DNA of 64,000 nt from Phreatobacter stygius (GTDB lineage Bacteria; Pseudomonadota; Alphaproteobacteria; Rhizobiales; Phreatobacteraceae): the NCBI RefSeq assembly GCF_005144885.1, contig NZ_CP039690.1, positions 5,655,001-5,719,000 of the forward strand, in the 5' to 3' direction. The translations under genes were made by a program, and so were the position numbers. Positions within the stretch are counted from its first letter, which is position 1. Each line of letters opens with the position of its first letter. This document shows positions 1 to 64,000 of the stretch, piece by piece. The notes beneath the pieces are model-generated. The model was not told the DNA's origin and made no database searches. It worked only from the letters and a program-made list of their open reading frames with translations.

Positions 1-3000
1 GCGGTGAATATCTCCGGACGCCTCGGCGTGACCACTCTTGCCGGCGCGCCGCTGACGGTTGCCCAGCCGATCACCATTGGGGATGGCGGCGCGTTGACGC
101 TCAACAGCGGCGGCCTGCTGAACATCAATGCCGCCGTGACCGTCCGGGGCGCGAACGCCGTGACGCTCCGCTACAATACCTCGGCGACCACCAATCTGTC
201 GTTTTTCGGCGGCAGCCTGACCTTCGCCAATGCCGATGGCAGCGCCGCGACGACGACGGTCGCCGGCCAGTCGCTGACGGTCAATGGCGTCAATCACACA
301 CTCGTCTACAACATGGCCCAGCTCGATGCGATCGACGGCTTCAACGCGGTCGACGGCTCGGTGATGACGGTCCATGGGGCCGGCCGGTACGGCTCATATG
401 CGATGGCCGGCAATCTCAATGCGACCGGCGTCACCTACAACGCCGGATTGTTCGGCCGCGATGAAGCCTCCAGCTTCATGGGATCCTTCGAGGGACTTGG
501 CCACACCATTACCGGTCTGACATCCGCCGCTTCCGGCATTAACTTCGGTGCGTTGATCAGCGTGACCGGCAATGGTTATTACGGGCAGGGCGGCAATGTG
601 CGCGCCCTCGGCCTTGTCGATGTCAATCTACAGGGCCAATACACTGTCGGCGGCATGGTCGGCTACAATAACGGCGGCTTCCTGACAGCGGTCTCCATCA
701 CCGGCCGGGTCAGCGGCAGCCACGGTGTCGGTGGTCTGGTCGGCTTGAATGCCGGGCTGATCACCAATGCCTATTCGACCGCGACGGTCAGCGGCACCCA
801 TACGGTCGGCGGCCTCGTCGGCACCAGCCGCGGACCGATCGTCTTGTCCTATGCGACCGGCGCGGTGTCGGCCGGCGACATCGCGGGCGGCCTTGTCGGC
901 TACAACCTGGATTACATCGTTCAATCCCTCGCCACGGGTTCGGTGACGGCTGGTTACAGTTATGCCGGCGGCATTGCCGGCTTGAACACCGGCACATTGG
1001 TGCAGACCTACGCCACCGGCGCCATCCGTGGCGTCGTGGCTTTCGGCGGGTTGATCGGCCGCAACGTCGCCGGCGGCCAGGTCCTGGATAGCGCCTTCGA
1101 CGTGGAGACCACGGGCCGAGCGGCCGGCATCAGCGACAACGCCAACGGCTGGTCGACAGGCATGGCGGCCCTGACGACCGCGCAACTCCAGACCAACGGC
1201 CTGCCGGCCGGTTTCGATCCCGCGTTCTGGGCTGGCGGTACCGGCGGGCTCTACCCCTATCTGAAGACCTTCTTCCCCGGCGGTGTTCAGGCCGTCTCGG
1301 GTTTTGCTTATGACGGCACCGGCGCGACGCCGCTGGCCAGCACCGTCTCGGTCGCCGGTGGCGGCGTGGTCATGGGCAGCGCGATAACCGGCGCCAACGG
1401 CTATTATTACGTCTTCGGCGCGGCCGGAACGCTGTCGAACCCGGCGGGTGTCGCAGCCTATGTCACCAGCGGCCAGCAGGCCCTGTCATTCCGGCCGGGC
1501 GCGCCCGGGGCCCTGACCACCGGCCTCGACATTTCCGCCGGCTGGCGGCGCGATACGCCAGGCGCCGCCGTCACCTCGCTGGCGGCGCTCGAAAGCGCCT
1601 TCGCGACGACCGTCGGCGCCACCGCGGCGGCCGGCCTCACCATCGCCAACCGCCAGATCGAGATTTCGGCCGCGGGTTTCGCGCTCGACCAGGCGGTGTC
1701 GCAGAGCGGCACCCTGGCGCTCGCCTCCAACGGCACGGTGACCCAGACGGCCGCGCTGACCGCCGGCACCTTGCGGCTTGACGGCACCGGCTCCTTCGCG
1801 CTCGGCGCGGCGGCCAACCAGGTCGGTACGCTCGCTGCCAATGTCGGTAGCCTCTCGCTCGCCAATGGGGCCAATCTGGCCACCGGGAGCGCCGCCGATG
1901 CGATGGGCACGTCCATCACTGGCGTCACGACGTCGGGCAACACGACCATTGCGGTATCAGGCGATCTCACCATCGCCTCCGGCGCCACGGTGTCGGGCCA
2001 GAACCCGGTGCTTTCGGCGACCGGCGCCTTCATCAACAATCAGGGCAGCGACGCGGTCACGGCCACGTCGGGACGCTGGCTGATCTATTCTTCGGCCGCC
2101 GCCAGCGATGTTTTCGGCGTGACCGGCAGCCTGCTCGACAGCGGCAATACGGCGATCTTCGGCGCGACGCTTATGACGCTCGCGCCCGGCAGCGTGAGCC
2201 CGACCGGCAATCGCTATATCTTCGCCAACCAGCCGACCCTGATCATCACCTCGACCAGCCATAGCAAGACCTATGGCGTCGACGTGACCGCCGATCTCGC
2301 CAGCCACTATACCGTCACGAGTTTTGATACCGGGCTGGCCGGCGTCTATCTCGGCGACAGTTCGGCGACCGCGCTCACCGGCACCGCCAGCGTCACCTCG
2401 CTCGGCGCCGCCGCCACCGCCGGCGTCTCGGGCTCGCCCTATACGATCACGGTGTCGCAGGGGACGCTCGCCTCGGTCTCCGGTTACGCCCTGAGCTTCG
2501 TCAACAGCGGCACCCTGACGGTCGATCAGCGGGCGATCACGGTGACCGCCACGACCACCAGCCGGTCCTATGGCGACGCCAATCCGACCTTTGCCTATAC
2601 GGTCGGCGGCGCCGGCCTGGTCAATGGCGACAGCTTGTCGGGCGCGCTCGCGACCGCGGCGACCGCGACCTCGAATGTCGGCACTTACGGCATTACCCAG
2701 GGGACTTTGGCCGACGCCAATTATTCCATCACCTATCTGGGCGCCACCCTGACGGTGAACCAGCGGGCGGTGACGGTGACGGCCGACACGCTGAACCGGG
2801 CCTATGGCGATGCCAACCCGGCGCTGACCTATACGACCAGCTCGCTCGGCGCCGGCGCGGCACTCAACGGCAGCCTCACGACATCGGCCAATGGCACCAG
2901 CAATGTCGGCGCCTATGCCGTCAGCCAGGGCACGGTGACGGATGCCAACAATCCAAACTATACGCTGACCTATGTCGGCGCCAACCTGACGGTGAACCAG

Positions 3001-5562
3001 CGGGCGGTGACGGTGACGGCGGATGCAGCCAGCCGGACCTATGGCGATGCCAATCCGGCCTTCACCTATGGCCTGACCTCCGGATCGCTCGTCAACGGCG
3101 ATACGCTGACGGGAACTTTGGCCACCACCGCGAACGCGGCCTCCGATGTCGGAACCTATGGCCTGACCCAGGGCAGCGTCGCGATTTCGGCCAACTACGC
3201 GGTCACCTATGTCGGCGCCGACCTGACGGTGAACCAGCGTGCCGTGACGGTGACGGCCAGCGCGGCCAGCCGGGCCTATGGCGACGCCAACCCGGTGTTC
3301 GGCTTTACCACCACCTCGCTCGGGGCAGGGGTGGCAATTGCCGGCGGCCTGGTGACTTCGGCCGACGGCACCAGCGGTGTCGGCACCTATGGCATCACGC
3401 AAGGGACCGTGACCAATGCCAACAACCCGAACTATGTCGTGACCTATGTCGGCGCCGACCTGACGGTCAACCAGCGGGCGATCACGCTCTCGGCCAATGC
3501 GACCAGCCGCGCTTATGGCGACGCCAATTCGGCCTTCGGTTATGCGATCGGCGGCGCCGGTCTGGTGAATGGCGACACCGTGTCGGGCGCGCTCGCGACG
3601 ACGGCGACCAGCACGTCCGATGTCGGCAATTACGGCATCACCCAGGGCACGCTCGGCGTCTCGGCCAATTATGCCGTGACCTATGTCGGCGCGAACCTGA
3701 CGGTGAACCCGCGGGCGGTGACGGTGACCGCGGACGCGCAGAGCCGGACCTATGGCGACGCCAATCCGGCGCTGACCTACACCACCACGTCGCTCGGCGA
3801 CGGCGCGGCGCTGACCGGCGGGCTCGTGACCTCGGCCACGACCGCCACCGGCGTCGGCGCCTATGCGATCGGCCAGGGCAGCGTGACCTCGGCCAACAAT
3901 CCGAACTATGCGGTGACCTATGTCGGCGCCGACCTGACGATCAACCAGCGCGCGGTGACGGTGACGGCCGACGCCGGGAGCCGCACCTATGGCGATGCCA
4001 ACCCGACCCTCACCTATGGGGTGACCTCGGGTTCCCTGGTCAATGGCGATACGTTCTCAGGCGCGCTGGCGACCGCGGCGGCCAGTTCCGACGTCGGCAC
4101 CTATGGCATCACCCAGGGCACGCTCGCCAATGCCAACTACGCCATCATCTATCAGGGCGCCACCCTGACGGTGAACCAGCGGGCGGTGACGGTGACGGCG
4201 AATGCCACCAGCCGCCAATATGGCGACGCCAACCCGGTCCTGGGCTTCACCACGACCTCGCTCGGCGCAGGCGTGGCGATAGCGGGCAGCCTGGCGACCG
4301 CGGCCGATGGCACCAGCGGCATCGGCGCTTATGGCATTACCCAGGGGACCGTGACGACGGCGAACAATCCGAACTATGCGCTGACCTATGCCGGCGCCGA
4401 CCTGACGGTGACCCAGCGGGCCATCACGGTCACCGCCAATGCGCAGAGCCGGATCTATGGCGACGCCAATCCGGCGCTGACCTATGCCCTGACCTCGGGC
4501 TCGCTGGTCAATGGCGACGGCTTCAGCGGCAATCTCACGACGGCGGCCAACGGCACCTCCAATGTCGGCGCCTATGGCATCACCCAGGGCACCGTCGCGG
4601 TCTCCGCCAACTACGCCGTCACCTATGTCGGCGCGGATCTGACGGTGACGCCACGCGCGCTCGGCATCACCGCCGACGCGGCGAGCCGGATCTATGGCGA
4701 TGCCAATCCAGCCTTCACCTATGCGGTGACCTCGGGCTCCCTGATCAATGGCGACAGCCTGAGCGGAGCACTGTCGACCGGGGCAACCGTTGCCGCCAAT
4801 GTCGGGACCCATGCGATCACTCAGGGGACCCTCGGCAATGGCAACTACGCGATCAGTTATACCGGCGCCAACCTGACCATCACGCCGCGCGCCATCGGCG
4901 TGACGGCCGATGCGGCGAGCCGGACCTATGGCGATGCCAATCCGGTCTTCGCCTATAGCGTGACCGCGGGTTCCCTGGTCAATGGCGACCTGTTGTCGGG
5001 GGCCATGGCGAGCACGGCGATCGCCACCTCCAATGTCGGCGGCTATGCCATCACGCAGGGCTCGCTCGCCGCCTCGTCCAATTACACCATGACCTTCACG
5101 GGCGGATCGCTGGCGGTCACCCAGCGGGCGATCACGGTTTCAGCCGACAATCTCACCCGGCTCGCCGGCCAGGCCAATCCGCCGCTGACCTACAGCGTCG
5201 GCGGCCGTGGGCTCGCCAATGGCGACAGCCTGTCGGGCGAACTGGCGACGACGGCTTTGCAGGGCAGCAATCCCGGCGACTTTGCCATCAGCCAGGGCAC
5301 GCTGGTCGCGTCGGCCAATTACCTGATGACCTTCCAGGCCGGCAATCTCACCGTGACGCCGGCGGGTGCGCCGACCACCGGCCTGTCCAGCACGGTGGCC
5401 TCGGCCTTCCGCGCCAACGCCGCCTGGCCGGGCTCGTTCGACAGCATGAAGGCCTTCGCCCTGCTGGCCGGCGGCCGCTCCCCGGGGCTCGTCGAGGATC
5501 CCCGTTTCAGCGGCGGCCTGATCTGCCTTGGCGGCGCTTCGTCTTGTTTCGCAACGCCTTGA
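1..5562 (+). CDS. Giant secreted adhesin with GLUG motifs and MBG repeats (5' end outside window)
   Basis: This is the C-terminal part (over 1850 residues) of a large surface or secreted adhesin; the reading frame is open through base 1, so the signal and any secretion domain lie upstream. About residues 215-370 carry GLUG-type motifs (GGLVGLN, GGLVGYN, GGIAGLN, GGLIGRN), known from beta-helical adhesins and IgA proteases. From about residue 745 to 1790 there are some twelve MBG (mostly bacterial Ig-like) repeats of 75-80 residues, most with the signature YGDANP and ending in VTYVGADLTVNQRA. No sorting anchor is seen at the C terminus, which ends in a short Cys-containing tail (CLGGASSCF). 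Composition is Gly/Ala/Thr rich with very few charged residues, as is usual for this class. Secretion through a two-partner or type I system is inferred, not seen. Confidence 0.85.
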   Translation, partial: AVNISGRLGVTTLAGAPLTVAQPITIGDGGALTLNSGGLLNINAAVTVRGANAVTLRYNTSATTNLSFFGGSLTFANADGSAATTTVAGQSLTVNGVNHTLVYNMAQLDAIDGFNAVDGSVMTVHGAGRYGSYAMAGNLNATGVTYNAGLFGRDEASSFMGSFEGLGHTITGLTSAASGINFGALISVTGNGYYGQGGNVRALGLVDVNLQGQYTVGGMVGYNNGGFLTAVSITGRVSGSHGVGGLVGLNAGLITNAYSTATVSGTHTVGGLVGTSRGPIVLSYATGAVSAGDIAGGLVGYNLDYIVQSLATGSVTAGYSYAGGIAGLNTGTLVQTYATGAIRGVVAFGGLIGRNVAGGQVLDSAFDVETTGRAAGISDNANGWSTGMAALTTAQLQTNGLPAGFDPAFWAGGTGGLYPYLKTFFPGGVQAVSGFAYDGTGATPLASTVSVAGGGVVMGSAITGANGYYYVFGAAGTLSNPAGVAAYVTSGQQALSFRPGAPGALTTGLDISAGWRRDTPGAAVTSLAALESAFATTVGATAAAGLTIANRQIEISAAGFALDQAVSQSGTLALASNGTVTQTAALTAGTLRLDGTGSFALGAAANQVGTLAANVGSLSLANGANLATGSAADAMGTSITGVTTSGNTTIAVSGDLTIASGATVSGQNPVLSATGAFINNQGSDAVTATSGRWLIYSSAAASDVFGVTGSLLDSGNTAIFGATLMTLAPGSVSPTGNRYIFANQPTLIITSTSHSKTYGVDVTADLASHYTVTSFDTGLAGVYLGDSSATALTGTASVTSLGAAATAGVSGSPYTITVSQGTLASVSGYALSFVNSGTLTVDQRAITVTATTTSRSYGDANPTFAYTVGGAGLVNGDSLSGALATAATATSNVGTYGITQGTLADANYSITYLGATLTVNQRAVTVTADTLNRAYGDANPALTYTTSSLGAGAALNGSLTTSANGTSNVGAYAVSQGTVTDANNPNYTLTYVGANLTVNQRAVTVTADAASRTYGDANPAFTYGLTSGSLVNGDTLTGTLATTANAASDVGTYGLTQGSVAISANYAVTYVGADLTVNQRAVTVTASAASRAYGDANPVFGFTTTSLGAGVAIAGGLVTSADGTSGVGTYGITQGTVTNANNPNYVVTYVGADLTVNQRAITLSANATSRAYGDANSAFGYAIGGAGLVNGDTVSGALATTATSTSDVGNYGITQGTLGVSANYAVTYVGANLTVNPRAVTVTADAQSRTYGDANPALTYTTTSLGDGAALTGGLVTSATTATGVGAYAIGQGSVTSANNPNYAVTYVGADLTINQRAVTVTADAGSRTYGDANPTLTYGVTSGSLVNGDTFSGALATAAASSDVGTYGITQGTLANANYAIIYQGATLTVNQRAVTVTANATSRQYGDANPVLGFTTTSLGAGVAIAGSLATAADGTSGIGAYGITQGTVTTANNPNYALTYAGADLTVTQRAITVTANAQSRIYGDANPALTYALTSGSLVNGDGFSGNLTTAANGTSNVGAYGITQGTVAVSANYAVTYVGADLTVTPRALGITADAASRIYGDANPAFTYAVTSGSLINGDSLSGALSTGATVAANVGTHAITQGTLGNGNYAISYTGANLTITPRAIGVTADAASRTYGDANPVFAYSVTAGSLVNGDLLSGAMASTAIATSNVGGYAITQGSLAASSNYTMTFTGGSLAVTQRAITVSADNLTRLAGQANPPLTYSVGGRGLANGDSLSGELATTALQGSNPGDFAISQGTLVASANYLMTFQAGNLTVTPAGAPTTGLSSTVASAFRANAAWPGSFDSMKAFALLAGGRSPGLVEDPRFSGGLICLGGASSCFATP
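2230..5370 (+). repeat. Tandem MBG repeats, period about 235-240 bp
   Basis: Eleven YGDAN-bearing repeats plus a degenerate unit at each end encode the adhesin's Ig-like stalk. Two subtypes alternate: type A has (L/I)VNGD in the middle, type B has SLGAG or SLGDG and later NNPNY. The order is A B A B A B A B A A A A, so the first eight units form four dimers of about 470 bp and the last four are all type A. This suggests the array grew by copying dimers. Confidence 0.85.
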
Positions 5563-5599
5563 GGCGGAACGCTGAATCGGTCTCGCAGCGGGCCGCGAA

Positions 5600-5633
5600 G
5601 CCCGCCATCGGCCGGCGTCGGCCGATGCCGGGC
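5600..5633. terminator. Bidirectional hairpin between convergent genes
   Basis: A 15-bp stem with one mismatch (CATCGGCCG paired with CGGCCGATG at its core, loop GCGT) lies between the 3' ends of the adhesin and the crotonase gene. There is no U-tract on either side, so termination activity is inferred from position and stem strength. Confidence 0.5.
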
Positions 5634-5693
5634 TCCGACCTGACCGGTTGAGCCGCAGCCGCGACGCGGCGCGGCGTCTTGCGGGCTGCCGGC

Positions 5694-6560
5694 TCAGCCC
5701 TCCGGCCTGAGGCGCTTGGACACCTGGCTGGCGATCGGAGCGCCGCTGTCGCGTTCGGCGACCGCCTGCTTGAAGCCGACCTCCTGCGCCCGCTCGCGGA
5801 ACCAGATGCCTTCGGGCGTATGGCGCGAGACGCCGTCGAACAGGGTCGCGAACATCTGCGTGTTGTTGAGGCCCATATTGTCATAGGCCTGATTGACGAC
5901 CATTTTGGTCATCATCAGCTGGTTGCGCGGCACCCCGCGCAGCCGGCCGGCCAGATGTTCCACCGCGTCGTCCAGATCCGCCGCGGGCACCGCCTTCAGC
6001 GCGAGGCCGATCGCCGCTGCCTCGGTGCCGTCGATCAGGTCGCCGGTCATCATCATGCGCTTGGCCATTTGCGGGCCCAGCCGATAGACCCACATGGCGG
6101 GTGTCGGCACGCCCCAGACGCGCGACGGCGGATAACCGATGCGGGCATCCTCCGCCATGATCAGGAAATCGCAGCAGAGCGCGATATCGGACCCGCCGGC
6201 GACCGCCGCGCCATGGACCCGGGCAATCGTCGGCTTGGAGGCGCGCCAGAGCGCCATGAAGTCCTGGGTGTTGCGCCACATCATGGTGAAATCGAGCGTC
6301 GGGTCCCAGGGCATGTCCTGCGAACCGGCAATCTCGCCCTTGCGTTCGGCATAATGTTTCAGGTCATAGCCGCCGCAGAAGCCCGGGCCGGCGCCCTTGA
6401 GCACGATGACATGGACGTCCGGATCGGCCTCGGCCATTTCCACCGCCGTCCGGATCTCGCGCGGCATGGCGCTTTCGATGGCGTTGAAATGGTCGGGCCG
6501 GTTGAGCGTGATGGTCGCGGTGCGATTGCCGGTTTCGTAGAGCAGCGTCTGGAACGTCAT
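5694..6560 (-). CDS. Crotonase-fold enoyl-CoA hydratase/isomerase family protein
   Basis: A 288-residue crotonase-superfamily enzyme acting on acyl-CoA thioesters in the cytoplasm. The N terminus has the TITLNRPDHFNAI motif and the oxyanion-hole segment GPGFCGGYDLKHY; the second oxyanion glycine lies in AAVAGGSDIALCCDF. In classical hydratases two glutamates do catalysis (GGCELA and QPEILLG). Here the first is Asp (GGSDIA) and the second position reads YPPSRVWG, so ordinary hydration chemistry is doubtful and another crotonase reaction, or hydrolase activity, is possible. The start chosen is the ATG that begins MTFQTLLYETG; the frame stays open further upstream but into the promoter region. 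It is divergent from a PaaX-type regulator that probably controls it. Confidence 0.85.
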   Translation of the reverse strand: MTFQTLLYETGNRTATITLNRPDHFNAIESAMPREIRTAVEMAEADPDVHVIVLKGAGPGFCGGYDLKHYAERKGEIAGSQDMPWDPTLDFTMMWRNTQDFMALWRASKPTIARVHGAAVAGGSDIALCCDFLIMAEDARIGYPPSRVWGVPTPAMWVYRLGPQMAKRMMMTGDLIDGTEAAAIGLALKAVPAADLDDAVEHLAGRLRGVPRNQLMMTKMVVNQAYDNMGLNNTQMFATLFDGVSRHTPEGIWFRERAQEVGFKQAVAERDSGAPIASQVSKRLRPEG

Positions 6561-6624
6561 CGTCCGGTCTCCGGGGGCGTGGGCGGCGGGGCTTGTCGTG
6601 GTCGCGCAAGCGAAATATTTCACA

Positions 6625-6646
6625 ATTTGTCGAATTCTGACGAAAT
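6625..6646. promoter_or_regulatory. Candidate operator in the divergent crotonase/paaX promoter
   Basis: An imperfect inverted repeat centred on GAATTC (ATTTGTC on the left, TGACGAAAT on the right, one base of offset) lies in the 84-bp AT-rich gap between the two divergent genes and touches the regulator's first start codon. PaaX-type regulators usually repress the divergent catabolic gene, so this is a reasonable operator candidate; it is an inference. Confidence 0.4.
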
Positions 6647-7454
6647 GAGCAATATGACGATCGAGGCGGGCGACGACGGCCTGAGTGCCCGGGCGGTGAT
6701 CCTGGATCTCCTGTCGACCGATCGGGCGGCGACCTATTCGGTTGCCGACCTGATCCGCGCCGGTGCGGTTTTTGGCATCGGGCCGGCCGGTGTGAGAACC
6801 GCGATCACCCGCCTCAAGGCGGACCAGAGGCTGCGGCAGGAGGCGCGCGGGCTCTATGCCATCGGGCCGGAGGGCGAGCCGTTGCAGCACCGTATTCTCG
6901 GCTGGCGGACGGTGCCGGCACGCCGGCGCGAGTGGAACGGCGAATGGCTCATCGCGCTGGCCGGACCGCGCGAGCGGGCCGACCGGACGGTCTGGCGGCG
7001 GACCATGCGCGCCTTGGAGCTGGAAGGTTTTGTCGAGGCGGAGACCAATCTCTGGGTCAGGCCGGACAATCTCGACGAAGGTGCGGCGGGCGTGCGCGAC
7101 CGGCTCGGCGAACTCGACCATGCGCCGTCGCTCCTGGTCGTCGCGGCAAGCGGGCTCGACACCGTCAGACGGAGGCGTTTTGGCTTGCTCTGGGACGGCA
7201 AGGCCATCGCCGTCGGGCATCGACGCCTGAGCCTCGCGCTGGATCGCAGCCGTGTCCGGCTCGATGGCGCGGAGCTTCAGGTCGCAGCCGCCGAAACCCT
7301 GACGCTCGGCCGGCAGGCGGTGCGCCGGATCGTCCGCGACCCCCTGCTGCCGGACGAGTTCTGTTCGCCCGACGCGCTGACCGGATTGATCGCGGCGATG
7401 GACCTCTACGACCAGTTCGGCAAGGCAGTCTGGCGGCGCTATCTGGCGATGTGA
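6645..7454 (+). CDS. PaaX-family transcriptional regulator
   Basis: A 269-residue regulator of the PaaX family, which in other bacteria represses phenylacetate or related acyl-CoA catabolism and is released by a CoA thioester. Residues 12-80 form the N-terminal winged helix (ARAVILDLLSTD, VRTAITRLKADQRL); the middle shows the PaaX core with GEWLIAL; and the C-terminal segment (PLLPDEFCSPDALTGLI) is the PaaX C-domain, with LLP and W residues typical of the family. Two starts are possible, MSNMTIE or the ATG three codons later; the second would leave the palindrome clear of the coding region. It is divergent from the crotonase gene. Confidence 0.85.
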   Translation: MSNMTIEAGDDGLSARAVILDLLSTDRAATYSVADLIRAGAVFGIGPAGVRTAITRLKADQRLRQEARGLYAIGPEGEPLQHRILGWRTVPARRREWNGEWLIALAGPRERADRTVWRRTMRALELEGFVEAETNLWVRPDNLDEGAAGVRDRLGELDHAPSLLVVAASGLDTVRRRRFGLLWDGKAIAVGHRRLSLALDRSRVRLDGAELQVAAAETLTLGRQAVRRIVRDPLLPDEFCSPDALTGLIAAMDLYDQFGKAVWRRYLAM

Positions 7455-7464
7455 CGATCCACCG

Positions 7465-7549
7465 CGTCATGGCCGTGCTCGTCACGGCCATCCACGTCTT
7501 TCCGGTCGAAGTCATGCGTGGATGGCCGGGACAAGCCCGGCCAGGACGG
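7465..7549. repeat. Dispersed palindromic repeat, copy 1
   Basis: About 85 bp beginning CGTCATGGCC and ending GGCCAGGACGG, with internal arms GGCCATCCACG and CGTGGATGGCC. It folds as a long imperfect hairpin between the paaX-like gene and the convergent haemoglobin gene. A second copy lies near 9.4 kb. This kind of repeat is common in intergenic DNA of Hyphomicrobiales. Confidence 0.75.
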
Positions 7550-7625
7550 ATGGCGCGGAGAGGCTGCACACAGGCTCCAACGGAGCCGTCCTTGATGCAA
7601 TGCTTCGATCTGACGCGATCAAATC

Positions 7626-8012
7626 CTAACGCGTCGCCTTCGCGGCTTCCGGCTTGAAGAACAAGCCGGCGATCAGGCTGTCGGCGATCCGTTCCGCCCT
7701 GGCGTCGAACTGGGCAGCGATCTCCTGGTCAAACAGTTCGGCTGTCGTCGCGCGCCAGAGCCCGAGCCAGATGGCGAACAGCTCGGGTTTCAGCGGCAAT
7801 TGCCGGTGGACACTCAAAGGATCGCCTTTGTATTGGCCCTGGCCCAGCATGACCCTTGTCCAGAAGGCCTGGAGAATGCCGACATGGGCATCCCAGTCGT
7901 CGACCGCGGCATCGAAGATCGGGCCGAGCTCGGGATCCTGCCTGACCTTGCCGTAGAAGCGCTCGATCAAGTGGCGGATTGCTGCCGTATCGACGGTTTC
8001 GATCGATGCCAT
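7626..8012 (-). CDS. Group III truncated haemoglobin
   Basis: A 128-residue single-domain globin of the truncated group III (trHbP) family, whose members bind O2 or NO and are linked to microaerobic or nitrosative stress; exact chemistry is unsettled. Visible family features are the helix A-B segment IRHLIERFYGKVRQDP, the block AHVGILQAFWTRVMLG, the proximal-His region SVHRQLPLKPELFAIWLGLW with its conserved Trp, and a short C terminus. The start codon overlaps the stop of the upstream HPP gene by one base (TGATG), which indicates translational coupling and one transcript. Confidence 0.85.
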   Translation of the reverse strand: MASIETVDTAAIRHLIERFYGKVRQDPELGPIFDAAVDDWDAHVGILQAFWTRVMLGQGQYKGDPLSVHRQLPLKPELFAIWLGLWRATTAELFDQEIAAQFDARAERIADSLIAGLFFKPEAAKATR

Positions 8013-9205
8013 CAGGCGGCCTTCGCGGGCAGGCCGTCTTCGACCTTGGCCGTGACGCGGCCGTGGAACAGGGCGGCGATCAGGTCGGATTGGGTGACCA
8101 CGCCGACCAGCTGGCCGTGGGCGCTGACGATCGGCAGGTGATGCCAGCCGCCATCGGCCATCAAGGGCACCAGTTCGGCGATCAATGTCTCGGGCCGTGC
8201 CGAGCGCACCGGCGTCGTCATGATCTCCTCGACCGTTGCCTGCGGCGCGCGTTCGAGCCGGGCGGCCCGGCGGAACCGGTGGGCGAGGCCAATGCGCGGC
8301 CCCTTGCGGCCCCAGGCGACCTTGTCCAGGAGGTCGGTCTGGGTGACGATGCCGACGACCCGGGCGTCTTCCGTGGTCACCGGCAAGGCCTTGACGCGAT
8401 GCGCGCGCAACAGCGCCAGCGCGTCGCGCCAGGGGCTTTCCGGCGACACCGCCGCGACATCGCGCGACATGATGTCGGCGCAGGTGATCTCGCCGGAACG
8501 GCGGTGGAAGGCGCGTTGCTCGGCCTGGTGCAGGATGCCCTCCAGGTCGTCCCGGTCGACATCGAGAAGCTCGCCATGGGCGGCAATGGCGGCGTCGAGA
8601 TCGGCCGAAGTGAAGCCGAGCCGGGCGGTCGGCTTCGGATCATCGGTCTTGTGATCGAGGGCGGGCGAGGGCGGCTGCCGGTGCGGATAGCGCCGCCCGG
8701 TGAGATTGTTGAAGATGAGGGCGACCGCCAGCAGCAGCAGCGAATTGACGCCGACCGGCCAGAGCACGAAGCCATAACCCGCCGCCTGGACCGCGGGTCC
8801 GCCGAGCACCGCGGTCAGGGCCACCGCGCCGCCAGGCGGATGCAGACAGCCGAGCAGCATCATGGCGCCAATGGCGGCGCCGCCGGCGACGGCCGCGGCA
8901 ACGAAAGGATCGGTTATGAAGGCGGCGGCGGTGACGCCGATCAGCGCGGCGACCATATTGCCGCCGAGGATCGACCAGGGTTGGGCGAGCGGGCTCGACG
9001 GCACGGCGAAAAGCAGCACGGCGGAAGCGCCCATCGGGGCGATCAGCAGCGGCAATTCGGCCGATGTGCCGAGCGCCAGCTTGGTGACGAGACCGGTGAC
9101 GAGGATGCCGACGAGGGCGCCGACGGATGCGCGCAGGCGTTCCGCCGGGCTGACCGGGGCAAGCCCCGGATTGAGGCGCTTCAGCAAAACGGCAAGGCCA
9201 GGCAT
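8012..9205 (-). CDS. HPP-family membrane protein with C-terminal CBS pair
   Basis: A 397-residue integral membrane protein. The N-terminal half is the HPP family domain, with several hydrophobic helices and the signature LLGCLHPPGGAVALTAVLGG; plant and cyanobacterial HPP proteins have been linked to nitrite transport. The C-terminal half holds two CBS domains (CADIMSRDVAAVSPE and VEEIMTTPVRSARPE), which in other proteins sense adenine nucleotides. The start chosen begins MPGLAVLLKRLNPG; an upstream GTG would add 29 residues but falls inside a palindrome. It is the first gene of a two-gene unit with the truncated haemoglobin. Confidence 0.85.
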   Translation of the reverse strand: MPGLAVLLKRLNPGLAPVSPAERLRASVGALVGILVTGLVTKLALGTSAELPLLIAPMGASAVLLFAVPSSPLAQPWSILGGNMVAALIGVTAAAFITDPFVAAAVAGGAAIGAMMLLGCLHPPGGAVALTAVLGGPAVQAAGYGFVLWPVGVNSLLLLAVALIFNNLTGRRYPHRQPPSPALDHKTDDPKPTARLGFTSADLDAAIAAHGELLDVDRDDLEGILHQAEQRAFHRRSGEITCADIMSRDVAAVSPESPWRDALALLRAHRVKALPVTTEDARVVGIVTQTDLLDKVAWGRKGPRIGLAHRFRRAARLERAPQATVEEIMTTPVRSARPETLIAELVPLMADGGWHHLPIVSAHGQLVGVVTQSDLIAALFHGRVTAKVEDGLPAKAA

Positions 9206-9272
9206 GGACGGGAACTCACCACAGGAAACACCGGGGTGGTGTTGCAGAGGTTCTCTCCGCGCGGGCGCCCAA

Positions 9273-9307
9273 GCCATTAGCAAATTGCTCACAATTTGGG
9301 CAATGGC
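9273..9307. promoter_or_regulatory. Long dyad upstream of the HPP/haemoglobin operon
   Basis: A perfect inverted repeat CAAATTG-ctca-CAATTTG is nested in a longer dyad whose outer arms are GCCATT and AATGGC. It lies about 70-100 bp before the HPP start and suggests a dimeric regulator binding site. The regulator family cannot be named from the sequence; the half-site does not clearly match the FNR consensus. Confidence 0.5.
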
Positions 9308-9659
9308 GGTTTGTTCCCTTTTTCGAAGGGGGCCTGGAATTTCATGTGCGTCATGGGCGGGCTAACGGATGCACACATCTCGACAATCCGTGTCTTGGCG
9401 CGCCGTTCCTCGCTTCGTCATGGCCATGCTTGTCACGGCCATCCACGTCTTCCGCGGTCAGGACAATGCGTGGATGGCCGGCACAAGGCCGGCCATGACG
9501 GAAAAGGGCGGCGCACGCGCTATCCGTGGTTCTCGTGCGAAGCCTGGAAGGGCGGCGAATTCAGGCTTGCTTTGCGAGATGTGTGAATCCGGTGGCTTGC
9601 GCGGGTGAGACCGCGCGGCCGGATCACGGCAAATCCGGCCGCATGGCGTGGGATCGTGG
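9308..9659. other. Intergenic DNA without a supported gene
   Basis: About 350 bp between the HPP operon and the universal stress gene. Apart from the second palindromic repeat it holds only short, unconvincing open frames and no recognisable RNA gene. Confidence 0.5.
9416..9501. repeat. Dispersed palindromic repeat, copy 2
   Basis: About 86 bp, closely matching the copy near 7.5 kb in both the outer arms (CGTCATGGCC and GGCCATGACGG) and the inner arms (CGGCCATCCACG and CGTGGATGGCC). The outer arms are more perfect than in copy 1. Confidence 0.75.
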
Positions 9660-10511
9660 TCAGTAAGCCAGCAGCAGCGGCAATGGCGAGTGATGGGTCA
9701 AATGGCTGGTCACACCGCCGAGCAGCATCTGCCGCCAGCGCGAGTGCTCGTAGGCGCCCATCACGATCAGGTCGGCGCCGGTCGTGCGCGCATGTTCGGC
9801 GATCGTCGCGCCGACCGATTGGCCGGCAAGCGCCACGCTCGAGACCGTGGTGGTGACGTCATGGCGGGCGATGTGCTGGGCAATGCCGGCGGCCGGCGGT
9901 ACGCCGGCGAGATCCTTCTCGCCGGTCACCGTCAGGATATCGATTTCGGCCGGCGGGGCGAAGAAGGCGAGCGCCGCCTTGACCGCGCGGGCGGCGTGGG
10001 CGGACCCGTCCCAGGCCACCAGCAGCTTGCGGAAGTTCGCGCTGGCCGGGCGGGCAGGGGGCACGACCAGGACCGGGCCGCCGCCCTCGAACAGGATCGA
10101 GGTGAACAGCGCATTGCCGGGATCGAGCATCCGCCCGGGCCGGTCGACGACGACGAGATCCGAGCAACGCGCCAGACCGACGGCGAAGGCGCCCGCGGAA
10201 CCAAGATCCTCCACGGCGGTCGAGATGTCGCAGACAAGCGACAGGTCCTTGGCCTTTTGCCGGGCCTGGGCGGCAAAGGCCTGAACCGCGGCTTCGGCCT
10301 TGGCATTTGCGTCGGCAATGAGCGAACTCGAAAAGCCCGGAAAGACGAAGGAACCGGGTGTTGCGATCTTCGGCGCCGACAGTGCGACGGTGAGATGCGC
10401 CGCCATATCCTTGGCGAGAGCAAACGCCTGGTCGAGGGCGGGCGTCGTGCTCACGGTTGCGTCGGCCTCGATCGGCATTTCGACGAAAGCGAGGAGATCT
10501 TGAAGGGGCAT
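9660..10511 (-). CDS. Universal stress protein (tandem UspA-type)
   Basis: A 283-residue protein with two UspA-like halves. The C-terminal half is the better preserved: it starts KLLVAWDGSAHAARAVKAAL and ends with the nucleotide-binding pattern GAYEHSRWRQMLLGGVTSHL, where glycines and a Thr/Ser contact ATP in ATP-binding Usp proteins. The N-terminal half (residues 1-145) lacks the full ATP motif and is probably structural. Tandem Usp proteins of this size are common in alphaproteobacteria and are cytoplasmic. It appears monocistronic. Confidence 0.85.
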   Translation of the reverse strand: MPLQDLLAFVEMPIEADATVSTTPALDQAFALAKDMAAHLTVALSAPKIATPGSFVFPGFSSSLIADANAKAEAAVQAFAAQARQKAKDLSLVCDISTAVEDLGSAGAFAVGLARCSDLVVVDRPGRMLDPGNALFTSILFEGGGPVLVVPPARPASANFRKLLVAWDGSAHAARAVKAALAFFAPPAEIDILTVTGEKDLAGVPPAAGIAQHIARHDVTTTVSSVALAGQSVGATIAEHARTTGADLIVMGAYEHSRWRQMLLGGVTSHLTHHSPLPLLLAY

Positions 10512-10632
10512 GGCAGGCCTCTGCGTGATGATATCCGGTGAAGACTATCATGAGACGCGCGGGTTGCCTGGATCTGGATCAAATGCGGCGATTTGTCCGT
10601 TTCCATCGGTCGCAGCGCAGACGGGCAAGGCG

Positions 10633-11352
10633 CTACCAGACCCCGGGCACCAGCCGTGAACGGACCCTTTGCGCATAGTCGCGATAGCCGGGCAGCTCGG
10701 CTTGCAGCGTCTCGTCCTCCCAGCGCGTGCGGATCACCAGGATGAGCGCCGAGACCAGCGCCGGCAGCAGAGCCCACCAGGAGCCGAGGCTAAGCGCGAT
10801 GCCGACGAGCAGGAGACCGGCGGCGGAATAGCCGGGATGGCGCACCAGCGCATAGGGGCCGCTGTCGATCACCTGGTGGTCGCGATCGGTCTGGATCCGC
10901 ACGCCCGGCTCGAAATGGCGGTTGACCGCCTGCGCCCAGGTCGTGCCGGCAAAACCCGCGAGCCACAGGAGATAGCCGAGGGCCACGACCGGTGTGGTCA
11001 TTGCCGACCAGTGAAAGCGGCCGTCATCGAGCCCGGCCACCACGGGGATTGCCAGAAGCGCCGGAGCGAGAAGCGCCAGCAGGAGCTTGTCCCAGCTCTT
11101 GGTGCCCGGCTGGATCCGCCGGCGGGCGGCGAAGATCTCCGGATTGATCTGCCACAGGGCCGCGGCGGCGCTCGCCATGGCGAAGGAGAAGATCACCAGG
11201 AACAGCCAGCCGCGGGTCCAGGAGAGATGGCCGGCCGGCAGGAACAGGACGAGCGCCAGCAGCGGCGGCACGGCGACGAGGCCGATCAGGGAGTGCCGCC
11301 GCACGTCCGCCGGCATCTCATAGGGCAGTGGGTCTGGCGCGCCATCCGGCAT
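10633..11352 (-). CDS. Isoprenylcysteine carboxyl methyltransferase (ICMT) family membrane protein
   Basis: A 239-residue polytopic membrane protein with about five hydrophobic segments. The C-terminal region has the ICMT/PEMT signature GPYALVRHPGYSAAGLLLVG followed by a second conserved segment (RTRWEDETLQAELPGYRDYAQRV, here RWEDE and GYRDY are the key parts) that binds S-adenosylmethionine. Bacterial members methylate unknown small or lipid substrates. The start chosen begins MPDGAPDPLPYEM; an upstream ATG adds 15 residues of poor quality. It is the last host gene before the phage block. Confidence 0.8.
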   Translation of the reverse strand: MPDGAPDPLPYEMPADVRRHSLIGLVAVPPLLALVLFLPAGHLSWTRGWLFLVIFSFAMASAAAALWQINPEIFAARRRIQPGTKSWDKLLLALLAPALLAIPVVAGLDDGRFHWSAMTTPVVALGYLLWLAGFAGTTWAQAVNRHFEPGVRIQTDRDHQVIDSGPYALVRHPGYSAAGLLLVGIALSLGSWWALLPALVSALILVIRTRWEDETLQAELPGYRDYAQRVRSRLVPGVW

Positions 11353-11657
11353 GGCCTGTCGTCCTTGCAAAGCGCGGCTTGAACGGCGTGGAAGCATGGC
11401 CCGGCATTGCGGCGACTTGGTGCCGGGTGGGATGTGGGGCGGGAACGCTGACGCGGCCGTTCACGAGATGCTGCCGTCGCGGGCGCACATCTGATGGCGG
11501 CGGGTGAAATCACTCGGGCGGAATCAGAACCTGTACATCCGGCTTCAAGAGTCTGAACGGACTCCCGAAACCGCCTGCAGGCGACGTTCGGGTGATCCGG
11601 CAAAAAGCCAATGGCTGCCGGCCTTGGCGCTCTTCTTGACGGCGTGATTTTTATCGC
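11353..11657. other. Host/phage boundary region, no gene supported
   Basis: About 300 bp between the ICMT gene and the phage leader promoter. No attL-like copy of the distal tRNA-Val end, no integrase and no convincing coding frame were seen. The last 60 bases become clearly AT-rich. Confidence 0.5.
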
Positions 11658-11686
11658 TTGACATTTACTAGGAAAATAGTCATACA
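11658..11686 (+). promoter_or_regulatory. Candidate sigma70 promoter of the phage late operon
   Basis: A perfect -35 (TTGACA), a 17-base spacer and a weak -10 (CATACA) lie in an AT-rich patch. The spacer contains the dyad ACTA-ggaaaa-TAGT, placed where a repressor or activator could act. The predicted start point is about 20 bases before the leader hairpin. Confidence 0.5.
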
Positions 11687-11710
11687 CGAAATATACAGTC
11701 ACGACATTGC

Positions 11711-11740
11711 GCCCGGAGGTTCACACCTTCCGGGCTTTTT
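11711..11740 (+). terminator. Leader terminator at the head of the phage late operon
   Basis: GCCCGGAGG pairs with CCTTCCGGGC (one bulged T), followed by TTTTTG and TTTT. It lies directly downstream of the candidate promoter and 16 bases before the first start codon, so transcription must pass it to reach the late genes. That arrangement recalls lambda pR'-tR'; antitermination is inferred. Confidence 0.7.
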
Positions 11741-11755
11741 GTTTTGGGGTATCCG

Positions 11756-13021
11756 ATGGACGACGAAATCCCCGGCCGGCGCGACTGGCGCACCGACAAT
11801 CTCGCGCGCGCCGTTACCGGTTTGAATGGGGTTCCGTCGCCAAGCCTCAGAATGGGAGATCATCGTCAAGCCCTGCGAGACTATCTGCTGGCCAATGATC
11901 TGGATGTAGCGAACAGGCCGGTGGCGCCGAAGCGCACCTGGCGAGAAACCTTAAGTCTTGGCTGGCCCGGGCGCATGGCAATCGACCTCTACGACGCGTT
12001 CACCCTACCTGGCGATATGATGACTGACCCCAATCTGGCGCGGGAATTGTACGACGGTAGCCGCAACATGTCGCCCGAAACACGTCAGCGGGTGTTGGAC
12101 CTCTCCAGCATGGGTTTCGGTGCTGCATTCCGCGCCATCCGGGGAGCGGCGCCGGCAACTCGTTCGACGGGTGTTTCGGCGATGCGTGGGACGCCGCATG
12201 ATCCGGCTAGCCTGCCGCAACGGCCATTCCACGCGGACTATCCGAATCTTGCAATACGCGGTGACGGCAGCTCAACGACAGGCTTGCCCGCAGCCGGAGC
12301 GGCGTTCGGTAGTCCACTCACCCAGACCATTGACGGCGCCGCCATCACCGCGCCCATCATCGCGGGTCGGCGAACAGTCGGCGGTCCGGATCAGGGACTT
12401 TCTTTGGATGAAGTCCGCGGGCTTGGCGAGGCCCTCACGGGGCGACCGATACGTGCCGTGCCAGCATCCGAACTCCCAAAACGAGCGCGCGCCATCTACA
12501 CAAGCGAGGTCATGCCCGACGGCACCCGGCAGCGCTCGATCGCTTACAATCGGGACGAGCCACCGACGGCATTGCCGGGAACACTGGGGCATGAAGCAGG
12601 GCATGCCGTCGAGGATTTTGTGGGAATATTGTCTCGGGGACGCGGAATAAACCAGACCGGGCTTGATCGCCAACTTCGCCAGATTTATCACGACTCGAGG
12701 AGCAGTACCCCGGGACAGACACGCAGGTTGGCCGGCCCCGAGGATTGGGGATACCCAGCTTCGGAGGTGCCCGGTGAATTGATGGCCGAAGCCATTCGGG
12801 TCTACTTGCTCAATCCAAACTACATCAAATCGATAGCGCCCGAACTGGCTGAGCGGATCAGGCGCGCAGTCAACACGCATCCGGACCTGTCCAAGCACAT
12901 CCAGTTCAATCAAGGCGCGCCTTTGCCGCCAGGTGCCTTGGGAGCGGGTCAAGAACGCGGTCCCGAAGTGCCGCATGCGGCGCCGGAGGCCTGGTGTCCG
13001 CCGGGGCGGCTCTGCACGTGA
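11756..13021 (+). CDS. Phage zincin-like metalloprotease-domain protein
   Basis: A 421-residue protein of unassigned function. Around residue 280 it has TLGHEAGHAVEDF, an HExxH zinc-binding motif, and about 65 residues later SEVPGELMAEAIRVYLLNP, whose glutamates could supply the third zinc ligand. The N-terminal part (LPGDMMTDPNLARELYDGS, then LPQRPFHADYP and TIDGAAITAPIIAGRR) resembles polyvalent proteins carried by phages. A truncated relative lies downstream between the terminase genes. The ATG chosen has GGGG six bases upstream; an in-frame TTG lies four codons earlier. It is the first gene after the leader terminator. A virion-associated or injected peptidase is possible, but no substrate can be named. 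Confidence 0.65.
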   Translation: MDDEIPGRRDWRTDNLARAVTGLNGVPSPSLRMGDHRQALRDYLLANDLDVANRPVAPKRTWRETLSLGWPGRMAIDLYDAFTLPGDMMTDPNLARELYDGSRNMSPETRQRVLDLSSMGFGAAFRAIRGAAPATRSTGVSAMRGTPHDPASLPQRPFHADYPNLAIRGDGSSTTGLPAAGAAFGSPLTQTIDGAAITAPIIAGRRTVGGPDQGLSLDEVRGLGEALTGRPIRAVPASELPKRARAIYTSEVMPDGTRQRSIAYNRDEPPTALPGTLGHEAGHAVEDFVGILSRGRGINQTGLDRQLRQIYHDSRSSTPGQTRRLAGPEDWGYPASEVPGELMAEAIRVYLLNPNYIKSIAPELAERIRRAVNTHPDLSKHIQFNQGAPLPPGALGAGQERGPEVPHAAPEAWCPPGRLCT

Positions 13022-13124
13022 GAGATATCTAGATTCTCGGGCGAAAGACGTATGGAAAATTGTAGATCAGCCCAACGACAACGCTGATACTCGTCGCAGG
13101 GATGGATGAGGCCGGGATCTGACA

Positions 13125-13469
13125 ATGTTGCGGAGGCGGAACAACGAAATCGTAATTTTGTTTGACGTTCGCGATTTGGCGCAATGGTGGACCGAATTGC
13201 GCAACCTCTGGGGGGTGCCCGGCTCGAGGCTCAAATTGCTGCTGGCGGAGCGCGGTCTCGAGAAGCTGATCAAGCGCCACAACGTTATCTTCGTCAGCAA
13301 TGAATGGCGCTTCTCGCTGGCACTTCACCACCTACCCGTCCGGCCAGGACGTCGTCGCAAGGTATTTCCGGTGTCGCCGTGGATCGGAGGTCGTTCCAGG
13401 CCGGGGCCGCCGTTCCCCTGGACCGACAAGCCGCTGCGAAAATTGCGCGGTCCGCGGCCAAGGATCTGA
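13125..13469 (+). CDS. Hypothetical protein in the gap before terS (doubtful)
   Basis: A 114-residue frame whose first 65 residues look protein-like (EIVILFDVRDLAQWWTELRN, then LEKLIKRHNVIFVSNEWRF) while the last 45 are Pro/Arg rich, as if read out of frame. No family is recognised. A competing 100-residue frame lies on the opposite strand over the same bases, and a 65-residue frame starts at 13304. The whole gap between the zincin gene and terS is AT-richer than its surroundings, so a decayed gene is as likely as a working one. Confidence 0.3.
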   Translation: MLRRRNNEIVILFDVRDLAQWWTELRNLWGVPGSRLKLLLAERGLEKLIKRHNVIFVSNEWRFSLALHHLPVRPGRRRKVFPVSPWIGGRSRPGPPFPWTDKPLRKLRGPRPRI

Positions 13470-13637
13470 CTTTGCAGAGCCACGAGAAGGCCGCGCTCTG
13501 ACCTTGCCGTGGCTGGGCTTGAATGATCGGGGTTTCGCTGCGCCAAGGCGTGGTTGGTCTTCGCCACCAGAACGGTTGCGCGCCTCCGCGTTTTGTCGCT
13601 GCCGTGTTCGTCATCGCCTCAGATAGGAATTCCCCTC

Positions 13638-14204
13638 ATGCAACGCATGCGATCCAGGCGGCGTCTGGCGGCGGCTTCGGCCGCGCCGGCGCTGGCCGAT
13701 GAACCGACAGCATTGCCGCCCGCACAGGAGCCCGAAACGGCTCTGCCCGTCATTACGGAGACGGAGCGTCGGCCGGTCGGCGGTCAGCCAAAATACCAGA
13801 TCGATTTCGCCCGTCAGGCGGCCAAGCTTTGCGCTCTTGGCGCGACCGATGCGGATCTCGCCGAGTTCTTCGCGGTCCATATCTGCACCATCAACCGCTG
13901 GAAGGTGGCGCACGAGGCCTTCTGGCGCGCGCTCAAGCTCGGCAAGGGTGCGGTCGATGACATGGTCGAGCGCAGCCTCTACCAGCGCGCGGTGGGCTTT
14001 TCCTACGACACGATCAAGATTTTCACCCACCAGGGCCAGGTCATCAGGGCCGAGCATCGCGAGTACTATCCGCCCGACACCGCGGCGGCGATCTTCTGGC
14101 TGAAGACGCGCCGGCCGGAGGAATGGCGCGAAAAGCTTGACGTGAACCACAGCGGCAACCTGACCGTCGAACTTGTCAAATTCTCGGACGACCCGGAGTC
14201 CTGA
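13638..14204 (+). CDS. Terminase small subunit
   Basis: A 188-residue DNA-recognition subunit of the packaging motor. The middle holds a helix-turn-helix (AAKLCALGATDADLAEFF, then HICTINRWKVAHEAF) typical of phage small terminases, followed by the family segments SLYQRAVGFSYDTIKIF and YYPPDTAAAIFWLKTRRPEEWRE. The start chosen begins MQRMRSRRR and has GATAGGA about ten bases upstream; a longer frame begins 84 bases earlier but is Ser/Arg rich and unlikely. Its 3' end and the first codons of terL were once overlapping, as shown by the duplicated junction downstream. Confidence 0.85.
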   Translation: MQRMRSRRRLAAASAAPALADEPTALPPAQEPETALPVITETERRPVGGQPKYQIDFARQAAKLCALGATDADLAEFFAVHICTINRWKVAHEAFWRALKLGKGAVDDMVERSLYQRAVGFSYDTIKIFTHQGQVIRAEHREYYPPDTAAAIFWLKTRRPEEWREKLDVNHSGNLTVELVKFSDDPES

Positions 14205-14250
14205 CGGCTGGCAGCCGCGCTGATGCCGGCGCTCGCCGTGGGACCGTCTG
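14128..14250 (+). repeat. Direct repeat, left copy (terS end / old terL start)
   Basis: 123 bp that match 15010-15132 at about 83% by eye, offset 882 bp. This copy encodes the intact terS C terminus. In another frame it keeps a fossil terL start: a TTG codon at 14173 followed by SNSRTTRSPDGWQPR and then TGA where the working copy has TGG. Confidence 0.85.
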
Positions 14251-14259
14251 AGTTCGGGG

Positions 14260-15009
14260 TTGGGCAACACCGGCGTCGGTCTTCTCGACGTCACGCCGGT
14301 TGGCCTGCCGTTTGCCGCACAGGAAGCCAAGCGCGACTATGAACAGGGCAACTATTGGGGCGCCGCAGCCAATGCCGCGTCGGTTTTGCCGCTTGGGCTG
14401 GTCGCGGGAGGCGTAAGGCGAGCTGGAACATTTGCGTCAGGTCGCGGCGCTGATCCAGCATCCAAGACCGCGAGAATGAATCCTCCGCCGGACCTGCCGC
14501 AGCGGCCTTTCGAACTCGATTACCCGCGGGGAGTCGATGGATCGGGACCGCTCGAACGAACCATCGACGGAGACCCCATCACAGCCCGATTCGTTGCCGG
14601 GCGACGCGTCGCCGGCGGCCCCGACGAGGGGCTCGCGAGGGGAGAATTTGACGCCATTGCAGAGGCGACAACGGGCCAAAGGCCTTTGGCAGTTGCGTCA
14701 CGCGATATTCGAGGAGACGCCGCTCGGTTGGTTGTGGACCGTCGATCCAACCGACCTACCTCCATATCCTATGACCGGGCGCTCCGGGCGGACCAAGCCG
14801 ACCGAGTAGTTGGACACGAAGTCGGCCATGCGATTGATGTTCTCGCTGGGCGAATACCGACACGAGGTCTCCACGACCAACGTGGCGCCGTCTATGACGC
14901 ACTGAACAACCCGCAGAGGCGCCTGCCGAGGGCTGCACAGGCCATGACCAGCGCCGGAGGACATCGGGGCGGTCGTTCCGGTCGGGCACCAATTCAAGCC
15001 CGGCAAATC
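14260..15009 (+). pseudogene. Truncated second zincin-like gene inserted at the terminase junction
   Basis: Reading from a TTG, this frame is related to the complete zincin gene upstream: LPQRPFELDYP, LERTIDGDPITARFVAGRR and GGPDEGL correspond to LPQRPFHADYP, LTQTIDGAAITAPIIAGRR and GGPDQGL. It has VVGHEVGHAIDVLAG, a second HExxH motif. It then falls apart after YDALNNPQRRLPRAAQ; the matching PED-G segment appears in another frame, and the ELMAEAIR region with the expected third ligand is missing. The frame has no stop and runs into terL, so annotation software may call one 707-residue fusion. I read it as a gene fragment between direct repeats rather than a working fusion. Confidence 0.7.
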
Positions 15010-15132
15010 GCCGAAAGCCTGATTTCAACCACGGCGGCAACCCGACGGTCGAACGTGTCAAATTCTCGAACGATCCGGATTCCTAACGGCTGGCAGCCGC
15101 GCTGGTATCAGCGCGCGCTGTGGGACCATCTG
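15010..15132 (+). repeat. Direct repeat, right copy (terS remnant / working terL start)
   Basis: The right-hand copy of the 123-bp repeat. It contains a remnant of a second terS C terminus, DFNHGGNPTVERVKF then SNDPDS and TAA, with no terS body in front of it, and overlapping this the GTG start of the working terL. Confidence 0.85.
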
Positions 15133-16383
15133 GAAGCGGGCGGCAAACGCGCCTTGATGGTGGCGCATCGGCGCTGGGGCAAGGACGAGGTGGCGCTGCA
15201 TCGCTCCGCCGTCGCCATGATCGAACGGCCGGCAACCTATTGGCACATGCTGCCGGAATATGGTCAGGGCCGGAAGGCGATCTGGAACGCCGTCAACCCG
15301 CATTCGGGCAAGCGGCGCATCGACGAGGCCTTTCCGCACGAGATCCGCAACCGCTCGAACGACAATGAGATGTTCATCGAGCTCATCAACGGCGCGACCT
15401 GGCAGGTGGTCGGGTCCGACAGTTATGACAGCGTGGTCGGTTCACCGCCGGTCGGCGTGACCTTTTCCGAATGGGCTTTGGCCGATCCGCGCGCCTGGGC
15501 CTATATCCAGCCGATCCTGTCGGAGAATGACGGCTGGGCGCTGTTCATCACCACGCCGCGCGGCAAGAACCATGTCGAGCGCATGGTGCGCGGGCATGAC
15601 AAGGATCCGAACTGGTATGTCGGCATCCAGACCGTCGACGACACCCACGCCATCAGCCGGGAGGCGGTGGACGAGGCGCGCAAGGGCTATCGGGCGCTGT
15701 TCGGCGACGACCAGGGCGACATGCTGATCGAGCAGGAATATTACTGCTCTTTCGATGCCGCGGTGATTGGCGCCTATTACGGCCGGCAGATGGCGCAGGC
15801 CCTGCGCGAGCGTCGGATCTGCGGCGTTCCCCATGATCCGGCAGCCCCCGTCTGGACCGCCTGGGACCTCGGCATGGATGACGCGACCGCGATCTGGTTC
15901 GTGCAATGTGTCGGGCGCGAGTTCCACGCGATCGACTATTACGAGGCGACCGGCATGGACCTTGCCCATTACGTCAAGCTGGTGAAGGACAAGCCCTACC
16001 TCTACGGCGGCCATATCCTGCCGCATGACGTGAAGGCGCGCGAACTCGGCACCGGCAAGAGCCGCGAGGAGGTGCTGAAGACGCTCGGGCTGGCGGTCAC
16101 CGTCTGTCCGGACCACCGGGTCGACGACGGCATCAATGCGCTGCGCCTGATGTTGCCGAAACTCTGGTTCGACCAGGAGAAATGCGCACGCGGCATCGAG
16201 GCCTTGAGCCTCTACCGCGCCGATTACGACGAGAAGAACCAGGTGCTCAAACCGAAACCCGTGCACGACTGGGCGAGCCACCCGGCCGATGCCCTGCGCT
16301 ATCTAGCCATCGGCATCGGCGACGCGCCGGATGCGCCGGTCGGCCTGCAGAACTGGCAGATGCCCAAACGGGTGGTGGCCTGA
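15055..16383 (+). CDS. Terminase large subunit
   Basis: A 442-residue packaging ATPase/nuclease. The N terminus starts IRIPNGWQPRWYQRALWDHL, with the ATPase Walker A-like segment VAHRRWGKDE, a Walker B region GVTFSEWALADPRAW, and coupling motif FITTPRGKNH. The C-terminal nuclease domain has acidic residues in VWTAWDLGMDDATAIWF, in the DHRVDDGINALR region and in HDWASHPADALRYLAIG. The start chosen is a GTG that overlaps the terS remnant and gives the usual N terminus of the family; the frame is open upstream through the zincin fragment, so the protein could be translated as a fusion, though I think this unlikely. Confidence 0.85.
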   Translation: MSNSRTIRIPNGWQPRWYQRALWDHLEAGGKRALMVAHRRWGKDEVALHRSAVAMIERPATYWHMLPEYGQGRKAIWNAVNPHSGKRRIDEAFPHEIRNRSNDNEMFIELINGATWQVVGSDSYDSVVGSPPVGVTFSEWALADPRAWAYIQPILSENDGWALFITTPRGKNHVERMVRGHDKDPNWYVGIQTVDDTHAISREAVDEARKGYRALFGDDQGDMLIEQEYYCSFDAAVIGAYYGRQMAQALRERRICGVPHDPAAPVWTAWDLGMDDATAIWFVQCVGREFHAIDYYEATGMDLAHYVKLVKDKPYLYGGHILPHDVKARELGTGKSREEVLKTLGLAVTVCPDHRVDDGINALRLMLPKLWFDQEKCARGIEALSLYRADYDEKNQVLKPKPVHDWASHPADALRYLAIGIGDAPDAPVGLQNWQMPKRVVA

Positions 16384-16444
16384 GGACCGTACGTTCGGTT
16401 TTGCGTAGGCGCTGCCAAGGCGGCTCGTCGACGAGGCCAGCGTG

Positions 16445-16798
16445 TCAATCGCAAGTCGTCGCATAGGTGCCGTTGCCCATGGGTCTCGTGCGGCAGGTGG
16501 TCGACTGGGGCATCGGCTGAGCACGGGCTGCCGCGGCGTCGGAATAGGCCCGCGACATAGCGTTCATGCCGGCCGCGGCCGCGTCGATCGCCGCGGCCCG
16601 CTGGTCTCTGTCCTCGGTGATCTTCGCTTGGACCAGGGGCGAGGCGCATTGGGCGAGGGCGTTCTGATCGGTCAACCCGAGGCCACGGCAGGTGGCCATG
16701 GCCTCCTGCAGCCACACCCGCTGCTGCGCCGTCCGCGATTCCGGCGTCGAGCAGCCAGTCAAAAGAACGGTTGTTGCAACGACATGCTGCCACTTCAT
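16445..16798 (-). CDS. Small lipoprotein encoded against the phage late operon (moron candidate)
   Basis: A 117-residue lipoprotein. The first 16 residues are a signal peptide with the lipobox LLTGC, so it should be lipid-anchored; the C terminus TTCRTRPMGNGTYATTCD has paired cysteines. Shine-Dalgarno GGAGG lies 8 bases before the ATG. It is transcribed against the late genes between terL and the 52-residue gene, the usual position of a 'moron' expressed from the prophage. Phage lipoproteins of this type sometimes act in superinfection exclusion; that is only a possibility here. Confidence 0.7.
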   Translation of the reverse strand: MKWQHVVATTVLLTGCSTPESRTAQQRVWLQEAMATCRGLGLTDQNALAQCASPLVQAKITEDRDQRAAAIDAAAAGMNAMSRAYSDAAAARAQPMPQSTTCRTRPMGNGTYATTCD

Positions 16799-17022
16799 GT
16801 GAGGGCCTCCAGGTCTTGATCACCGATTCCGACGAGCCCGAGACGCGTGCCGCGTGGTCGCCTGCACCATCAGGTTGCAGGAAGACAGATACAACCACTG
16901 CGCGCCATCAGTCTAGGTAATTTTTCCTGGCGGCTGCCGCGACGCAGGCATCGACGCGAACGACGCGGCGCGGATCGAAAGGCCGGGGGCCGGGTGCCGC
17001 AACCAATGAAGGACCAACCATC

Positions 17023-17181
17023 ATGGCCGACGCACATATCCTCGTCGCGGGTTTCGACGGGCAGGTGAGCCGCGCACTGCGCGCCGATGCGATCGGCAAC
17101 TTCACGGCAGACGGCGATACGATCGCGACCGTCATCGCCGTCGCCGGCACACGGTTCATCAGCCTCGTCGCGGGCGTCTGA
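17023..17181 (+). CDS. Small phage protein, 52 residues
   Basis: MADAHILVAGFDGQVSR and onward to ISLVAGV, 52 residues, with AAGGA nine bases before the ATG and a stop two bases before the portal start codon. The tight spacing, good ribosome-binding site and high third-position GC make it a real gene. No family is recognised; it is mostly beta-prone and could be a small head protein. Confidence 0.65.
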   Translation: MADAHILVAGFDGQVSRALRADAIGNFTADGDTIATVIAVAGTRFISLVAGV

Positions 17182-17183
17182 CC

Positions 17184-19361
17184 ATGGCTGGCCCCAGGAC
17201 CAATGAGCCAATGAGTGACGCGCCGATGACCGATGACGAATTGCTCGCCGTCATCGACGGCATGATGCAGCAATGTGTCGCTTATGACGACAATGAGATG
17301 CGCGGCAACCGCGTCCGCGCGCTCGACTATTACCGCGGCGAGATGCGCGACCTGCCAGCCCCCGAGGGCCGGTCCTCGGCGATCTCCAAGGACGTCCGCT
17401 CGGCGGTGGCGAAGATCATGCCCTCGCTGATGCGCACCTTCGCCGGCGGCGACAAGGTGGTGGAATATGTGCCGCGGACGCCGGCCGACGAGCCTTTCGC
17501 CGAACAGGCGACCGACTATGTGAATTACAAGTTCTGGACCCAGTGGGACGGCTACCGGGTGCTCAACGCGGCGTTCCAGGATGCGTTGCTGTTGCGCAAC
17601 GGCGTGTTGAAGCACTGGTGGGACGAGCGCGCCGACATCGTGGTCGAGCGCTATACCAATCTGACCGCCCTCGACCTCGATGGCCTGACCGCCGATCCCG
17701 CGGTCACCGTGCTGGAGCGTGAGGATTATCCCGAGACCGATCCGGCGGTGCTGGCGGTGATCCCCGACGCTGAGCGCCATGACGTCAAGATCCGCCGCGT
17801 GCGGATCAAGGCCGGCGTCAAGATCGCGGCGGTGCCCGGCGAGCAGTTCCTGATCGATCCGGAGGCGGTGACCATCGAGGATGCCCGCATCACGGTGCAC
17901 CGGTTTCCGGAGACGCGGTCGAACCTGATCGCGCTCGGCTTCGACCGCGAGGTGGTGGAAGCCATTCCGGCCTGGTCCGGCGATGTCGAGAGCGAGGTGC
18001 GCCGCGCCCGGCTCGGCCGCAGCGGCGTGTCGTCCGAAAGCTATGATCTCGGCGGCCCGGCCACGCAGGTCGTGGAATTCGCGGAATGTTATGTCCGCCT
18101 GGACGCCGACGGCGACGGCTTTGCCGAACTGCGCCGGGTCTGCATCGCCGGCTATTCGGGCGCCCACCGCATCCTTTCGAACGAAGAATGGGACGAGGTG
18201 CCGTTTTCGGACCTGCCCTGCGAGATCGTCGCGCATCGCTGGCAGGGCATGAGCCTGTTCGACGACATCGAGGATGTGCAGAAGAAAAAGACGGCGCTCG
18301 TCCGCGGCATGCTCGACAATATCTATTGGCAGAACGCCCAGCAGCCGATCGTCGATGTCGGCGCCATCGAAGATCCGAGCGACATCACCAATCCGGAATT
18401 CGGCAAGCCGATCCGGCTGAAATCCGGCCGCGATGCCCGCGCAGCACTCGCCTATAACCAGGTGCCGTTCACTGCCGCCGCGAGCCTTGGCGCGCTCGAC
18501 TATCTCGACCGCGAGGCGACCGACCGCACCGGCATTTCCGACGCCTCCGCGGTGCTCTCGCCGGACGCGCTGCAGAACCAGACGGCGACCGCCTCGCGCA
18601 TCCTGGAAAGCGCGTCCACCGCGCGCGCCGAGATGATCGCCCGGACCTTCGCCGAAACCGGGCTCCGCCGCATGTTCGCGGCGATCCTGCGGCTGATCGT
18701 CAAGCACCAGCCGCAGGACGAGATCATCCGGCTGCGCAACACCTGGGTGACCTTCACGCCGGGCAAGTGGAGCCCGGACATGGATGCCAGCGTCAATACC
18801 GGGCTCGGCGCCGGATCGCGCGAGCGCGACATGGCGGTGATGACCCAGATCGGCACGATCCAGAAGGAGATCCTGGCGACCATGGGCCTGGACAATCCGC
18901 TTGTGACGATCGGCAATCTCGCCAATTCGCTCAACAAGTTCGTCGCCGCCGCCGGCCTTCGCTCGCCCGAGCTCTATTTTCTGAAGCCGACGCCGGAGGC
19001 TCTGGCGCGCCTGACCCAGCCGAAGCCCGATCCCACCGCCGGCCAGGCCGAGATGGCCATGCAGATGGAACGTGAGCGGCGCCAGGCCGAGATGGCGGCG
19101 GATCAGGCCCGCATCCAGGCCGAGGCCGAGCGCGATGTTCTGGTCGAGCGGATCAAGGCCGACGGGGCATTGCAGCTGCAGCGCGAACGGCTGGCCGCCG
19201 AGCTCGACATGAAGAAGGCCGAGCTCGAGACCAGGGTCGCACTCGCCCAGGCCTCCGCGCTGCGCTCGGTGACGCCGGACGAGGCGCTGAACCCGGCGGT
19301 GCAGCAGACGCTCGACGGCATCGTCAAGACCACCAATGAACTGCTTCGGCCAGGACCGTGA
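17184..19361 (+). CDS. Portal protein (P22-like)
   Basis: A 725-residue portal protein that forms the dodecameric DNA gate at one capsid vertex. Recognisable parts are RALDYYRGE and SSAISKDVRSAVAKIMPSLM near the N terminus, the block YVNYKFWTQWDGYRVLNAAF, the wing region, and KTALVRGMLDNIYWQN with DRTGISDASAVLSP in the stem/clip region. The last 130 residues (QAEMAMQMERERRQAEMAAD onward) are a long charged coiled coil, like the barrel of P22-type portals. Length fits that family. It follows a 52-residue gene with two bases between them. Confidence 0.88.
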   Translation: MAGPRTNEPMSDAPMTDDELLAVIDGMMQQCVAYDDNEMRGNRVRALDYYRGEMRDLPAPEGRSSAISKDVRSAVAKIMPSLMRTFAGGDKVVEYVPRTPADEPFAEQATDYVNYKFWTQWDGYRVLNAAFQDALLLRNGVLKHWWDERADIVVERYTNLTALDLDGLTADPAVTVLEREDYPETDPAVLAVIPDAERHDVKIRRVRIKAGVKIAAVPGEQFLIDPEAVTIEDARITVHRFPETRSNLIALGFDREVVEAIPAWSGDVESEVRRARLGRSGVSSESYDLGGPATQVVEFAECYVRLDADGDGFAELRRVCIAGYSGAHRILSNEEWDEVPFSDLPCEIVAHRWQGMSLFDDIEDVQKKKTALVRGMLDNIYWQNAQQPIVDVGAIEDPSDITNPEFGKPIRLKSGRDARAALAYNQVPFTAAASLGALDYLDREATDRTGISDASAVLSPDALQNQTATASRILESASTARAEMIARTFAETGLRRMFAAILRLIVKHQPQDEIIRLRNTWVTFTPGKWSPDMDASVNTGLGAGSRERDMAVMTQIGTIQKEILATMGLDNPLVTIGNLANSLNKFVAAAGLRSPELYFLKPTPEALARLTQPKPDPTAGQAEMAMQMERERRQAEMAADQARIQAEAERDVLVERIKADGALQLQRERLAAELDMKKAELETRVALAQASALRSVTPDEALNPAVQQTLDGIVKTTNELLRPGP

Positions 19362-19645
19362 CGATGCCCGCAACGATGTCCGTGACGTCGCCTTCGACGA
19401 CCATGTCGGCGCGGCCGACGCCGGAGGAAGCCCGCTTCATCGCCGAACATCCGGCCTTGATCACAGCGCTCGCCATGCTGGAGCATGACGCGGTGGAGCG
19501 GGCGATCTCCGCTGACCCGAAGGACGATCAGACCCGGCGCCTGGCCCTCGACGAGGCCCGCGCCATCAGAACTTTGCGCTCTCGGCTGGCAGCCCTTGGC
19601 CGGCCAGCACACGAGGCCGCCAAAGGCCCGTCACCCTATGCGTGA
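19358..19645 (+). CDS. Hypothetical phage protein, 95 residues
   Basis: A short helical protein (EEARFIAEHPALITALAMLE, DEARAIRTLRSRLAALG) of no recognised family, located between portal and scaffold. Its GTG start overlaps the portal stop as GTGA; an ATG two codons later is an alternative start. The position suggests a head-assembly accessory protein. Confidence 0.6.
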   Translation: MTMPATMSVTSPSTTMSARPTPEEARFIAEHPALITALAMLEHDAVERAISADPKDDQTRRLALDEARAIRTLRSRLAALGRPAHEAAKGPSPYA

Positions 19646-19675
19646 CGGACATCCGACGCTTGAGAAGGTAAGCTC

Positions 19676-20686
19676 ATGACCAACGCAGATGGTGCAGGCA
19701 CCGCCCCGGCGGTGAACACTGACGCGCGCGCCGATTTCGCCCAAGGTGTCGATGACCGGCTCTCCGCATTCCTGTCGACCGACGAGGTCGGGTTTCGGGA
19801 ACAGGCGGAGGACCGGAGGGATGACGACCAGGCGCTGGCCGGCCACGACCCCGAAGACCTCTTCGGGCGCCAGGCATCAGACACCCGCGATGATGCCGAT
19901 CCCGAGATCTCGGACCATGCGGCCGAGCCCGAGCCAGCCAGGATCCGGCTCGCCGACGGCACGGAAGCAACCGCCGAGGAGATCCAGGAATGGCGTGATG
20001 CGGGCCTGAGGACCGCCGACTATACCCGCAAGACCCAGGAGGTCGCCGAGACCAGGCGAGCCCTGGACTCGCGTGCGGGCGAAGTCTCGGTCCATCACAC
20101 CGCCGTTGCGGAAGCTCTCGAACGGGCGCTTGCGGTGGTCGAGGCCTATGTGCCGACGCCACCTTCGACCGATCTCGCACTCCACGATCCCGCCCGCTAC
20201 ACCCAGGAAATGGCCATCTACCAGGCGGCCATGGGCCATGTCGAAGAGATCACCCGGCAGAGGCTGCAGCTGACCGCCCAGGCGGACCAGCGTGCGCAGG
20301 CCGACCGGGCGAACTTCGTTCAAGGCGAGCGGGACCGGCTGTTCGCCGCCATCCCCGAATTGAAGGACGGCGCCAAGCGCCAGGCCTTCAACCAGGAGAT
20401 GATCAAGGCGGTGGAGGCCTATGGCTTCAGTCAGGCCGACTATGCCCAGATCATCGACCACCGGCTGATCCGCGTGCTCGCGGATGCCGCCCGGTACCAG
20501 AAGATCAAGGCAGCCTCGGCCGGCGGGGCCCTGCGGCCCGCGGCCCAGCGTTCGCCCCAGCCTCCGGGTCGGCGCGCCGGGCAGGCGGGTGGCAACGAGA
20601 TCGGTTCGGCGCTCGCCCAGGCCAAACGCAGCGGCTCGAAAGCGGACACGGCGCGCGCCATCGACGCATGGCTCGCCGCCGACTGA
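19676..20686 (+). CDS. Putative scaffolding protein
   Basis: A 336-residue acidic, strongly helical protein lying directly before the capsid gene, which is where scaffolding proteins are encoded. Residues 1-80 are Asp/Glu rich and probably disordered; about 95-125 show the segment IRLADGTEATAEEIQEW then RTADYTRKTQEVAETRR, often seen in scaffolds of this phage group; the middle is coiled coil and the C terminus is basic (ALAQAKRSGSKADTARAI), as expected for a capsid-binding helix. No catalytic motif is seen. Confidence 0.7.
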   Translation: MTNADGAGTAPAVNTDARADFAQGVDDRLSAFLSTDEVGFREQAEDRRDDDQALAGHDPEDLFGRQASDTRDDADPEISDHAAEPEPARIRLADGTEATAEEIQEWRDAGLRTADYTRKTQEVAETRRALDSRAGEVSVHHTAVAEALERALAVVEAYVPTPPSTDLALHDPARYTQEMAIYQAAMGHVEEITRQRLQLTAQADQRAQADRANFVQGERDRLFAAIPELKDGAKRQAFNQEMIKAVEAYGFSQADYAQIIDHRLIRVLADAARYQKIKAASAGGALRPAAQRSPQPPGRRAGQAGGNEIGSALAQAKRSGSKADTARAIDAWLAAD

Positions 20687-20698
20687 CAGGAGCCTTCT

Positions 20699-21658
20699 AT
20701 GGCCCAGATCGCCAATACCTATGACACCTATGCCGTCAAGGGCATGCGCGAAGACCTGCGCGACCAGATCTACAATATCGCGCCGGAAGACGTGCCGGTG
20801 TCCTCGATGATCAAGAAGTCCGACGTCGAGAACATCCGGCACGAATGGCAGACCGATACCATTCGCTCGCCGGCCGCCAATGCCCAGGTCGACGGCGACG
20901 AATATGCCTATAATGCGGTGACGCCGACCACCCGCGTGTCGAACATCTCGCAGATCATGCGCGAGACCTACATCATCTCGGGCACCACCGAGGCGGTGAA
21001 GAAGGCCGGCCGCAAATCCGAGCTCGCCTATCAGGGCAAGCTCAAGATGGCGGCGCTGAAGCGCGACCTGGAACGCGCCATCATCGGCGCCAACACGGCG
21101 TCGCTGCTTGGCAATTCGACCACGGCGCGCATGCTCGGGTCGCTGCCGTCCTGGCTCACCACCAATGTCGATCGGGGGGCCGGCGGCGCCAATGGCGGCT
21201 ATTCGGCCGGCACCTCGCTGACGGTCGCGGCCACCGACGGCACCGTCAGGGCCTTCACCAAGGCGCTGCTCGATAGCGTCCACCAGGCCTGCTACACCGC
21301 CGGCGGCAATCCTTCCGTGCTGATGCTGCACCCGACCCAGAAGCGAGTCTTTTCGGCCTTTTCCGGCATTGCGCAGCTGCGCAAGGATGTCGACACCGGC
21401 AAGCAGGCGGAGATCGTCGGCGGCGCCAACCTCTATGTCGGCGACTTCGGCGACTTCGCCGTCCAGGTCAACCGCTGGCAGCGCCCGCGCGACGCCTGGC
21501 TGATCGACCCGGATTATCTCGAGCTCGGTTTCCTGCGGTCGTTCCAGAAGCAGACCCTGGCCAAGACCGGCGACGCCGAAAAGCGCGCCATCATCGTCGA
21601 GGCGACGCTGATCGTGAAGAACGAGGCGGCGCTCGGCGTGGTGGCGGACCTGACCTGA
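20699..21658 (+). CDS. Major capsid protein (SU10 type)
   Basis: A 319-residue protein of the SU10-like major head protein family (HK97 fold). The N-terminal part (YAVKGMREDLRDQIYNIAPE, then VPVSSMIKKSDV) and the following N-arm/E-loop segment with PTTRVSNISQIMRE are typical; RKSELAYQGKLKMAALKRDL is the spine-helix region and the C terminus carries RSFQKQTLAKTGDAEKRAII. A Shine-Dalgarno AGGAG precedes the ATG. No N-terminal protease signature is seen, which fits the use of a separate scaffold. Confidence 0.85.
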   Translation: MAQIANTYDTYAVKGMREDLRDQIYNIAPEDVPVSSMIKKSDVENIRHEWQTDTIRSPAANAQVDGDEYAYNAVTPTTRVSNISQIMRETYIISGTTEAVKKAGRKSELAYQGKLKMAALKRDLERAIIGANTASLLGNSTTARMLGSLPSWLTTNVDRGAGGANGGYSAGTSLTVAATDGTVRAFTKALLDSVHQACYTAGGNPSVLMLHPTQKRVFSAFSGIAQLRKDVDTGKQAEIVGGANLYVGDFGDFAVQVNRWQRPRDAWLIDPDYLELGFLRSFQKQTLAKTGDAEKRAIIVEATLIVKNEAALGVVADLT

Positions 21659-21667
21659 TCAGGGACC

Positions 21668-21693
21668 AGGGGGCGGTCGCAAGGCCGCCCCGT
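21668..21693 (+). terminator. Hairpin after the capsid gene
   Basis: GGGGGCGG and CCGCCCC form a short GC stem just downstream of the capsid stop, before the convergent ribbon-helix-helix gene. There is no T-run, so it may be a partial terminator that adjusts capsid to downstream gene ratios. Confidence 0.35.
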
Positions 21694-21729
21694 TGTCCCG
21701 GCCCGGCAGCGTCCCCGCGCCGCTGCCCC

Positions 21730-21954
21730 TCAGTCGGTTTCGGGTGCCAGCAAGCCCTTGTCCTGCGCCCAGTCGCGAAAGGCCAGGCGCAGCGCCTCGG
21801 CGCGCGAAATGCCGGGCCGGTCTTCCGCGATGAAGCGGTCGAGAGCCTCGATCAGGGCGGGATCCAGCTCGGCCGCGACGCGGATGGTTTCTCCGGCCGG
21901 AGACTTCAGGCCTTTCGGTTTCGGCGCATTCGGGTGACCCGTCACTCTCGTCAT
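21730..21954 (-). CDS. Ribbon-helix-helix (Arc/CopG-like) protein
   Basis: A 74-residue protein whose residues 23-65 (TIRVAAELDPALIEALDRFI then SRAEALRLAFRDWA) match a ribbon-helix-helix DNA-binding fold: one beta strand for the DNA groove and two helices. GGAGGTG precedes the ATG. It runs against the late operon between the capsid gene and the next gene. No toxin gene is beside it, so an antitoxin role is unsupported; an Arc-like phage regulator is possible. Confidence 0.7.
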   Translation of the reverse strand: MTRVTGHPNAPKPKGLKSPAGETIRVAAELDPALIEALDRFIAEDRPGISRAEALRLAFRDWAQDKGLLAPETD

Positions 21955-22095
21955 CACACCTCCGGCCCAGTCGGGTCCAAGATCCGGGCAAGCCGCCCGT
22001 TCGCCGGCGCCTTCAGACAGGGGGCCGGCGACTTCGCATTGCTCCGCGCATGCCGCGGACAGACGCCCGCCTCCATCCCACAGCGGAAGCTTATC

Positions 22096-22518
22096 ATGAC
22101 GCGCGACCAGATAGCAGGCGCCGACGAAGCCGTGCTTCGCCGGGCGATCAGGACCCGTACCGGCCGGGCGCCGGTCGGGCGCCGCACCCTCGAGGGGCTG
22201 CGTGTGCTTGCGGCCCGCGCCTATGGCGTGCCGCTCGACGAACCGTCCGTGGGCGGTCCGGCGGATGATCCACGGGCGGCCGCGGCAGGGGCGGGGCAAG
22301 GCAGTGGCGGCGCCGAGGCGCCGATCCTTGCCCCGCCCGAGACCGGCCCGATGGCTCTGCCGGCCGGCACCAGGTCGATCTCGGAACAGATCCAGGTGCG
22401 CATCCTGCGCGATTACTGGCCGCGCGCCGGTGGCCGTCTCGTCGCCGGCTGCCTGACCCGCCTATCCGAGGCCGAGGCCAAGCCGCTCGTCCGCGACGGC
22501 GTGGTGGAGTGGATCTGA
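22096..22518 (+). CDS. Hypothetical phage protein, 140 residues
   Basis: Residues 1-48 (DEAVLRRAIRTRTGRAPVGR, LEGLRVLAARAYG) are helical; a low-complexity Gly/Ala linker follows; residues 90-140 (EQIQVRILRDYWPRAGGRLV then LSEAEAKPLVRDGVVEWI) form a small domain resembling short head-assembly proteins of related phages. The start chosen has GGAAG about eight bases upstream. The stop overlaps the next start (TGATG). Confidence 0.6.
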   Translation: MTRDQIAGADEAVLRRAIRTRTGRAPVGRRTLEGLRVLAARAYGVPLDEPSVGGPADDPRAAAAGAGQGSGGAEAPILAPPETGPMALPAGTRSISEQIQVRILRDYWPRAGGRLVAGCLTRLSEAEAKPLVRDGVVEWI

Positions 22519-22823
22519 TGGGCAACCGCGTGCTGGTCCACCACGATCCGGTCAGGCGCATCTCGACCTTCCACGAGGACATGGGCGACGGCACGGTGCT
22601 GCAGACCCGCGAGCAGGATGTCGAGGCGGTGCTGGCCGAGGTGAAAATGTTCCGCGAGGCCAATGAGGGCCAGGGCTGGGGCCATGGCCAGGTGGTTGCC
22701 GCCATCCCCGACACGCTGTTTCACAAGCATTTCCGCCAGCCCTTGATGCAGCGCGATCGCAAGGCGATCCGCGCGCTGCTGGAGGGCGAGTTTTCCGCCT
22801 TCAAGACGCGGGACAAGCTCTGA
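22518..22823 (+). CDS. Hypothetical phage protein, 101 residues
   Basis: A short protein of no assigned family (STFHEDMGDGTVLQTREQDV, VVAAIPDTLFHKHF, KAIRALLEGEFSAFKTRDKL). One-base TGATG overlaps link it to the genes on both sides. Its constant place between capsid and adaptor genes suggests a structural or assembly role. A GTG three codons upstream is an alternative start. Confidence 0.65.
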   Translation: MGNRVLVHHDPVRRISTFHEDMGDGTVLQTREQDVEAVLAEVKMFREANEGQGWGHGQVVAAIPDTLFHKHFRQPLMQRDRKAIRALLEGEFSAFKTRDKL

Positions 22824-23425
22824 TGGCCGCCTTTGCCGATTATTCCGAACTGGTCATTGCGGCCGGCGAATATCTCAACCGCGCCGACCTGGTCGATGTC
22901 ATGCCGCGTTTCGTGGCCATGGCCGAGGCCAAGATCAACCGGCGGCTGCGTGACCGGCGCATGCTGGCGGATGTCACGCTGACGCCGGATGAAACCGGGA
23001 CATGCAGCCTGCCGGCCGACTTCCTCGAGGTCGAGCGGGTGGAGGCGCAGACCGCGCCGCCGCGCCTGGTCGCGGCCGCCGCCGGCCGCTACGCCGCGGG
23101 CTTTTCCCAGCCCGGCGGTCCGTCGGTCTATACCATAACCGGGACCGCCCTGACCTTGCGGCCGGCGAGCGCCACGCCGGTCGTGCTCAGCTATTTCCAG
23201 GCGCTGCCGGCGCTGGAAACCGCGCTGACCAACTGGCTGATCCAAGCCTATCCGGACATCTATCTCTACGCCGTGGTGTTCGAGGCGGCGACCTATGCCC
23301 GCGACGCGGCCTCCGCCGGCGCGGCGGCCCAGCTGTTCGGCGACGCGCTGGAGGCGGCCGACGTCGATAACCGGCGCGCGCGCTGGTCCAATGTCGGCTT
23401 TCGCAGCCTGGAGGCGACACCATGA
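22823..23425 (+). CDS. Phage head-tail adaptor protein
   Basis: A 200-residue protein with the pattern of adaptor/connector subunits that sit below the portal: an N-terminal helical bundle (YSELVIAAGEYLNRADLVDV, MPRFVAMAEAKINRRLRDRR), a beta insertion (LPADFLEVERVEAQT), then helices (YPDIYLYAVVFEAATYARDA and an Asp-rich end). It starts within the stop of the previous gene and overlaps the next gene by four bases (ATGA). Confidence 0.7.
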   Translation: MAAFADYSELVIAAGEYLNRADLVDVMPRFVAMAEAKINRRLRDRRMLADVTLTPDETGTCSLPADFLEVERVEAQTAPPRLVAAAAGRYAAGFSQPGGPSVYTITGTALTLRPASATPVVLSYFQALPALETALTNWLIQAYPDIYLYAVVFEAATYARDAASAGAAAQLFGDALEAADVDNRRARWSNVGFRSLEATP

Positions 23426-24075
23426 GCCTTCTGACCCTGTGCCAGAATGCCGCGACGCTGATGAACCTGCCCTCGGTCACCGCGGTGATCACGGCGGCTG
23501 GCCGCACGCCGCAGGAGTTCCAGGTCCTGGCGATCCAGACCGGCCAGGAACTGCTGCGCCGGCACGACTGGGGCGGGCTCATTCGCACCGCCGTGCTGGG
23601 CGCGACGCCTGCCGTGGTGCCGGGGGATTTCGAGCGGCTGACCCAGGGCTCGCCGGTCAGGCTCGGCACCCAGCCGATCCGCGGCGCCTTGTCGGATGCC
23701 GAAATGAACCTGAAGCGCGGCGCGCTGCCGACCTCGCCGCCGCGCTTCATGCTGCGCGGGCGCGAGCTGGAGGTGGCGCCGCCGCCGGCGAGCCCGGTGA
23801 CGCTCGAATATGTCTCGGCCTATTGGATCAGGTCGGCCGATGCGACGCCGGTGTTCCGCGCGGCCTTCGTCGCCGACACCGACATGTCGGTGATCCCCGA
23901 GGACATCATCCTGCAGGGCCTGGTCTGGCGCTGGAAGCGGCAGAAGGGCCTTGCCTATCAGGACGAGCTCGACCAGTTCGAACAGGCGGTGGACTACCGC
24001 GCCCGCGCCGACCGGGCGCTGCGCCTGCCGGCCGAACAGGCAAGCTCGGTGGCCAACCCCGCCAAGGTGACCTGA
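23422..24075 (+). CDS. Second head-tail connector protein
   Basis: A 217-residue protein organised like the adaptor before it: N-terminal helices (LCQNAATLMNLPSVTAVI, EFQVLAIQTGQELLRRHDW), a beta-rich core, then IPEDIILQGLVWRWKRQKGL and a final helix. Proteins of this type in short-tailed phages form a ring between portal and nozzle. Function is inferred from gene order and overall pattern. Confidence 0.6.
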   Translation: MSLLTLCQNAATLMNLPSVTAVITAAGRTPQEFQVLAIQTGQELLRRHDWGGLIRTAVLGATPAVVPGDFERLTQGSPVRLGTQPIRGALSDAEMNLKRGALPTSPPRFMLRGRELEVAPPPASPVTLEYVSAYWIRSADATPVFRAAFVADTDMSVIPEDIILQGLVWRWKRQKGLAYQDELDQFEQAVDYRARADRALRLPAEQASSVANPAKVT

Positions 24076-24077
24076 CC

Positions 24078-25754
24078 ATGCCGAGCAAAGCGCGCCTGCG
24101 TGACCGCACCGTCCAGCAACAGCCGGCGCGCTCGAAAGTCGTGCCGCTGCTGGCGCCGACCAAGGGCTGGTCGTCGGAACAGAACCTGGCGGCGATGGAG
24201 CCGGACACCGCGCCGGTGCTGCAGAACTGGTATCCGGAGCCGGATGGCATCAGTCCGCGGCCGGGTTATGTGGTGCAGGCGACGGGTCTTGGCGCACCGG
24301 GTCCGGGTGCCGGCGCGGTCAACACGCTGATGAGTTTTGTCTCCGGCAGCGCCAGGCGTCTGTTCGCCGCGCGCGGTGGCAATATCTACCGCTGCGACGT
24401 GGCGGGGCCTGTCGGCGCGCCGGTCTGGACCGGCGCCGGCAACGACCAGTGGCAGTGGACCAATTTCGCGACCGCGGGCGGACAGTTCATTTCGGCGGTC
24501 AATGGCGCCGATACCCCTGTCCTGTTCAACGGCACCAGTTTCGGCACCAGCCCGGCGATCACCGGGGTGACCGGCGGTGCGCTCGTCAACGTGTTCTCGT
24601 CGCAATCCAGGCTCTGGTACTGCCAGGTCAATTCGGCCGATGTCTGGTATCTCGCCGCGGCGGCGGTCGGTGGCGCCGCGACGCTCTTGCCGCTGGGGGC
24701 GCTCCTGGTGAAGGGCGGGGCTATCGTTGCCGGTGGCAGCTGGGCGACCGATTCAGGTTCCGGCATGAGCGACCTGACCGTGTTCGTGTCATCGGAGGGC
24801 GAGGTGCTGATCTTCTCCGGCACCGATCCGGCGAGCGCCGCCACCTGGCAGTTGAAGGGCCGCTACCAGATCGGCAAGCCGCTCGGGTTTCGCAGCCTGG
24901 TCAAATTCGGCGGCGACCTGGCGATCCTGACCCAGGACGGCCTGATGTCGCTCGGCGCGGTCATGCGGCTCGACCGCACCGCGGCCCAGCAGGGCGCGCT
25001 CACCCGCAATATCCGCCAGGCCTATGCGGCGGCCGTCAAGGACGATGCCGCAAGCTTCGGCTGGCAGACCATCGGCTTTGCCCGCGGCAACAAGATTTTC
25101 GTCAATGTGCCGCATGCGGCGACCGGGGTGACCAGGCAATTCGTGATGAACACATTGCACGGGGCCTGGTGCGAATATCGCGGCATCCAGGCGGCCTGTT
25201 TCGTCGAGCATGACGACAAGCTCTATTTCGGCGGCGCCAACGGCACGGTCTATGAAGCCGAGCGCGGCAGCATCGACGACACCATGGTGATCCGGTGCAA
25301 CGGCCTTTCGGCCTTCACCGATCTCGGCGACCCCAACAGCTACAAGATTGCCAGCGTGCTGCGCGCCACCTATCGCGGCCGGCCGGATATCCGACCCTAT
25401 CTGGCGGTCGCCGCCGACTACGATCTCGCGCCGACCTTCGAGGAATACGAGCTGGAGAATGCCATTGGCGTCTTCGGCACCTGGGGCGTTTCGAAATGGG
25501 GCCAGTCGACCTGGGGCCGCGGCTCCGGCATCGGCCTGTCCTCGGGCAGCCTGGCCTGGAGCCAGGGCCAATGGAACCAGCGGGTCTGGGGCGGGGCGGT
25601 GACGGTGAGCGACTACACCCAATCGGTATTCGGGGCGGGCAGGGCGCTGGCCCCGGCGTTCCGGCTCAATATCTATGACGGCTCGCCGGCGCTGGAGGCG
25701 AATTTCAAGCTGCTGCGCTTCGATGTCAGCGTCGAGGCCGGCGCGACGTTGTGA
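24078..25754 (+). CDS. Putative tail nozzle / DNA-stabilisation protein
   Basis: A 558-residue beta-rich protein. The N terminus has the segment GWSSEQNLAAMEPDTAPVLQ then NWYPEPDGISPRPGY, seen in nozzle or packaged-DNA stabilisation proteins (P22 gp10-like), followed by repeated blades that read like a beta-propeller (FATAGGQFISAVNGADTPVL, FGGDLAILTQDGLMSLGAV, EHDDKLYFGGANGTVYEAE). The C terminus has Trp/Gly repeats (GTWGVSKWGQSTWG). It comes directly after the connectors and before the fibre genes, as expected. Confidence 0.65.
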   Translation: MPSKARLRDRTVQQQPARSKVVPLLAPTKGWSSEQNLAAMEPDTAPVLQNWYPEPDGISPRPGYVVQATGLGAPGPGAGAVNTLMSFVSGSARRLFAARGGNIYRCDVAGPVGAPVWTGAGNDQWQWTNFATAGGQFISAVNGADTPVLFNGTSFGTSPAITGVTGGALVNVFSSQSRLWYCQVNSADVWYLAAAAVGGAATLLPLGALLVKGGAIVAGGSWATDSGSGMSDLTVFVSSEGEVLIFSGTDPASAATWQLKGRYQIGKPLGFRSLVKFGGDLAILTQDGLMSLGAVMRLDRTAAQQGALTRNIRQAYAAAVKDDAASFGWQTIGFARGNKIFVNVPHAATGVTRQFVMNTLHGAWCEYRGIQAACFVEHDDKLYFGGANGTVYEAERGSIDDTMVIRCNGLSAFTDLGDPNSYKIASVLRATYRGRPDIRPYLAVAADYDLAPTFEEYELENAIGVFGTWGVSKWGQSTWGRGSGIGLSSGSLAWSQGQWNQRVWGGAVTVSDYTQSVFGAGRALAPAFRLNIYDGSPALEANFKLLRFDVSVEAGATL

Positions 25755-25760
25755 CGACGC

Positions 25761-25794
25761 GACGACGCCATGACTTGGACGACGCCATGACTTG
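25761..25794 (+). repeat. Two tandem 17-bp copies spanning the GNAT start codon
   Basis: GACGACGCCATGACTTG occurs twice without a gap. The first copy's ATG is out of frame with the gene and opens a six-codon frame (MTWTTP) whose TGA overlaps the second copy's ATG. Confidence 0.85.
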
Positions 25795-26200
25795 GACGAT
25801 CGAGACTGGTGAGCCGGCTGTCCAGTGGGTGGCCGGCCGGCTCGGCGTGGCCTTTCCCCAAGGCGCCACGGCGCTGGCGCTGGCGCGGGACGGCGAGCTG
25901 GTCGGCGGCGCGGTGTTCTGCGGTTTCACCGGCCGCGACATCGAGGTGTCGGTGGCGGCCTGCCGGACATTGGCCTGGCCGCGCGCCTTCCTGGTCCGGG
26001 TTGGGACCTATGCCTTCGGCGAACTCGGCTGCGCCCGCATGACCATGCTGACAAGCACCTCGAACCGCGCCGTCATCCGCATTGCGCCGCGGCTCGGCGC
26101 GGTCCGTGAGGGGCGCAAACGCAACTATTACGACGACGGCGCCGATGCGCTGGTCTTCGGAATCTTGAGAGAGGACTGGCCCGATGGTTTCAACGCCTAG
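25787..26200 (+). CDS. GNAT-family acetyltransferase-like phage protein
   Basis: A 137-residue protein from the ATG in the second 17-bp copy (149 residues if the upstream GTG, which overlaps the nozzle stop, is used). The C-terminal half has the GNAT pattern: RAFLVRVGTYAFGELGCARM, then STSNRAVIRIAPRLGAVREG and an Asp-containing last strand (DALVFGILREDW). The canonical acetyl-CoA loop (Q/R-x-x-G-x-G/A) is poor, so activity is uncertain. Such genes are common between nozzle and fibre genes in phages of this group; substrates are unknown. Confidence 0.65.
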   Translation: MTWTIETGEPAVQWVAGRLGVAFPQGATALALARDGELVGGAVFCGFTGRDIEVSVAACRTLAWPRAFLVRVGTYAFGELGCARMTMLTSTSNRAVIRIAPRLGAVREGRKRNYYDDGADALVFGILREDWPDGFNA

Positions 26201-27233
26201 CCCGCCGACCCCGCCGGATCCGAAGGAGACCGCGGCGGCCCAGACCCAGATGAACCGGGAAACCGCGATCACCCAATATGGGCTGAACGCCGCCAACCAG
26301 GTCACGCCCGATGGATCGCTGAGCTACAGGCAGATCGGCACCTGGGCCGACGGCACGCCGCGCTACGAGGCGACCCAGGCGCTCTCCGGTGCCAACCAGA
26401 AGATCTACGACACCACCAAGCGGACCCAGCAGAACGTCGCCGATATCGGAGCGACCCAGTCGGCCAAGATCGGCAGCCTCCTGAACACACCGTTCTCGGC
26501 CGACAACAACGCGATCGAAGGCCGGCTCAACCAGCTGGCGCGCGCCCGCCTCGACCCCCTGCAGGCACAGCAGGAAGACGCCTTGCGCACCCGGCTGGCC
26601 AATCAGGGCATTCAGCCGGGGTCCGCCGCGTTCGAGGCTGAAATGCGCGGCTTCAACCAGTCGAAGAACGACGCCAACAATCAGCTTCTGCTGACCGGCC
26701 GCAATCAGGCGTTTCAGGAACTGCTCACCGAGCGAAACCAGCCGCTGAACGAAATTTCGGCTCTGATGTCCGGCAGCCAAGTGAAGCAGCCGAGCTTTGT
26801 CGGCACGCCGCAGTCGAACGTCGCCAACACCGACTATGCCGGCATGGTCAATGCCAAGCACCAGTCGGACATGGCGGCCTGGAACGCCCAGAACCAGTCC
26901 AACAACGCCATGATGGGCGGGCTGTTCGGCCTGGCCGGCGCCGGGCTTGGCCTGTTCAAGCCGTCCGACCGGCGTTTGAAGCGCGACGTCGCCCGCGTCG
27001 GCGAGCTCGACAACGGCCTCACCGTCTATCGTTACCGCTACCAGGACGGCGGCCCGCCGGAGATCGGCCTGATGGCCGAGGACGTGCGGAAACTCAACCC
27101 CGAAGCCGTCGCCACCATGGAAAACGGCCTGATGGCGGTCGACTACCAGAGTGCCACCAGGCCGGCGCCGGTGAAGCGGGCGGCTCGACGTGCCGGCAAG
27201 CGCAATCCCATCAAGGAGCAGGATCATGGTTGA
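26184..27233 (+). CDS. Fibre protein with C-terminal S74 chaperone domain
   Basis: A 349-residue protein. Residues 1-250 are helical, rich in Gln and Asn, with [20 protein letters not shown] and [14 protein letters not shown]-like coiled stretches ([18 protein letters not shown]). From about residue 258 the segment [19 protein letters not shown], then [24 protein letters not shown] and MAVDY, is the intramolecular chaperone of endosialidases (peptidase S74), which trims itself after trimer folding; the Ser-Asp at its start marks the expected cut site. It overlaps the GNAT gene's end by 17 bases. Confidence 0.8.
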
Positions 27234-28776
27234 ACGTTTCATCCGCGACAGCAATTCCCGGACAACCGAAGGCGCCAAGGCCAAGCGGCGGGCGCTGGCC
27301 GAGCTCCTGATGCGCAACGGCATGAGCACACAGCCGGTCGGCCATTGGATGCAGGGCCTCGCCCGGCTTGCGCAAGGTGCCGTTGGCCTGCGCGACCTGT
27401 ACCGCGATGCGGCCGCGCGGCCTGACGGTCGCGATCCGTCGCCTTACCTCCAGAATGCGGCGATGACGTCGGCTCCGGGCGGGCCGGTGGGATCGCCTCT
27501 GCTGCTGACCGGCGCGAGCCCGGCCGAGGCGCCGGGCGCGCCGGCTTACGCGCCGGTGCCACGGCAGCGGCCGGCGGAATTGGATCGCATGCAGTCGGCC
27601 GGTCCCGGTGACATGATGAACATGCAGGAGGTCAACCCGGCGGCGAACGCCACATCCGCGCGGCGGCGCGGGGGGACGTCATCTGCCTCGAACATCGGCG
27701 ATCCGGTGGCCTCCGATATGCCGCCACATCAGCGCGCGCTTCTGAATGCCATCGCCGGCGGCGAAAGTGCCGGTCGTTACAATGTTCGTTATACGCCACG
27801 TGGCGGCGCAACGTTCGATGGGTACGATCAGCATCCCAGCATCTTCGAGGTCCGCCCAGATGGCCGCCGCTCTTCGGCAGCCGGTCGGTATCAGTTCACG
27901 CGCACGACATGGAATGGCTTGGGCGGAGGCGACTTTTCTCCAGCCAATCAGGACCGACGCGCCTGGCTGTTGGCGACGCAGGACTATCGAAGCCGCACCG
28001 GTCGCAACCTTGATACCGATCTCCAGCAAGGCGGGCTCACGCCGGAGATCGTCAGTGCGTTGGCCCCTACCTGGGAGGCCTTTGGCTCTAGTGCTCGTCG
28101 CCATATTTCGACCTACAACGATAGTCTCTCGCGATATCGTCAGTCCGCGACGGCGACCGACGCGGCGGCAAGTGACCTCCCGTCCCAGAGGGAACAGCAG
28201 CAGGCAGCAGCAGGTTGGACCGCTGCACCTCTGCCGCAGCCTCGCCCGGACGGCGCTCCGCCGCGCACCCTATCCGACCTGACCGCTCCCAATATCGATG
28301 CCGCATTCGCCGATACTCAGCGCATGCAACGGCGCCCCGTGTTCGAGCAGATCCAGCGCGGAGAGATGTGGCGCTATCCATGGCAGCCCGAGACGGCGCG
28401 GCAGCAAGGCGCCGCGCCGGCGCCGATGCAAACGGGTCCGCGGCCTGGCGATGTCCCGGGTTCCGATACCGGCGCGTCCTATGAGGACGTCGAGCGCATG
28501 CGCGGCCGGCCGGCTTTCGGCACCTTCCCGCTGGCGGACGCCTGGAGCGGTCTGCAAGGCCAGATGGGACAGCCGGGATCCTGGTCGCCGCAGGTGGCGC
28601 CGCCGGCCCCCCAGGAGGCTGTCGGCCCGCCGCTTGATCTGCTGCCGCAATATCCGGCGCCAGGACCGGGCCGACCCGGCGCCTATGACGGGCAATGGCA
28701 GGAGCAGCCCCGTCCGACGCCCGACGAGGAGATGGAGATGCGGCGGCGTGGACTGTCGCCTTATGACCTCTACTAA
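27226..28776 (+). CDS. Virion protein with lambda R-like lytic transglycosylase domain
   Basis: A 516-residue structural protein. About residues 168-310 hold a peptidoglycan-cleaving domain like lambda endolysin [16 protein letters not shown] with the likely catalytic Glu, [26 protein letters not shown] and [14 protein letters not shown]. Flanking regions are Pro/Gln/Arg rich and probably disordered. It is encoded among fibre genes and far from the lysis cassette, so it more likely serves cell-wall penetration at DNA entry than host lysis. AAGGAG lies eight bases before the ATG, which overlaps the preceding gene. Its stop codon (TAA) is completed by the first base of the IS481 element. Confidence 0.8.
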
Positions 28777-29798
28777 AGTGTTTGATCCCGGGCTTTGATG
28801 GTGCAATCTCGATGCAGGAATCGAGGGACGCGCTATGGGCCAGGTTCTCCACGGGAGCGCCACGACGACTGAGGCGGTCCGTCGAGCGATACAACATAGT
28901 CAAGAGAGCCTGAGGGCTCTGTCTAAGCGCTACGGGATTAACCAGAAGACGGTCGCGAAGTGGAAGAAGCGGACCTCGGTGACCGATGTGCCGACCGGGC
29001 CGAAGAACCCGACTTCGACAGTGCTGACGATTGAGGAAGAGGCCGTGATCGTCGCCTTCCGGAAGCATACTTTGCTGCCGCTCGACGACTGCCTCTATGC
29101 GCTACAGCCGACGATCCCGACGCTGACGCGGTCATCCCTGCACCGCTGCCTGCAGCGTCACGGGATCAGCCGCCTGCCCGAGGTCGAAGGCGAGAAGCCG
29201 GCGAAGACGAAGTTCAAATCCTATCCGATCGGCTTCTTCCACATCGATATCGCCGAGGTGCAGACCGCTGAGGGCAAGCTGTACCTCTATGTCGCCATCG
29301 ATCGCACGAGCAAATTCGCCGTCGTACAGATCGTCAGGAAGACGGGGCGGACCTCCGCGTCAGCCTTCCTCTCGGCCTTGATCGAGGCCGTCCCCTACAA
29401 GATCCATACCGTTCTCACCGACAACGGCATCCAGTTCACCTTCCCGCCACGGTATGCCGATGGTCCGACGGCGCGCTACGTGACGCACATGTTCGGCATG
29501 CGCTGCCAGGAGAACGGCATCGAGCACCGCCTCACCAAGGTGAAGCACCCTTGGACGAACGGCCAGGTCGAGCGCATGAACCGCACCATCAAAGAAGCCA
29601 CCGTCAAGCGTTACCACTACGACAGCCACCGGCAGTTCGAAGCGCATCTCGCCGACTTCGTCAGCGCCTACAATTTCGGGCGGAGGCTGAAGACCCTCAA
29701 GGGCCTCACACCCTACGAATTCATCTGCAAACTCTGGACAACAGAGCCTCAACGATTCAGGCTCGATCCACTCCATCAAATGCCGGGACTAAACACTT
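28776..29798 (+). mobile_element. IS481-family insertion sequence
   Basis: A 1023-bp element with 26-bp terminal inverted repeats that match at 22 positions: both ends begin AAGTGTTT and end TTTGATGG, with a shared TCCCGG between. It carries one transposase gene. The target duplication is unclear: at most TA or a single base can be made out. Joining the flanks across the element gives CTCTACTAG or CTCTACTAA, restoring the stop codon of the preceding gene. Confidence 0.88.
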
Positions 29799-29800
29799 AG
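28835..29800 (+). CDS. IS481-family transposase
   Basis: A 321-residue DDE transposase. The N terminus is a helix-turn-helix (VRRAIQHSQESLRALSKRYG, then TVAKWKKR), and the integrase core carries the three acids in GFFHIDIAEVQ, HTVLTDNGIQF and WTNGQVERMN. The C terminus (YNFGRRLKTLKGLTPYEFIC) is typical of IS481. The protein looks intact. Its TAG stop begins with the last base of the right inverted repeat and is completed by flanking phage DNA. Confidence 0.9.
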   Translation: MGQVLHGSATTTEAVRRAIQHSQESLRALSKRYGINQKTVAKWKKRTSVTDVPTGPKNPTSTVLTIEEEAVIVAFRKHTLLPLDDCLYALQPTIPTLTRSSLHRCLQRHGISRLPEVEGEKPAKTKFKSYPIGFFHIDIAEVQTAEGKLYLYVAIDRTSKFAVVQIVRKTGRTSASAFLSALIEAVPYKIHTVLTDNGIQFTFPPRYADGPTARYVTHMFGMRCQENGIEHRLTKVKHPWTNGQVERMNRTIKEATVKRYHYDSHRQFEAHLADFVSAYNFGRRLKTLKGLTPYEFICKLWTTEPQRFRLDPLHQMPGLNT

Positions 29801-29903
29801 AATGGCCTTGCCCGGCCGCAGCGACTGATCGGCGCCGGTGACCGCGGGGTCACGGCGGATGGGACGTCGCGGAGACCTCTCAGCCCCAAAGCAAATCCCA
29901 TTC

Positions 29904-29935
29904 GGCCCTGCCTCTCTGGCGGGGCCTTTTCTTTT
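29904..29935 (+). terminator. Terminator before the collar fibre gene
   Basis: GGCCCTGCC and GGCGGGGCC form a nine-pair stem (one G-U) with loop TCTCT, followed by TTTTCTTTT. The next gene's Shine-Dalgarno (GGAGAAG) starts immediately after the T-run, so it sits inside the late operon rather than at its end. Confidence 0.75.
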
Positions 29936-29946
29936 GGAGAAGCGTC

Positions 29947-30897
29947 ATGCCCCGCAACGGATCCGGCATCTATTCGCCCCCGCCGGGCACCACGGTCGCG
30001 CCGAATACGCTGGCCGATGCCACCGCCATGGAGACGCGGCTGTCGGATCTCGGCGCCGAGATTTCAGCCTCCATGCCGATCAACGGGGTCAGGCCGATGA
30101 CCGGGCCGCTGCTGGTGGTTCCCGGTTCCGCCGCGGCGCCGGGCGCGGCCTTTGCCGGCGACGTCTCAAGCGGCATCGCGACGGTGTCCGGTCGCACGGC
30201 ACTGGTCAAAGGCGGCGTGGCGGGGATTTCGGCCTCGGCGACGGACGTGCAGTCGTTCCTGCCGATGATCGTCCCCGATCTCACGGTGACCGGCACTCTC
30301 AACAGCCCAGGCGCATTCCAGCCCGGAATGATGATCGACTATGCCGGCGCTACGCCGCCGACTGGATGGCTGTTCGCAGCCGGGCAAGTCCTACTTCGCG
30401 CGACCTATCCGGCGCTGTTCGCAGCGATCGGTGTGCTGCACAACACTGGCGGCGAGCTCGGCACGGAATTCCGCCTGCCAGACAGCCGCGGCAGCATCAC
30501 GGCCGCGCCGGATAACATGGGCGGAAACAACGCCAATCGCATGACCGCTGCGGGCGCCGCCGCCACAACAGTCGGGGGCAGGTTTGGCGCCGCTACCCAC
30601 CAACTGACCGGAGCCGAGACCGGACCGCACGTCCATATCGGTTCCACTGACGGCGCCCCGCCGTTCACGCCGACCTATACGCTCACTCGGGCTCTGGATT
30701 TTGCGGCGCCTGGCAGCCCCGAATTCAGGATCGGCCGCGGGCAGCCTGTCGATTCCTCGGCGTTGCCGACACGGACCGGCGCGATCGATCCGATCCCATA
30801 CCCGTCCCAGACGTTCACGACGGCCTCGGCCGGGTCAGGGTTCGCGCACAACAACGTGCAGCCAACGCTGTTCATCCCGAAAATCATCAAGACCTGA
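29947..30897 (+). CDS. Tail collar domain fibre protein
   Basis: A 316-residue fibre. The N terminus is an attachment region (RLSDLGAEISASMPINGVRP with a preceding Pro-rich stretch). From about residue 120, FQPGMMIDYAGATPPTGWLF, RATYPALFAAIG, GTEFRLPDSRG and the C-terminal HVHIG and NVQPTLFIPKIIKT match the phage tail collar (microcystin-dependent protein) domain. It probably contributes to receptor binding. Translation starts from an ATG with GGAGAAG six bases upstream. Confidence 0.8.
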   Translation: MPRNGSGIYSPPPGTTVAPNTLADATAMETRLSDLGAEISASMPINGVRPMTGPLLVVPGSAAAPGAAFAGDVSSGIATVSGRTALVKGGVAGISASATDVQSFLPMIVPDLTVTGTLNSPGAFQPGMMIDYAGATPPTGWLFAAGQVLLRATYPALFAAIGVLHNTGGELGTEFRLPDSRGSITAAPDNMGGNNANRMTAAGAAATTVGGRFGAATHQLTGAETGPHVHIGSTDGAPPFTPTYTLTRALDFAAPGSPEFRIGRGQPVDSSALPTRTGAIDPIPYPSQTFTTASAGSGFAHNNVQPTLFIPKIIKT

Positions 30898-30906
30898 GGT
30901 CGCGCC

Positions 30907-32361
30907 ATGCCGGTTTCCGTCGGTCCCGCTGGTCGCTCCTACGCGATCGTCTCGAACAGCTTCACCAATGCCGCCTCAGGCACGGTCATTTCGCCATCTG
31001 ACGGCAATGCCGCGCACACCGACCTTGCTACCGGCATCAACACCGCGCTGACCTATGCGCCGATTGACGGTCAGCGGCGGATGATGGGCATCCAAGCCCA
31101 CACCGCGACGCCACCCGGGTCCCCTGCCGACGGCCAGGTCTGGCTCGTTGCGACGGGTGGAACCGGTGTCTTTGCCGGCAAGGATAAGAAATATGCCGCC
31201 TTCGCCGCCGCATCCTGGACGTTCTTTGATCCGTTGCCCGGCGATAAGGCGATCGTGGTCAGCACGCGGCAGAGTTTTCTCTACGATGCCGCCGGTGTTT
31301 GGCAACCCGGCAATGCGCTGGCCGGGGCAAACAGCGACATCACATCGCTTGCAGGCCTGACAACAGCTCTATCGGTCGGCCAGGGCGGCACCGGGGGGAA
31401 CACCCAGGCAACTGCGCGCACTGGGCTAGGCGCCGCAGCGTCGGGCGCCAATGGCGACATCACGGCACTCGGCGGCCTGACGACGGCGTTGTCGATTGCC
31501 CAGGGCGGCACAGGCGCAACCACGGCCGCCGGCATCCGCACGGCCCTGAGCTTGCCCGCTGCCACAACCGTAGGCCTGCTCGCTCGCTACACCGGTACGG
31601 CTGGCCAGCAGGGCCAGTCGCAAATATCGGAGGACGGCTCCGGCAATGTCGGCGTTGTCACCGCGGCGCCTGATGGGCGGTTCACCGTAAATGCCGGGTC
31701 GGCAGCTCTCACATCGCTTAGCGTACTCAACCCGACGGGGTTCCAGCTCGCCACATATCACTACCTGACCACCGGCGGCGCTTCCGTCGTCCGGCGGCCG
31801 CTGTCTGGCGTGCTCCATAAGGTCGGAAGTAATGATTTTTCGAACTATCAGGGAACATATACGATCCAGACGACCGTTCCCGGCGGCGCAATGGCCGATC
31901 GGCTCTCCATCGATCCCAGCGGTCACATCACACCAGGCGCCGATAACACCCAAAATTTCGGTTCAGCATCGTTCCGGCTCAAAGAACTGTTCGCCGGCAC
32001 GAGTATTATCAATACCTCGGACGCCGCGGAAAAGAAGGCGCTCGGACCAGCCGATGACGACCTTCTTCGCGCCGCGCTCGACACCGAAATGGTCGCGTAT
32101 CAGTGGTTGGCCGCGATCGAGCTGAAGGGCGAAGACGCTGCGCGCATACATTTCGGCCCGACGGCGCAAGGTTTCCGTGATGCGTGCCTCGCGCGCGGCG
32201 TCGATCCGACCCGCATCGCCGCCTATTGCGAGGACGAGGTGACCGAGGACGGCACCACGTTCATCCGACACGGTCTGCGCCTCGATCAATTCGACCGCCT
32301 GCTCAACCACGCCCGCTGGCTCGTCTATCGCGGCGAGCTGGCTTACGCACCGCCGGCCTGA
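30907..32361 (+). CDS. Tail fibre with DUF2793-like and S74 chaperone domains
   Basis: A 484-residue fibre. About residues 65-135 (PPGSPADGQVWLVATGGTG, ASWTFFDPLPGDKAIV, FLYDAAGVW) resemble DUF2793, common in alphaproteobacterial tail fibres. Two copies of a 40-residue repeat follow (DITSLAGLTTALSVGQGGTG and DITALGGLTTALSIAQGGTG). The C-terminal 120 residues are an S74 chaperone: SDAAEKKALG, then YQWLAAIELKGEDAARIHFG and GFRDACLARG. It starts nine bases after the collar protein's stop. Two S74 genes in one tail suggest two separately folded trimers. Confidence 0.8.
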   Translation: MPVSVGPAGRSYAIVSNSFTNAASGTVISPSDGNAAHTDLATGINTALTYAPIDGQRRMMGIQAHTATPPGSPADGQVWLVATGGTGVFAGKDKKYAAFAAASWTFFDPLPGDKAIVVSTRQSFLYDAAGVWQPGNALAGANSDITSLAGLTTALSVGQGGTGGNTQATARTGLGAAASGANGDITALGGLTTALSIAQGGTGATTAAGIRTALSLPAATTVGLLARYTGTAGQQGQSQISEDGSGNVGVVTAAPDGRFTVNAGSAALTSLSVLNPTGFQLATYHYLTTGGASVVRRPLSGVLHKVGSNDFSNYQGTYTIQTTVPGGAMADRLSIDPSGHITPGADNTQNFGSASFRLKELFAGTSIINTSDAAEKKALGPADDDLLRAALDTEMVAYQWLAAIELKGEDAARIHFGPTAQGFRDACLARGVDPTRIAAYCEDEVTEDGTTFIRHGLRLDQFDRLLNHARWLVYRGELAYAPPA

Positions 32362-32373
32362 CCTGATCCACCC

Positions 32374-32493
32374 ATGACAATCAACCTTGCCGACCTCGCC
32401 GTGACCGCGGCGGGGCTTTTCGTGTTGGTCGCGCTGCTGGTCTTCGCGGTCGACACGTCCCGACAAATCCACAACCGAGAGACCAAGCCATGA
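32374..32493 (+). CDS. 39-residue single-pass membrane protein of the lysis cassette
   Basis: MTINLADLAVTAAGLFVLVA continues as LLVFAVDTSRQIHNRETKP: one hydrophobic helix of about 20 residues and a short polar C terminus. Its TGA overlaps the endolysin ATG (ATGA), so it is translationally coupled to the lysis genes. A tiny holin, antiholin or spanin-related role is possible; nothing in the sequence decides. Confidence 0.6.
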   Translation: MTINLADLAVTAAGLFVLVALLVFAVDTSRQIHNRETKP

Positions 32494-33323
32494 CGATCAC
32501 GGTGACCGCCGCGACGTTGCGCCGGATCGCGCCGGATGCGCGGTCGGACATCATCCTCCATCTCGCGCCGGCTTTGACCGCCGGCTTTCCCGCCGGCGGC
32601 ATCACGTCGCCGGCACGCGCCGCGCATTTCCTGGCCCAGGCGGCCCATGAGACCGACGGTTTCCGCACCCTGGTCGAATATGGCGACGCGGCCTATTTCC
32701 GGCGTTATGACGGCCGGCGCGACCTCGGCAATGTCCAGGCCGGCGACGGCGCGCGCTATCGTGGCCGCGGCATCTTCCAGCTCACCGGCCGGGCGAATTA
32801 CCGCAGCTTCGGCGCGAAGATCGGCGTCAACCTGGAGGGCTTGCCGGAGGCGGCGGCGCTGCCGGCCAATTCGACGGCGACCGCGCTGGCCTATTGGAAC
32901 GACCGGGCTTTGAGCGCCCATGCCGACCGCGACGACCTGCGCTGCATCACCCGGCGGATCAATGGCGGTTTCAACGGCCTGGCCGATCGTGAGGCCAGGC
33001 TGATCCGCGCCAAGGCGGCGCTATCAGGCCAGCCGGCGAGCGCGGCGGTCAACGAGATCACCACCCGCGCGACGCAGGGCAAGCGCGCGGCCACCCGGGC
33101 GGCCGCCGGGGCAGGGGGCGCGGCAACCGCCGGCACGGCCGGCACGGCCACGACCGTCGCGCCGAAAGCCGAGACATCGGCCGATGGCTCGCCCATCGCG
33201 GCCGGCATCGTCCTCGCCCTGGTCTTCGGCGGGGCCTTCGTTGTCCTCGCCGGGCGGGCCTGGTCGAAAGGCCGGCAGGCCCGGGCGTTCAGGGCCAATG
33301 CAGCACAGGGGGCGGGGGCATGA
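32490..33323 (+). CDS. GH19-type endolysin with C-terminal membrane segment
   Basis: A 277-residue endolysin of the chitinase GH19/lysozyme-like family that should cleave peptidoglycan glycan. The catalytic Glu lies in AAHETDGFRTLVEYG (about residue 54); YRGRGIFQLTGRANY and ITRRINGGFNGLADRE complete the catalytic domain (residues 1-180). A Thr/Ala-rich linker leads to one transmembrane helix near the C terminus (SPIAAGIVLALVFGGAFVVL). A C-terminal anchor would hold the enzyme in the membrane until release or depolarisation. It is coupled to the gene before it (ATGA) and the gene after it (ATGA). Confidence 0.82.
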   Translation: MTITVTAATLRRIAPDARSDIILHLAPALTAGFPAGGITSPARAAHFLAQAAHETDGFRTLVEYGDAAYFRRYDGRRDLGNVQAGDGARYRGRGIFQLTGRANYRSFGAKIGVNLEGLPEAAALPANSTATALAYWNDRALSAHADRDDLRCITRRINGGFNGLADREARLIRAKAALSGQPASAAVNEITTRATQGKRAATRAAAGAGGAATAGTAGTATTVAPKAETSADGSPIAAGIVLALVFGGAFVVLAGRAWSKGRQARAFRANAAQGAGA

Positions 33324-33868
33324 GCGCTTTCGACGACATCGCGCGAAAGATCGCCGCCGCCGGCGCACCGGTCATTGGCGGCTTCATCGGCACCGCCATT
33401 GGCGGCCCGGCCGGCGCCATTGCCGGGTCGCTCGCCGGCAAGGCGCTCGAGGCGGTGGCCGAAAGCCTCGGCACGGATGCCACGCCGGAAGCCGTCGGCA
33501 TGGCCATCGACAGGGATCCGGGCGCGGCCGCCAAGCTCGCCGCGACGGAAGCCCGCGCCGGCGAGATCGTGAAGGTCTGGCAGGCCGAGGCGCAGCGGGC
33601 GAGTGATGCTCAGGCCGCCGAGATCGCCCGGGGCTTCACCGCCTGGCAGGCCATGCGCATCGCCATCCAGGTGATCGTCTGGGGCGGCTGGTCGGTGATC
33701 GGGCTCACCGGCATCTTCGGCGGCAATTGGGGCGTCAGGCCGCTGGTGCCCTTGACCGAACTGATCGGCGCCTGGGGCACCGTCACCACGGTCTGGCTGA
33801 TCGTCTTCCACGGCGGCCATACCGTGAAGGAGGTCCTGCCGGCGCTGAAATTCGGCAAGGCCCGATGA
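33320..33868 (+). CDS. Holin, 3TM gene-transfer-release type (probable)
   Basis: A 182-residue membrane protein. The N terminus is Gly/Ala rich (GGFIGTAIGGPAGAIAGSLA, GKALEAVAESLG), followed by TPEAVGMAIDRDPGAAAKLA, a charged helix, and two C-terminal transmembrane helices (AIQVIVWGGWSVIGLTGIFG, GTVTTVWLIVFHGGHTV). This pattern matches the three-TM holins first described from gene transfer agents. It overlaps the endolysin stop by four bases. Confidence 0.7.
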   Translation: MSAFDDIARKIAAAGAPVIGGFIGTAIGGPAGAIAGSLAGKALEAVAESLGTDATPEAVGMAIDRDPGAAAKLAATEARAGEIVKVWQAEAQRASDAQAAEIARGFTAWQAMRIAIQVIVWGGWSVIGLTGIFGGNWGVRPLVPLTELIGAWGTVTTVWLIVFHGGHTVKEVLPALKFGKAR

Positions 33869-34116
33869 GGCCGGTGCGGATCAACCCGGAGATCAACATC
33901 TGGTCGATCCTGGCGACGCTCTGCATGGTCGGCGCGGCCGGGCTGTGGCTGCAGGCCGACGTCCGCGACCTGAAGGCCGAGGACGTCAGGATCATCGAGC
34001 GGGTCAAACGCATCGAGGACCGAACCGAGCGCGACCGTGACACCATCGCCACCATCCAGGGCGATATCCGGGTGATCAGGCAGATCCTGGAGGGCAACCG
34101 GCCCCGCCCGCCGTGA
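33865..34116 (+). CDS. Membrane protein with coiled coil, spanin-like
   Basis: An 83-residue protein with one N-terminal transmembrane helix (INIWSILATLCMVGAAGLWL) and a charged coiled coil (DVRIIERVKRIEDRTERD, TIATIQGDIRVIRQILEG). Topology and position after endolysin and holin are those of an inner-membrane spanin, but no outer-membrane partner lipoprotein is encoded within it or just downstream. The ATG overlaps the holin stop (ATGA). Confidence 0.6.
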   Translation: MRPVRINPEINIWSILATLCMVGAAGLWLQADVRDLKAEDVRIIERVKRIEDRTERDRDTIATIQGDIRVIRQILEGNRPRPP

Positions 34117-34155
34117 CAGCATCAGTGCAGTGCATGCCGTTTCCTCCCCTGACCT

Positions 34156-34192
34156 GGCGCCGCGTGTCCTTCCGGATGCGCGGCGCCTTTTT
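34156..34192 (+). terminator. Strong terminator at the end of the phage block
   Basis: A perfect nine-base stem (GGCGCCGCG with CGCGGCGCC), a 14-base loop and TTTTT. The sequence right after it, CTCCTGGAGAAAG, looks like another Shine-Dalgarno, as after the terminator before the collar gene, but no gene follows. It closes the late operon. Confidence 0.8.
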
Positions 34193-34375
34193 CTCCTGGA
34201 GAAAGAACGGCGCCGACCAGCCAAGTGTCATGCGGAAGCGGATCGAACGCAGCAAATTGCCGAATCCGTTGCCACCAGGGCTCTGGCAGGAGCTCGGCTG
34301 GGCGAGGAATGAGTGCTGCCGGTTCGCCACGGTCGCCCGAGACGTGCCGCAAACCGATATGTTTCAGGATTGGAA

Positions 34376-34450
34376 TGGTGGGCGCGACAGGGATTGAACC
34401 TGTGACCCCTCCCGTGTGAAGGGAGTGCTCTCCCGCTGAGCTACGCGCCC
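34376..34450 (-). tRNA. tRNA-Val (anticodon CAC)
   Basis: All four arms can be drawn: acceptor GGGCGCG/CGCGCCC, D-arm, anticodon stem CTCCC/GGGAG with loop TTCACAC (anticodon CAC), T-arm ACAGG/CCTGT with loop TTCAATC, and an encoded CCA. The 3' end points toward the phage block, the orientation in which phages integrate, but no matching sequence was found at the block's other end. Confidence 0.92.
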
Positions 34451-34595
34451 CACCGTGGGGAGCCGCGTTCCTAGCGGCTCCCGGGCCGGGGTGTCAAGAA
34501 TGCAGCGGCGGCGGAAGCGACTTATCCGCACCGCGGCCTTGGTGCCGGGCAGGGTGGGGCGGCGGTCCGATCCGCACCGCCACCCCGCCGCGGCC

Positions 34596-35636
34596 CTAGC
34601 GGATCGGGTAGGGATATTGCTGGCCGCCTTTCGACCAGAGCGCGTTCAGGCCGCGCGGCAGGCCGAGGCGGGAGCCCGCGCCGACATTGCGCTCGAAGGC
34701 TTCGCCGTAATTGCCGATATGGCGAATGATCCGGTAGGCCCAGTCATTGCCGAGCCCCATGCCCTCGCCATATTTGCCGTCGAGGCCGAGCAGGCGGCGG
34801 ATTTCCGGGTTCTGCGTCGTTTTGGCGAGCTCCTCGACATTGGCGCGGGTCACGCCGAGATCTTCGGCATTCAGCATGGCGTAATGGGCCCAGCGCACGA
34901 TGGCGCTGAAATTCTCGTCGCCGCGGCGGACCGCCGGTCCGAGCGGTTCGCGCGAGATCAGTTCGGGCAGGATGACGAAGTCGTTCGGATTGGCGAATTT
35001 CAGCCGCTCGGCGGCAAGCCCGGACGAGTCGGTGGTGAAGCTGTCGCAGCGGCCGGCTTCGAAAGCCTTCACGCCCTCTTCGTTGGTCTTGAAGCTGACC
35101 ACCTCGTAGCGAAGGTTGTTGGCGCGGAAATAGTCGGCGAGGTTGAGCTCGGTCGTGGTGCCCTGGGTGACGCAGATGGTGGCGCCCGACAGGCCCTTGA
35201 CGGTGGCGACGTTCAGCGCCCGGCGAACCATGAAGCCCTGGCCGTCGAAGAAGTTGATCACCGGCCAGGCCATGCCCATCGCCGTGTCGCGGGCCATCGT
35301 ATAGGTGGCGTTGCGTGAGAGCATGTCGACATCGCCGGTCTGCACCACGATGAAGCGGGTCTGCGTCGTCGTCTGGACGAAGCGGATCTTGGTCGGGTCG
35401 TCGAAGATCGCCGCCGCCACCGCCCGGCAGAGATCGACATCGAGGCCGCGCCACTGCTGCTGGTCGTCCTGATAGCCGAAGCCGGGCAGGCCGGTATGGA
35501 TGCCGCAGGTGAGATAGCCGCGCTGCTTCGCCCGCTCCAGCACATTGGCGTTCTGCGCCTCGGCAGGCCCCGCGAACAGGCCGGCGAGCCCCAGCGCCAG
35601 CGCGCCGAGACGGTATCTGATTGTCTTGCTCATCAT
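34596..35636 (-). CDS. Amino-acid ABC transporter substrate-binding protein (AapJ-like)
   Basis: A 346-residue periplasmic binding protein of the general L-amino-acid (AapJ/BztA) group. A signal peptide (to AGPAEA) is followed by KQRGYLTCGIHTGLPGFGYQ, GLDVDLCRAVAAAIF, GDVDMLSRNATYTMARD, GATICVTQGTTTELNLADYF and the C-terminal RRLLGLDGKYGEGMGLGNDW with the end LGLPRGLNALW. GAGGAGAAG precedes the start. It is the last gene of a five-gene operon; no permease or ATPase is nearby, so it must work with a transporter encoded elsewhere. A paralogue lies downstream of parC. Confidence 0.85.
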   Translation of the reverse strand: MMSKTIRYRLGALALGLAGLFAGPAEAQNANVLERAKQRGYLTCGIHTGLPGFGYQDDQQQWRGLDVDLCRAVAAAIFDDPTKIRFVQTTTQTRFIVVQTGDVDMLSRNATYTMARDTAMGMAWPVINFFDGQGFMVRRALNVATVKGLSGATICVTQGTTTELNLADYFRANNLRYEVVSFKTNEEGVKAFEAGRCDSFTTDSSGLAAERLKFANPNDFVILPELISREPLGPAVRRGDENFSAIVRWAHYAMLNAEDLGVTRANVEELAKTTQNPEIRRLLGLDGKYGEGMGLGNDWAYRIIRHIGNYGEAFERNVGAGSRLGLPRGLNALWSKGGQQYPYPIR

Positions 35637-35659
35637 CGGTCTTCTCCTCTGGAAGTCGC

Positions 35660-36991
35660 TCAGCCGAGGCCCGACAGGGCCGCGTCGACGGCTTCTGCGA
35701 GCCGTTCGACGATCACATCGACAGTGTCGCTGTCGACGATGAAGGGGGGCGCGATCAGCACATGATCGCCGCGCGCGCCGTCGATGGTGCCGCCCATCGG
35801 GTAGACCAGCAGGCCGCGCGCCATCGCCTCGCGCTTGATCCGGGCGTGCAGCTTCAGCTTAGGGTCGAACGGCGCCTTGGCGCCGCGGTCGGCGACCAGT
35901 TCGATGGCCTGGAACAGGCCGCGGCCCCGGATGTCGCCGACATGGTGGTGATTGCCGAAGCGCTCGGTCAGCCGGCGGCTCAGATGGGCGCCCTGCGCCG
36001 TCACATTGTCCAGGAGCCGGTCGCGCTTGATCACCCTCTGCACGGCCAGCGCCGCGGCCGCCGCCAGGGGATGGCCGAGATAGGTGTGGCCGTGCTGGAA
36101 CAGGCCGGAGCCCTTGGCGAAGGCGTCATAGACATGGCCGGCGACCAGCACGGCGCCGATCGGCGCATAGCCGCCGCCGAGCCCCTTGGCGATGGTCATC
36201 AGGTCCGGCGCGATACCCTCCTGCTCGCAGGCGTGCAGCGTGCCGGTGCGGCCCATGCCGCACATCACCTCGTCCAGGATCAAGAGGATGCCGTGCCGGT
36301 CGCAGATCTCGCGGACTTGGCGGAAATAGCCCGGCACCGGCGTGATCGCGCCGGAGGTGGCGCCGCCCACCGTCTCGGCGACGAAGGCGATGACCGTCTC
36401 AGGCCCGAGCCGGTCGATCTCGGCCGCAAGCTCCCGGGCGAGCCTTTCGCCATAGGCCCCGGGGCTCTCGTCGGCCCGCCGGCCGTGATAGTCGAAACAG
36501 GCGGAGACATGGTGCGTCTCGATCAGCAGCGGCTCGAACTGCCGGCGCCGCCATTCATTGCCGCCAATGGCGAGCGCGCCGAGCGTATTGCCGTGATAGC
36601 TCTGCTTGCGGCCAATGAAGCGGGTGCGCTGCGGTTCGCCACGCTCGACGAAATATTGCCGCGCCATTTTCATCGCGGCCTCGATCGCCTCCGAGCCGCC
36701 GGAGACGAAATAGACATGGCTGATGCCGGGCGGCGCATCGGTCACCAGCGTCGCACCCAGCTCCTCGGCCACCGCGGTGGTGAAGAAGCTGGTATGGGCA
36801 TAAGCGAGCCTGTCGAGCTGGGCATGCATGGCGGCCAGCACGTCCGGATGCGCATGGCCGAGGCAGGACACCGCGGCGCCGCCCGAGGCGTCGATATAGT
36901 CGCGGCCTTGCGCGTCGGTGATGGTCACGCCGCGGCCCGAGGCCGCGACGGGATAGTCTTGCGCGAGGGCGCGGTGCAGAACCTTGGTCAT
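35660..36991 (-). CDS. Class III (PLP-dependent) aminotransferase
   Basis: A 443-residue aspartate-aminotransferase-family class III enzyme, which moves an amino group between an omega- or other amino acid and a keto acid. Landmarks: GGAAVSCLGHAHPDVLAAM, FVSGGSEAIEAAMKMARQYF, QSYHGNTLGAL, the cofactor-stacking LLILDEVMCGMGRTG and the PLP-binding Lys in MTIAKGLGGGYAPIGAV. The C-terminal domain ends with LIAPPFIVDSDTVDVIVERL. Length fits the family. The start overlaps the end of the RpiR gene by four bases (ATGA), so the two are coupled. The amino donor cannot be deduced. Confidence 0.88.
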   Translation of the reverse strand: MTKVLHRALAQDYPVAASGRGVTITDAQGRDYIDASGGAAVSCLGHAHPDVLAAMHAQLDRLAYAHTSFFTTAVAEELGATLVTDAPPGISHVYFVSGGSEAIEAAMKMARQYFVERGEPQRTRFIGRKQSYHGNTLGALAIGGNEWRRRQFEPLLIETHHVSACFDYHGRRADESPGAYGERLARELAAEIDRLGPETVIAFVAETVGGATSGAITPVPGYFRQVREICDRHGILLILDEVMCGMGRTGTLHACEQEGIAPDLMTIAKGLGGGYAPIGAVLVAGHVYDAFAKGSGLFQHGHTYLGHPLAAAAALAVQRVIKRDRLLDNVTAQGAHLSRRLTERFGNHHHVGDIRGRGLFQAIELVADRGAKAPFDPKLKLHARIKREAMARGLLVYPMGGTIDGARGDHVLIAPPFIVDSDTVDVIVERLAEAVDAALSGLG

Positions 36992-37881
36992 CGGCGGCTC
37001 GGTCTCTGCTGGCGGGGGTTGAGATAGGTGTCGAAGGCGGCGAGCTGGCTCTCGCTGCCGGCCAGGGCTTCAAGCGCCTTGTCGCCCTGGCGGGCGGCAA
37101 CCAGCGCCGCCAGGCATTCGACCGCGGCGAAGGCCGGCGTCATGGTGTGGAAGAAGCTCGGCGTCTCCGTGCGCACCAGCACGACGGCCCCGGCGAGCTT
37201 GGCGAGCGGCGACAGCGCGCTGTCGGTCAGGGCGACGATGGTCGCGCCTTGCGCCCGCGCGAATTCGGCGGCCTGCAGGGTCAGCCGGGTATAGGGTTTC
37301 ACGGTCACCGCGAACAGGATGTCGCCCGGCCCGATGCCGCGCAGCGCATCGACGCCGCGGCCGCCGGCGCCGTCGGCCAGCACCGAAACCGAGCCGACCA
37401 GCGCGCGAATGTAATCGAACATGAAGGCCGCGGGGAAAGCCGACCTGAGACCGAAGCAGAACACCCGCTCGGCGCCGGCGATCAGGTCGGCGGCGCGCGC
37501 CAGCCGGGCCGCCGAATCCGCACCCGCCAGCGCTTTCAGATGCACGTCGAGCGTGCCGAACATGTCGGTGATCAAAGCCGCGTCGCCGGTGTCGACATGG
37601 CGCGAGATCAGCTCGGCGGCGCGGCCGTGAAAGCTGTCCGGCCGTTCGCGGATCGAAGCCGCGAAGGCCTGGCGCAAGGCGTCATAACCGGCAAGGCCGA
37701 GCCGCTGGGCGAGTCGGGTCAGCGTCGCCGGCGTCAGGCCGGCGCGCTTGGCCTGTTCGCGGGTGGTCAGCAGCGCCACATCGGCCGGATGATCCAGCAC
37801 CCAGCGCGCCGCCGACTGCAATTGCGGCGGCAGGCCGTCGAAGCCCTCGGTCAGATCTGCGGTCAGCCTTGCCTCGTCCAT
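36988..37881 (-). CDS. MurR/RpiR-family transcriptional regulator
   Basis: A 297-residue regulator. Residues 1-85 form the N-terminal helix-turn-helix (QSAARWVLDHPADVALLTTR then AGLTPATLTRLAQRLGLAGY), and about 125-260 the SIS sugar-isomerase domain (VFCFGLRSAFPAAFMFDYIR, GDILFAVTVKPYTRLTLQAA, TIVALTDSALSPLA). RpiR proteins usually sense a phosphorylated or small metabolite. A perfect palindrome 31 bases before its start codon suggests autoregulation. It is coupled to the aminotransferase gene. Confidence 0.88.
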   Translation of the reverse strand: MDEARLTADLTEGFDGLPPQLQSAARWVLDHPADVALLTTREQAKRAGLTPATLTRLAQRLGLAGYDALRQAFAASIRERPDSFHGRAAELISRHVDTGDAALITDMFGTLDVHLKALAGADSAARLARAADLIAGAERVFCFGLRSAFPAAFMFDYIRALVGSVSVLADGAGGRGVDALRGIGPGDILFAVTVKPYTRLTLQAAEFARAQGATIVALTDSALSPLAKLAGAVVLVRTETPSFFHTMTPAFAAVECLAALVAARQGDKALEALAGSESQLAAFDTYLNPRQQRPSRR

Positions 37882-37911
37882 GGAGGCGGAGCCTAGCAGG
37901 CCTCATGAGGA

Positions 37912-37929
37912 ATGAAACAGATGTTTCAT
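37912..37929. promoter_or_regulatory. Perfect palindromic operator before rpiR-type gene
   Basis: ATGAAACAGATGTTTCAT: two perfect 8-base arms around GA, in the 95-bp gap between the Bug-type gene and the RpiR gene. RpiR-family sites typically contain GAAA/TTTC arms, so this is a strong candidate for autoregulation. A weaker TGAAAT half-site is seen upstream of the first operon gene near 40.0 kb. Confidence 0.65.
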
Positions 37930-37976
37930 ATCCTCCGGAATGATCCGAATGGATCGACGGTTATTGCGCCGCGATG

Positions 37977-38948
37977 TCATTGCGGTTCGATCTTGGCCTC
38001 GGCGACCAGCGCGACATAGCGGGCATATTCGGCCGAGATGAACGCGGCGAAGGCTTGCGAACCGAGATTCTCGGGTTCGAAGCCGAGATCGCCGAGCCGC
38101 GATTTGAAACCCTCGCTCGCCACCACCTTGGCAATGGCGCCTTCGAGCGTCGCGACGACCGGCGCCGGCAGTCCGGCCGGCCCCCAGACGCCGTACCAGG
38201 TCTCGAGATCGAGGCCCGGATAGCCGAGTTCGGCGAAGGTCGGTACATCCGGCAGGTGCGGCGAGCGCGTCTTGGAGCCGATCGCCAGCGCCTTGACCCG
38301 GCCGCCGCGGATCTGCGGCAAGGCCGACAGGATCGGATCGATGAAGGCCGAGACATGGCCGGCGATCAGGTCGTTCACCGCCGGTCCGCCGCCGCGATAG
38401 AGCACGAAGGGCAATTGCACGCCGGAGCGCAGCCGGAACAGCTCGGTCATCATGTGTCCGGCCGAACCGAAGCCGGAGATGGCGAAATTCATCTTGGCCG
38501 GCTCGGCCTTGGCCTTGGCGATGAACTGGGCCAGCGTATCGACGCCGAGCGAGGGCGGTACCGAGAACACCACCGGGCCGCGGGCGACCTTGTAGATCGG
38601 CGTGAAGTCCTTGATCACGTCGAAGCCGGCCGGCTCCTTGCGGGTCAACGGGTTCACGATGTGGATCGAGGCGTTGAAATAGAGCGTGTAGCCGTCGGCC
38701 GGCTGCTTGGTGACATAGTTGGCGCCGACGACGCCCGAGGCGCCGGCGCGGTTTTCCACCACGAAGCCCTGTTTCAACTCGCCGTCGAGCCCCTGGGCGA
38801 CCAGGCGGGCGACCACGTCGACCGGCCCGCCGGCGGCATGCGGCACCACCATGGTGACGCCGCGCGACGGATAGGCCTGGGCCTGCGCGGAGCCGGGCAG
38901 GGCAAGGGCGCCGGCGCCGGCAATCTTCAGGAAATCACGACGGTCCAT
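37977..38948 (-). CDS. Bug-type (tripartite tricarboxylate) substrate-binding protein
   Basis: A 323-residue periplasmic binding protein of the TctC/Bug family, which binds carboxylates or similar small acids. The N terminus is Tat-like (MDRRDFLKIAGAGALALPG). Family landmarks: YPSRGVTMVVPHAAGGPVDV, VENRAGASGVVGANYV, QPADGYTLYFN, KVKALAIGSKTRSPHLPDVP, with variation, and FAELGYPGLDLETWYGVWGP. No TctA/TctB membrane genes are adjacent. It lies 14 bases downstream of the DapA-like gene, in the same operon. Confidence 0.87.
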   Translation of the reverse strand: MDRRDFLKIAGAGALALPGSAQAQAYPSRGVTMVVPHAAGGPVDVVARLVAQGLDGELKQGFVVENRAGASGVVGANYVTKQPADGYTLYFNASIHIVNPLTRKEPAGFDVIKDFTPIYKVARGPVVFSVPPSLGVDTLAQFIAKAKAEPAKMNFAISGFGSAGHMMTELFRLRSGVQLPFVLYRGGGPAVNDLIAGHVSAFIDPILSALPQIRGGRVKALAIGSKTRSPHLPDVPTFAELGYPGLDLETWYGVWGPAGLPAPVVATLEGAIAKVVASEGFKSRLGDLGFEPENLGSQAFAAFISAEYARYVALVAEAKIEPQ

Positions 38949-38961
38949 CGGTCCCAGATCC

Positions 38962-39912
38962 TCAGGCCGCGATCGCCGAAAGCGGCTGGATCTTGTAGGC
39001 GTAGCGCTTGTCGAGCCCGAGCTCCTGAATGATGCGGACGCCCTTGGCCAGCGCCTCGCCCTCCAGATTGGTCAGCGGCCGGCGGAGATCGCCGACCGGC
39101 AGCCCGACCGCCTTCATCAGCGATTTCACCGCCACCGGATTGATCGCCGAATAGGTGTAGTGGAGCAGCGGCAACAGGCCGAGATAAGCGTTCTTGAAAC
39201 CCTCGGCTTCGGCATAACCCGTCCAGGGCTTGGAAATGGTGGCGAGTTCGGCCGGCGCCAGATTGCCGGTCATGTTGGCCGTGCCGTGGCCGCCGAGGCT
39301 CATGGTCGGCACGACGAGGCCGAGATTGGGGCTGTCGCAGCACATCACCGAGACGTCGGTGCGGGCCGCCAGCACCTGGGCCACCTGGCCGACGCGGGTG
39401 GTCGATTCCTTGTGCACCACATAGTTCGGGTGCTTGAAGATGCGGATCAGGTTGTCCCAGTGCAGGTCGGTCTTCACCCGCGGCGGATTGTTGTAGATGC
39501 CGAGCGGCAGACTGGTCGCGTCGGCGACGTCGAGGAAGAAGCGCTCGATGTCGCCTTCCGACGCGCAGATATAGGCGGGCGCCGCCAGGATCGCGCCGTC
39601 GGCGCCATGGTCGCGGGCGAAATTCACATTGGCGATGGTGGTGTCGGTATTGTTGCCGGTGCAGCCGTAGAACAGCGGCATGCCGGCGGTCTTCATCTTG
39701 GCGGTCTCGACGATGATCGCCTTCTTCTCTTCGGGCGACAGCAGCGAGGTCTCGCCGGTCGAGCCCATGATCAGGATGGCGCCGGTGCCGTTGCGCTCAT
39801 GGAAGCCGAGCAGCTCCCGGAAGGCGCCGAAATCCACCTGTCCGGTCTTGTCGAAGGGCGTGACCAGAGCCACGAAGGAACCGGTGAGCTTCTTGTTCGG
39901 CAGTGTCGTCAT
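38962..39912 (-). CDS. Dihydrodipicolinate synthase family aldolase/lyase
   Basis: A 316-residue (beta/alpha)8 enzyme of the DapA/NAL family, which makes a Schiff base between Lys and pyruvate or a keto acid. Visible motifs are LTGSFVALVTPFDKTGQVDF, IMGSTGETSLLSPEE (substrate carboxylate loop), YNNPPRVKTDL (Tyr of the catalytic relay) and VVHKESTTRVGQVAQV with the likely Schiff-base Lys. It is unlikely to be the biosynthetic DapA, because it heads an operon with an aminotransferase and uptake proteins and has an unusual C terminus. The start begins MTTLPNKKLTG; a longer frame exists upstream. Substrate unknown; keto-sugar acids or hydroxyproline-derived acids are possible. Confidence 0.85.
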   Translation of the reverse strand: MTTLPNKKLTGSFVALVTPFDKTGQVDFGAFRELLGFHERNGTGAILIMGSTGETSLLSPEEKKAIIVETAKMKTAGMPLFYGCTGNNTDTTIANVNFARDHGADGAILAAPAYICASEGDIERFFLDVADATSLPLGIYNNPPRVKTDLHWDNLIRIFKHPNYVVHKESTTRVGQVAQVLAARTDVSVMCCDSPNLGLVVPTMSLGGHGTANMTGNLAPAELATISKPWTGYAEAEGFKNAYLGLLPLLHYTYSAINPVAVKSLMKAVGLPVGDLRRPLTNLEGEALAKGVRIIQELGLDKRYAYKIQPLSAIAA

Positions 39913-40123
39913 GGCAGCCTCGATGTCAGGATCGGGGCCGATGCTCCGGCGCGGCTTCCCTGAAGTCAAGGCAGTGCTGCAATGCGGCACGAAGCAACAG
40001 TCAATTTGAAATGTTGTTCTTCTGCATCACATGAAATTGCCTTAGTTTTTACCCTCTGTTGACCATGACAAGGCTTGATGAAGCAGCTAGACCGCCAGCG
40101 GGCGTAAAATTCATCGAGCGACC

Positions 40124-41512
40124 ATGCTTAAGGTGCAGACCGTGTCGAGCGAAGCGGGAGTGAGGAGGTCGGCGGGCATTTGGCTCGCGACGCTCGGTGT
40201 CGCGGCGCTGATGACGTGGCCCGGGGCGGCGCAGGCCCAGATGCCGGCCGTCTGCCAGCAGATCCAGAGCCAGCTCGCCCGTCTCGACAGTGCTCCTTCC
40301 GGCGGCGGCAACCGGCGTTTCGCGGCTCTGGCCGGCCGCCAGCGCGGCGAGATTGCCAATGCCCAGCGGCAATATCAGGCCGCCGGCTGCGGCGGCTTCT
40401 TCCAGAGCGGCCAATGCGCCGCGCTCAGCCAGCATATTGGCCGGATGCAGGCCAACCTGGCTCAGTTGGACGCGCAGGGCGGCGGCGGCGGTGGCGGCAA
40501 CGGCCCGCAGCGCGCCCGTCTGATGGCGGCTTTCGACGCCAATGGCTGCCGCGGCGGCGTGCGCCAGGCGGCGGCGCCTTCGCGCGGCGGCTTCTTCTCC
40601 GACGAGACGCCCGAGCGGCAGATCTACCGGCGCGCCCAGACGCCGGATGCCGACCGGCCGCAGGCCGCCTATCAGGCGCCGGGCCAGGGTGGTTTCGGCG
40701 GCTTCATCGAACAATTGTTCGGCGGCGGCCGGCGCGAACCGGCGCGCCAGGATCCGGCAATGATCGAAACGCCGCCCTCCGACCGGCCGCTGGCGCCGCT
40801 CGGCGAGGACGGCGAGCAGCGGCCGCGCGGCGTCGGTTACCGGGCGGTCTGCGTGCGCCTGTGCGACGGCGCCTTCTTCCCGATGACCTCCTCGCCCCGG
40901 CCGGGCTCCGGCCTGGACGACGAGGAAATGTGCCAGGTCCAATGCCCGGGTACCGAAGTGGCGCTGTTCCGCATGCGCGACGACCGGATCGAGAACGCGG
41001 TCTCGTCGACCGGCCGGTCCTATTCGTCGCTGCCCAACGCGCTGCGCTTCCGCACCCGTTTCGATTCCGCCTGCACCTGCCGGCCGCCCAACGGCTCCTG
41101 GGCGGAGACCTTCGCCAACCGGGTCGACCCGACATTGCGCTCCGGCGACCAGGTGGTCTCGGCCGAACAGGCGCGCCTCCTGTCGCTGCCGGTCGCCCAG
41201 CGCGCCACCGTGCGCGACGAGATCGCCGCCGAGCAACGGGCGCGCCGCGACGCCGAACGGCAGACCCGCACCGAGCGCAGCCGCGGCCGCGACGGCTCGC
41301 TGCCGGCAACCATCGGGCTCGACGGCACGGTCAGGGCGCCGTCGGCGCCCCAGCCGCCCGACATTCGCGGCACCGGCCCGAATGCGGCTCCGGCGGCCGA
41401 GCCGCCGGCCGCCACCGAGACGGCGACCGACACCGAGCGCCGGCCGGTGCGCGTCATCGGGCCGGTCCTGGCGCCGCGTGCCGAGGCGCCGCGCCTGCCG
41501 AGCGGCGGATGA
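40124..41512 (+). CDS. DUF2865 secreted protein
   Basis: A 462-residue exported protein. A signal peptide ends around GAAQAQ. The conserved DUF2865 core lies at about residues 240-330: YRAVCVRLCDGAFFPMTSS, EEMCQVQCPGTEVALFRMR and SLPNALRFRTRFDSACTC, with six cysteines that probably pair in the periplasm. Flanks are low complexity (Gly/Arg/Gln before, Pro/Ala/Thr after). The family is widespread in Hyphomicrobiales and has no known function. A 499-residue frame on the other strand is a shadow. Confidence 0.85.
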   Translation: MLKVQTVSSEAGVRRSAGIWLATLGVAALMTWPGAAQAQMPAVCQQIQSQLARLDSAPSGGGNRRFAALAGRQRGEIANAQRQYQAAGCGGFFQSGQCAALSQHIGRMQANLAQLDAQGGGGGGGNGPQRARLMAAFDANGCRGGVRQAAAPSRGGFFSDETPERQIYRRAQTPDADRPQAAYQAPGQGGFGGFIEQLFGGGRREPARQDPAMIETPPSDRPLAPLGEDGEQRPRGVGYRAVCVRLCDGAFFPMTSSPRPGSGLDDEEMCQVQCPGTEVALFRMRDDRIENAVSSTGRSYSSLPNALRFRTRFDSACTCRPPNGSWAETFANRVDPTLRSGDQVVSAEQARLLSLPVAQRATVRDEIAAEQRARRDAERQTRTERSRGRDGSLPATIGLDGTVRAPSAPQPPDIRGTGPNAAPAAEPPAATETATDTERRPVRVIGPVLAPRAEAPRLPSGG

Positions 41513-41540
41513 GCCGTTTCGTTCCGATCCGGCAGTGGTC

Positions 41541-41855
41541 ATGGACATGCTGACTTCCGCTCTGGCCTGGGTTGCGCTTGCCGCGGCGGCGCTCTGGCTC
41601 CTGTCGTTCTGGCCGCGCTATGTGGCGAGCCAGCTCGGGCTTCCCGCCAAGGCGTTCCTGAGGAAACCCTGGGCGAGGGGGCTCAAGCCCTATCAGGACC
41701 ATTGGCCCTTCATTTCCTACGGCTTCTACCGATTTCTGATCACCCGCGGCCATGTGCTTGAAATGATTCTGGCGGTGATCACCTTCGTCATGGTGTCGCG
41801 CGCCCTGAGCGTGTTCCTGAAGACCGCCGGCGCGGTCGCGCGCGGCCAGTCCTGA
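41541..41855 (+). CDS. Hypothetical membrane protein, 104 residues
   Basis: Two hydrophobic helices (SALAWVALAAAALWLLSFW and VLEMILAVITFVMVSRALSV) flank a conserved-looking hydrophilic loop (KPWARGLKPYQDHWPFISYG). No family is recognised. It starts 28 bases after the DUF2865 gene, so the two may be cotranscribed. The 240 bp that follow hold no gene I can support. Confidence 0.6.
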   Translation: MDMLTSALAWVALAAAALWLLSFWPRYVASQLGLPAKAFLRKPWARGLKPYQDHWPFISYGFYRFLITRGHVLEMILAVITFVMVSRALSVFLKTAGAVARGQS

Positions 41856-42095
41856 GCTCACCCTTCCCCGACGGTCGGCGCCGAGGCGGGGCGGGCCGGC
41901 CAGGTCACAGTGTTGGATCGAGCGTCCTTCCAGGCTGATCAAATTGCTCTGACAGCGCGCCCTCCGGCGGCTAAAATGCGCGTGGCTGGCCGGGGTCCGG
42001 ATCAAGGCTTCAGGTCGGTGCCAGGCGTCCCTGGGGCCTGGTTGAGCCCGGCCGCTCAATCAGCATCGTGAGGTTGCCGGATCAGGAGGCCGACG

Positions 42096-42788
42096 ATGAC
42101 TACCAAGCTGAATATTCTGTTGGTCCATGGCGCATGGGGCGACGGCTCGCATTGGCGCCACGTCATTCCGCCGCTGCATTTCAGAGGCTATCGGGTCTGG
42201 GCGGCGCAGAATCCGCTCACCTCATTGGCCGAGGATATCGAGCGCACGACCAAGCTCGCTGGGAGCCGGGATGGCCCGACCCTGCTCGTCGGCCACTCCT
42301 ATGGCGGAATGGTCATCACGGGCGCGGGGCACCTGCCTGATGTCGTGGGCCTGGTCTATGTTGCAGCCTTCGCCCCCGACGAAGGCGAAAGCCCCGGCGG
42401 CATTTTCGCGCTGCGGGAACCACCGCCGGGAGCGGCCATCATTCGTCCGGATCAACACGGGTTCCTCTGGCTCGACCCGGACCGATTCCGCGAATGCTTC
42501 TGCCAGGATGTCGACAAGGCCGAGGCGCTGGTCATGGCACTGGCGCAGAAGCCGATCGCGGCCCGCTGTTTCGATGACGCGTCTGGACCGCCGGCATGGA
42601 AAGTGAAGCCGAGCTGGTACCAGATTTCTGCGAACGATCGCATGATCCCGCCGGAAACCCAGCGCTGGTTCGCGGAACGCATGAACCCCAGGAGGACGAT
42701 GACCTTGCCGGCGAGCCATGCTTCCCTGGCGTCGCATGCCGACGAAATCGTCGCCCTGATCGAGGAAGCGGCCGAGGCGGTCATGTGA
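42096..42788 (+). CDS. Alpha/beta hydrolase
   Basis: A 230-residue cytoplasmic alpha/beta hydrolase of the small esterase type (EstC-like). The N-terminal strand LNILLVHGAWGDGSHW gives the oxyanion loop; the nucleophile is the Ser in VGHSYGGMVITGAG; the Asp is in YQISANDRMIPPE and the His in LPASHASLASHADEI. Family members hydrolyse esters or lactones; the substrate is unknown. GGAGG lies about eight bases before the ATG. Confidence 0.85.
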   Translation: MTTKLNILLVHGAWGDGSHWRHVIPPLHFRGYRVWAAQNPLTSLAEDIERTTKLAGSRDGPTLLVGHSYGGMVITGAGHLPDVVGLVYVAAFAPDEGESPGGIFALREPPPGAAIIRPDQHGFLWLDPDRFRECFCQDVDKAEALVMALAQKPIAARCFDDASGPPAWKVKPSWYQISANDRMIPPETQRWFAERMNPRRTMTLPASHASLASHADEIVALIEEAAEAVM

Positions 42789-42972
42789 GGGCTCGCGCGA
42801 CCGCGCCCATTGCCGTGCTGCGGGGCCCGAAAGATCGTGCGTCGTCCTGAAGCCGCGGGCGCCGTGGCCTGCGAGCAAGTGGTAAGCTCGCCATCTCGAC
42901 AGTGGACGGCCGGCCGCGCCATGGTGCATGAAGGTCGTCGGTCGTTGCATTTGTAACCATCCGCGGGCGCGC

Positions 42973-44589
42973 ATGAACCAGAAGACGGCGGGCGAGCCGG
43001 TCACCCACAGCTATCAATTCGCTTATCGTCGTTCCCCCGACCAGGATGCGGCCGATCCCGTGCGCCATCCGGTCGTGGTGATCGGCGCGGGGCCGGTCGG
43101 CCTGACGCTTGCCGTCGATCTCGCCCTTCAAGGCCTCAATGTCGTGCTGCTCGATGATTCCGACCGGATCGGCGAGGGCAGCCGTGCGATCTGTTTTGCC
43201 AAGCGGACCCTGGAAATCTTCGATCGGCTCGGCGTCGGTGAAGGCCTGGTCGACAAGGGCGTCACCTGGCAGCGCGGCCGGGTTTTCCTTGGCGAGGGCG
43301 AACTCTACGACTTCGACCTGCTGCCCGAGGGCGGCCACAAGATGCCGGCCTTCATCAACATCCAGCAATATTACGTCGAGGCGGCGCTGGCCGCCCGCGT
43401 CGGCGAACTCGAAGATTTCATCGACCTGCGCTGGCGCAACCGGGTCACCGGCGTCAGCCGGCATTCGGATGGCGTGACGCTGACCATCGAGACCCCTGAG
43501 GGCGACTATCGGCTGGCGGCCGACTGGGTGGTGGCCTGCGACGGGTCGCGCTCGCCGGTGCGGACGCTGATGGGGCTCGATTTCGCCGGCGAGGCCTTCG
43601 ACGACCGCTTCCTGATCGCCGATGTGAAGATGACCGCGGCGTTTCCGACCGAACGCTGGTTCTGGTTCCAGCCGCCGTTCCACGCCGGCCAGTCGGCGCT
43701 CCTGCACAAGCAGCCGGATGATGTCTGGCGGATCGACCTGCAGCTCGGTCGCGACGCCGATATCGAGATCGAGCGGCAGCCGGATCATGTCATTCCGCGC
43801 ATCAGGCGCATGCTCGGCCATGGCGATTTCACCCTGGAATGGGTGTCGATCTACACTTTCCAATGCCGCCGGCTCGACCAGTTCGTCCATGGCCGGGTGA
43901 TCTTTGCCGGCGACAGCGCCCATCAGGTCTCGCCCTTCGGCGCGCGCGGCGCCAATTCCGGCGTGCAGGACGCGGAAAACCTCGCCTGGAAGCTCGGCGC
44001 CATGATCCATGGCGAAGCGGGCCCCGGCCTGCTCGAAAGTTATGACGCCGAGCGCGGCGCGGCGGCCGACGAGAATATCCTGAACTCGACCCGCGCCACC
44101 GATTTCATCGCGCCGCCGAGCCCGGGCGAGCAGCGCCTGCGCGACGCCGTGCTGGCGCTTGCGCGCACCACGGCCTTTGCCAAGCGCATGGTCAATTCCG
44201 GCCGGCTGTCGACCGCCACCACCTATGATACGGCCTTGTCGACGCCCGATGTCGAAGCCTGGGGCGGCTCGGCGAGATTGGGCGCGCCGGCGCCCGACGT
44301 GCCGCTGGGTCTTGCCGGCGGCCGGCGGGGGTTCCTGTCCGAGGTCGTCGGCGGCGGCTTCGTCGTGCTGACGGTCCACGACCACGCGCCGCCGGTGGCG
44401 CCCGCGGGTGTGACCCTGATGGTGATCGGCACCGACCTGACCGATGCCGAAGGCCTGTTCGCCAGCCGCTTCGACGCCCGGCCCGGCTCGACCTATCTCT
44501 TGCGCCCCGATGGTCATCTGACGGCCCGCTGGCGCAGTTTCGATGCCCGGGCGATCCTTGCCGCCCGGCGCCGTGCGCTCGGCCTCTGA
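42973..44589 (+). CDS. FAD-dependent aromatic-type monooxygenase
   Basis: A 538-residue flavoprotein hydroxylase of the PheA/TfdB/MhpA family. The FAD dinucleotide motif is VVVIGAGPVGLTLAVDLALQ, the DG motif is WVVACDGSRSPVRTLMGL and the GD motif is VIFAGDSAHQVSPFGARGAN. A thioredoxin-like C-terminal domain (FVVLTVHDHAPP, TYLLRPDGHLTARW) is also typical. The start begins MNQKTAGEP. The downstream DUF2783 gene is a regular partner. The aromatic or related substrate cannot be named. Confidence 0.87.
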   Translation: MNQKTAGEPVTHSYQFAYRRSPDQDAADPVRHPVVVIGAGPVGLTLAVDLALQGLNVVLLDDSDRIGEGSRAICFAKRTLEIFDRLGVGEGLVDKGVTWQRGRVFLGEGELYDFDLLPEGGHKMPAFINIQQYYVEAALAARVGELEDFIDLRWRNRVTGVSRHSDGVTLTIETPEGDYRLAADWVVACDGSRSPVRTLMGLDFAGEAFDDRFLIADVKMTAAFPTERWFWFQPPFHAGQSALLHKQPDDVWRIDLQLGRDADIEIERQPDHVIPRIRRMLGHGDFTLEWVSIYTFQCRRLDQFVHGRVIFAGDSAHQVSPFGARGANSGVQDAENLAWKLGAMIHGEAGPGLLESYDAERGAAADENILNSTRATDFIAPPSPGEQRLRDAVLALARTTAFAKRMVNSGRLSTATTYDTALSTPDVEAWGGSARLGAPAPDVPLGLAGGRRGFLSEVVGGGFVVLTVHDHAPPVAPAGVTLMVIGTDLTDAEGLFASRFDARPGSTYLLRPDGHLTARWRSFDARAILAARRRALGL

Positions 44590-44604
44590 CCTCGGGAGCC
44601 CTCG

Positions 44605-44799
44605 ATGGCCCAACTCGACACCGCCTCGCGTTTTGCCGATCCGGATTCAGCCTTCCGCCTGCTGGTCGAGGCGCATCGCGGGTTGTCGGAAACCGAGAGC
44701 GCCGATCTCAATGCCCGGCTGGTGCTGTTGCTCGCCAATCACATCGGCGATGCCGACGTGCTTGCCGAGGCCATCGCGGCCGCCCGCAAGGCGGGTTAG
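44605..44799 (+). CDS. DUF2783 protein
   Basis: A 64-residue helical protein (FRLLVEAHRGLSETESADLN, ARLVLLLANHIGDADVLAEA). DUF2783 genes almost always follow flavin monooxygenases such as the one upstream, 15 bases away here, so it may be a small accessory subunit. Its function is unknown. Confidence 0.82.
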   Translation: MAQLDTASRFADPDSAFRLLVEAHRGLSETESADLNARLVLLLANHIGDADVLAEAIAAARKAG

Positions 44800-44814
44800 C
44801 CGCGATGGGTCGCA

Positions 44815-45294
44815 TCAGGCCATCGCGTCGCTGAAAGCCGGTGCCTTGGCCAGTTCCTTGGCCGGTTCCTTGGCCGGCGTCTTGACCGGCAGCGGGAAGG
44901 CGCGGTCATAGGCCAGGTTGAACACGAAGGCATAGACCACGTAGAAGCCGGCGATCGCGATATCCATGATGAAGGCCTCCATCAGGCTGATGCCGAGATA
45001 CCAGGCAATGGCCGGCAGCAGGACCAGCAGCAGTCCGGCTTCGAACAGCAGGGCGTGGGCGATACGCACCGGCAGGCTCTTGGCGACCCGGCCGGTCAGC
45101 CGCAGCATCAGGTGATCGAAGCCGAGATTGTAGACATAGTTCCAGATGGTGGCGACGATCGAGCTGCCGACGCCGATGACGCCCATCTGCTCCAGGCCGA
45201 TGCCGAACAGCCAGCTGCCGGCCGGCAGGACGATGGCCAGGCTGACGAGTTCGAACAGAATGGTGTGGCGGATACGGTCGGCGGTCGTGCGCAT
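44815..45294 (-). CDS. PACE-family efflux transporter
   Basis: A 159-residue inner-membrane protein made of two repeated two-helix units (bacterial transmembrane pair). Landmarks are RTTADRIRHTILFELVSLAI, IWNYVYNLGFDHLM, RIAHALLFEAGLLLVLLPAI and VVYAFVFNLAYDRAFP. PACE proteins export biocides such as chlorhexidine or small diamines by proton antiport. The C-terminal tail has an unusual KEPAKELAKAPA repeat. It is divergent from a LysR regulator, the usual arrangement for PACE genes. Confidence 0.88.
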   Translation of the reverse strand: MRTTADRIRHTILFELVSLAIVLPAGSWLFGIGLEQMGVIGVGSSIVATIWNYVYNLGFDHLMLRLTGRVAKSLPVRIAHALLFEAGLLLVLLPAIAWYLGISLMEAFIMDIAIAGFYVVYAFVFNLAYDRAFPLPVKTPAKEPAKELAKAPAFSDAMA

Positions 45295-45340
45295 GACGAA
45301 AACGGGCTCTTGCAGGAATGACTGATGCGGCGTCTTCTAT

Positions 45341-45362
45341 CTTGATATCCGGCATTCTCAAG
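45341..45362. promoter_or_regulatory. LysR-type dyad in the PACE/LysR divergent promoter
   Basis: CTTGA and TCAAG, 12 bases apart, sit in an AT-rich stretch between the divergent genes; outer bases TATC and GATA extend the symmetry. The spacing fits a T-N11-A LysR box. It is 27 bases before the LysR start. Confidence 0.45.
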
Positions 45363-45388
45363 TTAGATACCATCTGGATTGGAGATAG

Positions 45389-46288
45389 ATGAGCATTTCC
45401 CTGGAGCAGATGGAGGCTTTCGTCGCCGCCGCCGAGGCGGGCTCGTTTTCGGCTGCCGCCCGCCGCCTCGGCCGCGTCCAGTCGGCGGTGAGCACCCAGG
45501 TCGCCAATCTCGAGATCGATCTCGGGGTGAAGCTGTTCAGCCGCGCCGGCCGCTATCCGAAGCTGACCGCCGCCGGTGAGCGGCTGCTGGCCGAGGCGCG
45601 CGTCGTGATCGAGCGGCGCGAGCATTTCATTGGCGTCGCGGCGAGCCTCGAGCAGGGCGTCGAGGCACGGCTGGTGCTGGCGCTCGACGAACTCTATCCG
45701 GAAAGCAAGATCGGCGAGCTGATGGCGGCCTTCGCCGCCGAGTTTCCCTCGGTCGAGCTGGAGATCCTGTTTCCCTTGATGGAGGACGTCAGCCGCATGG
45801 TGCTCGATGGCAGCGCCGATCTCGGCATCATGTGGCGCCAGGAGGTGCTGCCGCCGGCGCTGGGCTTCCACACCATCGGCTGGGTGCCGCTGCAACTGGT
45901 CTGCGCGCGCGATCATCCGCTCGCCCGCGCGCGCGTCGCCTGGGAAGAGCTGAAGCGCCACCGCCAGCTGATGCTGGCGACCCGTTCCGACAGTCAGGAG
46001 AAGATGCGCCTGCGGGTCGCCGCCGAGGTCTGGTGGGTGGAAAGCCACTGGGTGATCCTGGAACTGGTCAAGCACGGCATCGGCTGGGCCTTCGTGTCCG
46101 ATCACGTGATCGCCGCCTCCTCCACCCGTCCGCATCTGGTCACGCCGGAACTGCAGTTCGACAACAGCGACTGGCCGGTGGCCCTCGAGCTGATCTGGCA
46201 CAAGCAGCGCAAGCCCGGCCGGGCGGCCTCCTGGCTCAAGGATCGTTTCTCGCGCGAGCGGATCGGGCTGGACTGGGACGGCACATGA
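45389..46288 (+). CDS. LysR-family transcriptional regulator
   Basis: A 299-residue LysR protein. Residues 1-62 are the winged helix-turn-helix (LEQMEAFVAAAEAGSFSAAA then LGRVQSAVSTQVANLEIDLG), and about 90-295 the periplasmic-binding-like effector domain (RLVLALDELYPESKIGELMA, DLGIMWRQEVLPP). By position it controls the divergent PACE transporter and possibly itself. The start begins MSISLEQME with GGAGATAG before it. Confidence 0.88.
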   Translation: MSISLEQMEAFVAAAEAGSFSAAARRLGRVQSAVSTQVANLEIDLGVKLFSRAGRYPKLTAAGERLLAEARVVIERREHFIGVAASLEQGVEARLVLALDELYPESKIGELMAAFAAEFPSVELEILFPLMEDVSRMVLDGSADLGIMWRQEVLPPALGFHTIGWVPLQLVCARDHPLARARVAWEELKRHRQLMLATRSDSQEKMRLRVAAEVWWVESHWVILELVKHGIGWAFVSDHVIAASSTRPHLVTPELQFDNSDWPVALELIWHKQRKPGRAASWLKDRFSRERIGLDWDGT

Positions 46289-46357
46289 GATGAGCGGGTC
46301 CGGCTATCGCCTGGACTCGCCGGGCAGGCTAATCTCCCCGGCGCTCAGGAGAACCGC

Positions 46358-46756
46358 ATGTATAGCCACGTGACTGCCGGCACCAATGACATCGAGCGCT
46401 CGCGCGCCTTTTACGACGCGACGCTGGGCGCGCTCGGTTTTGTCAGGCGCTGGGATTTCCCGGCATCGTCGGGCTATGCGCCGCAAGGCGAGATGCGCCC
46501 GCAATATTGGATCCTGCGGCCCTTCGACGAAAATCCGGCACGCGCCGGCAATGGCGTCATGCCGGGCTTCCTGGCGCTCGACCGGGCGGCGGTCGATGCC
46601 TTCTACCGTGCGGCCCTGGCCCATGGCGGCCAGGACGAGGGCCCGCCCGGCCTGCGCCCGCATTACCACCCGCATTATTACGGCGCCTATGTCCGCGATC
46701 CCGACGGCAACAAGCTCTGCGCCTGCTGCCATCAGCCCTATCCCGGCGACAAATAG
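46358..46756 (+). CDS. VOC-superfamily (glyoxalase-like) protein
   Basis: A 132-residue vicinal-oxygen-chelate protein: MYSHVTAGTNDIERSRAFYD begins the first beta-alpha-beta module and HYYGAYVRDPDGNKLCACC ends the second. Possible metal ligands are His4, and His/Glu-like residues in the PHYHPHYYGAY and GEMRPQYW segments. These proteins may bind or turn over small molecules; the substrate is unknown. Confidence 0.8.
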   Translation: MYSHVTAGTNDIERSRAFYDATLGALGFVRRWDFPASSGYAPQGEMRPQYWILRPFDENPARAGNGVMPGFLALDRAAVDAFYRAALAHGGQDEGPPGLRPHYHPHYYGAYVRDPDGNKLCACCHQPYPGDK

Positions 46757-46787
46757 GCGGTTCGCGGCACCGTTTCCCGGCCGCCGC

Positions 46788-47849
46788 TCAGGCCCGCGGC
46801 CGGGCGCCCCAGGGGCCGCGATCCTGCACCATGGTCGGCAGGTCCTGGCGGTCGCGCATCGCCGGCGGATGCGGCGGCATGGCCTGCGGCAGCCGGCCGC
46901 CGGCCATGTCGACCAGGGCCTGGACCCGCTTGGTGATCGAGGGGTGGGTCGAGAACAGGTCGCTGATATCGTCAGGATCGTTCTCGAAACACATGTCCAT
47001 CAGCCCGGACGGCACGCCGTCGATATCGGCGCGGCCGGAAATCTTCAGAAGCGCCGAGATCATCGCGTCCGGGTTCTTGGTCAGTTCCACCGCGCCGGCA
47101 TCGGCGAGATATTCGCGCGAGCGCGACAGCGACAGGCGGATCACGACCGCCAGGAACCACGACACCACGATGAGCGCGACGCCGATCGCGACCGCCGCGA
47201 AATTGGCCTTGCGGCTGTCGTCCGAGGAGGACGACCGGAAGCCGCCGCTGGTGAACATGCGGAAGGTGATCTCGCCGATCAGCGAGAGGACGCCGGCGAT
47301 CACCACCGCGATGATCATCAGCCTGACGTCGCCATTGCGGATATGGGTCAGTTCATGGGCCAGCACCGCCTCGATCTCGGCGTCGTCGAGCGTGTTGATC
47401 AGCCCGGAGGTCACCGTGATGGTGAACTGCTTGTCGTTGACGCCGCTGGCAAAGGCATTCAGCGCGTCGCTTTCGACGATGGCGAGCTTGGGCATGGTCA
47501 GGCCACGCGAGATGCAGAGGTTCTCCAGCATCTTGTAGAGTTTCGGATTGTCCGCGCGGGTGACGCCGGTTGCGCCCGACATGGTGCCGACCAGGGCGAC
47601 GTTGAAGCGGTAGCCGATCAACACCCAGACGAGCGTGCCGAGCGTCACGAAGGGCAGGGCCCAGAGGAACGTCCGGAAGGTCTCGAGCTTGACGTTGGCG
47701 CCATAGGGCAGGCCGTTCAGCCCATGGAACACCAGGATCACGCCGAAGGTCATGAGATAGGCGAGCAGGAACAATCCGGCGATCAGAAAGCCGGACCGGA
47801 TCCTGTTGTTGCGGATATGGCTGTAGAGCCCGAAGGCCTGGCCCGGCAT
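46788..47849 (-). CDS. HtpX-type zinc metalloprotease (M48)
   Basis: A 353-residue membrane metalloprotease. Two N-terminal transmembrane helices (FLIAGLFLLAYLMTFGVILV, FLWALPFVTLGTLVWVLIGY) precede the catalytic motif LAHELTHIRNGDVR; the third ligand Glu is in SRSREYLADAGAVELT. The C terminus has FSTHPSITKRVQALV, typical of M48B. It removes damaged membrane proteins. It is longer than classical HtpX because of a Ser-rich loop. LemA lies 17 bases upstream, an arrangement common in bacteria. Confidence 0.87.
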   Translation of the reverse strand: MPGQAFGLYSHIRNNRIRSGFLIAGLFLLAYLMTFGVILVFHGLNGLPYGANVKLETFRTFLWALPFVTLGTLVWVLIGYRFNVALVGTMSGATGVTRADNPKLYKMLENLCISRGLTMPKLAIVESDALNAFASGVNDKQFTITVTSGLINTLDDAEIEAVLAHELTHIRNGDVRLMIIAVVIAGVLSLIGEITFRMFTSGGFRSSSSDDSRKANFAAVAIGVALIVVSWFLAVVIRLSLSRSREYLADAGAVELTKNPDAMISALLKISGRADIDGVPSGLMDMCFENDPDDISDLFSTHPSITKRVQALVDMAGGRLPQAMPPHPPAMRDRQDLPTMVQDRGPWGARPRA

Positions 47850-47866
47850 GGGCGTCTGGCCCGCCG

Positions 47867-48427
47867 TCAGAACTTCACGGTCGGTGGCGCGGCATCCATG
47901 GTGGTGCGCGCATCCGCTCCGACATCGAAGAATTCCCTGGCCGCGAAACCCATCTGCTGGGCGAACAGCACGGCCGGGAAAGCCTGGATCGCGGCATTGA
48001 ACTCGCTCACCGCATTGTTGAAGAAGCGGCGGGCGGCGGCGAGCTTGTTCTCGACATCGGTGAGGTCGGTCTGCAATTGCTGGAAATTGGCGCTGGCCTT
48101 GAGGTCCGGATAGGCTTCGGCGAGCGCCAGAAGCCGGCCGACCGCACCGCTCAGCTGCTGTTCGGCCGCAGCCTGGGCCGCCGGTCCCTGCGCGGCCTGG
48201 GCGGCGTTGCGCGCCTCGACCACGGCCTCCAGCGTGCCGCGCTCGTGCGCCGCATAACCCTTCACCGTCTCGACCAGATTGGGGATCAGGTCGTGGCGCT
48301 GCTTCAACTGCACGTCGATGTCGGCGAAGGCCTGGTTGACCCGCTGCTGCATGCCGACAAGGCCGTTATAGATGAAGATCGCATAGACGACGAGGAGGGC
48401 GATGACGCCGACAATGGCCCAAACCAT
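47867..48427 (-). CDS. lemA: LemA-family protein
   Basis: A 186-residue membrane protein with an outside-first N-terminal helix (VIALLVVYAIFIYNGLVGMQ) and a long helical bundle: QRVNQAFADIDVQLKQRHDL, IPNLVETVKGYAAHERGTLE, LKASANFQQLQTDLTDVENK and FNNAVSEFNAAIQAFPAVLF. All are LemA landmarks. LemA and HtpX-type proteases are often encoded together and may act jointly in envelope quality control. The two are cotranscribed here by spacing. Confidence 0.88.
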   Translation of the reverse strand: MVWAIVGVIALLVVYAIFIYNGLVGMQQRVNQAFADIDVQLKQRHDLIPNLVETVKGYAAHERGTLEAVVEARNAAQAAQGPAAQAAAEQQLSGAVGRLLALAEAYPDLKASANFQQLQTDLTDVENKLAAARRFFNNAVSEFNAAIQAFPAVLFAQQMGFAAREFFDVGADARTTMDAAPPTVKF

Positions 48428-48562
48428 GGTTGTTCCTTTTCACACGCGGTCCGGCCACCGTGGCACGGGCGCGGTCTCGAGGGAAGCTGGCGTGCAGCAA
48501 CAGCCTTGCTCAACCGTTTGGAGATCATTGCGGGGCGGGGCGCGCCGGCCGCGGCCGCCCGG

Positions 48563-49309
48563 TCAGCTCGACGGCCGGCCCTTGCCGGTGAGCCAGGGCG
48601 ACACCGCGCCCCAGGGCCGGTCGAGCGGCGTGCCGTGCGCCGGCCGTTCCTCGCGCGGCAAGGTCAGCTGGTGGATCTCCAGGATCGGCAGAGGCGGCCC
48701 GGAATAGTTCTCGCTGACCAGCAGTCCGGACTTGGCGCCGCGCACCAGCACCGCATCCGAGGGCGCCGCCGAGAACACGGCTTCGCCGGGCACCCGCTCG
48801 CGGCCGATCAGCTTGGTCTCCTCGAAGGCGACCGCGCCGCCATTGTCGGCGTGCAGCACATAGAGCAGCGGCAGTTTTTCCGCCTCCTGGTAGCCGATCG
48901 CCTCGACGAAGCGCCAGCTTTCCTCGACCACCTCTTCGGATGCGATATCGGCGGCCAGCGCCCGCTTGGCGGCGGTCATGCGGGCCCGCTTGGCGACCAC
49001 CCGGACCACGCCCGCGCCGCCCCAGACGGCCAGCCAGAGCAGGGCCGCGATGGTCCAGGTCCGATCGGTGCCGAATGACAGGCCGGTGGCGAATTGCAGG
49101 CCCCAGGCGGCCAGCAGCACCAGCGGGCCAATGAAGATCAGCGACAGGAGGCCGAGGCCGATGCCTGAGCCGACCTCGGCGAGATCGGCCTGCGGCTGCA
49201 GGCGCAGCTCGTCCAGCGCTTCTTCCAGCACGGCGCGCTCGACAGTGTCGGCGGGCCGTCGATAGGAAAGCGACAGGGGCCTTTCACGTGCCTCGACCAT
49301 GGGCGTCAT
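48563..49309 (-). CDS. Hypothetical two-helix membrane protein
   Basis: A 248-residue protein with two transmembrane helices in the middle (GLGLLSLIFIGPLVLLAAWG and WTIAALLWLAVWGGAGVVRV). The N terminus (YRRPADTVERAVLEEALDEL) and the cytosolic C-terminal half (EAEKLPLLYVLHADNGGAVA, FEETKLIGRERVPGE) are not assigned to a family. Its ATG overlaps the stop of the ABC exporter upstream by four bases, so it may work with it. Confidence 0.6.
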   Translation of the reverse strand: MTPMVEARERPLSLSYRRPADTVERAVLEEALDELRLQPQADLAEVGSGIGLGLLSLIFIGPLVLLAAWGLQFATGLSFGTDRTWTIAALLWLAVWGGAGVVRVVAKRARMTAAKRALAADIASEEVVEESWRFVEAIGYQEAEKLPLLYVLHADNGGAVAFEETKLIGRERVPGEAVFSAAPSDAVLVRGAKSGLLVSENYSGPPLPILEIHQLTLPREERPAHGTPLDRPWGAVSPWLTGKGRPSS

Positions 49310-51285
49310 TCCGCCGCCTCTTGGGGCGTCTTGCTGGAGGGTTCGCTCAGCAGTTCACTGATCGATTCTTGCGATTGTGAGGCAGGCTCCTGAGCCCGCG
49401 CCGGTACGCCGCGATCGAGGCCGGCGATCTTCTCCTGGGCCTCGGCTGCCTCGCGCTGGCGATTCCACAATCCGGCATAGAGGCCGCCGCGCGCAAGCAG
49501 TTCGCCATGGGTGCCGCGTTCGGCGACCCGGCCGCCGTCGAGCACGATGATCTCGTCGGCGCCGACGATGGTCGACAGCCGGTGGGCGATGACGATCGCC
49601 GTGCGGTTCTCCGCCACCTTGTCGAGCGCACCCTGGATCTCGCGCTCGGTATGGCTGTCGAGTGCCGAGGTCGCTTCGTCCAGCACCAGGATCGGCGGCG
49701 ACTTCAGGATGGTGCGGGCGATCGCCACGCGCTGCTTCTCGCCGCCCGAGAGTTTCAGGCCGCGCTCGCCCACCTCGGTCTCATAGCCCTCCGGACTGTG
49801 CCGGATGAACTCGTGGATCTGGGCGAGCCTGGCGGCCGCCTCGACCTCGGCGTCATCGGCGTCCCAGCGGCCGTAGCGGATATTGTAGCGGATCGTGTCG
49901 TTGAACAGCACCGTGTCCTGCGGCACCATGCCGATGGCGTGGCGCAGCGAGCCCTGGGTGACCTCGCGGATATCCTGGCCGTCAATGGTGATGCGGCCGC
50001 CGGATATCTCGTAGAAGCGGAACAGCAGGCGCGAGATGGTCGATTTGCCGGCGCCCGACGGGCCGACGATCGCCACCGTCTTGCCGGCCGGCACCTCGAA
50101 GGTCACGCCCTTCAGGATCGGCCGGGCCGGATCGTAAGCGAAGGTGACATTGTCGAAGCGGATCGCGCCGCCATTGACGGCGAGCGCCGGGGCGTCCGGC
50201 TTGTCCTGGATTTCCGGATTGCGGTCGAGGATCTGGAACATCGCCTCGATGTCGGTCACCGCCTGTTTGATCTCGCGATAGACCATGCCCATGAAATTGA
50301 GCGGCTGGTAGAGCTGGATCATCATGGCATTGATCATGACGAAGTCGCCGACCGTGTTGCGGCCCTGGGCAATGTCGATGGCGCACATCACCATGCAGGC
50401 GGTCATGCCGAGCGTGAAGATCACCGCCTGGCCCGAGTTCAGCACGGCGAGCGAGGTATAGGCCTTGGTGGAAGCCGCCTCGTATTTCTCCATGGAGACG
50501 TCGTAGCGGGCCTTTTCGCGCGCCTCGGCGCCGAAATATTTCACCGTCTCGTAGTTCAACAGCGAGTCGATCGCCTTCACATTGGCGTTGTTGTCGCTGT
50601 CGTTCATGTCGCGACGGATGCTGATGCGCCATTCGGTCGCCGAATAGGTGAACCAGAGATAGAGCACCACGGTCGCCAGGATCACCGCGACATAACGCCA
50701 GTCGAACATCCACAGGAGCACGCCGACGATCATCACCAGCTCGATGATGGTCGGCGCCAGCTGCAGCATCAGCATGCGCACGATGGTCTCGATGCCGTTG
50801 CGGCCGCGCTCCAGCACGCGGGTCAGCCCGCCGGTCTTGCGCTCCAGATGGAAGCGCAGCGACAGCTTGTGCATGTGCTCGAAGGTGATCAGCGCCAGCC
50901 GCCGGACCGCATGCATCGACACCTTGGCGAACAGGCCGTCGCGCATCTGGGTGATCAGCGCCATGACGATGCGGGCAAGGCCGTAGCCGAGCGTCAGCGC
51001 CACTGGCGGCGCCATCAGCCACAGCCACCACGACATGTCGGCGACCCTCGGGGCTGCCAACGCGTCGGTCGCCCATTTGAAGGTGAACGGCACGACCATG
51101 GTCACGAGCTTGGCGACCATCAGCATGACCATGGCCCAGACCACCCGGAGCTTCAGGTCGGCGCGGTCGCCCGGCCAGATGAACGGCCACAGATGCAGGA
51201 TGGTGCGCGACAACGCTCCGCCATCCGCGGAAACGCGGGGGCGTGCGGAATGGCTCCGCGCCGTGTCGTGATCGGATGTCGACAA
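49306..51285 (-). CDS. ATM1-type ABC exporter (fused permease and ATPase)
   Basis: A 659-residue half-transporter that works as a dimer. Residues 40-340 are the six-helix membrane domain (VVWAMVMLMVAKLVTMVVPF, LHEH-like loops such as FEHMHKLSLRFHLERKTGG). The nucleotide domain has Walker A (GPSGAGKSTISRLL), Q-loop, signature LSGGEKQRVAIAR and Walker B (ILVLDEATSALD). Close matches to LSLRFHLERKTGGLTRVLER place it in the ATM1/heavy-metal group that exports glutathione-linked metal or sulfur compounds. The start and stop fit the family; it heads a two-gene unit with the membrane protein. Confidence 0.88.
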   Translation of the reverse strand: MSTSDHDTARSHSARPRVSADGGALSRTILHLWPFIWPGDRADLKLRVVWAMVMLMVAKLVTMVVPFTFKWATDALAAPRVADMSWWLWLMAPPVALTLGYGLARIVMALITQMRDGLFAKVSMHAVRRLALITFEHMHKLSLRFHLERKTGGLTRVLERGRNGIETIVRMLMLQLAPTIIELVMIVGVLLWMFDWRYVAVILATVVLYLWFTYSATEWRISIRRDMNDSDNNANVKAIDSLLNYETVKYFGAEAREKARYDVSMEKYEAASTKAYTSLAVLNSGQAVIFTLGMTACMVMCAIDIAQGRNTVGDFVMINAMMIQLYQPLNFMGMVYREIKQAVTDIEAMFQILDRNPEIQDKPDAPALAVNGGAIRFDNVTFAYDPARPILKGVTFEVPAGKTVAIVGPSGAGKSTISRLLFRFYEISGGRITIDGQDIREVTQGSLRHAIGMVPQDTVLFNDTIRYNIRYGRWDADDAEVEAAARLAQIHEFIRHSPEGYETEVGERGLKLSGGEKQRVAIARTILKSPPILVLDEATSALDSHTEREIQGALDKVAENRTAIVIAHRLSTIVGADEIIVLDGGRVAERGTHGELLARGGLYAGLWNRQREAAEAQEKIAGLDRGVPARAQEPASQSQESISELLSEPSSKTPQEAAE

Positions 51286-51495
51286 AATGGTCTCAGGTCC
51301 TTGGGGAGCGCTGGAGCGCCGTTTTCTGGAACCGATATAAGCACAGTGCGGGGCCTTTGCAGGGGGCCTCGCGCATGCCAGCCGCGACCGGCGCCCGTGG
51401 CGCGCCCGCTGCAGTGCAAGAACGGTTTGATATGACAGGCTGACCCGGCGCCTCAGGCCCGCTATTGTGACCCGTGAGATTCACGGGGACCCGTC

Positions 51496-52107
51496 ATGGC
51501 CACCATTCGTTCCATTTGCGTCTATTGCGGCTCGGGCAATGGTCATGCCGCGGTTCACCTGCAGGCGGCCAAGGAATTCGGCGCGGCCATGGGCAAGGCT
51601 GGCCTCCGGCTGGTCTATGGCGGCGGCGGCACCGGCCTGATGGGCGCGCTGGCCGGCGCGGTCATCGAGAATGGCGGCCAGGTGACCGGCATCATTCCGG
51701 AATTCCTGAAGCGCAAGGAAATGGCGATGGACGGCGTGCAGGAAATGATCACGGTTCCCGACATGCATGTCCGCAAGATGATGATGTTCCACAAGGCCGA
51801 CAGCTTCGTCGCGCTTCCCGGCGGCATCGGCACGCTCGAGGAACTGGTCGAGCAATTGACCTGGGCCCAGCTCGGCCGGCATCGCAAGCCCGTGGTCATC
51901 GCCAATATCGCCGGCTTCTGGGATCCCCTGAAGGTGCTGCTCGCCCATATGCGCGAAGAGGGCTTCATCCGGCCGGAACTGGCGGTGAAATACACCCTGG
52001 TCGAGCGCGCCGCCGAGATCATCCCGACCTTGCAGGAAGCCGTTGCCGACCTGCCCGACGAGGCGCTGTCGGAGGAGCATGAGCCGGTGCTGATCGGCAA
52101 GATGTGA
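51496..52107 (+). CDS. LOG-family (TIGR00730) Rossmann protein
   Basis: A 203-residue member of the LOG family; biochemically studied members cleave ribose phosphate from nucleoside monophosphates, including cytokinin ribotides. The N terminus is SICVYCGSGNGHAAVHLQAA, with GLRLVYGGGGTGLMGALAGA, and the catalytic PGGxGTxxE reads FVALPGGIGTLEELVEQLTW with an arginine-containing MHVRKMMMF before it. GGGGA precedes the ATG. Divergent from the ABC exporter. Confidence 0.88.
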   Translation: MATIRSICVYCGSGNGHAAVHLQAAKEFGAAMGKAGLRLVYGGGGTGLMGALAGAVIENGGQVTGIIPEFLKRKEMAMDGVQEMITVPDMHVRKMMMFHKADSFVALPGGIGTLEELVEQLTWAQLGRHRKPVVIANIAGFWDPLKVLLAHMREEGFIRPELAVKYTLVERAAEIIPTLQEAVADLPDEALSEEHEPVLIGKM

Positions 52108-52108
52108 G

Positions 52109-52133
52109 GCGAGGGGGCTCAAGCCCCCCTCGC
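52109..52133. terminator. Bidirectional hairpin between convergent LOG and cimA genes
   Basis: GCGAGGGGGCT pairs with AGCCCCCCTCGC (one extra C). It sits just past the LOG stop and 21 bases before the cimA stop. No T-run, but position and strength suggest termination in both directions. Confidence 0.6.
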
Positions 52134-52153
52134 AAGCTGCCGTCCAGACGACC

Positions 52154-53746
52154 TCAGATCCCCACGCCGTCCTTCACCAGCTTGTAGGTGATGCTGTCGG
52201 TCAGCGCCTGGAAGCTCGCGTCGATGATGTTGGGCGAGACGCCGACCGTCGTCCAGGTCTCGCCCTGGCCGTCCTTGCTCTCGATCAGCACGCGGGTCAC
52301 AGCGCCGGTGCCGCCGTTGAGGATGCGCACGCGAAAATCGACCAGTTCGAGGTCTTCGATGAACCGCTGGTATTTGCCGAGGTCCTTGCGCAGCGCCGCG
52401 TCCAGGGCGTTGATCGGACCATTGCCTTCGGCCGCCGAGATCAGTTCCTCGTCGCCGACCTTCACCTTCACGGTTGCTTCCGAGAACGACACGAGATCGC
52501 CGAGCGCGTTCCAGCGTCGCTCGACATTGACCTTGAAGCGCTCGACCTCGAAGAACACCGGCACTTCGCCCATCATCCGCTTGGCGAGCAGGAAGAACGA
52601 GGCGTCAGCCCCTTCATAGGCATAACCGAGGCTTTCGCGCTCCTTGACCTCGTCGAGGATGCGCGCGACGCGCGGGTCGTCCTTGGCGACGGTGAGACCG
52701 ACGCGCTCGAGCTCCGCCAGCACGTTCGACTTGCCGGCCTGTTCGGAGACCAGCACGTGGCGCCGGTTGCCGACGCTGGCGGGTGGCACATGCTCGTAGG
52801 TCTCCGGCTCCTTCATGACCGCCGAGGCATGGATGCCGGCCTTGGTGGCGAAGGCCGAGGCGCCGACATAGGGCGCGTGGCGGTTGGGCGACCGGTTCAG
52901 CAGTTCGTCGAGCCTGCGCGACGCCGAGGTGAGGTGGGTCAGCCGATCGGCGCTGACGCCGATCGAAAAGCGCTCGGCATAAGCCGTCTTCAGCAGGAGC
53001 GTCGGGATGATGGAGGCGAGATTGGCATTGCCGCAGCGCTCGCCGAGCCCGTTCATCGTGCCCTGGATCTGCCGGCAGCCGGCGCGCACGGCGGCCAGCG
53101 AATTGGCCACCGCCTGTTCGGTGTCGTTGTGCGCGTGGATGCCGAGATGGTCGCCGGGCACGTGGCGGGCCACCTCGCCGACGATCTCGAAGACCTCTTC
53201 GGGCAGCGTGCCGCCATTGGTGTCGCACAGCACCACCCAGCGGGCGCCGGCCTCGAAGGCCGTGCGGGCGCAGGTCAGCGCATAGGCGGGATTGGCCTTG
53301 AAGCCGTCGAAGAAATGCTCGCAGTCGAGCATCACCTCGAAGCCGCGGGCCTTGGCTGCTGCAACCGAGTCGCGGATGCCTTCGAGGTTCTCGTCCAGCG
53401 TCGCGCCGAGCGCGACATGGACGTGATAGTCCCAGGCCTTGGCGACGAAACAGATGGCATCGGCCTCGGCTTCCAGGAGGGCCGCGACGCCGGGATCATT
53501 GGCGGCCGAGCGGCCGGCGCGCTTGGTCATGCCGAAGGCGGTAAAGCCGGCGCGATAGGACCGCTTCTCGGCGAACAGGGCGGTGTCGGTCGGATTGGCG
53601 CCGGGATAGCCGCCCTCGATATAGTCGAGGCCGAGATCGTCGAGCAGGGCTGCGATCTTCAGCTTGTCGTCCAGGGTGAAATCGACGCCGGTGGTCTGCG
53701 CGCCGTCGCGCAAGGTGGTGTCGAAGAGATAGAGGCGTTCGGTCAT
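52154..53746 (-). CDS. cimA: Citramalate synthase
   Basis: A 530-residue enzyme that condenses pyruvate and acetyl-CoA to (R)-citramalate, the threonine-independent route to isoleucine. The N-terminal TIM barrel has LFDTTLRDGAQTTGVDF, DYIEGGYPGANPTD, WVVLCDTNGGTLPEEV and the metal-binding HAHNDTEQAVANSLAAV. A linker with VSEQAGKSNVLAELERVGL leads to the C-terminal LeuA-type regulatory domain (about residues 390-525), which gives leucine or isoleucine feedback in the family. Length and the GYPGANPTD signature distinguish it from 2-isopropylmalate synthase. Confidence 0.92.
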   Translation of the reverse strand: MTERLYLFDTTLRDGAQTTGVDFTLDDKLKIAALLDDLGLDYIEGGYPGANPTDTALFAEKRSYRAGFTAFGMTKRAGRSAANDPGVAALLEAEADAICFVAKAWDYHVHVALGATLDENLEGIRDSVAAAKARGFEVMLDCEHFFDGFKANPAYALTCARTAFEAGARWVVLCDTNGGTLPEEVFEIVGEVARHVPGDHLGIHAHNDTEQAVANSLAAVRAGCRQIQGTMNGLGERCGNANLASIIPTLLLKTAYAERFSIGVSADRLTHLTSASRRLDELLNRSPNRHAPYVGASAFATKAGIHASAVMKEPETYEHVPPASVGNRRHVLVSEQAGKSNVLAELERVGLTVAKDDPRVARILDEVKERESLGYAYEGADASFFLLAKRMMGEVPVFFEVERFKVNVERRWNALGDLVSFSEATVKVKVGDEELISAAEGNGPINALDAALRKDLGKYQRFIEDLELVDFRVRILNGGTGAVTRVLIESKDGQGETWTTVGVSPNIIDASFQALTDSITYKLVKDGVGI

Positions 53747-53868
53747 GACGCGGCCTTAGAAAAACGCTCGACCCGCCCGTGGCGTTGATGGTCGAACCCG
53801 GAATTGGCAGGGACGGAGGCTGAACCGCTTGGGCGACGCTGAGGCGCGACCACCGGCGGGAGGGGCGC

Positions 53869-55248
53869 TCAACGCGCCACCTCCCAGGTGGTAATCGGCT
53901 CGCCCGTGACCTTGTCCTTGCCGTCCTTCAGCTGGATGCCCATGGCGGCGAGATCGTCGCGGATCCGGTCGGATTCGGCGAAATCCTTGGCCTTGCGAGC
54001 GGTCAGCCGGGCCGCGACCATGTCCTCGATCCGCGCCACGTCCTTCTCGTCCTCGCCCTCGGCGCTGGTCAGCTCGGCCGCCCGGGCGCCGTCGAAGCCC
54101 ATCAGCGACAGCGCCGCCTTGAGGCCGGCAAGATCGCCGTGCTTTTCGAGGCCATGCAGCTCGGCAATGGTCTTGGCCGTGTTGAGGTCATCCGACAGCG
54201 CGTCGAGCACCGGCGTCGGCACGGCGCCGGCCACGATGCCGGCCGTCACCCGGTACCAGTGCTCCAGCGTCTTCCAGCTTTCCTCCATGGCGCGCACCGT
54301 CCAGTCGATCGGCTGGCGGTAATGGCCCTTCATCATGGTCAGCCGCAGCACTTCGCCCGGCCAGGCCTCGCCCTCCCAGCCGTCGAGCAACTCCTGGATG
54401 GTGACGAAATTGCCGAGGCTTTTCGACATCTTGTCGCCTTCCACCTGCAGGAAGCCGTTATGCATCCAGACATTGGCCATGACGCCGTGGCCGAAGGCGC
54501 AGGTGGTCTGCGCCACCTCGTTCTCGTGGTGGGGGAAGACCAGGTCGATGCCGCCGCCATGGATGTCGAACACCTCGCCGAGGTGTTTCCAGCTCATCGC
54601 CGAGCATTCGATATGCCAGCCGGGGCGGCCCGCTTGCGTGATGCCGCAGGGGCTCGGCCAGCCCGGCTCGTGCGGTTCGCGCGATGGTTTCCACAGCACG
54701 AAATCCATTTCCGAGCGCTTGTAGGGCGCGACGTCGACCCGGGCGCCGGCGATCATGTCGTCGAGCGGCCGGCGTGACAGCTTGCCGTAATCGGGCATTG
54801 AAGGCACCGAGAACAGCACATGGTCCTCGGCGACATAGGCATGGCCCGAGGCGACCAGCTTCTCGCAAATCACCTTCATCTCGTCGATATGATCGGTGGC
54901 GCGCGGCTCGACGGTGGGCCGAAGCGCGCCGAGCGCGTCGATCGCCCGATGAAAGCGCGCCGTGGTGCCCTGGGTCAGCTCACCAATGGTAATGCCGCGC
55001 TCATAGGCGCGCTTGTTGATCTTGTCGTCGAGGTCGGTGATGTTGCGGGCATAGGTGACGTGATCCGCGCCATAGGTGTGGCGGAGCAGCCGGAACAACA
55101 GATCGAAGATGATCACCGGCCGGGCATTGCCGATATGGGCGTCGTCATAGACCGTCGGGCCGCAGACATACATGCGCACGTTCGTCTCATCGATCGGACG
55201 GAAGACGTCCTTCGCGCGTGTCAGCGTGTTGTAGAGCCTGATCGTCAT
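53869..55248 (-). CDS. cysS: Cysteinyl-tRNA synthetase
   Basis: A 459-residue class I synthetase. Landmarks are [20 protein letters not shown] (zinc Cys and HIGH-type HIGN), the second zinc region [25 protein letters not shown] and the KMSKS loop [12 protein letters not shown]. The DALR anticodon-binding region ([20 protein letters not shown]) and the C-terminal [19 protein letters not shown] complete it. Start: GAGG lies six bases before this ATG; the ATG two codons upstream abuts the same GAGG, and a longer frame adds 23 residues without family support. Confidence 0.93.
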
Positions 55249-55445
55249 GGCCATCCTCGCAAAGCTCAAGCACTCCGCTGGCCGGGGAGTGATCTTTTGC
55301 TTCAAGGGACGAGGCAAAGAACGTCTACCGGCCAGCGCTAACGCTCAGCCGCAAATAATCCCGGAAATGATCGAGAAACCGTTCATGGCGCCGAGATAGC
55401 GCAGATTGCACCGACGTCGTCAAGCGGGACAAGGGATCGCGTGCG

Positions 55446-55485
55446 CATCAACCCTCTGCCACGAAGACGTGGGCGAGGGTTGATG
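55446..55485. repeat. REP-like hairpin
   Basis: CATCAACCCTC and GAGGGTTGATG are the ends of a stem of about 18 pairs with a four-base loop. The AACCCTC...GAGGGTT core resembles the repeat pair near 62.0 kb, suggesting one repeat family. Confidence 0.65.
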
Positions 55486-55515
55486 TGTGGCGCGCGCGGC
55501 ATCATGCCCCACTCG

Positions 55516-55556
55516 TCACCGGATCCACTCGCTGCGGCGCTGGATTTCGGCATTGA
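55516..55556 (-). pseudogene. Fossil of a creA C terminus
   Basis: On the minus strand this encodes NAEIQRRSEWIR followed by a stop, matching the last residues of the intact creA gene about 1 kb away (NAEIQRCSEWIR). About 36 bases match with three differences; nothing of the rest of creA is left. It suggests an earlier creA copy or a rearrangement. Confidence 0.6.
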
Positions 55557-55741
55557 GGCTACAGGCGACCCGATCCGCGCGCCACGGCGGCCGCGTCTGG
55601 CCGGCACGAGCCCTTGTGCTCGCGATATTTGCAGAGGGCCTCAGGACCCTCTTGACGTGCAGGGGGCGCCCGGAACATAAAAAGAACATCTCGGGGCGTC
55701 GTTCGATTGCCGCCTGCGAGCAGCGAAGAAGGTCTCCGCCG

Positions 55742-56461
55742 ATGCGTTTGCCGGTTCTTGTGCTGACGACCCTCGGGTTTCTTGGGATGAACCTGGCCCG
55801 TGCCGATGACATGAGGGTCACCACGGCGTTTGGAACGCTGACGATCGACAGCACGAACGACAAGAAATGTGCCGTTTCAGGCGGACGGCAGCTCTATTGC
55901 ACCGAAGAAGAGCAGCTGACTTTCCCGGGGCGACCGATCCTGCTGCAGAACTACACGGTGGTCTTCCTGGATGAGGATTGCGGCGGGTCGGCCTGCGGAA
56001 TTCCCTCCACCCGCTTCATCGTGCAGTCGGCAAACAATGTGCGCTATCAGGCCGGGCCGTTCGAGGCGAGCTGGTCGAACGGCACGCCGCGAAGGACCGG
56101 TCCGGATTCCTTTTCGATCGCCTTGCCCTATTTCGACGGCAAGATCCGCTCGATGACCTTCGTCAACGGCGAGTTCACCTTCGAGGCGCGTCCGGCGGTG
56201 GGGCCGCTGCGGCTGACCGGCGCGCATTGCGAAAGTCTATATCGACAGGCCCTGCGGGAGTGCAGCCGCATGGATGCCGCATGCGCGCAGGGGGTCTCCG
56301 GCCTGTCGATGGCGAACCAGCGGCTCGTCAACGGCTTGCGCGGGCTGTATCAGCGGTTCCAGGACGACGAGTTCGAAAAATTGTGCGAGCAGGCCTGTAC
56401 CAGCAAGCGGCTGCCCGTGCGGGCGAACTTCAACCGCGCGATCTGCCGGCACAGGACCTGA
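55742..56461 (+). CDS. Secreted hypothetical protein, 239 residues
   Basis: A signal peptide (MRLPVLVLTTLGFLGMNLA, cut near ARA-DD) precedes a soluble protein with eight or more cysteines, including LYCTEEE, DEDCGGSACGIPSTR, GAHCESLYRQALRECSRM and FEKLCEQACTSK. It is probably periplasmic and disulfide-bonded. No family is recognised. The stop codon falls inside a 29-bp tandem duplication. It lies between the creA fossil and creA. Confidence 0.65.
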   Translation: MRLPVLVLTTLGFLGMNLARADDMRVTTAFGTLTIDSTNDKKCAVSGGRQLYCTEEEQLTFPGRPILLQNYTVVFLDEDCGGSACGIPSTRFIVQSANNVRYQAGPFEASWSNGTPRRTGPDSFSIALPYFDGKIRSMTFVNGEFTFEARPAVGPLRLTGAHCESLYRQALRECSRMDAACAQGVSGLSMANQRLVNGLRGLYQRFQDDEFEKLCEQACTSKRLPVRANFNRAICRHRT

Positions 56462-56497
56462 GCGAGCCGATCTGCCGGCACAGGACCTGAGCGAGCC
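56440..56497 (+). repeat. 29-bp tandem duplication over a stop codon
   Basis: Two perfect copies of a 29-bp unit beginning GATCTGCCGGCACAGG and ending GAGCGAGCC. The first copy holds the last codons and TGA of the secreted-protein gene; the second is a non-coding echo. The duplication leaves the protein unchanged. Confidence 0.85.
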
Positions 56498-56533
56498 AGG
56501 GCGTGCCGGCCTATCCGTTGCAGGCGCGCCGGC

Positions 56534-57067
56534 CTAGCGGATCCACTCGCTGCAACGCTGGATCTCGGCATTGGCGCCCCAGGGCATGATCGGCACGGTG
56601 GAGGTCGAGTTCTGCGGCGAGCCGTCGATCAGCTTGTCGGAATAGATCATATAGACCAGCACGTTGCGGGCGGCGTCGCAGCCCCGCACGATCTGCACGC
56701 GCTTGAAGAAGAACGACCGTCCCTCGGAAAACACCACGTCGCCCTGGCCGGAGCGACTGCGGAAGCGGATCGGCGCGATCTGCCGGCAGGCGAGAGACAC
56801 GTCCGACAGCTGTTCGGCGAAGCCGAAGGTGCCGGCCCAGCCGCCCTTTTCCGGCACGGTGAAATGGCAGGCCACCCCCTCCACATCGGGGTCGTCGATG
56901 CCATAGGTGGCGAGCTTGTCGTTGGGCGACAGGAGCCGGAACACGGTCGAGCGGCGGAAGATCAGGTCCGGCCGGTCGCCGGCGGCCCGGGCCTCGAGCG
57001 CGGGAAGCGCCAGGGCGAGCGCGAGAACGGCGGGGGCGAGCAGGGCGGCGACAAGGCGGTGGATCAT
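56534..57067 (-). CDS. creA: CreA-family protein
   Basis: A 177-residue exported protein with a signal peptide (to ARAAGD). CreA landmarks are DPDVEGVACHFTVPEKGGW, EQLSDVSLACRQIAPIRF, FFFKRVQIVRGCDAARNVLV and DKLIDGSPQNSTSTVPIMPW. The family's function is unknown despite its wide occurrence. The start is the ATG with a strong signal peptide; a longer frame upstream is unlikely. Confidence 0.88.
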   Translation of the reverse strand: MIHRLVAALLAPAVLALALALPALEARAAGDRPDLIFRRSTVFRLLSPNDKLATYGIDDPDVEGVACHFTVPEKGGWAGTFGFAEQLSDVSLACRQIAPIRFRSRSGQGDVVFSEGRSFFFKRVQIVRGCDAARNVLVYMIYSDKLIDGSPQNSTSTVPIMPWGANAEIQRCSEWIR

Positions 57068-57232
57068 CGGAGGGCTCTCATCGGGTCGTCGTTGTCTCTG
57101 AAGGCTGCAACTTAGCCTCCTGGTGCAACGTTCCGATAGCTGTCTTCGCCGCCAGGCCTTCACCGCCAGGCTTTCGCCGCCAAGCCTTCGCCGCCAAGCC
57201 TTGGCAAGCCAGCACGCCCGGTCGTGCCTGGA

Positions 57233-58318
57233 TCAGTGCGCCTTGCCGCCAGGGCTCGCGCCGGCGGCGGCGGCCTCGGCCGCTTCCCGCGCCTCGTAAT
57301 ATTCGGCGGTGAATTTGACCGACCAGTGGTCGAAGAACGACTTCGTGCGCTGGCTGATGGTTTCCGGATGCGCGGTGTGGGTGCTCCGGTAATGCTCGGC
57401 ATAACGCGTGACGACCGGGCCGACGAGCGGCGCCCGCGACAAGATGTGCACCAGGCCGGCAGCCGCCTTGCCGAGCGCTGCGCCGACGGTTGCGGCCGAG
57501 GCCCTGAGAACCTGCGACGCGGACCGGCACAGGCCGGCGAGACCGGTCGACCGGGCGGTTCGCCGGACGGTCTGAAACGCCTTGATCATGGCGCTGTCGG
57601 TCTGCCGATAGCGCAGCCCGAGCTTCTGCATCATCGGCAGATCGGCGATCTGTCGGCAGAGGCGCGAGAGCGCTCCGACAAAAGGGTGCTGCCGGGCTTG
57701 CGGCCAGGCCGCCGGGTAGACCGGCAGGACCAGCAGCTTGCTCTTGGCAAGGATGGTGGCGACACCGTGCAGCAGCTGCATCCAGGACGGCAGGGTGGCT
57801 GCCTTGGCGATCAGCACCGCATGGGCCGCGGTGGCGGCACCAAACGAAATCGGTATCCAGAGCACCGCGGCGACGATCACCAAAAGGGCCGTGCGCGGCG
57901 TCAGGGTCTTGCAGTTCCTGAAGACCCAGGCCATCCCGGCTTCGAACGCATGATGCACCGATTCTTCGAAGGCGTGGTAGCTGATCCGCTGCCTGAGCCA
58001 GGCCCAGCCTTGCTTCAGGGCCTCGCGCCAGGCCTGGCTCCTGTCCCCGGGCAAGGGCAGCAGTCCGACGATGGCCTGCGCCAGCCGCGCCAGCCCGTCA
58101 CCGACGATCCGCAGGGTGAACAGGGGAAAACGCATCAATTGGAGCAGCAGCGGGAACAGATAGTCGAGAAGATGCATCAGCAGCGAAAGCGCTGCGCGTA
58201 CCAGCCTCCGGGCGGCGACCGCCACGAGCACCACCGGCAGCAGAACGATGTCGTCCAACCCCGGGCCGAACGCGGCCGGCGCGGAGGGCGTGGTGGAACT
58301 GGTGTCACCGCTGTTCAA
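57233..58318 (-). CDS. Hypothetical membrane protein, 361 residues
   Basis: Several hydrophobic or amphipathic helices (DIVLLPVVLVAVAARRLVRA, LMHLLDYLFPLLLQLMRFPL, TALLVIVAAVLWIPISFGAA) and a basic Ala-rich C-terminal half ending in a helix with FTAEYYEAREAAEAAAAG. No family is recognised. The frame shows strong GC bias in third positions, supporting a real gene. No clear operon partner; about 260 bp separate it from parC. Confidence 0.6.
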   Translation of the reverse strand: MNSGDTSSTTPSAPAAFGPGLDDIVLLPVVLVAVAARRLVRAALSLLMHLLDYLFPLLLQLMRFPLFTLRIVGDGLARLAQAIVGLLPLPGDRSQAWREALKQGWAWLRQRISYHAFEESVHHAFEAGMAWVFRNCKTLTPRTALLVIVAAVLWIPISFGAATAAHAVLIAKAATLPSWMQLLHGVATILAKSKLLVLPVYPAAWPQARQHPFVGALSRLCRQIADLPMMQKLGLRYRQTDSAMIKAFQTVRRTARSTGLAGLCRSASQVLRASAATVGAALGKAAAGLVHILSRAPLVGPVVTRYAEHYRSTHTAHPETISQRTKSFFDHWSVKFTAEYYEAREAAEAAAAGASPGGKAH

Positions 58319-58582
58319 GGGGCCTCCGGGGTCTTAGTCGGTCTAGCTGCGCCGATCCCAGGACAATTAAGCATCGGAGAGACGGCGGAAAGAGGTCCGC
58401 GGGCCGAAATGATATGATTGTCGGGGCCTCGATCCGCGAGCCGGGTGCGGCCTCTCGTCGCGATCGGACCGGCCACGAAATCCACCGGCCATTCGCGACG
58501 GTCCGAGGTTCGCCGCTTGTTCCCCTTGCTTCCTCCGCCTAATCAGTGGATCTGAGCATCCCCCGATTCGCGAGGCACGAAC

Positions 58583-60832
58583 ATGGGCGAACGTATCTTG
58601 CCGCCCGGTGGTGGCGAAGACGGCGTCGAGAACATCAATCTGCGCGAGGCGCTCGAAGAGCGCTATCTCGCCTATGCGCTGTCGACCATCATGGGCCGCG
58701 CGCTGCCGGATGCCCGTGACGGCCTGAAGCCGGTCCACCGGCGCATCCTGCACGCCATGCGCCTGTTGAAGCTCGATCCGGGCACGGCGTTCAAGAAATG
58801 CGCCCGCATCGTCGGCGACGTCATCGGTAAGTACCATCCGCATGGCGACCAGTCGGTCTATGACGCGCTGGTGAGGCTCGCCCAGGACTTCGCCCAGCGC
58901 TACCCGCTGGTCGACGGCCAGGGCAATTTCGGCAATATCGACGGCGATAACGCGGCCGCCTACCGTTATACCGAAGCGCGCATGACCGAGGTCGCGGCGC
59001 TGCTGCTCGAGGGCATCGGCGAGGACGCGGTCGATTTCCGCAAGACCTATAACGAGGAGGACGACGAGCCGGTCGTCCTGCCGGGCGCCTTCCCGAACCT
59101 GCTCGCCAACGGCTCCCAGGGCATCGCGGTCGGCATGGCCACCTCGATCCCGCCGCACAATGCCGCCGAGATCTGCGACGCGGCGCTGCACCTGATCGCC
59201 AATCCCGATTGCACCACGCGCGACCTGGTCGCCCATGTGCCCGGGCCGGATTTCCCCACCGGCGGCATCATCATCGAGGGCCGGGCGTCGATCCAGGAGG
59301 CCTATGAGACCGGCCGCGGCGGCTTCCGCACGCGGGCGCGCTGGCACCAGGAGGATACCGGCCGCGGCACCTACCTGATCGTGGTCACCCAGATCCCCTA
59401 TGGCGTCGCCAAGGGCCGGCTGATCGAGAAGATCGCCGAGCTGATCATCGACAAGAAGCTGCCGCTGATCGCCGATTTCCGCGACGAGAGCGCCGAGGAC
59501 ATCCGGCTCGTCTTCGAGCCGAAGTCGCGCAATGTCGACGGCGGGCTGATGATGGAAAGCCTGTTCAGGCTGACCGAGCTGGAAAGCCGCATCCCGCTCA
59601 ACATGAACGTGCTGATGCAGGGCCGGATCCCCAGGGTGGTCGGCCTGAAGGAAGTGCTGCGCGAATGGGTCGACCATCGCCGCGACGTCCTGCTGCGCCG
59701 CTCGCGCCACCGGCTCGCCGAGATCGAGCGGCGGCTGGAAGTGCTCGCCGGCCTGATCATCGCCTATCTCAATATCGACGAGGTGATCCACATCATCCGC
59801 ACCGCGGATGAGCCCAAGAAGGCGCTGGTCGTTCGTTTCGAGCTGACCGAAGTCCAGGTCGAAGCCATTCTCAACATGCGCTTGCGGTCCCTGGCCAAGC
59901 TCGAGGAGATCGAGCTGCGCAAGGAGCATGACGAGCTGTCCAAGGAGAAGGACGGCATCGTCAAGCTGATCGGCTCGGAAGCGCTGCAGTGGAAGACCAT
60001 TGCCTGGGAAATCAGCAAGGTCAAAAACCAGTTCAGCAAGGACACCCCGCTCGGCAAGCGCCGCACCACCTTCGGCGAGGCGACCGAGCATGACGAAGGC
60101 GCCATGGCCGAGGCGCTGGTCGAGCGCGAGCCGATCACCGTCGTGGTCTCCGAAAAGGGCTGGATCCGGGCGCTGAAGGGCCATGTCCAGGACCTGTCGA
60201 CCCTGACCTTCAAGACCGACGACCGGCTGAAGATCTCGTTTACCGCCGAGACCACGTCCAAGCTCCTGGTCTTCGCCACCAACGGCAAGGTGTTCACGCT
60301 CGAGGGCTCGAAACTGCCCGGCGGCCGCGGCGCCGGCGAGCCGATCCGCCTGATGATCGATCTCGAACAGGAGCACGACATCGTCGAGGTCGTGCAGTTC
60401 AAGGGCGGCCGCAAGGTGCTGGTCGCCTCCAAGGACGGCCGCGGCTTCGTGGTGCCCGAGGACGAACTGGTCGCCAATACCCGCAAGGGCAAGGGCGTCA
60501 TGGGCGTCGATACGCCCGATGAGCTCACAGCCATCCGCTTCGTCGAGGGCGAACATGTCGCCGTCATCGGCGAGAACCGCAAGCTGCTGGTCTTCCCCTT
60601 GAACCAGGTGCCGGAAATGACCCGCGGCAAGGGCGTGCGCCTGCAGAAATACAAGGGCGGCGGCCTCGCCGACGTGAAGACCTTCGCGCTCGCCGAAGGG
60701 CTGACCTGGAAGGATTCCTCCGACCGCACCTGGACGGTCGGCGAAAAGGACCTCAGCGAATGGATCGGCAACCGGGCCGATGCCGGCCGCCTGCCGCCAA
60801 AGGGCTTCCCCAAGAACAACAAGTTCGGTTGA
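58583..60832 (+). CDS. parC: DNA topoisomerase IV subunit A
   Basis: A 749-residue type IIA topoisomerase subunit that unlinks daughter chromosomes. The N-terminal breakage-reunion domain has [20 protein letters not shown] with [31 protein letters not shown] and the active-site Tyr in [15 protein letters not shown]; the GyrA-box Q(R/K)RGGKG is absent from the C-terminal beta-pinwheel, which separates ParC from GyrA. The pinwheel repeats ([35 protein letters not shown]) are present. Confidence 0.92.
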
Positions 60833-60885
60833 ATGGCTGGCGAAGCGGCAGCTTAAGCCGCGCGACCAGCGGGAACCGAAACCAG

Positions 60886-61920
60886 ATGACCATCGTGAAG
60901 ACCTTGATGGCGGCGACAGCCGCCGTCGCATTCGGGCTCGTGCCGGCGCTCGCCCAGAATTCCGGCCCGGCGGCGACGCTCCAGAAGATCCGCGAGCGCG
61001 GCTACATCCTGTGCGGCGCGAGCCAGGGCGTGCCGGGTTTTTCCCAGCCCGACGACAAGGGCATCTGGCGCGGCTTCGACACCGATTTCTGCCGGGCCCT
61101 GGCCGCCACCATTTTCGACGACCCCGACAAGGCGCGCTATCTGCCGCTGGCCTCCAAGGACCGGCTGATCTCGCTGCAGGGCGGCAATATCGACGTGCTG
61201 GCCCGCACCACCACCTGGTCGATCGGCCGCGAAATCAGCCAGGGCCTCGCCTTCACCGCCATCAGCTATTACGACGGCCAGGGTTTCCTGGTGCGCAAAT
61301 CGGCCGGCCTGAAGTCGGTGCGCGACCTGAACGGCGCCACCATCTGCGTGTCGCAGGGCACCACCAACGAGCTCAACCTCGCCGACTATTTCCGCGCCAA
61401 CAACCTGACCTACAAGGTGGTCACCTTCGGCAGCCTGGACGAGGTCTCCAAGGCCTATGAGACCGGCCGCTGCGATGCCTACACCACGGACATGTCGCAG
61501 CTCGCCACCAACCGTTTCCTGATGCAGGTGCCGGATGACCACATGGTCCTGCCGGAGATCATCTCCAAGGAGCCGCTCGGGCCCTGGGTGCGAAAGGGCG
61601 ACCCGCAATGGTTCGACATCGTCCGCTGGAGCCTGTTCGTGCTGCTGGCGGCCGAGGAGCTCGGCATCACCAAGGCCAATCTGCCGGAGCATCTGGCCAG
61701 CACCAATCCCGAGGTCCGGCGCCTGCTGGGCCTCGACGGTAATTTCGGCGAGACGCTCGGCCTGTCACGCGACTGGGCGGCCCGGATCATCCGCCATGTC
61801 GGCAATTACGGCGAGAGTTTCGAGCGCAATCTCGGTGCGGGCAGCCGCATTGGCCTGCCACGCGGCGCCAACCAGCTCTGGAACCGCGGCGGCCTGCAAT
61901 ATTCGCCGCCGTTCCGGTGA
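60886..61920 (+). CDS. Second orphan AapJ-like amino-acid binding protein
   Basis: A 344-residue periplasmic binding protein, paralogous to the one at the end of the DapA-like operon. Signal peptide to PALAQN; then RERGYILCGASQGVPGFSQP, GFDTDFCRALAATIF, GNIDVLARTTTWSIGREISQ, GATICVSQGTTNELNLADYF and RRLLGLDGNFGETLGLSRDW. The start has a plausible GGGAACCG upstream. No transporter genes adjoin it; it lies 53 bases after parC. Confidence 0.85.
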   Translation: MTIVKTLMAATAAVAFGLVPALAQNSGPAATLQKIRERGYILCGASQGVPGFSQPDDKGIWRGFDTDFCRALAATIFDDPDKARYLPLASKDRLISLQGGNIDVLARTTTWSIGREISQGLAFTAISYYDGQGFLVRKSAGLKSVRDLNGATICVSQGTTNELNLADYFRANNLTYKVVTFGSLDEVSKAYETGRCDAYTTDMSQLATNRFLMQVPDDHMVLPEIISKEPLGPWVRKGDPQWFDIVRWSLFVLLAAEELGITKANLPEHLASTNPEVRRLLGLDGNFGETLGLSRDWAARIIRHVGNYGESFERNLGAGSRIGLPRGANQLWNRGGLQYSPPFR

Positions 61921-61976
61921 GGTGAGGGGCGAATAGCGAGTAGCGAATAGGGAGTGGGGAAGCGGCGGCGCGCATG

Positions 61977-62033
61977 AACCCTCGCCCGCGCCGTCGCGGG
62001 AGAGGGTGGCCGCGTCAGCGGCCGGGTGAGGGT
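61977..62033. repeat. REP-like repeat, copy A
   Basis: About 57 bp beginning AACCCTCGCCCGC and ending GGCCGGGTGAGGGT, with an inner hairpin. It is inverted relative to copy B. Confidence 0.7.
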
Positions 62034-62090
62034 GGTTGCGTCGGCCGGTGAGGTGCATTCCGGGTGAAATCACGGGGGAGCGCCTGTTCA

Positions 62091-62144
62091 GGCCCTCACC
62101 CGCCGGCTCCGCCGGCACCCTCTCCCGCAAGCGGGCGAGGGTTT
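62091..62144. repeat. REP-like repeat, copy B (inverted)
   Basis: About 54 bp beginning GGCCCTCACCCGCC and ending GCGGGCGAGGGTTT, the reverse complement type of copy A. Such pairs are common near gene ends in alphaproteobacteria. Confidence 0.7.
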
Positions 62145-62172
62145 ACGCGCGCGGGGCGTTTCGCTTCATCCC

Positions 62173-62235
62173 CATTCGCCATTCGCCATTCGCCATTCGC
62201 CACTCGCTATCAGCCACTCGCTATCAGCCACTCGC
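62173..62235 (+). repeat. Short tandem repeats reaching into bpt
   Basis: Four copies of CATTCGC, one CACTCGC, then two copies of TATCAGCCACTCGC. The last copy contains the stop codon of bpt on the minus strand. The array could change length by slippage. Confidence 0.85.
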
Positions 62236-62994
62236 CGACCCGGTCGGCCCGTCGAAACGCAGCCAGCCTTCCGGATGCAGCCTTTCCTGCGGCAGGAAGC
62301 GCGCCTTGTAGTCCATCTTGCGCGAGCCTTCGACCCAATAGCCGAGATAGACATAGGGCAGGCCCATCGCCTTGGCGCGCGCGATATGGTCGAGAATGAC
62401 CAGGGTGCCGAGCGAGCGCGCCTGAAACTCGGGTTCGAAGAACGAATAGACCAGCGACAGGCCGTCGGCGAGGATATCGGTCAGCACGCAGGCGACCAGG
62501 TCGCCCTTGGAGCGGCCGGTGACGCTGGTGTCGATGTCGCGCCGGCGATATTCGACCAGCCGCGTGGTGACGTGGCTGTCCTCGACCATCAGGGCATAGT
62601 CGAGCACCGTCATGTCGGCCATGCCGCCGGAGCGGTGGCGCCAGTCGAGATAGGCCCGGAACACCGAATATTGCTCCGATGTCGGCACTGCGGCGCGCAT
62701 CTCGCCGACCAGGTCGGCATTGCCTTTCATCACCCGGCGGAACGAGCGGGTCAGGCGGAAATCCTTGACCGGCACGCGCACCGAGACGCAGGCCCGGCAA
62801 TTCTCGCAGGCCGGCCGGTAGGCGATCGACTGCGAGCGGCGGAAGCCGCCCTGGGTCAGGATATCGTTCAGGCCCGGCGCGCGCGGCCCGACCAGGTGGG
62901 TGAAGACCTTGCGTTCGAACTGGCCCGGCAGATAGGGGCAATTGGTCGGGGCCGTCAGGTAGAACTGGGGTGTGTCGCGCGGTTGCTGGGTCAC
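62224..62994 (-). CDS. bpt: Bacterial leucyl/arginyl transferase (aspartate/glutamate leucyltransferase)
   Basis: A 256-residue transferase that puts leucine from Leu-tRNA on N-terminal Asp or Glu, marking proteins for ClpS/ClpAP. Landmarks: [40 protein letters not shown] (metal-type cysteines) with CVSVRVPV, and the GNAT-like half [20 protein letters not shown]. The GTG chosen gives the usual N terminus [13 protein letters not shown]; the frame is open 21 codons further to an ATG ([13 protein letters not shown]), which lacks family support. Confidence 0.88.
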
Positions 62995-63211
62995 GGTCTG
63001 GCTCGCACAGGAATCAGGGCCATACCACCCATCCGGCCCCTTTTCATACGATAGCAACCGCCTGTTCGATCACAAGAGCAGGATAATCCGGAGAACCGGG
63101 GCTGTCGCCCGGCGCCGACGGGTTCTCGTTGAACAACCCACGGAGTTCACCGGATGACGTGAGGGGTTGCTGGCGGCACAATAATACCTCCAACGTTAGG
63201 GGAGGTCTCCC

Positions 63212-63475
63212 ATGGCTCGCCTCGCATTGCTTGCAACCGGCCTCGTCGCCGCCATCACCCTCGTCGCCGCCACCACCGCCACCGCCACCGCCAGCGCTTC
63301 GCAGCCGAGCGAGATGCAGGCGCAGCGCCAACGCAGCGCCGCGATGACGCCGCAGCAGGCGCGCACGGCGTGCTGGCAGGAGGCCGGCTTCGGCCCCAGC
63401 ACGCCGCGTCGGAACTATCCGGCCACCCTGCAGCCGCAGGTCGAGCGATGCGTTCGGCAGAAGCTCGGCCGCTGA
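63212..63475 (+). CDS. Small secreted hypothetical protein, 87 residues
   Basis: A signal peptide (LALLATGLVAAITLVAATTA) is followed by a short mature part with two cysteines (ARTACWQEAGFGPSTPRRNY and QVERCVRQKLGR). Probably periplasmic; no function known. GGGGAGG lies about eight bases before the ATG. Confidence 0.65.
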   Translation: MARLALLATGLVAAITLVAATTATATASASQPSEMQAQRQRSAAMTPQQARTACWQEAGFGPSTPRRNYPATLQPQVERCVRQKLGR

Positions 63476-64000
63476 TCAGGTCACGTCGTCGCTGCCCGAG
63501 CTGATCCGGGTTGCCGGCAGGCCCTCGGCCGCCAGCGCCTCCATGATCTCCTGGGCATGGCTGTGGTCGCGCGTCTCCAGCGTGATGTCGAGCTTGGTGC
63601 CCTTGGCCGGCGTGTCGAGGAAATGCCGGCGGTGCTCGACCTCCAGGATATTGGCGCCCATGCGGCCGAGCAGGGTGGCGATGGCGCCAAGCACGCCGGG
63701 GCGGTCCGGAATGGTCATGCGAATGGCGACGATGCGGTCCTCGCGCTCGAGCTCGCGCACCATGATCGAGGCGAGGATGCGCGGATCGATATTGCCGCCG
63801 GTGAGGATCAGCCCGACGCGCTTGTCGCGGAACCGGCCAGGCTCGGCCAGCAAGGCGGCGATGCCGGCGGCGCCGGCGCCCTCGGCAATGGTCTTCTGGC
63901 GGGTGAGGCAGAGATTGACCGCGCGCTCCAGCTGGGTTTCGCTGACCAGGACGATGCGGGACACCTGGTCGCGGACGATCTGCAAGGTGGTCTGGCCGGC
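63476..64000 (-). CDS. Threonine ammonia-lyase, C-terminal part (cut by window end)
   Basis: The last 174 residues of a PLP-dependent threonine deaminase of the ACT-domain type. Visible are the end of the catalytic domain (KTIAEGAGAAGIAALLAEPG, KRVGLILTGGNIDPRILASI) and a C-terminal ACT domain (VAIRMTIPDRPGVLGAIATL, GANILEVEHRRHFLDTPAKG). Such forms are usually catabolic or isoleucine-biosynthetic. The N terminus lies beyond the window; the frame is open to the last base. Together with cimA it gives the cell two possible sources of 2-ketobutyrate. Confidence 0.88.
   Translation of the reverse strand, partial: AGQTTLQIVRDQVSRIVLVSETQLERAVNLCLTRQKTIAEGAGAAGIAALLAEPGRFRDKRVGLILTGGNIDPRILASIMVRELEREDRIVAIRMTIPDRPGVLGAIATLLGRMGANILEVEHRRHFLDTPAKGTKLDITLETRDHSHAQEIMEALAAEGLPATRISSGSDDVT

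What the first reader, a model, noticed from the sequence alone, without database searches (positions are those of the whole stretch)
14128..15132. Truncated zincin cassette between terS and terL, flanked by 123-bp direct repeats
The terS-terL junction occurs twice, 882 bp apart and about 83% identical. The left copy keeps a complete terS end and a fossil terL start that stops at codon 17 (TGA for TGG); the right copy keeps a terS stub of about 22 codons and the working GTG start of terL. Between them lies a broken relative of the zincin gene. The simplest reading is recombination with a related phage having the order zincin-terS-terL, followed by loss of most of the second terS and the end of the second zincin gene.
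Basis: seen in the sequence. Interest (0 to 1): 0.72.

Follow-up and report, generated by a model that had tools for sequence, protein, structure and literature searches.

The report
Recombination scar between phage packaging genes
A prophage carries a broken metalloprotease gene wedged between its two DNA-packaging genes, with the packaging-gene junction duplicated on either side; related prophages without the insert, one of them with an intact protease gene upstream, suggest an out-of-register recombination scar, ordinary in kind but unusually legible.

Summary
The terS-terL junction occurs twice, 882 bp apart. The securely homologous core is 106 bp (14145-14250 / 15027-15132), 91 of 106 identical, not 123. 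Between the copies lies a zincin-gene fragment (14251 to about 15024), trimmed at both ends. Two relatives with this prophage beside the same host gene lack the insert: G003 and viral contig L024. L024 has an intact zincin directly before terS, the nearest relative found of the fragment (65% aa). Best reading: out-of-register recombination between two such (pro)phages, with loss of the redundant middle. The left copy supplies TerS, the right copy TerL, and the fragment is probably dead. Two cautions: a terS-versus-terL mosaic test showed no sign of two parents, and a one-step template switch is not excluded. Three other loci of this zincin family also carry a copied end of a neighbouring gene; 0 of 300 control genes (mostly core genes) were flanked by direct repeats. 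Published precedent exists (LRRHood): a new member of a known kind.

The parts
11744..13021 (+). zincin A: longer zincin-family gene (425 aa, HEAGH) upstream of terS, divergent from fragment B (30% aa)
   Evidence: lies before terS like the intact zincin of L024
13638..14204 (+). terS, complete; its end lies in the left repeat copy
   Evidence: phrog_309 terminase small subunit E 6.5e-41
14145..14250 (+). left copy of the duplicated terS-terL junction (106-bp core; the 83% match starts at 14127)
14173..14223 (+). fossil terL start (TTG) closed by a stop at codon 17
14251..15024 (+). zincin fragment B, no in-frame stop, HEVGH at 14815-14829; lacks about 42 N-terminal residues and everything after about residue 292 of the L024 relative; its end is poorly conserved
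   Evidence: 73% DNA to L024 over 14287-14895
15027..15132 (+). right copy of the junction (106-bp core)
15027..15086 (+). terS 3' stub, 19 codons and stop
15055..16383 (+). terL, GTG start, 442 aa; 93% aa to G003 over 440 aa, no stop in G003
   Evidence: phrog_2 terminase large subunit E 5e-26
14260..16383 (+). open zincin-TerL frame, 707 aa (mechanical ORF; expression unknown)

Best explanation
The region is a recombination scar in a SU10-type prophage, not a device. One genome with the order zincin A - terS - terL was joined out of register to a relative with the order zincin B - terS - terL: the start of the first genome's terL was spliced to about codon 43 of the second genome's zincin (junction at 14250/14251). 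The redundant stretch between the zincin and the end of the second terS was then lost (junction near 15024-15027), leaving a 19-codon terS stub before the working terL. Shown: the duplication, both junctions, the uninterrupted site in two relatives, and the zincin-terS-terL order in one of them. Inferred: two parents, the order of the two steps, and that fragment B is dead. Because terS and terL overlap in the relatives, an insert between them can keep both genes whole only if the overlap is duplicated; that selection would explain why the repeat covers the overlap. Consequence, inferred: TerS is made from the left copy, and TerL from the GTG at 15055 without normal coupling to terS.
For: Uninterrupted junction in G003 (terS stretch 84.6%, terL stretch 91.1% DNA) and L024 (84.3%, 91.5%). 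L024 order: host gene - intact zincin - terS - terL. Fragment B is 64.7% aa identical to the L024 zincin, 50.0% to that of G003 and 30.2% to zincin A. The left junction abuts zincin homology with no filler. In the terL half, 6 of 46 sites are changed only in the left (fossil) copy and none only in the right. terL aligns over 440 aa without stops, dN/dS 0.11 against G003. Of 258 codons of B none is a stop although the repeats differ at 14%, which fits a merger of already diverged copies better than long decay after a clean duplication, but weakly (simulated chance of no stop 0.22-0.16 at 7-8.5% change, indels ignored). A copied gene end beside a zincin is also seen in G003, L026 and L029.
Against: No mosaic signal: window-specific changes are not significantly commoner in terS than in terL (54:52 against 60:82, Fisher P 0.20; third codon positions P 0.87). 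The few informative sites group left and right copies together (3 against 1, all 3 in the terL half), as expected if both parents were window-like or the copy was made within one genome. Decay of the useless half is not clean: in the terS half 5 of 60 sites are changed only in the left (working) copy and 3 of 60 only in the right stub. Two illegitimate junctions are needed. Only one genome carries the duplication. In G003 the zincin is after terL, so the ancestral order is not certain.
Confidence: 0.68

Rival explanations
1. One-step template switch: while copying terL, replication jumped to a zincin gene of another template, copied about 770 nt, and returned about 106 bp behind its point of departure, so the junction was duplicated within one genome.
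For: Same number of junctions in one episode. Left and right copies share 3 sites against G003 and L024. G003 has an exact 48-nt repeat around its own zincin, so a fresh duplication of this kind seems to exist there. No two-parent signal.
Against: The copies differ at 15 of 106 sites, so the event would be old, yet fragment B has no stop in 258 codons (weak evidence) and its conserved residues up to HEVGH are kept (1 of 23 deviates).
Confidence: 0.24
2. The zincin-TerL frame is a real fused gene: terL is translated with an N-terminal zincin-like domain.
For: Frame open for 707 codons; both junctions keep the terL frame; up to the HEVGH helix B has no significant excess of changes (18 B-only against 13 L024-only, P 0.47); an ATG in the frame at 14476 precedes the conserved catalytic part.
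Against: The zincin is an internal fragment; after HEVGH 19 of the 32 family-conserved columns are missing and 6 changed. terL keeps a start codon at the G003 position with 17 of 18 upstream bases the same. The frame starts before 14476 are TTG only. No zincin-TerL frame in the other TerL loci.
Confidence: 0.05
3. The zincin gene is an active mobile element whose insertion machinery makes long target duplications.
For: The zincin sits at different places in related prophages (before terS, after terL, among what by eye are tail genes in G005) and is flanked by copies of neighbouring sequence in several.
Against: No transposase, recombinase or endonuclease family in the zincin frame or in 5 other ORFs of 80-102 aa in the insert (Pfam only); no inverted repeats at the insert ends (one 17-nt pair, inside the duplicated junction copies); repeat lengths differ widely (48, 68, 106, 281 bp); 12 of 16 zincin-bearing sources show no flank shown to come from a neighbouring gene.
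Confidence: 0.03

Closest known systems
Accessory segment flanked by direct repeats in mycobacteriophage LRRHood (PMC3029335; passages seen)
   Same: 1.35-kb segment absent from close relatives, flanked by 29-bp direct repeats of a gene's 3' end that is single-copy in them
   Different: Here the repeat is longer and diverged, covers an overlap of two essential genes and preserves both, and the insert is broken
Phage morons / mosaicism by illegitimate recombination (introduction of PMC3029335, passages seen)
   Same: Gene present in one genome between genes contiguous in relatives
   Different: No promoter or terminator found in the insert by consensus scan; the insert is a fragment
Zincin-like metallopeptidase domains of polyvalent phage proteins (PMC5512222; passages seen)
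   Same: HEXXH plus a glutamate in a following helix; that paper links them to PDB 4dv8, which also heads the structural list here (Z 8.1, rmsd 6.2 over 147 residues)
   Different: Shorter proteins with no second domain recognised; similarity by fold only and of middling strength

Membership tests
Moron-type accessory insertion | Present in one genome, absent between the same contiguous genes of relatives | tested here: met
   G003 and L024 have terS overlapping terL
Moron-type accessory insertion | Own promoter and terminator (typical, per PMC3029335) | tested here: inconclusive
   0 of each in 14100-15200 by consensus scan; other promoter types not covered. I do not file it as a classic moron
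LRRHood-type segment flanked by direct repeats | Flanking repeat is single-copy in relatives | tested here: met
   a junction pattern has 1 match in L024 and 2 in the window's own IMG/VR contig
Zincin-like MPTase of polyvalent proteins | HEXXH and a conserved glutamate in a following helix | tested here: met
   Alignment of 10 members: H231, E232, H235, E290 invariant, E286 nearly so
Zincin-like MPTase of polyvalent proteins | Multidomain protein | tested here: not met
   No second domain by Pfam or NCBIfam among 10 members; one weak hit in each library, E 0.055 and 0.032
Zincin-like MPTase of polyvalent proteins | Zincin fold | tested here: inconclusive
   Mean pLDDT 67.7; no Foldseek hit at E 0.001; best Z 8.1
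Transposable element / insertion sequence | Transposase gene and terminal inverted repeats | tested here: not met
   Zincin frame: no Pfam or PHROG family; 5 other ORFs: no Pfam family; inverted repeats:
SU10-type short-tailed phage (prophage) | SU10 portal, major capsid and adaptor proteins | tested here: met
   PF23899 E 1.8e-206, PF17236 E 1.8e-91, PF24175 E 6.6e-29

The most novel reading that the evidence does not exclude
In alphaproteobacterial SU10-type and related (pro)phages, effector genes such as this zincin are repeatedly gained by out-of-register recombination that duplicates the end of a neighbouring gene, so the fossil ends are a readable record of each gain; the window is the extreme case, where the overlap of two essential genes had to be duplicated. 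Four such scars were found among 16 zincin-bearing sources, no flanking repeats around 300 control genes.
Probability: 0.35. Interest if true: 0.5.

Novelty: new member of a known kind. Interest (0 to 1): 0.36.

Why it matters
Phage mosaic joints often keep no trace of the event that made them (established knowledge, recalled). Here both joints, a probable donor arrangement and the uninterrupted site are all visible, and the duplication shows how an insert can land between two overlapping essential genes without destroying either. If the fossil-end pattern holds in larger samples it gives a simple way to count and orient gains of phage effector genes.

Tried and rejected
Mosaic test: if the left half (terS) and the right half (terL) came from different parents, the window's distance to G003 and L024 should change at the scar. 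It did not significantly. This weakens the two-parent model and is reported as such.

Single-step target duplication: kept as the main rival, because G003 has an exact 48-nt repeat.

Assembly artefact: unlikely for the window (single 7.35-Mb contig). For G003, listed as a metagenome bin, the exact 48-nt repeat could in principle be a misassembly; not tested here.

L123/L124 first looked like a further flanking repeat (408 bp, 90%); it is a shared N-terminal domain of two neighbouring genes and is not counted as a fossil end. L125 shows a 121-nt repeat around a minor 36-nt profile match but none around its main zincin; not followed up.

Structure search: Foldseek gave no hit at E 0.001; VIA-align gave lethal-factor catalytic domains (best Z 8.1, rmsd 6.2 over 147; 1zxv Z 8.0, rmsd 3.0 over 127), IrrE (Z 7.3, rmsd 3.5 over 101) and pro-pro endopeptidases (Z 6.0, rmsd about 4 over about 125), middling by the tool's own note. 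The sequence profile found no solved structure at E 1.

Zincin search of the phage record collection: no match. Zincin search of genome contigs: only one locus, on a 31,413-base contig of a Hyphomicrobiales metagenome bin, the length of G003 C48. Zincin profile in 385 genomes of the class: 4 matched, the window's own included. Literature: searches for Phreatobacter prophages (a guess at the host from memory, untested) and for partial duplications in phage mosaics gave nothing used; led to the two papers cited, seen as passages only; two searches were seen as listings only. No search was made for this locus in print.

Attachment-site search between the tRNA-Val end and the left prophage end: only short words, best E 0.017.

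Full report
What is there. The window lies in a 7.35-Mb single-contig genome. Positions of about 11.7-34.3 kb hold a SU10-type prophage: portal, major capsid and adaptor match the SU10 Pfam families, and terS, scaffold, tail and lysis genes match PHROGs. The terS-terL junction occurs twice, 882 bp apart. The repeat is far beyond chance (E 5.7e-32; score 68.5 against a maximum of 17 in 200 shuffles). The core that is certainly terS/terL is 14145-14250 and 15027-15132, 91 of 106 identical with a longest identical run of 19. The outer 18 nt match at 12 of 18 and may be zincin coding sequence, so the right junction is placed at about 15024-15027.

Anatomy. The left copy completes terS and holds a terL start (TTG 14173) that stops at codon 17. 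The right copy holds 19 terS codons and the terL start (GTG 15055), followed by a 442-aa TerL. Between them, 14251 to about 15024 encodes an internal fragment of a zincin-family protein. Against the intact relative in L024 (418 aa) it begins at residue 43 and ends near residue 292. Up to HEVGH 1 of 23 family-conserved columns is changed; after it, of 32, 19 are missing and 6 changed, against 0-5 deviations in the nine other members. The fragment is therefore probably inactive (inferred). It lies in the frame of terL, so a 707-aa ORF is open.

Relatives. A TerL search of 61 relatives (own genome included) matched 10; the closest other than itself is G003 at 93%, the next 46%. In G003 terS and terL are uninterrupted. 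In L024 (IMG/VR, 6.3 kb, TerL 94%) they are uninterrupted too, with an intact zincin just before terS. A degenerate junction pattern matched only L024 and the window's own contig in viral contigs. In 397 genomes of the order, 92 matched the 610-bp terS query at E 0.001; the only strong one outside the window's genome was G003, and the next best was 68% over 203 bp. Of 81 viral loci with TerL (two of them the window's own contig), 17 had a recognisable terS upstream; in the 15 that are not the window's own, terS runs 7 to 115 nt past the start of the TerL match. The other 64 had no terS that this profile recognises. Fragment B is closest to the L024 zincin (64.7% aa; G003 50.0%, G005 42.4%, zincin A 30.2%).

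How it most likely arose. Out-of-register recombination joined the terL start of one genome to about codon 43 of the zincin of another with the order zincin-terS-terL, and the redundant zincin end and most of the second terS were lost. Since terS and terL overlap, an insert between them keeps both genes whole only if the overlap is duplicated. Against this: the two-parent prediction failed to show in a mosaic test (54:52 against 60:82, P 0.20; third positions P 0.87), the informative sites group left and right copies 3 to 1, and decay of the useless halves is clear in the terL half (6 left-only, 0 right-only of 46) but not in the terS half (5 left-only, 3 right-only of 60). A one-step template switch within one lineage therefore remains a serious rival. 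In its disfavour, the repeats differ at 14% while fragment B has no stop; the simulated chance of that is 0.22-0.16 at 7-8.5% neutral change, so this is weak.

A wider pattern. Flanking direct repeats were sought in 18 sources; 2 had no zincin on the strand read, leaving 16. Six of 16 had flanking repeats. L123 and L124 are the same phage (99.8%), and their repeat is a shared N-terminal domain of two adjacent genes. The other four are copies of a neighbouring gene's end: the window (106 bp), G003 (terL 3' end, 48 nt exact), L026 (281 bp, 77%, a fossil with an in-frame stop) and L029 (68 bp, 87%, end of the gene upstream). The controls used a slightly stricter rule; under that rule the same six sources stay positive and L125 adds a repeat around a minor profile match. 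With genes at least 500 bp from both ends of the stretch, as in the controls, 12 sources remain, four of them with a neighbour-derived flank. In the controls 0 of 71 terL genes and 0 of 229 other long plus-strand ORFs in the TerL loci had such repeats. The control genes are mostly core genes, so this control is generous to the pattern. The zincin position also differs: before terS (window A, L024), between terS and terL (window B), after terL (G003), and among what look by eye like tail genes (G005).

The zincin. The family has HEXXH and conserved glutamates and no Pfam or NCBIfam assignment better than E 0.03. A model of moderate confidence (pLDDT 67.7) is most like lethal-factor catalytic domains, IrrE and pro-pro endopeptidases at middling Z. 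Zincin-like domains of polyvalent phage proteins were linked to the same PDB entry, 4dv8 (PMC5512222, passages seen). This is a fold-level likeness only. Function is untested; a virion-delivered or host-takeover protease is a guess from context.

Known kind. LRRHood carries a 1.35-kb segment flanked by 29-bp direct repeats of a gene end that is single-copy in relatives (PMC3029335, passages seen). The present case is of that kind, with a longer and more diverged repeat, a broken insert, and two overlapping essential genes preserved.

Context. Prophage genes and host genes differ between the window and G003 to similar extents (dS 0.29-0.66 for 9 prophage genes, 0.44 and 0.52 for 2 host genes; dN/dS 0.07-0.27 in the prophage). 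None of the six tyrosine-integrase hits of the genome lies in the window; other recombinases were not searched. The element may have been inherited with the chromosome and kept under selection; this was not pursued.

Noticed in passing
window 11700-34300: SU10-type prophage with packaging, capsid, tail and lysis genes but no tyrosine integrase; same place beside the same host gene in G003 and L024, divergence from G003 like the host's, purifying selection: possibly domesticated.
   Followed up: partly
L015:2807-2854 and 4216-4263 (G003 C48): Zincin gene after terL followed by an exact 48-nt copy of the terL 3' end: a fresh version of the same kind of scar, if the assembly is right.
   Followed up: yes
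L026:3811-8395: Two zincin genes and a third short gene between them, with a fossil 3' end of the upstream gene before the second zincin.
   Followed up: partly
L123:5530-8167: Neighbouring genes share a 136-aa N-terminal domain but have different C-terminal parts (zincin; possible ADP-ribosyltransferase by eye).
   Followed up: partly
window 9359-9591: A dispersed repeat of about 230 bp: 15 further near-full-length copies at 89-92% listed in this genome, plus shorter ones.
   Followed up: no
window 28835-29800: Transposase-like gene (rve domain) inside the prophage between endolysin-like and tail genes.
   Followed up: no
window 11657-11745: Promoter-like sequence and a terminator-like hairpin conserved at the left prophage end in window, G003 and L024, seen by eye.
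   Followed up: no
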